From contig NZ_JAUDRJ010000003.1 of NCBI RefSeq assembly GCF_030382115.1, positions 2,477,713 through 2,503,298 on the forward strand: a stretch of 25,586 nt of DNA. Direction: 5' to 3'. The notes under the pieces are model-generated. The model was not told the DNA's origin. It searched no databases and worked only from the letters and a program-made list of their open reading frames with translations. Position 1 is the stretch's first letter, and every line of letters begins with the position of its first letter. This stretch comes from Nostoc sp. GT001 (GTDB lineage Bacteria > Cyanobacteriota > Cyanobacteriia > Cyanobacteriales > Nostocaceae). Of the stretch, positions 1 to 25,586 are shown in pieces. The translations under genes and the position numbers were made by a program.

Positions 1-1
1 C

Positions 2-79
2 AGGGCAGAGGCAGTTATTGCTGCACCAATTAGAGCGATCGCAACCACCCAAAGATTAGAGCAAACCCAACAGTACTAA
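2..79 (+). CDS. Possible 3' end of an unidentified upstream gene (partial)
   Basis: A reading frame enters from the left edge and runs to a TAA at 77-79, giving a 25-residue tail ending TTQRLEQTQQY. A second frame (from base 3 to a TAG at 57-59, ending LERSQPPKD) is also open, so the frame cannot be decided from this fragment. A HIP1 octamer lies inside it at 35-42. No family is recognisable. Whether any gene really ends here is uncertain. Confidence 0.25.
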   Translation, partial: RAEAVIAAPIRAIATTQRLEQTQQY

Positions 80-133
80 TTTTATCCCGGCAGCTATACG
101 GATGCTAACTAATTCAGAGACAATTAGTAGCTT

Positions 134-272
134 ATATCATGTCCACCAAATTACCCATAATAAAGTAACCCCACCCCCAACCCCCTCCCCGAAGGCGGGG
201 AGGGGAGACAAAGCACAGCTTTGGCGGGGTGGGGTTCTTCGGGTTTAATAAGCAATCAAGCGGACATGATAT
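134..272 (+). repeat. MITE-like element, copy 1 (139 bp)
   Basis: The ends are inverted repeats (ATATCATGTCC at 134-144, GGACATGATAT at 262-272). The interior holds a C-rich/G-rich hairpin around 180-202 and carries no ORF. The reverse complement of 2225-2363 matches it over the whole 139 bp with five differences by eye, three of them in the hairpin loop. If the element is taken as 135-271, TTA lies directly on both sides (132-134 and 272-274), and the same is true of the second copy. This would fit a 3-bp target duplication, as IS5-group elements make. The mobilising transposase is not in the window. Confidence 0.8.
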
Positions 273-942
273 TACACTTGACAGGATGCTCAGGTTCAGG
301 TTCAACATTTACAATATTATTGATATTGAACAACTTTTCTAGATTTAATTAAAAACTTTTAAGTAAAAATATTTACAGGAATTTACTTAGATGGGATTAT
401 TTTTTTTGAGTAATGTTTTAGTTTAAAAAAATATCTTTATTTAATATTTATTTAACATTTATGCAAACTTTATCTAAAAACGTCCTTGTATGTGGATTAA
501 TTTTGTCCACTGCTAGCCTCTTCTAGGCTTGTTATGATTGTCATTTTTGTCAATGCGTAAGTCATAGAGTAATAAGCTACCCTTTGACTACTTAGTGATA
601 GATGCTATACTGTGTGAGGACAAACTATTTAATATCATTAAAGTTGTCAATGCTTTACTATCAGCTATCAATGAGGTAATTAAAAGAACCTACCACACCA
701 ATAATGTTTAAGCGATTAGGGTTATTTACCTCAACCAAAAAATTGAACTATAGACCTAGTGCATTAACTTGATGTCAGTTAAGCTATCAATAGCTTGTTT
801 GCCAAGAAAACTAGATAGTTAGCGAATAATAATTTTATGCAAAAATGTTTAAATTTTGTATGGAAGCTTCAATAAAACTTACAGATGTTTTTTTAGGCTA
901 TTTCTTGGTTAAATCTATTAAATCTCTAATGATAATATTGCT
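273..942. other. Long AT-rich leader region upstream of prs
   Basis: This is 670 bp with no convincing ORF, strongly AT-rich between about 330 and 480. It contains a small hairpin at 515-529 (AGCCT/AGGCT arms) and a promoter-like pair at 584-611. If that promoter drives prs, the mRNA leader would be over 300 nt, long enough to hold regulatory structure. No riboswitch family was recognised. Confidence 0.5.
584..611 (+). promoter_or_regulatory. Sigma-70-type promoter candidate, possibly for prs
   Basis: TTGACT at 584-589 and TATACT at 606-611 are separated by 16 bp, a good match to a housekeeping sigma promoter. Transcription would start near 618, leaving a leader of about 325 nt before the prs ATG. 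It could instead drive a small RNA in this gap. Confidence 0.4.
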
Positions 943-1959
943 ATGAATGCACATAGAGGATCTGCTGTGCTCAGTTCTGCAACTTTCAAAGTGCAACCAT
1001 CTGCAACAGGACTGAACGATAATCATCGCCTGCGGCTGTTTTCTGGCTCTGCCAATTTACAACTGTCTCAAGAAGTCGCTCGTTATCTGGGCATGGACTT
1101 GGGGCCAATGATTCGCAAAAGATTTGCGGATGGAGAACTTTACGTTCAAATCCAAGAATCGATTCGGGGTTGTGATGTCTATTTAATCCAGCCATGTTGT
1201 CAACCCGTCAACGATCATTTGATGGAATTATTGATTATGGTTGACGCCTGTCGTCGAGCTTCTGCGCGACAGGTAACGGCAGTAATTCCGTACTACGGCT
1301 ATGCTCGTGCCGATCGCAAAACAGCAGGACGAGAGTCAATAACCGCCAAGCTAGTTGCGAACTTGATCACCGAAGCCGGTGCCAACCGCGTTCTAGCAAT
1401 GGATTTACACTCAGCTCAGATTCAAGGCTATTTCGATATCCCCTTTGACCATGTTTATGGTTCACCAGTCCTGCTCGATTATCTAGAAAGCAAACAGCTG
1501 CCAGACTTGGTAGTTGTTTCTCCCGATGTTGGTGGTGTAGCAAGAGCTAGGGCATTTGCAAAAAAACTGGGTGATGCTCCACTGGCGATTATTGACAAAC
1601 GTCGTCAGGCCCATAATGTTGCAGAAGTGTTAAATGTCATCGGCGATGTTAAAGGCAAAACGGCAGTATTAGTAGATGACATGATCGACACCGGGGGTAC
1701 GATCGCAGAAGGAGCGCGATTACTGCGTGAAGAAGGAGCGCGTCAGGTATATGCCTGTGCAACTCATGCGGTATTCTCTCCACCAGCGATGGAGCGGTTG
1801 TCTAGTGGCTTGTTTGAGGAAGTCATTGTCACCAATACCATTCCCATACCAGAAAGCAATCGTTTTCCACAACTAGTGGTGCTGTCAGTAGCTAATCTGT
1901 TGGGAGAAACTATCTGGCGAATTCATGAAGATACTTCAGTTAGTAGTATGTTCCGCTAG
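943..1959 (+). CDS. prs: Ribose-phosphate pyrophosphokinase (PRPP synthase)
   Basis: This cytosolic enzyme makes PRPP from ribose 5-phosphate and ATP, feeding purine, pyrimidine, histidine, tryptophan and NAD synthesis. The 338-residue product shows the N-terminal family start (RLFSGSANLQLSQEVARYLG), the catalytic-domain stretch PYYGYARADRKTAGRE, DLHSAQIQGYFDIP, the K-R-R catalytic loop region (IDKRRQAHN), and the PRPP-binding loop VLVDDMIDTGGT at about residues 242-253. It is roughly 20 residues longer than the 315-residue E. coli enzyme, all at the N-terminus, which is usual in cyanobacteria. The ATG at 943 has no strong Shine-Dalgarno sequence. A second start at Met50 would remove conserved sequence. 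The gene is monocistronic, with its own terminator and a MITE copy on each side. Confidence 0.96.
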   Translation: MNAHRGSAVLSSATFKVQPSATGLNDNHRLRLFSGSANLQLSQEVARYLGMDLGPMIRKRFADGELYVQIQESIRGCDVYLIQPCCQPVNDHLMELLIMVDACRRASARQVTAVIPYYGYARADRKTAGRESITAKLVANLITEAGANRVLAMDLHSAQIQGYFDIPFDHVYGSPVLLDYLESKQLPDLVVVSPDVGGVARARAFAKKLGDAPLAIIDKRRQAHNVAEVLNVIGDVKGKTAVLVDDMIDTGGTIAEGARLLREEGARQVYACATHAVFSPPAMERLSSGLFEEVIVTNTIPIPESNRFPQLVVLSVANLLGETIWRIHEDTSVSSMFR

Positions 1960-1987
1960 ACTGTTATTCGTGTTATTGGCGTAAATT

Positions 1988-2033
1988 GCCCCCACTGTAA
2001 CCGTTCAAGCGGTCAGTGTGGGCTTTTGCTTTT
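1988..2033 (+). terminator. Rho-independent terminator of prs
   Basis: A G+C-rich hairpin starts 28 bp after the prs stop. The outer arms GCCCCCACTG and CAGTGTGGGC pair with one mismatch, and the inner ACCG/CGGT extends the stem. TTTTGCTTTT follows directly. Position and T-tract fit termination of prs. Confidence 0.8.
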
Positions 2034-2055
2034 AGTTATTACGCCAAGGGGTTGC

Positions 2056-2118
2056 ATATTTGCGGGATGATTTTACTATTTTTGTGGGATGGGCATCTTG
2101 CCATTGGTGTCAATTTAA
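2056..2118 (+). repeat. Dispersed repeat, left copy
   Basis: This block (GGGATGATTT, GTGGGATGGGCATCTTGCC, CCATTGGTGTCAATTTAA) reappears in inverted orientation at 2419-2493. The last 18 bases match with a single mismatch. The right copy carries an additional hairpin of about 35 nt that is reduced to a single arm here. Confidence 0.6.
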
Positions 2119-2160
2119 CCTGAAACCTGCTTGGTGAAAACGTTTTGCCCTCTCCCCCAG

Positions 2161-2222
2161 CCCCTCTCCCTTGGGAGAGGGGAGCTAGACATTAAATTCC
2201 CCTTCTCCCAAGGGAGAAGGGG
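2161..2222. repeat. Double perfect hairpin repeat
   Basis: Two perfect hairpins stand 16 bp apart. CCCCTCTCCC (2161-2170) pairs with 2173-2182 across a 2-nt loop, and CCCCTTCTCCC (2199-2209) pairs with 2212-2222 across an AA loop. The arms are near copies of each other. This C-rich/G-rich pattern is typical of small dispersed repeats in Nostocales. It sits directly against the second MITE copy. Confidence 0.7.
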
Positions 2223-2224
2223 TT

Positions 2225-2363
2225 ATATCATGTCCGCTTGATTGCTTATTAAACCCGAAGAACCCCACCCCGCCAAAGCTGTGCTTTGTCTCCCCTCCCC
2301 GCAGGCGGGGAGGGGGTTGGGGGTGGGGTTATTTTATTATGGGTAATTTGGCGGACATGATAT
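2225..2363 (-). repeat. MITE-like element, copy 2 (139 bp, inverted)
   Basis: This copy has perfect 13-bp terminal inverted repeats (ATATCATGTCCGC at 2225-2237, GCGGACATGATAT at 2351-2363). It is about 96% identical to the reverse complement of 134-272. TTA again flanks the 2226-2362 core on both sides (2223-2225 and 2363-2365). It has no coding capacity. It lies inside a larger pair of inverted repeat blocks (2056-2118 and 2419-2493). Confidence 0.8.
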
Positions 2364-2418
2364 TAGGGGATGAGGGGGTGAGGGATTTGCAAAACGCCTG
2401 TCTGATATAGTTTTTGGC

Positions 2419-2493
2419 TTAAGTTGACACCAATGGCATCTTGCCCGTCCCTTGTATTTCCGGGCAGGATGCCCACCCCACAAGAATCATCCC
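2419..2493 (-). repeat. Dispersed repeat, right copy with extra hairpin
   Basis: Bases 2419-2436 are the inverted match to 2101-2118. They are followed by a 13-bp hairpin (2435-2447 with 2461-2473, one G-T wobble) and then by the inverted match to the GGGATGAT...GTGGG part of the left copy. The 300 bp before the Uma2 gene hold no other feature I can support. Confidence 0.6.
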
Positions 2494-2661
2494 TTAATTC
2501 AGCAACGCCTACGCCAACACTAACGTCCCTTGTGGGCGAAAGCACCCCTAATCAATCGCTGCACAAGAGCTTTTTGATGTGCGGTAGTAAAATGGATGCA
2601 GCACTGCCAAATCAGAATATTTTGATTCAGTTTGGACAATTTGTGTAAAGAGGACAAAAGG

Positions 2662-3336
2662 ATGGTTGCAACTCCTAAAAAAGTAATTTCAGTTTTACCT
2701 CTGGAAAATGGCGATCGCTTATCTCGCTGCGAATTTGAGCGGCGCTATCAGGCAATGCCGCATTTAAGAAAAGCTGAACTGGTTGAAGGAGTTGTGTATA
2801 TCATGGCATCCCCACTCAGAATTAAAAGTCATGGGGAACCACATGGAGATTTAATCGGGTGGTTGTGGAATTATAAAACGGCAACGCCTGGCCTTGTTCT
2901 GGGAATTGAACCCACAGTGCGTTTAGATCCGGATAATGAACCACAGCCTGACGCGGTACTATTCATTCCCGGCAGACAGGCATTGATTAGTGAGGATGAT
3001 TATATCCAAGGCGCACCCGAACTGGTGATCGAAGTGGCAGCAAGCAGTGCAGCTATCGATTTACATGACAAAAAACGCACCTATCGACGGAATGGAGTAC
3101 AGGAGTATATTGTCTGGCGAACATTAGATAATCAGTTGGATTGGTTTAGGCTGCAAGCAGACGAGTATGTTTCGCTACCAACCGATGAGCAAGGAATTAT
3201 TCGCTCTCAGGTGTTTCCAGGGTTGTGGTTGTCGATACCTGCCTTGCTGTCAGGAGAAATGGCAATGGTGTTATCTGTCCTGCAAGCAGGTTTAGCTGCC
3301 ATTGAACATCAAGAATTTATGCAAAAGTTAAAATAA
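2662..3336 (+). CDS. Uma2-family (DUF820) PD-(D/E)XK nuclease-fold protein
   Basis: This 224-residue protein belongs to the Uma2 family, restriction-endonuclease-fold proteins present in many copies in cyanobacteria and of unproven role. Family marks in order are an early acidic residue (AELVEGVVYIM), a H..PHGDL helix, PQPDAVLFI with the catalytic Asp position, GAPELVIEVAASS, and the D..K...Y...GVQEYIVW end of the fold. I chose the ATG at 2662 because AGGACAAAAGG lies just before it and the family-like sequence starts after it. The frame is open further upstream to a TTG at 2632, but those ten residues look non-native. It stands alone, beyond a cluster of repeats. Mobility or DNA-repair roles are only guesses for this family. 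Confidence 0.8.
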   Translation: MVATPKKVISVLPLENGDRLSRCEFERRYQAMPHLRKAELVEGVVYIMASPLRIKSHGEPHGDLIGWLWNYKTATPGLVLGIEPTVRLDPDNEPQPDAVLFIPGRQALISEDDYIQGAPELVIEVAASSAAIDLHDKKRTYRRNGVQEYIVWRTLDNQLDWFRLQADEYVSLPTDEQGIIRSQVFPGLWLSIPALLSGEMAMVLSVLQAGLAAIEHQEFMQKLK

Positions 3337-3511
3337 TTCGTAATGACGCTCTCTACGAGACACTAAAAGCGTAGTTTGCAACTCTTACAGAGTACGCGGA
3401 CTCGCTCTAAGCGAAGCCATGCCGAAGGCTTTACGCTGCGCTAACGTAATTTAGTTTTATAACGTGGATTGGCTCTGCATGGGAACGAGAGACTCCCTAC
3501 TCTCTACTTCC
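3337..3511. repeat. Repeat-rich spacer
   Basis: The spacer carries CTCTACGAGAC followed by AGCGTAG, and further on AGCGAAGCCATGCCGAAGGC. These are pieces of the same dispersed repeat family seen at 11054-11090 and inside coaT. No terminator or gene is evident. Confidence 0.5.
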
Positions 3512-4039
3512 TTAACGATACAGCCAAACCCGGAGTAGTGAAAGCAGTTGCTCAGTATCTACAGGTTTGGTGATGTAGTCAGAGGCTCCAGCTTCGATGC
3601 ACTTTTCCTTGTCCCCTGGCATGGCTTTGGCTGTTAAAGCAATGATTGGTAGTGAGCGAAACTGTTGTATCTTGCGAATGGCGCGGGTGGTTTCGTAACC
3701 ATCCATTTCTGGCATCATGATATCCATCAAAACTATATTAATTTCAGGATTAGCTTGCAGTCTCTCTATACCATCTCTGCCGTTTTCGGCAAACAGCACT
3801 TGCATTTGATAACTTTCTAAAAAGCTAGTCAGGGCAAAAATATTTCGCAGGTCATCATCTACAATCAAAATTTTCCGATTAGCCAGCACCGGGTCAGTTT
3901 GATGTAGTTGCTCTAGCATTTGCCGCTTTGGTGTGGGCAAGTTTGCTTGCACCCGATGCAAAAATAGGGCAGTTTCGTCTAACAACCGCTCTGGCGATCG
4001 CACATTTTTAATAATAATTGTCTCTGCAAGTCCCCGCAA
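3512..4039 (-). pseudogene. Hybrid kinase, C-terminal piece (end of REC2 and complete REC3)
   Basis: The piece opens with the end of the second receiver ([22 protein letters not shown]). A full third receiver of about 120 residues follows: ILIVDDD acidic pocket, phospho-acceptor Asp in [14 protein letters not shown], the Thr of IALTAKAM, and the Lys of ITKPVD. It has no proper start: the TTG at 4039 is internal to the old gene. It might be annotated as a stand-alone response regulator, but sequence continuity shows it is the tail of the kinase. Family members usually end exactly like this. Confidence 0.78.
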
Positions 4040-4071
4040 CTGGGTTTCTTCTTGTCGGCTGAGTTCTTTGC

Positions 4072-5514
4072 TTAGGTGTAAACAATTATCGGTAGTTTCA
4101 AAAGCTTGGGTTCAAGTTTTATCTGCTCAATTAGGGTAAACCCGCTCATATCGGGCAGACCAAGATCCAGTACCATACAATCAAAGTGATGCGATCGCAA
4201 AATTGAGAGAGCTTCTGCCCCCGTACCCACTGCTGTACTCTGGACATCGCCGTTACCAATCAGTTCGATAATACTTTGGGCTTGTACGGGATCATCTTCT
4301 ACAATTAGGAGATTTTTTACCTGACGCTCAATAAAACCTTTAATCTCAGTTAATACCTGAGTTATGGCTTCTGGAGACACGGGTTTTTGGAGATAGGTAA
4401 TCGCTCCTAGCTGTAATCCCCGTTGTTGTCTTTCATCAACAGAAAGTATGTGTACTGGTATATGTCTGGTATCTGGTTTATGCTTCAGACGATCCAGCAC
4501 CGTCCAACCATCCATTTCTGGCATGTGGATATCTAGCATAATCGCATTGGGTTTAAACTGTTCTGCCAGTGCTAGACCTTGTTTGCTCTGTAAAGCAACA
4601 ATCGTTTTAAAACCCTGCTGACGTGCCATATCTAGTAAAATACGGGCGAATTTATCGTCATCCTCGATAATTAACAAAATGCGATCGCCCGATTGAATTA
4701 TTTCCCGGTCATCTGGAATATCGTGGGGTAAGCTAGGAAGTACTTTCACTGATGGAGAGATGTCCACAGTTGGGGGTCTGTTTTCCACCAGTGATACTTC
4801 TTTTATGGTCGATGCTGTGCGGATAGGCTCAAGGGGTGGTGTGGTGATATTTGGGCTATGCTTTTCCTGTTGCCTGGGCAAGTAAAGGGTGAAGGTGCTT
4901 CCCTGTCCTGGTTGGCTGAGTAGTTCAATTCTCCCTCCCAACAGTTGAGCTAATTCACGGCTGATGGACAAGCCCAAGCCAGTCCCGCCATACTTGCGGC
5001 TAGTTGTGCCATCTGCTTGCTGAAATGCCTCGAAAATAACCTTCTGCTTTTCCGCTGGAATGCCTATGCCCGTGTCGCTGACGGCAAAAGCAATCGTGGA
5101 ATTATCAACTTGGAATATTTGTAACTTCACGCCTCCCTGTTCTGTAAATTTAAAGGCGTTAGCTAGGAGATTTTTCAGCACTTGTTGCAGACGTTTGGAG
5201 TCGTTATAAATTGTCGGGGGTAACTTCTCATCCCGTTCGATAGTAAAACTGATTTCTTTATTGTGGGCAACTTGCCGGAAAGTCTGCTCTAGAGATGTCT
5301 CCAAATCTGCAAGAGCAATTTGCTCAATATCGAGCGACATAGTACCCGACTCAATTTTTGCCAAATCGAGAATGTCATTGATTAATTCCAGCAAATCAGT
5401 CCCAGCCGAATAAATAGTCCGGCTGTACTCTACCTGTTTGTCGGTCAAGTTGTTAAGAGAGTTATCTGCCAGCAGCCTTGCTAAAATTAATAGGCTATTT
5501 AACGGTGTCCGCAG
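4072..5514 (-). pseudogene. Hybrid kinase, middle piece (HisKA-HATPase-REC1-REC2 start)
   Basis: Homologous sequence starts at LRTPLNSLLILARLLADN, immediately after the frameshift. The frame stays open upstream to 5610 but encodes unrelated residues there. It contains the rest of HisKA, an ATPase domain with N-box (LQQVLKNLLANAFKF), G1 (DTGIGIP), F (FEAFQQ) and G2 (GGTGLGLS) boxes, and a complete receiver (IIEDDDKF, LDIHMPEMDGW, LQKP). A second receiver (IVEDDP, LDLGLPDMSG) is cut off at LPIIVYT by the second frameshift. It lacks the phospho-acceptor His, so it cannot autophosphorylate by itself. Confidence 0.78.
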
Positions 5515-7129
5515 GCTCGTGGGACATATTCGCCAGAAATTCTGACTTATATTTGGAAGACAAGGCCAGTTGTTGGGCTTTTTCTTCCAAAGACTTCCTC
5601 GCCCGCTCAACTTCCTGGTTCTTGCGGGCCACTTCTCGATTTTGAACTTCTAACAATTCTGCCTTTTCTTCTAGTTCCTCATTTAGTTGTTGCAATTCTT
5701 CGTTAGATTGCTTGACAAGAAATTGTGATTCTTCCAGTTCTTGCGTCTGTTCTTCCAAGCGTTGATTGCTTTGCTGTAGTTCTTCTTGCTGGGTTTGCAG
5801 TTCTTCTGTTAAAGCAACAGATTCTTCAAGTAGTTGCTGTGTTTGCAATTGTGAGGCGATGTTATTTAAAAATACACCCAGATTTTCACTTAATTGCTCT
5901 AGAAATGTTAGGTGTAACTCACTAAAAGACCCAAAAGAGGCAAGTTCAATAACAGCATTTACCTGTCCCTCAAATAATATGGGCAAAACAATAATGTTTA
6001 ACGGTGGTGCTTCTCCCAAACCGGAACTGATGCGGATATAGTCATTGGGAACTTCCGTGAGGAGGATTCTTTGTTTTTCTAGGGCTGATTGTCCCACCAG
6101 TCCCTCACCTAAGCGAAACTGATTTGCCAAGTTTTTCCGCTCTTTGTAAGCATAACCACTCAACAACTTCAATATAGGCTGGTCGTTGATGGAGTCCATT
6201 ACATAAAAAACGCCCTGTGATGCCCCAACTAGTGGTGCTAAATTCGACAAGATTAGATTAGAAACGCTTTCCAGATTTCTTTGCCCTTGGAGCATCTGGG
6301 TAAATTCAGCTAAGTTAGATTTGAGCCAGTTTTGCTCCTCATTTTTTTGAGTTGTATTTCGCAGATTAACGATCATCTGGTTAAAGGTGCGCGTTAAAAC
6401 ACCAATTTCATCATGGCGATCGCTATCTGGTAAACTTACCGATAAATCCCCATCCGCCATTTTTTCTGCCAAATCAGAAACTTGCTTCAGCGGTACTGAA
6501 ATATGTCTGGTCAAGGTGAAGCCGATCAAAGCTAAGAGCAAAGAAAAGAAGGGAATACTATAAACTATGCTGGCGAGAGTTTGCCGACCAGCTGCTCGTG
6601 CTTTCTCAGACCGCTGTTTTAGCAGTGCATTCTCTTCATTTTTCATCGCCTGGATAACTTTCTGGATATTATCCATCAGCTGCTTACCCTGGTCTGTGAG
6701 AACAGCTTTCTGAGAAGCTTCTAAGCCTTGGCTTTGCCGTAGCTCTATGACTTCTTCCATTACAGCCATTCTCTCGGTTAGTAACGGCTGCAAAATATTA
6801 AGCCGATTTTGTTGGTTGGGGTTATCTCCCATTAACCTTTGAAGTTCCCTAACTTTTTGATTCAGTACTTGAATAGCAGCGTTATAAGGTTCTAAATAGC
6901 GCTGTTCTCCAGTAATAATGTAACCGCGTTGCCCAGTCTCAGCATTTGTCAGTTGCAAGTTGAGGTCTTCAAGCTGACTTAACACCTGGTAAGTATGGCT
7001 TTCTTTGCCCGAAGTTTCAATTAGCTCATTGGTGCTTTGATAGGAGATTAGACCAATGGTGGTCAGAGTTGCCAAACTCAAAGCAAAACTTACTCCAATC
7101 TTGGTTCCAATCTTCAAACGGTTCAACAT
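5495..7129 (-). pseudogene. Hybrid kinase, N-terminal piece (CHASE3-HAMP-GAF-coiled coil)
   Basis: This piece has 544 codons. A membrane helix is at about residues 11-31, then an extracytoplasmic CHASE3-type helical region with the signature NAETGQRGYIITGEQRYLEPY. The second helix is at about 187-208, HAMP at 209-262 (ISVPLKQVSDLAEKMADGDLS), and GAF at about 275-415. A Gln/Glu-rich coiled coil follows to about 525, then the start of the H-box with His537. After Glu538 the frame is wrong and stops six codons later. Alone it could sense but not phosphorylate. The ATG at 7129 follows a 440-bp AT-rich gap. Confidence 0.8.
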
Positions 7130-7568
7130 TATTCCAAACAGGTTTTCTAATTATTTCTGTTTTTGAGACTATTTTGATTATGTTTTGGCTATCCCAAATA
7201 AATGGAGGATATTTAATTCATGTTAAGATATGCATAGTTTTTTTTGCATACCAACTATTACCACTTGTATCCTTATTTTTTTATAAATGTAACGTTAATT
7301 TAAATAGTTATATATTTAAATAAAAATATTATTTAAGAAATTTGACATTTTTATTAATAAAAAACGCTTTTACAGTTGGATATGACACCTATGCCATTGT
7401 ACATCAATCTACAGCGCAAGTGGTATTCATTCCACGGGAAAGTTAAGGTTTCAAAAGACAACCTATATCTACAGAAGTATATGCATATAGTACTATTGTA
7501 TTGCTTAACCTATATATAAGCTAAGTTATTAGTAATATGCACAATTCAATTATTAACTTGAGGATTAA
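7130..7568. other. AT-rich spacer without a gene
   Basis: This is 439 bp between two minus-strand genes. It contains a 12-bp perfect palindrome TATATGCATATA at 7478-7489 and several runs of A and T. The one longer frame on the plus strand here overlaps the kinase start and looks non-coding. The kinase promoter presumably lies in its left half, but no clear -35/-10 pair was found. Confidence 0.4.
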
Positions 7569-8486
7569 TTAGAAGTTGGTAATAAACTGGCGATCGCTTC
7601 TAGCTGCATCAAGCTCGGATTGACTATAAATACTAAAATGTTGAATCTTGTTACTCTCTAAAATAGCTCTTGCACCTGCTAAATAGATATCAGTGCTTTT
7701 TAACACTAATAAGTAATGACCAAGAGTCAGATGATGCTCATAATATCTAGCTAACTCATCAGAAATTCCTAAAAAAGTAGTATATTTCTCTTGAGAACTG
7801 CTGATATCTACCTCACAAATATCACTTAAGCTGCTTGTATTTTTAACAACTATTGATACTTGACTCATTGGGAAGTCAGCGCTTCTCAGTTCAGTAAGCG
7901 CTCTTTCTGCGTCTTGACGCTGATCAAAAATACCAAGTGCGTATTTATAGCGATTATTTGGGGTCGAGTATGGCTCAAAGACTCCCCATTGTTGAATATC
8001 ACGGCGATTAAAAATCCTCTTGGCGAGACGAATTTCTATGTCTATGCCGGTTACTATCACCAAATAGTAACCTTTACAGACAAGATCGCTATAACCCTGT
8101 GCAAGATTTTCAGCAATTCCTAAACTTAGGAACAAAGCAGGCAAACCACCTGCTAAAGTGGTAGCGATCGCAGTTACTTCCGCTCCGGCTAAGATGACTG
8201 GGCCTATACCAGGAATTACCAAGAGGACTAGACCGACTGATAAGTCAGTAAGACGGTCTAAAGTATCACTAGCAACGGCTCCAGCAGCATCTTCTGAGGA
8301 TGTATTGCTAGTGCATTCTTCAATTTCAACACCAGCAATATCACTTTCTTCTTCTTCTGTATTCCGTGCAATAACAGAAACTTTGTCCATTGGAAAATTA
8401 GAAGCTTTTAGTTCCTTTAGTACCAATTGTGCATCGGAATTCCTAGCGAAAACTCCTATAGTTCTTCGCTCTTTTTCTAATGTCAT
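7569..8486 (-). CDS. Two-repeat general-stress-protein (YflT/GSP17M-like) protein with a hydrophobic middle
   Basis: The 305-residue product has two related segments: residues 7-43 (IGVFARNSDAQLVLKELKAS, then NFPMDKVSVIARNT) and residues 180-216 (ALGIFDQRQDAERALTELRS, then ADFPMSQVSIVVKNT). This pattern is that of general stress protein 17M domains. Between them, residues 82-123 are a Gly/Leu/Ala-rich hydrophobic stretch (VGLVLLVIPGIGPVILAG onward), probably one or two membrane hairpins. No catalytic residues are recognised. It lies 59 bp downstream of a small GlsB-like membrane protein on the same strand, so the two may form a stress-response unit. The domain name is from memory of the family and the function is unknown. 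Confidence 0.65.
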   Translation of the reverse strand: MTLEKERRTIGVFARNSDAQLVLKELKASNFPMDKVSVIARNTEEEESDIAGVEIEECTSNTSSEDAAGAVASDTLDRLTDLSVGLVLLVIPGIGPVILAGAEVTAIATTLAGGLPALFLSLGIAENLAQGYSDLVCKGYYLVIVTGIDIEIRLAKRIFNRRDIQQWGVFEPYSTPNNRYKYALGIFDQRQDAERALTELRSADFPMSQVSIVVKNTSSLSDICEVDISSSQEKYTTFLGISDELARYYEHHLTLGHYLLVLKSTDIYLAGARAILESNKIQHFSIYSQSELDAARSDRQFITNF

Positions 8487-8545
8487 TTTATCGGTTTATT
8501 GCAGTTAGAAGTGATTCCCAAGATTGTTACCTGAAATTGAGGTAA

Positions 8546-8824
8546 TTACACAGCTCGACGAGTCAGTAAACCCCAAAGGAAAATTAGGATCATTGCACCA
8601 ATAACAGCAAATAAAATGCTTCCCAGAGATAAAGCTCCTACAGATGCAGCTGCTGCCGAGCTACTTCCTAACAATACTTGACCTAAGTAACCCCCGAATA
8701 CGGCTCCCAGGATTCCTAAGATAATAGTAGAGATAATACCGCCACCTTGGGTTCCAGGATAAAATAATTTAGCTAACGCACCTGCAATTAAACCCAAAAC
8801 CAACCAAGCAATAATGTTAGTCAT
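8546..8824 (-). CDS. GlsB/YeaQ/YmgE family small membrane protein
   Basis: The 92-residue protein is almost entirely hydrophobic with three membrane segments. It has the family's Gly-rich pattern: IIAWLVLGLIAGALAKLFYPG, GGGIISTIILGILGAVFGGYLG, and LGSILFAVIGAMILIFLWGL. This family (transglycosylase-associated proteins) is stress-induced in many bacteria, with no established reaction. The start is secure: AAGGAGAA lies 6 nt upstream of the ATG, the best Shine-Dalgarno in the window. Right after the stop, TTACCT (8527-8532) and AGGTAA (8540-8545) form a short hairpin without a T-tract. The stress-protein gene follows on the same strand. Confidence 0.88.
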   Translation of the reverse strand: MTNIIAWLVLGLIAGALAKLFYPGTQGGGIISTIILGILGAVFGGYLGQVLLGSSSAAAASVGALSLGSILFAVIGAMILIFLWGLLTRRAV

Positions 8825-9213
8825 TGATTTTCTCCTTCATTGAGAATCTGCTTTGTTTGCATTTGACTATTTCATATTAAAGTTTGCCTGGAAAGTTTTC
8901 GATCTATCTAGAGAACTAATATCAGAAATCTTTGGATATCATTTGAATATTCGCCAAGTCATCTTTGAGGATGAATATACAAATTAGTCACATTCTGTAC
9001 ATTCAAGTATTTGTATAGCAGTCCTGTTTGACATCATACAAGATGTAGATAAGGAAGCTAACCGCCTTCTATCTGAGACGGGACGTGTAGCTTACTTCCC
9101 TGTAGAAGTAAGCGTAGTATCTCGTCGAAAAGGACAAAAAAGGAAGAAAAAATAAAGAAATCTATACATTTCACATCTATAATTTCGATTTTCAAAAAAG
9201 CGATGTCAGCCGT
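8825..9213. other. Gene-free spacer with a hairpin segment
   Basis: 389 bp between the 5' end of the GlsB-like gene and the 3' end of rsmI. The only structure I can support is the hairpin at 9090-9113 and its weaker extension over about 9077-9126. No promoter could be placed with confidence. Confidence 0.4.
9077..9126. repeat. Hairpin, possible repeat remnant or small RNA stem
   Basis: GCTTACTTC (9090-9098) pairs perfectly with GAAGTAAGC (9105-9113) around a 6-nt loop. GACGGGA (9077 on) and TCTCGTC (to 9126) extend the stem imperfectly. A second weak stem (AGATAAGG/CCTTCTATCT) precedes it. No T-tract follows on the plus strand. Its nature is unknown. Confidence 0.4.
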
Positions 9214-10074
9214 TCAAGGCTCATGACTGGAGACTATAGAAAGAGCTAGTTGATATAGTTGGCGACGGGGAAGGGAAGTAAATTTTGCTAACTGACGGCT
9301 AGCTTGCGATCGCGATATTCCTTGACTAATTAACTGCTTCAATTCGGCTTTCAATTCTTGTTCTGTCAGTTGGGGCTGACTGGCTGGAATTCCCGCGACT
9401 ACTAATGTATATTCACCTTGGGGTTCTCGTTGGCTGTAGTAAGCGATCGCCTCGGCAATTGTCCCCCGCCAAAATTCTTCATACAATTTAGTTAACTCCC
9501 GTCCTAGCACAATTTGGCGATCGCTTCCCCAAATTTCTGCTAAGTCTTGCAAAGTATCTCGCAAACGGTGCGGCGATTCGTAGAAAATCAAAGTGCGAGA
9601 TTCTGTTTGCAGAGATTCTAAATGTTCTTGTCTCTGTTGAGTTTTCGCCGGGAGAAAGCCTTCAAAGACAAACCGATCCGTTGGTAATCCCGCTGCACTC
9701 AAAGCGGTAATTGCTGCACTAGCGCCAGGAATGGGAACTACAGGAATTCCCGCTTCAATACAGGCTTTCACCAGTTCATATCCAGGATCGGAAATACCTG
9801 GCATCCCAGCATCACTCACCAGAGCGATCGCTTTATTATTAACTAAATGCTCTAATAATTCTGGAATACGGCTGGTACGATTGTGTTCGTGGTAACTCAC
9901 CTGGGGTGTTTTAACTTGAAAATGCTGTAGCAGTTTCCCCGTATGACGCGTGTCTTCCGCAGCAATGATATCCACAGTTTGCAAAATTCGCACTGCCCGA
10001 AAGGTGATATCTTCCAGGTTGCCAATTGGTGTGCCGACAACGTAAAGTGTTCCTGGTTTTGGATCGGTTTGCAT
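9214..10074 (-). CDS. rsmI: 16S rRNA (cytidine-1402 2'-O)-methyltransferase
   Basis: RsmI uses S-adenosylmethionine to methylate the 2'-O of C1402 in 16S rRNA, tuning the ribosomal P site. The 286-residue product matches the family in length and motifs. It has the N-terminal GTLYVVGTPIGNLEDIT, the AEDTRHTGKLL substrate region, SDAGMPGISDPGYELV, PIPGASAAITALSAAGLP, FYESPHR, and REL-TKLYEEFWRG. The C-terminal helical extension is also typical. The ATG at 10074 is fixed by the conserved N-terminus. Directly upstream is a heptanucleotide tandem array rather than a Shine-Dalgarno. It is divergent from the amidase gene. Confidence 0.96.
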   Translation of the reverse strand: MQTDPKPGTLYVVGTPIGNLEDITFRAVRILQTVDIIAAEDTRHTGKLLQHFQVKTPQVSYHEHNRTSRIPELLEHLVNNKAIALVSDAGMPGISDPGYELVKACIEAGIPVVPIPGASAAITALSAAGLPTDRFVFEGFLPAKTQQRQEHLESLQTESRTLIFYESPHRLRDTLQDLAEIWGSDRQIVLGRELTKLYEEFWRGTIAEAIAYYSQREPQGEYTLVVAGIPASQPQLTEQELKAELKQLISQGISRSQASRQLAKFTSLPRRQLYQLALSIVSSHEP

Positions 10075-10129
10075 GAGTAAGAGTTAGGAGTTAGGAGTTA
10101 GGAGTTAGGAGTTAGGAGTTAGGAGGTAA
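10075..10129. repeat. STRR heptanucleotide array (GAGTTAG)n
   Basis: Six perfect GAGTTAG units (10081-10122) follow a partial unit and precede a degenerate one. The array touches the rsmI start codon, so the first bases of the rsmI leader are made of it. The same unit, read on the other strand, recurs at 24894-24934. Confidence 0.9.
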
Positions 10130-10232
10130 GAGTTTGAAGTTACAGCAGTTTTCATGTATTTGAACCACACCTGTTAAACTAATCCAACTATGCAGATTAT
10201 CTCTGCAAGCTGATTTTATTAGGAATCTTTAA

Positions 10233-10910
10233 ATGAAACCAATTTTAGGTTTAGCGATCAGTTCTATATTCATTTCTGCACCAGCTTTTGCACAGGGACA
10301 ATTACAACCATTATCTGGTATTAAGATTTTAGTTAACCCAGGACACGGAGGGCAAGAAACTGGCGCGGCTGGAGCAACAGGATATTTTGCTAAAGATGTT
10401 AGCCTCACAGTATCTAAGTTGCTGCGTGATGAACTGGTCTTAAGAGGTGCGTTAGTAGTGATGACGCGAGAAGATGACAGAGAAGTAGCTTTGTCCGAGC
10501 GCCAAGCTATGATCGATCAACAACAACCAGCGATCGCTCTAACCATACATTACACAGCAGTACCCGACGACGGAGATGCAGAGAATACCAAGGGCATTAG
10601 AACTTTTTGGTATCATTCTCAAGCCCATAGCCTAGCCGTTTTTCTTCACCATTATCTAGTTAACCAGTTAGGACGTTCATCAATGGGGGTGTTTTGGAAT
10701 AACTTGGCGCTAACTCGTCCCTCTACAGCACCATCGGTGGTAATGGAACTGGGTTTTATGACTAACCCCGAAGAATTTGAATGGATAGCTAATACCGATG
10801 AACAAAAAAAATTAGCACGAGTTTTGGCAATTGGTGTTGTTGAGTGGTTTCAGGGTGCAATCACTCCCAATACTGTTAAGAGACGCGATAAATCACCGTC
10901 TCTACATTGA
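10233..10910 (+). CDS. Exported N-acetylmuramoyl-L-alanine amidase (Amidase_3)
   Basis: This zinc-dependent cell-wall hydrolase cleaves the bond between N-acetylmuramic acid and the first peptide residue. Residues 1-20 are a signal peptide ending AFA/Q. The Amidase_3 domain starts at ILVNPGHGG, whose His is the first zinc ligand. The Glu of GGQETGAAG is the second, the His of ALTIHYTA the third, and the catalytic Glu is in VVMELGFMTN near the end. At 225 residues it is a minimal, single-domain enzyme with no AMIN or peptidoglycan-binding domain. The last 12 residues (TVKRRDKSPSLH) are encoded by a dispersed hairpin repeat (AGAGACG/CGTCTCT, 10879-10903), so the native end has probably been replaced. 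It stands alone on the plus strand. Confidence 0.92.
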   Translation: MKPILGLAISSIFISAPAFAQGQLQPLSGIKILVNPGHGGQETGAAGATGYFAKDVSLTVSKLLRDELVLRGALVVMTREDDREVALSERQAMIDQQQPAIALTIHYTAVPDDGDAENTKGIRTFWYHSQAHSLAVFLHHYLVNQLGRSSMGVFWNNLALTRPSTAPSVVMELGFMTNPEEFEWIANTDEQKKLARVLAIGVVEWFQGAITPNTVKRRDKSPSLH

Positions 10911-11175
10911 AGAAGAATTCAGAAGTCAGAATGGGCTAAACGCCCCGCTACCGCTAACAGGAGTCAGAATCAAGACGCGACTCGAAAATACTGGCTATCT
11001 GCTTTTTCGTTCAAAATTCATTCTGAATTCTGGCTCACCTCGACTCCTTTCGACTTCTCTACGAGACGCTACGCGAACGCTCAAGGCAAGTCGCTCGGCG
11101 ACCACCTGACTCCTGAATTCTGTTTTGATAAATGTTTGGCAAAAACCGAATGACAAAATACCATTTTTTGGTTCA
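10911..11175. repeat. Composite dispersed repeats between the amidase gene and coaT
   Basis: The spacer is nearly all repeat. AGAATTCAGAAGTCAGAAT near 10914 returns inverted as ATTCTGAATTCTGGCT near 11020, and again as CTCCTGAATTCTG near 11110. In between are GGGCTAAACGCCCC and CTTCTCTACGAGACGCTACG (11054-11073). The last resembles the insert in coaT. No separate terminator for coaT or the amidase gene was identified. Confidence 0.6.
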
Positions 11176-13161
11176 TTATTTCAGCAATCTTAGTCCACTG
11201 AGGGTAACTAATACTGTGGAACCTTCATGACCAATGACGCCGATGGGTAGGTTAATATTTCCTAGAAAGTTGCCGACTAAAAGCAACATAATGAAACTCA
11301 ACGCTACAACTATATTTTGTTTTACGATGGCTTGCGATCGCCTGCCCAAATGCATCGCTACAGCAATTTTTTCTAACCTGTCTGCCATCAGTACGATATC
11401 TGCGGTTTCTAATGCCACATCGCTACCAGATACTCCCATTGCTATACCCACGGATGCTTGCGCTAAAGCTGGTGCATCATTAATGCCATCGCCTACCATT
11501 GCAACTGTTTGATATTGTTGCTGTAAACGGCGGATAACATTCAGCTTATCTTCTGGTAGAAGTTGGGCATATACCCGATCGATTCCGACTGCTTTGGCTA
11601 CACTGCGAGCAGTTTCCTGATTATCCCCGGTTAGCATGACAATTTGTTCAACTCCCAGTTTCTTTAATCGGCTGATGGTTGCGGCTGCTTGCGTTCTTAC
11701 TTGATCTGCGATCGCAATTACACCCATCACCTCTGCTCCTCTGCCCCCCTGCTCCTCGTTCACTGAGCGTAGCCGTTGGCGCAGCCTCTCGTAGAGAAGT
11801 GCTGCTCCCCTGCTTTCCTGTGCTACCCAAACCACAGTTTTACCTTCTTGCTCCCAAGATTGAACGATTTCTCGCAATTCTTCAGGTAAATTTGTTACAT
11901 ACTGCTGCACAAAAATGGCATTCCCGACAATTATTTGTTGTTCTTGAGCAATTCCGACAATTCCCTGTCCCGGTATAGCTTGCACTTGGATTGCACCAAC
12001 CCAATCTAAATCGCTAGCCGCTTGTACAATTGCCTTACCGATGGGATGTTCGGAAGATGCTTCGACACTAGCAGCTGTTTTTAATACATCATCATTAGTG
12101 TATTCATTAGCTGAAACTACCTGAAATACCTGCACCTGTCCTGTTGTAAGAGTACCAGTTTTATCAAATGCGATCGCTCGGACTTGGCCAATCTTCTCCA
12201 ACTGCGCCCCATTTTTAAACAAAATCCCCTGTCTTGCACCATTGGCGATTCCTGAAAGCAGGGTGGGCATAATTGCAGCCATCAGCGCACAGGGAGAAGC
12301 CACTACCAGGAAAGTAAGAGCGCGATAAATTGTTGTTTCCCAATCCCAACCCCAAAGAAATGGCGGTAAAGTTGCCAGCAATATCCCAGCTACTACAATG
12401 ACTTTGGCATATCCTTTTTCAAAGCGATCGATAAACTCTTGGGAAGGTGGTGCTTCTGTCTGCGCTTGTTCTACCAAACGAATCACACGCTGGATTAAAC
12501 TACTTTGGGCTGGTTTGTGTACCTTAATCTGCAATGCACCATAGCCGTTGAGTGTACCAGCAAATACTTCTGCGCCCACTGTTTTCTCTACAGGTAAAGA
12601 CTCACCCGTAATTGCAGCTTGATTGAGGGTGCTGTAACCAGATAAAATTATCCCATCAGTAGGAATTAGCTCTCCAGGTTTGACGACAATCTCATCACCC
12701 ACTTTTAGCTGACTGATCGGAATTTCCTCTTCCCTCCCCTGAAGCAAAACCCTTGCTGTATCTGGTGTCAAACTCATCAAACTGCGGATACTCCGCTCAG
12801 TTCTCTGCATTGCATAGCCTTCGAGTGCGCCACTGATGGCAAAGATCAGAATCAAAATTGCCCCATCAATAATTAGATGATATTCTCTTCGCCATAAGCC
12901 GAGGCTAGCAGCACCAATGGCGGCGACAATCATCAACAAATCTACATCGAGTTCTTTTTCTTTGAAGAGGGTAGTCAATCCTTCTCGCGCACTTTCGTAA
13001 CCACCAATTACATAAGCAGCGGGTAGTAGCAGGAACGCCAATCCCAACCAACCGAGATGCAAGGCGAACCATCCGAAAAGTAACAATAAGCCACACAAAA
13101 GGGCGGCTACGGTATCTGCGTGTTCTCTGGTGACTTGGCCTAAACGTTGGGGGTAGAGCAT
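11176..13161 (-). CDS. coaT: P1B-4-type cobalt-exporting ATPase
   Basis: This inner-membrane heavy-metal pump belongs to the P1B-4 subgroup, shown by SPC in the metal-site helix (Ser289-Cys291) and HEGST near the end (His645-Thr649). Both are typical of CoaT/CtpD cobalt exporters. Core motifs are TGES (185-188), DKTGT with phosphorylated Asp333, HP (SSEHPIGKAI), TGDN (511-514) and GDGIND (557-562). There is no N-terminal metal-binding domain, as expected for CoaT. Residues about 451-477 are an in-frame extra peptide encoded by a dispersed repeat (see 11731-11811). The pairing with coaR on the other side of a MerR-type promoter supports cobalt over zinc, but specificity is inferred. Three HIP1 sites lie in the gene. 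Confidence 0.9.
   Translation of the reverse strand: MLYPQRLGQVTREHADTVAALLCGLLLLFGWFALHLGWLGLAFLLLPAAYVIGGYESAREGLTTLFKEKELDVDLLMIVAAIGAASLGLWRREYHLIIDGAILILIFAISGALEGYAMQRTERSIRSLMSLTPDTARVLLQGREEEIPISQLKVGDEIVVKPGELIPTDGIILSGYSTLNQAAITGESLPVEKTVGAEVFAGTLNGYGALQIKVHKPAQSSLIQRVIRLVEQAQTEAPPSQEFIDRFEKGYAKVIVVAGILLATLPPFLWGWDWETTIYRALTFLVVASPCALMAAIMPTLLSGIANGARQGILFKNGAQLEKIGQVRAIAFDKTGTLTTGQVQVFQVVSANEYTNDDVLKTAASVEASSEHPIGKAIVQAASDLDWVGAIQVQAIPGQGIVGIAQEQQIIVGNAIFVQQYVTNLPEELREIVQSWEQEGKTVVWVAQESRGAALLYERLRQRLRSVNEEQGGRGAEVMGVIAIADQVRTQAAATISRLKKLGVEQIVMLTGDNQETARSVAKAVGIDRVYAQLLPEDKLNVIRRLQQQYQTVAMVGDGINDAPALAQASVGIAMGVSGSDVALETADIVLMADRLEKIAVAMHLGRRSQAIVKQNIVVALSFIMLLLVGNFLGNINLPIGVIGHEGSTVLVTLSGLRLLK
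11731..11811 (-). repeat. Repeat-derived in-frame insert inside coaT
   Basis: About 81 bp encode 27 residues (RGAALLYERLRQRLR, then SVNEEQGGRGAE) between VVWVAQES and VMGVIAIADQVR. Related ATPases normally pass directly from one to the other. The DNA contains CTTCTCTACGAGA (minus strand, 11799-11787), identical to 11054-11066 in the nearby spacer. It also has a GGAGCAG/GGGGGGCAGAGG stretch like the STRR arrays. The length is a multiple of three, so the frame survives. Confidence 0.75.
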
Positions 13162-13188
13162 GAGAGGTGAATTTATAGTGACTCTCTC

Positions 13189-13222
13189 AGGCTAAACCTT
13201 GACATTGATGTTAATGTCAAGG
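13189..13222 (-). promoter_or_regulatory. CoaR/MerR-type operator-promoter of coaT
   Basis: Bases 13197-13222 form a perfect inverted repeat: CCTTGACATT, 6-bp spacer, AATGTCAAGG. On the minus strand TTGACA (13220-13215) is the -35 and TAGCCT (13194-13189) the likely -10. They are 20 bp apart, the over-long spacing of MerR-activated promoters. The coaT ATG is 28 bp further on. Because the palindrome also gives TTGACA on the plus strand (13199-13204) with TATGGG 19 bp later, it may fire both ways. Confidence 0.75.
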
Positions 13223-13284
13223 ATATGGGAGTTAAAAATGAAAAGTAAAATCCTTTTACACTCCTGCATTAAGAGGAAAAATCT

Positions 13285-14403
13285 ATGCTAAAGCGAATTT
13301 ATATTGATAACTTTCGTGGGTTGGTAAATTTTGAGATAAATTTTGACTCGATTAATCTGTTTCTTGGTGCTAATGGTTCAGGAAAATCAACTGTTTTTGA
13401 GTCATTAAGAAAAATTCAAGCCTTTTTAACTATTCATTGTGACGCAGGAGAAGTTTTTAAATCTTCTGACTGCACACGCTGGCAGACTTTAGAAATTCAG
13501 CGTTTTGAGTTAGAAATTTCTGGCAATGGTGGCGATTATAAATATGAACTTGCCATTGAACATCATATGAAACATAATTGCCATGTTAAATATGAGCGCC
13601 TGTATTTCAATAATAATCTTTTATTAAATATTGAGAATGGTAAGGGTCAGCTTGCTAGAGATGATAATTCATATATGTCTGATTTTCCATTCCCTACCTC
13701 TCATTCTGCAATATTATTACTAATAGAAAGTGGCAATACCAAACTGAAATGGTTCCAAATGCGGATGGAACGATTAATCATTGTACAAATTATTCCTAGC
13801 TTCATGACCAATGGGAGTAAAAAAGAAGAGTTGCAACTGAATTGGAAAATGGAAAATTTTGCTTCTTGGTATCGGTATATCACTCAAGAAGAAGCTAAAA
13901 CAGCAGAGTTAATTAATGTGCTAAAAACATTGTTACCTGGCTTTTTAGGCTTTAGATGGGAATATTTAACCGAAGAGTATGTAACTCTAAAATTGCAGTT
14001 TGCAGATGAGGAAGATAAGACAAAAATTATTGATTATCGTTTAAGTGAATTATCTGATGGACAAAAAGCGCTTTTTGCTCTTTATACTTTCCTGTATTGT
14101 ACTCAATCTGAAGACTATACATTATGTATAGATGAGCCAGAAAATTTTTTAGCCCTGCCAGAAATTCAGCCCTGGCTAATTAAACTATATGATTTTTGCA
14201 GTGAAGAAAAATTACAAGCTTTGCTGATTTCCCATCATCCAGAACTAATTAATTATCTTTTAGCATCACCTATAGGTTATTGGTTTGAGCGTCAAATCAA
14301 TAAACCTGTGAAGGTGAAAAAGATTAGTAATGAGTTGGCTGACAATACTGGATTACCCGTTTCAGAATTGATTGCGCGGGGATGGCTATATGAGCCAGCG
14401 TAG
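13285..14403 (+). CDS. AAA/ABC-type ATPase of the OLD-like (AAA_15/AAA_21) group
   Basis: The 372-residue ATPase has an N-terminal LKRIYIDNFRGLVNFEINF strand pair, typical of OLD/RecF-like ATPases. Walker A is GANGSGKST (28-36), the signature is LSELSDGQKALFAL, Walker B is YTLCIDEPENFL, and the His switch is LLISHHPEL. It has no nuclease domain of its own. The next gene, overlapping by 14 bp, encodes a TOPRIM-like protein, so the two resemble split OLD/PARIS-like defence pairs. Starting the ATG at 13285 is supported by AAGAGGA 8 nt upstream. The gene is more AT-rich than its neighbours and I see no HIP1 site in it, pointing to acquisition. A defence role is inference. The substrate is unknown. 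Confidence 0.85.
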   Translation: MLKRIYIDNFRGLVNFEINFDSINLFLGANGSGKSTVFESLRKIQAFLTIHCDAGEVFKSSDCTRWQTLEIQRFELEISGNGGDYKYELAIEHHMKHNCHVKYERLYFNNNLLLNIENGKGQLARDDNSYMSDFPFPTSHSAILLLIESGNTKLKWFQMRMERLIIVQIIPSFMTNGSKKEELQLNWKMENFASWYRYITQEEAKTAELINVLKTLLPGFLGFRWEYLTEEYVTLKLQFADEEDKTKIIDYRLSELSDGQKALFALYTFLYCTQSEDYTLCIDEPENFLALPEIQPWLIKLYDFCSEEKLQALLISHHPELINYLLASPIGYWFERQINKPVKVKKISNELADNTGLPVSELIARGWLYEPA

Positions 14404-14941
14404 AATACAGATTCTTGTCTTGTGTGAGGATAGGCAACAAGAGGTTTTTGCTCGTCATTTTCTAAAAATACGAGGCTTTAATGGAACAATCAGATTTTTA
14501 CCTTGCCCAGATGGAAGCCAATCCGCAGAACAGTATGTGCGATTGTGTTATCCAAAAGAAGTGAAAGCATACCGCAGCAAGGCAAGCTACTTATCTATTG
14601 GGCTGGTTGTAGTGATTGATGCAGATAAAAAAACGGTAGAGGAAAGGTTGAAGCAATTAGATGATGCACTGAAAGAAGATTCACAGCAGATTCGCCAGCC
14701 TGATGAAGCCATAGCAATATTCGTGCCAAAAAGAAATATTGAAACTTGGATACATTATTTACGGGGACAGGCTGTTGATGAAGAAACAGAATATCCAAAA
14801 TTTCCTAGAAATGAGTCAGCCTGCAAACCATCTGTAGAAAACTTGGTAAATCAGTGTTACCAAGGTTTAGATGAAAATGCGCCACTATCTCTTCAGGCGG
14901 CTTGTGAAGAGTTACAAAGAATTTTGCCGTTGTTGGGGTAA
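14390..14941 (+). CDS. TOPRIM-like (DUF4276/RloB-type) partner of the ATPase
   Basis: This 183-residue protein begins IQILVLCEDRQQEVFARHFL, where the first acidic cluster of a TOPRIM fold is expected. It continues to GLVVVIDADKKTVEERLKQL, with the DxD motif. Near the C-terminus, PKRNIETWIHYLRGQAVDEE resembles DUF4276-type proteins. TOPRIM partners of OLD-like ATPases are nucleases in known defence systems, and by analogy this would be the effector. I chose the ATG at 14390, overlapping the ATPase stop by 14 bp; a TTG at 14372 is possible. Its stop is followed after only 3 bp by the coaR start, so it is cotranscribed with coaR. The exact family is uncertain. Confidence 0.72.
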   Translation: MSQRRIQILVLCEDRQQEVFARHFLKIRGFNGTIRFLPCPDGSQSAEQYVRLCYPKEVKAYRSKASYLSIGLVVVIDADKKTVEERLKQLDDALKEDSQQIRQPDEAIAIFVPKRNIETWIHYLRGQAVDEETEYPKFPRNESACKPSVENLVNQCYQGLDENAPLSLQAACEELQRILPLLG

Positions 14942-14944
14942 ATC

Positions 14945-16051
14945 ATGAATGCTGGTTGCTTAACTATTAAAGAACTTACTGATGCAGTAGGAGGCGGTTT
15001 GACTCCGCGGATGGTGCGCCATTACCATCAATTGGGACTGCTACCGCAACCAGTGCGATCGCGCAGCAATTACCGTCTCTACACCCAAAAAGATGTTCTC
15101 CGGTTACAACGGATTGTCGCACTCAAGCAGCAAGGGTTTCAGCTAAATCATATCCGCAATATTTTGGAGGTGGAACCAGAAGCCGATACAACTGTTAACT
15201 TGATGGGACAACTCCAGCAGCAATATCGCGCGGTGATGCAACAAATCTCCCAACTGCGGCAAACTGCATCAGCATTAGAAGGATTATTGGGACGCGATCG
15301 CCATTGTCAAATTATCCAGGCGGAAGTTTTGGCGCAACTCAAGTTACTTGATGTTGAAACTCAAGCCGGATTGGGAGGATTGGAAAATCTCTGGAGTGGC
15401 TTGGATGCCGAAATTCATACCCACTCGGAAGCTTTTACCGAATCGCTACAACGCTTACTTCCTGATTTGTCTCACCGTTCGGAAATTGAACAGCATTTAA
15501 TTTCTCAGTTGGTTTTGGCTTGTGGCGATGTCAGTTTAGTGTCCTTTATTAAATTGAGTCGAGATGCGATCGCAGCTAGTCGAGAAGCTTTATCTTCAAG
15601 TTGTCAAATTGTTGTCGATACTCAAACGGTTGCTGCTGCTTTAGATCAAACCCGATTACTTCACTTAGGATGCCGCACCGAAACCTTAATTGATAACCCT
15701 CATATTACTACTGCCACTGAAGCAGAACTCGCCTTTTGGCAACATCAAGAATGGCGAACAAAATTGCTGCAAGTAAGTAATGGATGTGTGCTGGTAGTTG
15801 GTTATGCTCCCTCAGTACTTCTGGAAGCTTGTAAAGCCATTGCTAACCAAAAAATTCAGCCTGCATTAGTAATTGGAATGCCCATTGGCTTTAGCCACGC
15901 TCCCGCAGCCAAGCGACAACTGATGCAACAAGGGATACCTTATATTACAGTTGAAGGGACTTTAGGAGGTGGCGCATTAGCTGCAACGGCCCTAAATGCT
16001 TTGGTTGAGTCCCTGATAGATAAGCCAGATTGTCATTGTTATCTCAAATAA
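14945..16051 (+). CDS. coaR: Cobalt-sensing MerR-family activator with a precorrin-isomerase-like domain
   Basis: In Synechocystis 6803, CoaR activates coaT in response to cobalt. Residues 1-75 are the MerR winged helix (LTPRMVRHYHQLGLLPQPVR, then SNYRLYTQKDVLRL). About 80-115 is the dimer coiled coil. About 150-360 matches precorrin-8X methylmutase CobH/CbiC (VVGYAPSVLLEA, VIGMPIGFSHAPAAK, VEGTLGGGALAATALNAL). The last residues hold Cys363-His364-Cys365, the metal-binding tail known from CoaR. Where CobH has its catalytic His (HACG), this protein has Leu191 (LACG), so it should bind but not isomerise. CoaR usually lies next to coaT and divergent from it; here the two are 1.78 kb apart. Three HIP1 sites are present. 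Confidence 0.92.
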   Translation: MNAGCLTIKELTDAVGGGLTPRMVRHYHQLGLLPQPVRSRSNYRLYTQKDVLRLQRIVALKQQGFQLNHIRNILEVEPEADTTVNLMGQLQQQYRAVMQQISQLRQTASALEGLLGRDRHCQIIQAEVLAQLKLLDVETQAGLGGLENLWSGLDAEIHTHSEAFTESLQRLLPDLSHRSEIEQHLISQLVLACGDVSLVSFIKLSRDAIAASREALSSSCQIVVDTQTVAAALDQTRLLHLGCRTETLIDNPHITTATEAELAFWQHQEWRTKLLQVSNGCVLVVGYAPSVLLEACKAIANQKIQPALVIGMPIGFSHAPAAKRQLMQQGIPYITVEGTLGGGALAATALNALVESLIDKPDCHCYLK

Positions 16052-16127
16052 GTATTCATTTAAGACAGCCTGTCCTGGCTAATTCTATGAGACTGTTGGC
16101 GAATAAGTGAGGGGTCTTAGTAATCAG

Positions 16128-16251
16128 TAGACTTCTTGCATAAGTCGGGAAAAGGGTAAGGGGGAAGGGGAAAAGGTTCTGTATTGTCCCCTTCCCCTTT
16201 AACCTTTACCCTTTTCCCCCTCTTGCAAAAAGCACTTTTGCAAGAGGTCTA
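16128..16251. repeat. MITE-like hairpin element (about 124 bp)
   Basis: The ends TAGACTTCTTGCATAAGT (16128 on) and ACTTTTGCAAGAGGTCTA (16234-16251) are inverted repeats with two mismatches. Inside, GGGAAAAGGGTAA pairs with TTACCCTTTTCCC, and GGGGAAGGGG-type tracts pair across the centre. The right end also contains its own hairpin (CTCTTGCAAAA/TTTTGCAAGAG). No ORF. It fills most of the 218-bp gap between coaR and the kinase gene, which meet tail to tail. Confidence 0.7.
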
Positions 16252-16269
16252 GTGAGCAGAATAGTAGAG

Positions 16270-19200
16270 TTAAAATACTGGAATCTCAATGACAAATTCT
16301 GTTCCTTCACCAAGTACAGAATTGCAACTCAAGCTTCCATTATGGGTTTCCTCAACAATTTGACGAGCGATCGCTAATCCTAATCCTGTTCCTTTGCCAA
16401 CCTCTTTGGTTGTAAATAGGTGGTCAAAGATCCGCAATCTAATTTCCTCTGGCATCCCCTGGCCGTTATCTTTCATCCGAATTATTACCGTTTGTTCGTT
16501 ACTGGATACTTCGGTTTGAATCAGTATTTGCTGACGATCGCCTTGCACTTGGGCAAAAGAACGCCCCTCAATGGATGCATCGAAGACATCAATTGCATTT
16601 GCAAGGATGTTCATAAATACTTGATTTAGCTGTCCTAAAAAGCACTTGACAGGCGGTAAATTTCCGTATTTAGTGATGACTTCAATCGCTGGACGTTTTT
16701 CGTTAGCTTTGAGGCGATATTTCAAAATTAACAGGGTACTCTCAATTCCTTCATGGAGGTTACAAGCAACTTTTTCGGCTGTATCGGCTCTGGAGAAGGT
16801 GCGGAGACTGATACTAATATCTTTAATCCGTTCTGAAGCCACCTTCATCGAACTTACTAGCTTTGGTAAATCTTCAATTAGAAATTCGAGGTCAATTTTT
16901 TCGCCATGCTCAATGACTGCGATCGCCGGAGTGGGATGATGTTGTTTAAACAATTGGATATGGGCGAGTAAGTCTTGAGTATACTCTTCAGCATTGTGGA
17001 GGCTACCTTCCAGAAATCCAATGGGATTATTAATTTCATGTGCCACACCTGCAACCAAATTGCCCAATGTTGCCATTTTTTCGTTTTGCACCATTTGTAG
17101 TTGGGCTTGCTCAAGTTCTTGCAGCGATCGCTCTAGTTGATGAGCATAATTCTGGTATTCTTGATAAAGGCGGGCATTTTCTAGAGAGATGGCAGCTTGA
17201 GCGCATAGCAGTTGGATAACTTCGGTGCGATCGCGAGTAAATGCACCAATTGTTAGCGGATTTTCTAGATATAGCAGCCCGATAATTTTTCCCTGATTTA
17301 ATATTGGCGTACACAACACACTCTTAGGTTGTTGCTGCATGAAATATGAATCAGCGATAAAATCAGTTTGTGCTGTTGCATCATCCAGTACAACAGTTTT
17401 TAAACTGTGTTTGACAAAGTTCACCAGTGTAATGGGAATGTCTTCGCTGGTTGACAATGGTACAGATAATAGGGTGACTCCTTCATCAATAGTGGCTATG
17501 GCTTCAACCACTAAATTTTCCTGTTTGAGTACAAGTAATGCAGCTTTTTGTGCCCCAGCATTTTCCATCACTACTTGCAAAAGTGTAGTGAGTAATTGCT
17601 CTAATTGAATTTCACTGGAGAGGGCTTGTGAGGCTTTCAAGATGGTGGACAAATCGAGGGCTTCAGAGATACTGCTGCTAGAGAGGTTTGTGTGGATGGT
17701 TTGATTTGGTAATGATGATGCATCGACAGTTGAACTCAGTTGAAAGTGATTAATTTGCCCTTGTAAGATGGGAGCCAGGAGTTGAGGATAGCGTTTTTCT
17801 AAGTCTTCAGTTTTGGCTTTAGCGCCCCAACGAGCATAACAGTAATAAGCTTCTTGCATATAAACTTGGGCGATTTTTTCTTTGTCCCAGTCGAGGTAAA
17901 ACTTGGCCGCTAGTTCATTACTCAAAGCTTCTTCTTGGATATATGCATTTTCTTTCGCTAGAGTTATGGCGCAATTGTACAATTCCATTGCTTTGTTTTT
18001 GTGCAGCAAAATCCGCTGCCGTTCTGCTTCGACTAAATAAAATTTGTGTTGATGATTAATTGGGGCATGATGCGCCCATTTTTTCAGTTTTTTCTGATGG
18101 GATGTGATTTTTTTAAGAATCTGTTTTTGTTCGTTAGCTGTTGCTGTTGGATAGAGATTTAGTTGGGTTAACGCCTCATAAAAATAAACTATTGGTACAA
18201 CTGCTGCCGATGTTACCCCATCTAAATAAGTTATTGCCTGAATTGCTGCCTCAGATGCTCTGGTATAATTTTCAAATAGGTAGCAAAGTATCAGTTCATT
18301 GGCATAGCTAAAGCTCAATCCAGTGCGATCGCCTGCTTGCTCTTGTAATGAACGAATAGTTTGGGCATCATAAACAGCACCTGATAAATAACTGGGATCG
18401 GTAGATTGTCCTAACAAATTCAATATGGCTTGACGAAATGAATTAATATAAGTCTGGGGTTTTTCTTGTCTAAAATGACTATAGACTTCAGCATAGTCAC
18501 CCATCTGTTTTTCTAACTCAGCTAATTCTTGCCCCATCAAATATCCATGAAAACTACAGCTATAGCTAGCCCAAGCTGCATATTCGATATCTCCGGTTTC
18601 TAAACCCACTTGATAGGCTTCAATTAACGGTGCAATTGTGTCTTTAAGTGGTTGATGCCAGTGATTAATAAATGTTTGAACAATGAAGAAAGTTCTAGCT
18701 TTGAATTCTTTACTATGGAATTTTTCGAGAACTTGTAATGCTAATTGACCAAATTTATAACCTGTCTCAATATTTCCCAGAATGCCACACTCAATCAATC
18801 CATACCAGGCATAGCCAAATGCAGATGCCGCAGCATTACCGTACTGCATCGATAAATTGACTTCGCTCAAGATTATTGGTGGCAGTAAATCTGGACGAGC
18901 AATATAAGCTGTGGAATTTGTACTAGCCAAAATTCGGATTGCTGCTAGTTGTTTGTCCCCAGTCATATTAGGTAAATCAATCAAACTTAAAGGAGATTTA
19001 CCTAAAAATCGTAATTTTGTTTGGGCTAGATTGAGTAATGTTTGTATTTTAGTTGCTTGATGAGATAGTTTCACACCTAAGAGATTTAGCAGTGCGATCG
19101 CAGTCTGAATTGAATCATCAAAACGACTCTGAGCTAAATAAGATTGGATTTGAATTTCTATCGATTTCACCCGATCTATTAAGACTTTAGCATGTTGTTG

Positions 19201-20691
19201 CACTTGCTCAACAAACTCTTCTACTTCGTCAAACTGGCCCATAAGATAGGCTGCCGAAGCAGCTTCTTCATACAATGCTAATGTGAGTGAATACTGTTGT
19301 TGCCAGCTATCTTTTCTCAATAGCTGAATACCGCAACTGATATATTCTATTGCATTCGTATAAGCAGTGGATAGTTTGGCTTTTTGCCCAGCCAGTAAAT
19401 TTAACTCTGCTAATCGATCTCGCTCAGACTGCTGAGTGATTAGCTTTACACCAATATTTAACTGATTAACAATCTCAAAAATTCTCTCTTCCTGCTTTTT
19501 AACTGGTATTTTGCTTAATAGCAGTTGGCCAATTTGCAGATGGATGGATTGCTTTTTTGACTCCGGGATCAACGCATAAGCTGCTTGTTGAATGCGATCG
19601 TGTAAAAATTTATAGTTTACAGTTAGCGCACTTTGTACTAAATCCTGTGTTTCTCGCCCAACATAGAATTTGTAAACTTCGCTTTGGGGCAAGATTAATC
19701 CCTCTTGTAATGCTTTCCAGAGAAATGTTGCTGTTTCGGTTTCAGAATTTTCCGAAACAATTGCCAATGTTGCCAAATCAAATTGATTACCAATACAAGC
19801 TGCTAATTTCAAAACATTCTGCGTTGATTCTGGTAATTTCCGCAACTGTAAAACCATAAAATCAACCACATCATCTGTCAGAGCTAACGCCTTAATCTGG
19901 GCAATATCACACTGCCAGCTTCCGCTATTTACATCAAATTTAATTAGCTGGTCTTGATGCAGTGCTTTGAAAAATTGCGTACTAAAAAATGGATTACCCT
20001 TGGTTTTCTGATATACTAACTGTGTTAAGATTTCTGTAGTTTCTAGCGAACAGTTTAGGGTATCGGCAACCAATTGATTTAAACTGGCTTCACTCAGTGG
20101 TGCTAATGTAATTTTGTTAATAGTAGCATTAGCTTTGGCAATTTCATCTAATGTCAACATCAATGGATGGGCAGCAGAAACTTCATTATCTCGATAAGCT
20201 CCAATTAATAATAAATATCCTGAGTTTGACTCATTCATTAGTAACTGGATCAACTTCATTGATGCTGAATCAGCCCACTGCATATCATCTAAAAATATGA
20301 CTAGGGGATGTTCTTTGGTAGTGAATACTTGAATAAATCTTTGTAATAATAAATTAAACCGATTCTGGGCTGCATTTGGTGAAAGTTCTGTTGCAGATGG
20401 TTGTTGGCCAATAATTTGTTCTAGTTCGGGAATTACCTCAAGAATGACTTGCCCCTGATCGCCCAGCACTTGTAAAATTTTATTTTTCCAAGTTGACAAA
20501 TGAACATCACTTTCACTCAGCAATTGTCCCATTAAGTCTCGAAACGCCTGCACAAAAGCAAAGAAGGGAATATTCCGATTAAATTGGTCAAATTTGCCCT
20601 TAATGAAGTAGCCCCGCTGTCGGACAATGGGTTTGTGAACCTCGTTAACAATTGCTGTTTTACCAATACCAGAAAAACCAGCCACCAGCAT
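16270..20691 (-). CDS. AAA-TPR-GAF-histidine kinase (detached C-terminal part of a giant Ser/Thr-His kinase)
   Basis: This has 1,473 residues, starting in the middle of a domain. It begins [20 protein letters not shown], the Walker A of an AAA_16 module that in relatives follows a Ser/Thr kinase in one polypeptide. Walker B is [12 protein letters not shown] long TPR-like helical region spans about 420-950, GAF about 1010-1160, and a coiled coil follows. The HisKA has acceptor His1218 ([14 protein letters not shown]). The ATPase has N-box ([15 protein letters not shown]), G1 (DNGQGM), F (FDHLFTTK) and G2 (GKGTGLGLA). The ATG at 20691-20689 shares its A with the stop of the upstream kinase gene (TAATG). 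No receiver domain is present. All catalytic motifs are intact. Whether it is translated by re-initiation is inference. Confidence 0.85.
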
Positions 20692-21779
20692 TAATTCGAC
20701 CCCCTTAGTTCCCCCTTAGTAAGGGGAGCCAGTGCGTTGGGCGGCTCTGCCGACTTGAAGCATCTGGCGTGGGATTCAGGGGGGTTGCTAACACGTTCAA
20801 ATGCTTTCAGCAGAGTTTCCACTTCATGCTCACGACCATAGAGTTTTTCTGGGATAATAAAGCGATCGCACACATCCCGTTGAGCAATTGGGAAACTCGC
20901 AATTTTTCCCGTCTCTTTTAGCTCATGTAAACAATTTTCTAAATCATATTTTAGCCCAAATGCACTCTGATAGCGGTCTTCAGCATTTTTCGCCATCAAT
21001 TTCATCACAATGTCACAGAGAACTTGAGGAATCTCTTCCCTATTCTCTGTCCCCTCTCCCCTCTCCCCTAAAACTGGCGGAAGTTTGGCAATATGACAAT
21101 GTACCAATTCCATCGGATCGTGCGACTTAAAAGGTAATTCCCCTGATAGCAACTCATAAAAAGTTACACCTAAAGAATAAAAATCAGTACGGTAATCAAT
21201 CCCCCGATTCATTCTTCCAGTTTGCTCTGGAGACAAATAGCCGAGTGTTCCTTCTAATACATTAGGACTCATCAGGACTTGAGTTTCTCGTGGCAGTAGA
21301 GATGCAATACTAAAGTCAATTAACTTAACTTCTTTAGTTTCTGGATTAATTAAAACATTGGCGGGTTTAATATCTTTGTGAATAATCCGATGATGAATTA
21401 GAATATCTAATGCATCACACAGAGCGATCGCTATTTGTAAAAACTCTTGTAAAGACCTGATATCTAGCGTCTGGTAAGAAGCAAAATAATCTTTCAGAGA
21501 AATCCCACCAAAATCTTCCATTACCAACGCATAACCATTTTGATACGCCTCCAGACTGTAGGTTTGGACGATCGCAGATGAGTTAAGATTTTTGGCAATT
21601 GTGTACTGATTGCGAAACTGCAACAGATCGCTGAAACTGGGATATGAATTTTTTAGCAGTTTAATTACTACAGGTAATGAGTCAGTTTTTCGATACCCCC
21701 GATAAACTAGAGTTCTGGAACCGTTGTAGATTTCTTCAGTTATGTCGTATCCGGGAATACTGACTATGCTGCTGACCAT
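20691..21779 (-). CDS. Ser/Thr protein kinase (N-terminal part of the split giant kinase)
   Basis: Residues 11-275 are a Hanks-type kinase: Gly-rich strand (EEIYNGSRTLVYRG), ATP lysine in VVIKLL (Lys40), catalytic loop HKDIKPAN (134-141, Asp136), DFSIAS in place of DFG (usual in this cyanobacterial family), and EGTLGYLSPEQTGRM. Residues 302-331 (CDRFIIPEKLYGREHEVETL) are the linker that normally leads into AAA_16. Residues 332-360 (NPPESHARCFKSAEPPNA onward) come from an inserted repeat and end in a premature TAA. Residues about 237-249 (VLGERGEGTENRE) are a second in-frame low-complexity insert encoded by a CCCCTCT tract. The kinase domain should be active. Its output to the histidine kinase half is now in trans. 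Confidence 0.88.
   Translation of the reverse strand: MVSSIVSIPGYDITEEIYNGSRTLVYRGYRKTDSLPVVIKLLKNSYPSFSDLLQFRNQYTIAKNLNSSAIVQTYSLEAYQNGYALVMEDFGGISLKDYFASYQTLDIRSLQEFLQIAIALCDALDILIHHRIIHKDIKPANVLINPETKEVKLIDFSIASLLPRETQVLMSPNVLEGTLGYLSPEQTGRMNRGIDYRTDFYSLGVTFYELLSGELPFKSHDPMELVHCHIAKLPPVLGERGEGTENREEIPQVLCDIVMKLMAKNAEDRYQSAFGLKYDLENCLHELKETGKIASFPIAQRDVCDRFIIPEKLYGREHEVETLLKAFERVSNPPESHARCFKSAEPPNALAPLTKGELRGSN
20700..20786 (-). repeat. Dispersed repeat inserted in the giant kinase gene
   Basis: This 87-bp block begins and ends with C-rich/G-rich edges (CCCCCTTAG and TTCAGGGGGG) and contains the palindrome CCCCTTAGTAAGGGG. Upstream of it the protein matches the family to AFERVS; downstream, [13 protein letters not shown] resumes in another frame. 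The insertion therefore both adds sequence and shifts the frame. The sequence has the look of the short dispersed repeats of Nostoc genomes (recognised by character, not by search). Confidence 0.75.
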
Positions 21780-22083
21780 ACTGCTAAACCCTAGTGATTT
21801 CTGAATTTATTGTTCCCAAATCAGTAACGCCAGTTTATGTGTGTCTTTTGAGACAATTCATAGGGGCAAATCATCGCAGTAGATAGAACTGTATTTGATG
21901 TCCCAAATTCAAAGGCGAATAGCCATTCAGAAACGAGAACATCTTGCTAGAAGAAAGAAAATTTGTTAGAAAAGCCTTAAATAATACTCCAAGAAGAAAC
22001 CAAAGGAAAAAGGTGAGAAAAAACCCACCTCCTCGGAATCGATATGATAGACAAGTAAATAAAATTTAAAAAATATTTATCGA
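21780..22083. other. Divergent intergenic region
   Basis: 304 bp between the divergent kinase and transporter genes. GGTG/CCACC arms around AGAAAAAAC (near 22009-22030) could form a small hairpin in the transporter leader. A 23-codon basic ORF (21898-21969) is present but unsupported. No clear promoter boxes were found. AT content is high next to the transporter start. Confidence 0.4.
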
Positions 22084-23499
22084 ATGGTAGATCAATCATC
22101 TGGCTTGTCCAAGGTCAAAGACTCAATAACACAAAAACTCTTCTTGGGTAATGAACCAAATGCGGAGTTAATTGCAATTCTCACCGTTTACTTTGTCCAA
22201 GGAATTTTAGGGCTATCGCGTCTAGCCGTTAGTTTTTTCCTCAAAGATGAATTGCTGTTGAGTCCAGTCCAGGTGTCGGCGCTATTGGGAATTGTCTTCC
22301 TACCTTGGATGATCAAGTCGGTGTTTGGTTTTATCTCTGATGGCTTGCCTATATTTGGCTATCGTCGCCGTCCTTACTTGATTTTATCCGGGATACTGGG
22401 AACTGCTTCTTGGATGAGTCTGGCCACAATAGTTCATACTAGCTGGGCAGCTACCTTAGCGATCGCTTTTGGTTCTCTCTCCGTCGCCATGAGTGATGTT
22501 ATCGTTGACTCGCTGGTTGTAGAACGAGCCAGAGGCGAATCGCAAGCAAAAGCCGGTTCACTACAATCTCTGTGCTGGGGTGCTTCTGCGATCGGAGGTT
22601 TAATAACAGCCTACTGTAGCGGTCTACTACTCCAATACTTTACTACCCGTACCGTCTTTGGGATTACCGCTTTATTTCCGCTGATCGTTTCAGGAGTGGC
22701 TTGGTTAATTGCTGAGTCCCCCGTTAGCAAAGATGCTCAAGATAGTAATCAAACCAACTCTTTGCCAATCAAACATCAACTGGAGCAGCTACGCCAAGCC
22801 ATTAGTCAAAAAACAATTTGGCTACCAACGGCATTTATCTTCATCTGGCAAGCTACCCCAAATGCTGACTCAGCCTTTTTCTACTTCGCTACCAACGAAC
22901 TCCACTTTGAACCAGAATTTTTGGGGCGAGTCAACTTGGTGGGAAGTTTCGCTTCTTTGGCAGGTGTTTGGATTTTTCAACGTTTCCTTAAAAGCATCCC
23001 TTTTCGCGTGATTTTTGCTTGGAGTACTGTCCTTTCATCACTTTTGGGGATGACGATGCTGTTGTTGGTGACTCACACAAACAGGCTATTGGGTATAGAT
23101 GACCACTGGTTTAGTTTGGGTGATAGCCTGATTCTGACTGTGATGGGGAAAATTGCCTTTATGCAAGTGATGGTGCTAGCAGCAAGGCTTTGTCCTTCTG
23201 GTGTGGAAGCAACATTATTTGCCTTGTTAATGTCAGTCTATAATTCAGCCGGAACAGTTTCCCATGCATTCGGGGCATTAATCACGTATTGGCTGGGGAT
23301 CACCGCAACAAACTTTGAGTCACTTTGGCTCTTGGTGTTAATTACTAACCTCAGCACGCTGTTACCCCTACCATTTATCAAATGGCTACCTGCGACTGAA
23401 GAGCAAACTGAGACATTCAAAAATGAAGAACAATCATTTTCGCCTGATTTGATGTCTGAGTTGGTACTAAGGGAATCAAAGTCGGAAATATTAGAATAG
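22084..23499 (+). CDS. Folate/biopterin transporter family (BT1/FBT) membrane protein
   Basis: The 471-residue inner-membrane carrier of the major facilitator superfamily has about 12 hydrophobic segments. Family features include the early VYFVQGILGLSRLAVSFFLK, then PWMIKSVFGFISDGLPIFGY followed by RRRPYLILSG, and MSDVIVDSLVVERARGES. This is the BT1 family, whose cyanobacterial and plant plastid members import folates. The substrate here is inferred from the family only. The ATG at 22084 has no obvious Shine-Dalgarno, but the frame is closed upstream by the TAA at 22057-22059 region and conserved sequence starts about 25 residues in. The hydrophilic C-terminal tail is variable. It stands alone, divergent from the kinase pair and convergent with kdpD. 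Confidence 0.9.
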   Translation: MVDQSSGLSKVKDSITQKLFLGNEPNAELIAILTVYFVQGILGLSRLAVSFFLKDELLLSPVQVSALLGIVFLPWMIKSVFGFISDGLPIFGYRRRPYLILSGILGTASWMSLATIVHTSWAATLAIAFGSLSVAMSDVIVDSLVVERARGESQAKAGSLQSLCWGASAIGGLITAYCSGLLLQYFTTRTVFGITALFPLIVSGVAWLIAESPVSKDAQDSNQTNSLPIKHQLEQLRQAISQKTIWLPTAFIFIWQATPNADSAFFYFATNELHFEPEFLGRVNLVGSFASLAGVWIFQRFLKSIPFRVIFAWSTVLSSLLGMTMLLLVTHTNRLLGIDDHWFSLGDSLILTVMGKIAFMQVMVLAARLCPSGVEATLFALLMSVYNSAGTVSHAFGALITYWLGITATNFESLWLLVLITNLSTLLPLPFIKWLPATEEQTETFKNEEQSFSPDLMSELVLRESKSEILE

Positions 23500-23603
23500 T
23501 GTAATACGACAGTTTTCAAGTAAATGAGATCAAGAGTGCTGACTGCTGAGTAAAAAGTGCTGAGTATTTAAAATCAGACACAAAGAGTTTCACTTCTTTC
23601 CCC

Positions 23604-23651
23604 CTGCCCCCCTGCTCCCTGCTCCCTGCTCCCTGCTCCCTGCTCCCTGCC
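23604..23651. repeat. STRR heptanucleotide array (CTGCTCC)n
   Basis: Five perfect CTGCTCC units at 23612-23646 are flanked by degenerate ones (CTGCCCC, CTGCCC). The array touches the kdpD stop codon (23652-23654). A looser set of GTGCTGA/GCTGAGT units lies just to the left (about 23535-23565). Confidence 0.9.
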
Positions 23652-24809
23652 CTATTTGGATGAAACCATTTTTTCGCTGGCAATAATATGCAAATCGATG
23701 TTTTTGAGCAAGCGCACCAATTTTTGCGTCAAAGATCCTTTGAGGAGCATTTGCCAGCGCGATCGCTGACTTTCTCCAATTACAATTTGGGTGATACGAT
23801 GTTTCTCGGCGACTTCAGCGATCGCATTAGCTATATTACTGTTGGTAACACGAAGAAAAGTACCTTCAAATTCTTTACATAGTTTCTCACAAGTGTGGAT
23901 GTGTAAGCTTTCCTCCTTCGTAAGGAAGCGTTCTGGATCGGCAACGAACAATGTATAAAGCGGCGCGTTCATGTAGTTAGCCAACCTTGCACCCCGGCGT
24001 AACAGCTGTACTGAGTTGGGATAAGTAGAAACACACACCAAAACCCGCTCGTGAATATTACAAAATTGTCCGTTGGGAGTAGAGGCGATCGCATTTCCTT
24101 CCACGTTGTCTGCCACTTCCCGCAAAGCTAACTCCCGCAAAGCAATTAGGTTGCGGCGTTGGAAAAAATTATCGAGGGATTGTTGGATTTTTTGCTGTGC
24201 GTAAATCTTGCCTTCTAATAACCGTTCTTGCAGCGTTTCTGGTGTGACATCCACTACCACTATTTCATCTGCTTCATCCATAATCCTGTCAGGAACCCGC
24301 TCCCTGACTACCACACCTGTAATTCTAGCTACTAAGTCATTGAGACTTTCCAGATGTTGGACATTCATTGTGGAGTAGACATCAATACCTGCTGCCAAAA
24401 CTACTTCTACATCTTCGTAGCGCTTTTCGCGTGGAGAACCAGGGACATTAGTATGGGCAAGTTCATCGATTAAAACTAATTGGGGCGATCGCTTTAAAAT
24501 AGCATCTGTATCCATATCCATCAGCGTCAACTCACCGCGAGGATATTTCTTACGGGGTATAATTTCCAGTCCCTCTGCCTTTTCAGTTGTTTCCTTGCGT
24601 CCGTGGGTTTCCAAAAGCCCAACGACAACATCAATTCCTTCCTGTTTGAATGCGTGTCCCTCTTCCAGCATCCGGTAGGTTTTGCCTACTCCAGGAGCCA
24701 TGCCAATAAAGATTTTATGCTTACCCCGCCGTCGTACTGTATAAGGCGAGTAACTTGCAGAATTTAAAGGCGCATTCCCAGCCGAACCAGTATTACTTTT
24801 ATCTGACAT
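23652..24809 (-). CDS. kdpD: Short KdpD (sensor N-domain plus USP domain, no histidine kinase)
   Basis: The 385-residue protein equals only the cytoplasmic N-terminal part of E. coli KdpD. Walker A is GMAPGVGKT (36-44). The KdpD family stretch LVLIDELAHTNVPGS, then KRYEDVEVVL and DVYSTMNVQHLESLND, reaches about residue 240. A universal-stress-protein domain follows (RVLVCVSTYPNSVQLLRRGA to IVIGESQRSRWQML). It ends with a normal stop, without membrane helices or kinase. Short KdpD proteins are known from Anabaena kdp operons, so this is likely the native form. I chose the ATG at 24809 (MSDKSNTG): AAGAGG lies about 6 nt upstream, and the frame open to 24854 reads through repeat-like sequence (CCTCTTGCAT). 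It lies downstream of kdpC. Confidence 0.92.
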   Translation of the reverse strand: MSDKSNTGSAGNAPLNSASYSPYTVRRRGKHKIFIGMAPGVGKTYRMLEEGHAFKQEGIDVVVGLLETHGRKETTEKAEGLEIIPRKKYPRGELTLMDMDTDAILKRSPQLVLIDELAHTNVPGSPREKRYEDVEVVLAAGIDVYSTMNVQHLESLNDLVARITGVVVRERVPDRIMDEADEIVVVDVTPETLQERLLEGKIYAQQKIQQSLDNFFQRRNLIALRELALREVADNVEGNAIASTPNGQFCNIHERVLVCVSTYPNSVQLLRRGARLANYMNAPLYTLFVADPERFLTKEESLHIHTCEKLCKEFEGTFLRVTNSNIANAIAEVAEKHRITQIVIGESQRSRWQMLLKGSLTQKLVRLLKNIDLHIIASEKMVSSK

Positions 24810-24893
24810 TAGGCCTCTTGCATGAATACTTGAAAACAATAATCCTTGGTTCACGTAGAGGCGTAGAGAGTAATGAAAAAGTTATCTATTTAT

Positions 24894-24934
24894 TCCTAAC
24901 TCCTAACTCCCCACTCCTAACTCCCCACTCCCCA
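24894..24934. repeat. STRR heptanucleotide array, alternating TCCTAAC and TCCCCAC
   Basis: The unit order is TCCTAAC, TCCTAAC, TCCCCAC, TCCTAAC, TCCCCAC, then a partial unit. It lies 4 bp downstream of the kdpC stop and fills much of the kdpC-kdpD gap. TCCTAAC is the same unit as the array at rsmI, on the opposite strand. Confidence 0.88.
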
Positions 24935-24938
24935 TTTA

Positions 24939-25538
24939 TTAATTTTGCTGACGATTAATATCTTGCAAGTCAAGAGCATAATTCAATCGGAGAACATTAA
25001 CTCCCGGTTCGCCAAAAATCCATAAAAATCTGTCATCAGTATACTTATTAATTAAAGGTAAAATCTCATCTTCTTTTACTCCCCGCGCCCCAGCAACTCG
25101 CGTCAATTGCTGCCGTGCCGCTCTAAAGGAAATATGCGGGTCTAAACCAGAACCAGAGGTATAAATTATATCGGCTATCGGTTGAAGATTTTCCTCTCGC
25201 AATTTATCTGCTTCTTCTAAAATCCGCTTTAGTAGTTCTGGATTGCTGGCAGCGAGATTGCTAGCTCCAGATATGCCAGTTGGCTTGGCTTTTCTTCCTT
25301 GGCTATATCTAACAGTACTAGGACGAGAATGGAAATATCGCTCAGATGTGAACACCTGACCAATCAAAGCCGAACCAATTGGTTCATTACTTAGATTCCG
25401 CATGATGCTGCCATTAGCTTGATAGGGCAAAAAAACTTGACCCACTACAAGAATTCCCAGCGGATAGATGATTGCAGTCAACAACCAAAGCATTAGAGTT
25501 ATAAAAATTGCTCTGATGGTTTCTCGAATAATAGCCAT
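24939..25538 (-). CDS. kdpC: Potassium-transporting ATPase subunit KdpC
   Basis: KdpC is the single-span accessory subunit of the KdpFABC high-affinity potassium pump. The 199-residue product has one N-terminal membrane helix (about 10-33, IFITLMLWLLTAIIYPLGIL). The periplasmic signature is GSALIGQVFTSERYFHSRPS, followed by ASNLAASNPEL and the C-terminal GSGLDPHISFRAARQQLTRVA with LINKYT. All are standard KdpC marks. The ATG at 25538 is preceded by GGAAAA. kdpA and kdpB should lie beyond the right edge. The last 48 bp of the window show TTTAATTT repeats and no gene. A 129-bp gap with an STRR array separates it from kdpD. Confidence 0.95.
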   Translation of the reverse strand: MAIIRETIRAIFITLMLWLLTAIIYPLGILVVGQVFLPYQANGSIMRNLSNEPIGSALIGQVFTSERYFHSRPSTVRYSQGRKAKPTGISGASNLAASNPELLKRILEEADKLREENLQPIADIIYTSGSGLDPHISFRAARQQLTRVAGARGVKEDEILPLINKYTDDRFLWIFGEPGVNVLRLNYALDLQDINRQQN

Positions 25539-25586
25539 AAAAAGTTTTCCAATTGCGCTTAAAATTTAATTTTTAATTTTTAATTT

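Follow-up and report, generated by a model that had tools for sequence, protein, structure and literature searches.

An OLD-like ATPase/TOPRIM-like gene pair in the often exchangeable coaT-coaR interval of Nostoc

Several of the closest described relatives of the locus analysed here join an ABC ATPase to a TOPRIM fold. For PARIS, a system triggered by anti-restriction proteins, two reports (PMC11455837, PMC12409363) describe how AriA keeps AriB sequestered and how release by a phage protein lets AriB cut tRNA. PMC10568477 sets out the OLD classes, with PARIS as the proposed class 4, and PMC12839542 attributes a wide range of ABC-ATPase conflict operons to previous studies. The genes that flank our locus belong to metal sensing and export. 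In Synechocystis, CoaR activates coaT on cobalt (PMC4284471, PMC4788461) and the two genes are divergent (PMC4788461).

The window, that is, the whole 25,586-nucleotide stretch of the Nostoc sp. GT001 genome that was analysed, displays the features of a CoaR-coaT system: genes for a MerR-CbiC regulator and a P1B ATPase diverge, with a dyad between them (Table 1). Two further genes, here called A and B, lie between the coaT operator and coaR. The initial annotation had placed an ATPase/TOPRIM pair there, and the window coordinates together with the dyad confirm it; its values for low GC and absence of HIP1 in both genes were reproduced as well. Only 3 bp separate the stop codon of B from coaR. 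Gene A encodes a complete set of OLD-family ATPase motifs, and in each of them (Walker A, signature, Walker B, H-loop) the key residues are invariant in 39 sequences. In B, E13 and D77-A-D79 are candidates for the TOPRIM glutamate and DxD. An Rfam search of 10900-16300 returned no family at gathering score.

Table 1. Features of the coaT-A-B-coaR region, in window coordinates.
Feature	Position	Strand	Remark
coaT, P1B-type metal-exporting ATPase, 661 aa	11176..13161	-	profile match TIGR01525, 2.3e-173
Candidate coaT -10, TAGCCT	13189..13194	-	20 bp from TTGACA (13215-13220, - strand)
CoaR-type operator, 22-bp dyad TTGACATTGATGTTAATGTCAA	13199..13220	none	putative CoaR binding
Candidate rightward promoter of A-B-coaR: TTGACA, 19 bp, TATGGG	13199..13229	+	weak in the window
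Gene A, OLD/Rad50-like ABC ATPase, 372 aa	13285..14403	+	
A Walker A GANGSGKST, residues 28-36	13366..13392	+	G28, N30, G33, K34 invariant, 39 sequences
A hypervariable part, residues 46-250, candidate trigger-sensing region	13420..14034	+	putative sensing role
A ABC signature LSDGQ, residues 256-260	14050..14064	+	L256, S257, G259 invariant
A Walker B LCIDEPE, residues 280-286	14122..14142	+	D283, E284, P285 invariant
A H-loop SHH, residues 316-318	14230..14238	+	S316, H317, H318 invariant
Gene B, TOPRIM-like protein, 183 aa	14390..14941	+	
A/B overlap, 14 bp	14390..14403	+	two reading frames
B E13, candidate TOPRIM glutamate	14426..14428	+	invariant, 39 sequences
B D77-A-D79, candidate TOPRIM DxD	14618..14626	+	D77 invariant, D79 at least 90%
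B N116-I-E118-T-W120	14735..14749	+	N116, E118, W120 invariant
Candidate coaR Shine-Dalgarno, B 3' end	14935..14938	+	GGGG here, GGAG in many relatives
coaR, MerR-CbiC fusion, 368 aa	14945..16051	+	profile matches

Among known systems, HEC-01, a PADLOC candidate pair (HEC-01A/HEC-01B), gives the best overall fit. Gene A matches it at 2.5e-21 (residues 2-360 of a 371-position model), and one HEC-01B model matches 25 of the 39 B relatives at E ≤0.01 (best 4e-6), although the window's own B scores only 0.001; our literature search found no paper naming HEC-01 together with PADLOC. PARIS shares the plan of two genes, an OLD-type ABC ATPase followed by a separate TOPRIM protein. A matches the PADLOC AriA model PDLC02980 at 5.5e-20 and the AriA chains 8ux9 and 8v45 at 8.7e-5, but OLD (6p74) and Rad50 structures score better, and A has 372 aa against 464 aa in AriA. 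No AriB-named PADLOC match appeared for B (E 0.1) or its 39 relatives (0.01), nor any AriB chain for B among solved structures at E 1, in collections that may or may not contain an AriB entry. The initial likening to PARIS in plan holds; membership of PARIS is not supported, given no AriB-named match of B in these searches, and PARIS was not adopted as a family name. A also resembles AbiLi, the ATPase of AbiL (1.6e-16); of the 39 B relatives one matches AbiLii and one RloB, and the window's B matches neither at E 0.01. OLD class 1 and 2 nucleases and Gabija GajA likewise have ATPase and TOPRIM folds, there on one chain; here the ATPase and the candidate TOPRIM protein are two chains, encoded with a 14-bp overlap. 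Searches of B against solved structures gave a best value of 0.13 by sequence, which is not credible, and no match at 0.001 by Foldseek alone.

The coaT-coaR interval of Nostoc is often an exchangeable slot. In a survey of 145 family genomes, the 114 with coaR are also the 114 with coaT. They are divergent and at most 12 kb apart in 78 of these, with intervals of 64 bp to 10.8 kb; two further pairs lie 13.5 and 15.6 kb apart, and the others are distant or on separate contigs. Short gaps of 64-298 bp occur in 23 of the 114, and at least two of these (G134 and G038) carry a scar of B. A or B is present in 20 of the 145 genomes: ten have it in the slot (nine with both genes, one with a remnant of B), G128 has it beside coaT with coaR elsewhere, and nine have it elsewhere. 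Most relatives therefore lack the pair in this interval (both genes in 9/145, a B remnant in 1/145), and the possibility that it adjoins coaR in most Nostocales with matching base composition, which the initial annotation had named as refuting its reading, did not materialise in these 145 genomes. Within the genus, A occurs in 16 of 53 genomes; coaR adjoins B in all 16, and the retrieved DNA includes coaT in 14. Stops interrupt A in L146, L148 and L149, and coaR is broken in L143. B is found in 20 of 386 genomes of the phylum (1e-4). Pair loci outside the slot had neither coaT nor coaR in the DNA retrieved (16/16).

The 80 named coaR loci, the best among 176 relatives, include coaT in 53 cases. 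Both gaps were measurable in 35 loci; the one between coaT and coaR has a median of 1898 bp and exceeds 600 bp in 28, against a median of 502 bp and 11 loci on the other side of coaR, where the downstream start was extrapolated from a tblastn match. Other cargo in the slot comprises an AT-rich membrane-type protein of 514-526 aa in eight loci, a HATPase/DUF4325-STAS/207-aa set, and a 387-aa orphan. This cargo was grouped by reading-frame length and one representative of each was searched in Pfam, which gave HATPase_c at 5e-5 and DUF4325 at 2e-16 and no match for the remaining three. In the slot of G018 stand a DarG-like gene (5.5e-51) and one whose 1954-aa product has a DarT-like part (1.7e-9), next to a gene for an 855-aa protein matching TmtA. 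Deletion can leave the slot empty, and other cargo can occupy it. Defence hotspots, a general kind of locus lying between conserved genes, have the same conserved flanks and exchangeable contents as the slot; here, however, the flank is a divergent metal-sensor promoter, with the cargo between operator and regulator.

How old is the pair in this place? The initial annotation read low GC and missing HIP1 as marks of horizontal acquisition; as marks of a recent one, they do not survive comparison. GC is 30-40% in 43 distinct A sequences from the slot and elsewhere, and these hold one HIP1 in 48.0 kb; the counts are 5 in 22.0 kb for B, 54 in 23.0 kb for coaR and 50 in 38.6 kb for coaT. Since A copies are AT-rich and HIP1-poor in and out of the slot, composition is no sign of recent transfer, and that argument was dropped. 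Pair-less strains, moreover, keep remains. The last codons of B stand directly before coaR in L003, L007, L024, L031, L033, L053, L054, L060 and L062, with a marginal case in L005 (scores of 25-128; the 99.9% level of 2200 base-shuffled controls is 24), and the first codons of A run into coaR in L013 and L020 (by eye). Five copies are broken (L014, L015, L029, L035 and L046) and nine intact among the 80 named loci. A pair or remnant is present in 26 of these best 80 loci, or 27 of 81 with the window, and this label changes 14 times on a quick coaR tree of the 81, against 22.7 times in shuffles. The pair has clearly been lost from beside coaR in some strains, as the scars show, and repeated loss and/or regain describes its history better than a single recent gain. 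On the A tree (45 rows, some duplicates) the label of slot or elsewhere changes six times, and well-supported branches force at least two of these changes; A has therefore also moved between the slot and other sites. Most scars retain the tail of B with the candidate ribosome-binding site of coaR, for whose sake deletions may spare it; the L020 scar lacks this tail. Judged from such sequence remains, the pair is an old, polymorphic resident of the slot and not a fresh insert. Of the horizontal origin first proposed, the part that stands is that of the A allele.

Evidence for exchange of A comes from conflicting relationships. Between the window and L142, identity is 98% for coaR, 97% for B and 96% for coaT but 68% for A; with L166 (from G035) it is 83% for A, 85% for coaR, 75% for B and 80% for coaT. 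AU tests, with groups picked after the identities were seen, reject a grouping of the window with L142 for A (p 6e-5) and with L166 for B (1.2e-4) and coaR (1.8e-4). A thus has its closest counterpart in a distant relative, B, coaR and coaT theirs in a near one, and it is the A allele that is horizontal. Across 13 non-duplicate loci of the genus (78 pairs), identities correlate at 0.70 for coaR-coaT, -0.08 for A-coaR, -0.04 for B-coaR and 0.42 for A-B, and at 85% identity there are six allele classes of A and four of B. Median pair identity within A falls to 69% at residues 46-110, 56% at 111-190 and 72% at 191-250, from 96% at residues 1-45 and 87-89% at 251-372. Median dS is low at A residues 1-90 (0.29-0.34), in the B tail (0.22) and at B 116-138 (0.26), and high in the rest of A (0.5-0.9) and most of B (about 0.6-0.9); it is 0.35 for coaR and coaT. 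Low values at the start of A and the tail of B are as expected if crossovers often fall there. Median dN divided by median dS gives 0.23 for A, 0.26 for B, 0.09 for coaR and 0.11 for coaT (120 pairs, with three duplicate genomes among those compared); on average, A and B are thus both under purifying selection.

The operator accompanies coaT in all 54 loci compared (the window plus the 53 named loci that include coaT), with at least 17 of 22 positions matching and at 35-40 bp from coaT, except for 71 bp in L080. Within the window the dyad has no second match with three or fewer mismatches (0/100 shuffles give a match), nor has it one in the 7.9-Mb genome with two or fewer. On the coaR side, a TATAAT match of at least 5/6 lies exactly 20 bp from TTGACA in 25 of the 54 loci, and at 19, 21 and 23 bp in four, one and three (none at 15-18 bp); the window's own TATGGG at 19 bp is poor. 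On the coaT side, a TA-N3-T hexamer at a 20-bp spacer is present in 54/54 loci, but only four reach a 4/6 match to TATAAT and a spacer of 18 scores as well (8/54). Long spacers are typical of MerR-controlled promoters, and with long -10/-35 spacing on both sides a single dyad could act for either direction. The pair had been proposed as the front of the coaR operon, and the layout is compatible with one transcript; the genome has no second operator at up to two mismatches. A strong coaR promoter inside B, named at the outset as the finding that would overturn this, did not turn up: a consensus scan of 13100-15000 on both strands, whose spacers do not include 19-20 bp, gave nine promoter-like sites (shuffles: mean 5.9, sd 2.5), and none of the four on the + strand falls within B, the nearest being a 9/12 match at 14339-14368, at the end of A. 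Cargo loci have no second operator near coaR at up to one mismatch; chance-like sites with two mismatches do occur (L048). Among the 27 named loci without coaT in the retrieved DNA, several of which end early, only L032 has a good operator, at 85 bp. The case for cobalt coupling is weakened accordingly, coaR away from coaT usually having no operator, and cobalt control of A-B-coaR is a plausible prediction.

With a probability a little under 0.6, A-B is a split ABC-ATPase/TOPRIM conflict module, a long-standing resident of the slot in Nostocaceae whose alleles are exchanged and which supplies the first two genes of the coaR unit. Under it lie the observed gene order and spacing, the one operator in the genome and the scars that keep the tail. 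Transcription would most likely start at the promoter overlapping this single CoaR operator, and a single transcript under CoaR control would carry coaR as its third cistron, translationally coupled through a ribosome-binding site in the tail of B. By family precedent, A would dimerise through its ABC sites and keep B inactive, its residues 46-250 would meet an invader signal, and B, freed or switched, would cut nucleic acid and stop growth; by analogy with AriB, the target may be tRNA. Alleles of A and B would swap between strains while coaT and coaR stay in place, probably by homologous recombination in conserved ends: the stretch of A up to about codon 45, the B tail, and coaT and coaR on either side.

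A less probable but serious competitor is a defence-type passenger in a tolerant gap, with A-B and coaR driven by promoters of their own and cobalt playing no role. The module does live elsewhere without metal genes, other cargo fills the same gap, the window's -10 is weak, distant coaR usually lacks the operator, and the site near the end of A could serve B-coaR. Against this, the single operator lies before A, the B-coaR gap is minimal with its shared tail kept in most scars, and the consensus scan gives no promoter-like site within B on the + strand. A recent wedging of the module by the Nostoc lineage into an ancestral coaT-operator-coaR pair is unlikely. It would suit the composition of A and B and the common short coaT-coaR gaps, of which at least two nevertheless carry a B scar; the like composition of A outside the slot, the B-coaR junction conserved across strains and the 14 label changes speak against it, and the scars in pair-less strains largely refute it.

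Two further readings leave immunity aside. An OLD-type pair with a role in cell physiology, as reported for archaeal Cran1, has a slim chance: PMC12796447 describes OLD-family ATPases acting in the cell cycle, but patchy presence, broken copies and allele exchange sit poorly with such a role. Slimmer still is a service of A-B to the physiology of cobalt or B12, for instance an ATP-driven partnership with CoaR. The constant coaR neighbourhood in the genus and the coaT neighbourhood in G128, despite a coaR elsewhere, would fit, yet most coaR genomes lack the pair, and hypervariability and allele swapping would be unexpected in a housekeeping partner.

The kind of module is already known; what is new is where it sits, in a metal sensor's putative transcription unit, and that its ATPase is swapped independently. 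In the listed titles and abstract openings of open-access papers, we found no account of coaR with a TOPRIM or defence pair. If the preferred reading is true, an immune-type switch sits inside a metal sensor's transcription unit and each could affect the other, cobalt status tuning immunity and decay of the immune genes touching metal sensing. The locus would also be a natural experiment on ATPase/TOPRIM diversification, in which the likely sensor is swapped and the likely effector stays. A bolder extension, which we consider doubtful, would make the slot a docking site where immune-type cassettes pass between Nostocaceae, the conserved metal genes serving for homologous recombination, with CoaR setting an abortive-infection switch by cobalt or tetrapyrrole status and A re-assorted against a fixed B.

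A kinase gene downstream was excluded from the system because it has 8-15 DNA matches per genome in all 53 genomes of the genus, and because a different downstream region is common to 32 of 37 loci. Among the repeats listed for 13150-15060, neither a terminal inverted repeat nor a target duplication is convincing. The bases 3' of the window's operator resemble, by eye, those of L040 and L042 and not those of its near relatives, which fits an exchanged segment.

The interval between coaT and coaR carries other cargo in several of the fetched loci of relatives (L-numbers; table). A membrane-type protein of 514-526 aa, AT-rich and in the same orientation as coaR, lies in this interval in L018, L021, L034, L038, L044, L046, L051 and L079; in L051 it stands 3′ of an intact pair of the OLD/Rad50-like ATPase and TOPRIM-like genes. 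A single representative of this protein, searched against Pfam, gave no match. Reading frames like the three-gene set of L009 are also found in L017, L019 and L028, and the N-terminus of coaR differs in the loci with this set. The orphan of L012 had no match in Pfam or PADLOC at an E-value of 0.01. The genes listed for L167 adjoin the ATPase/TOPRIM pair.

Cargo genes in the coaT-coaR interval of related loci
Feature	Locus (genome)	Coordinates	Placement
DarG-like gene; 1954-aa protein with DarT-like part; 855-aa protein with TmtA match	L167 (G018)	3576-12646	coaT-coaR interval
HATPase_c-like (303 aa); DUF4325 STAS-like (115 aa); 207-aa protein	L009	3966-5868	between operator and coaR
387-aa AT-rich orphan protein	L012	2944-4107	occupies the interval in one Nostoc

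The pair also occurs apart from coaR. It adjoins coaT in L168 (G128), where coaR is ∼1.9 Mb distant, and two copies outside the interval (L170 and L171, from G067 and G054) have look-alike neighbours, one gene of 716-741 aa and one of 460-475 aa. The similarity of these neighbours hints at a second favoured site for the pair. In L032, coaT was not found within the fetched 6 kb upstream, and a perfect operator is located 85 bp 5′ of coaR.

On the 3′ side of coaR, one region is common to 32 of 37 loci and is not shared by the window (window 16270-20691 compared with L003-L038), where the neighbour of coaR is a long sensor kinase gene. The DNA of this kinase has many matches per genome in all 53 of the 53 genus genomes.
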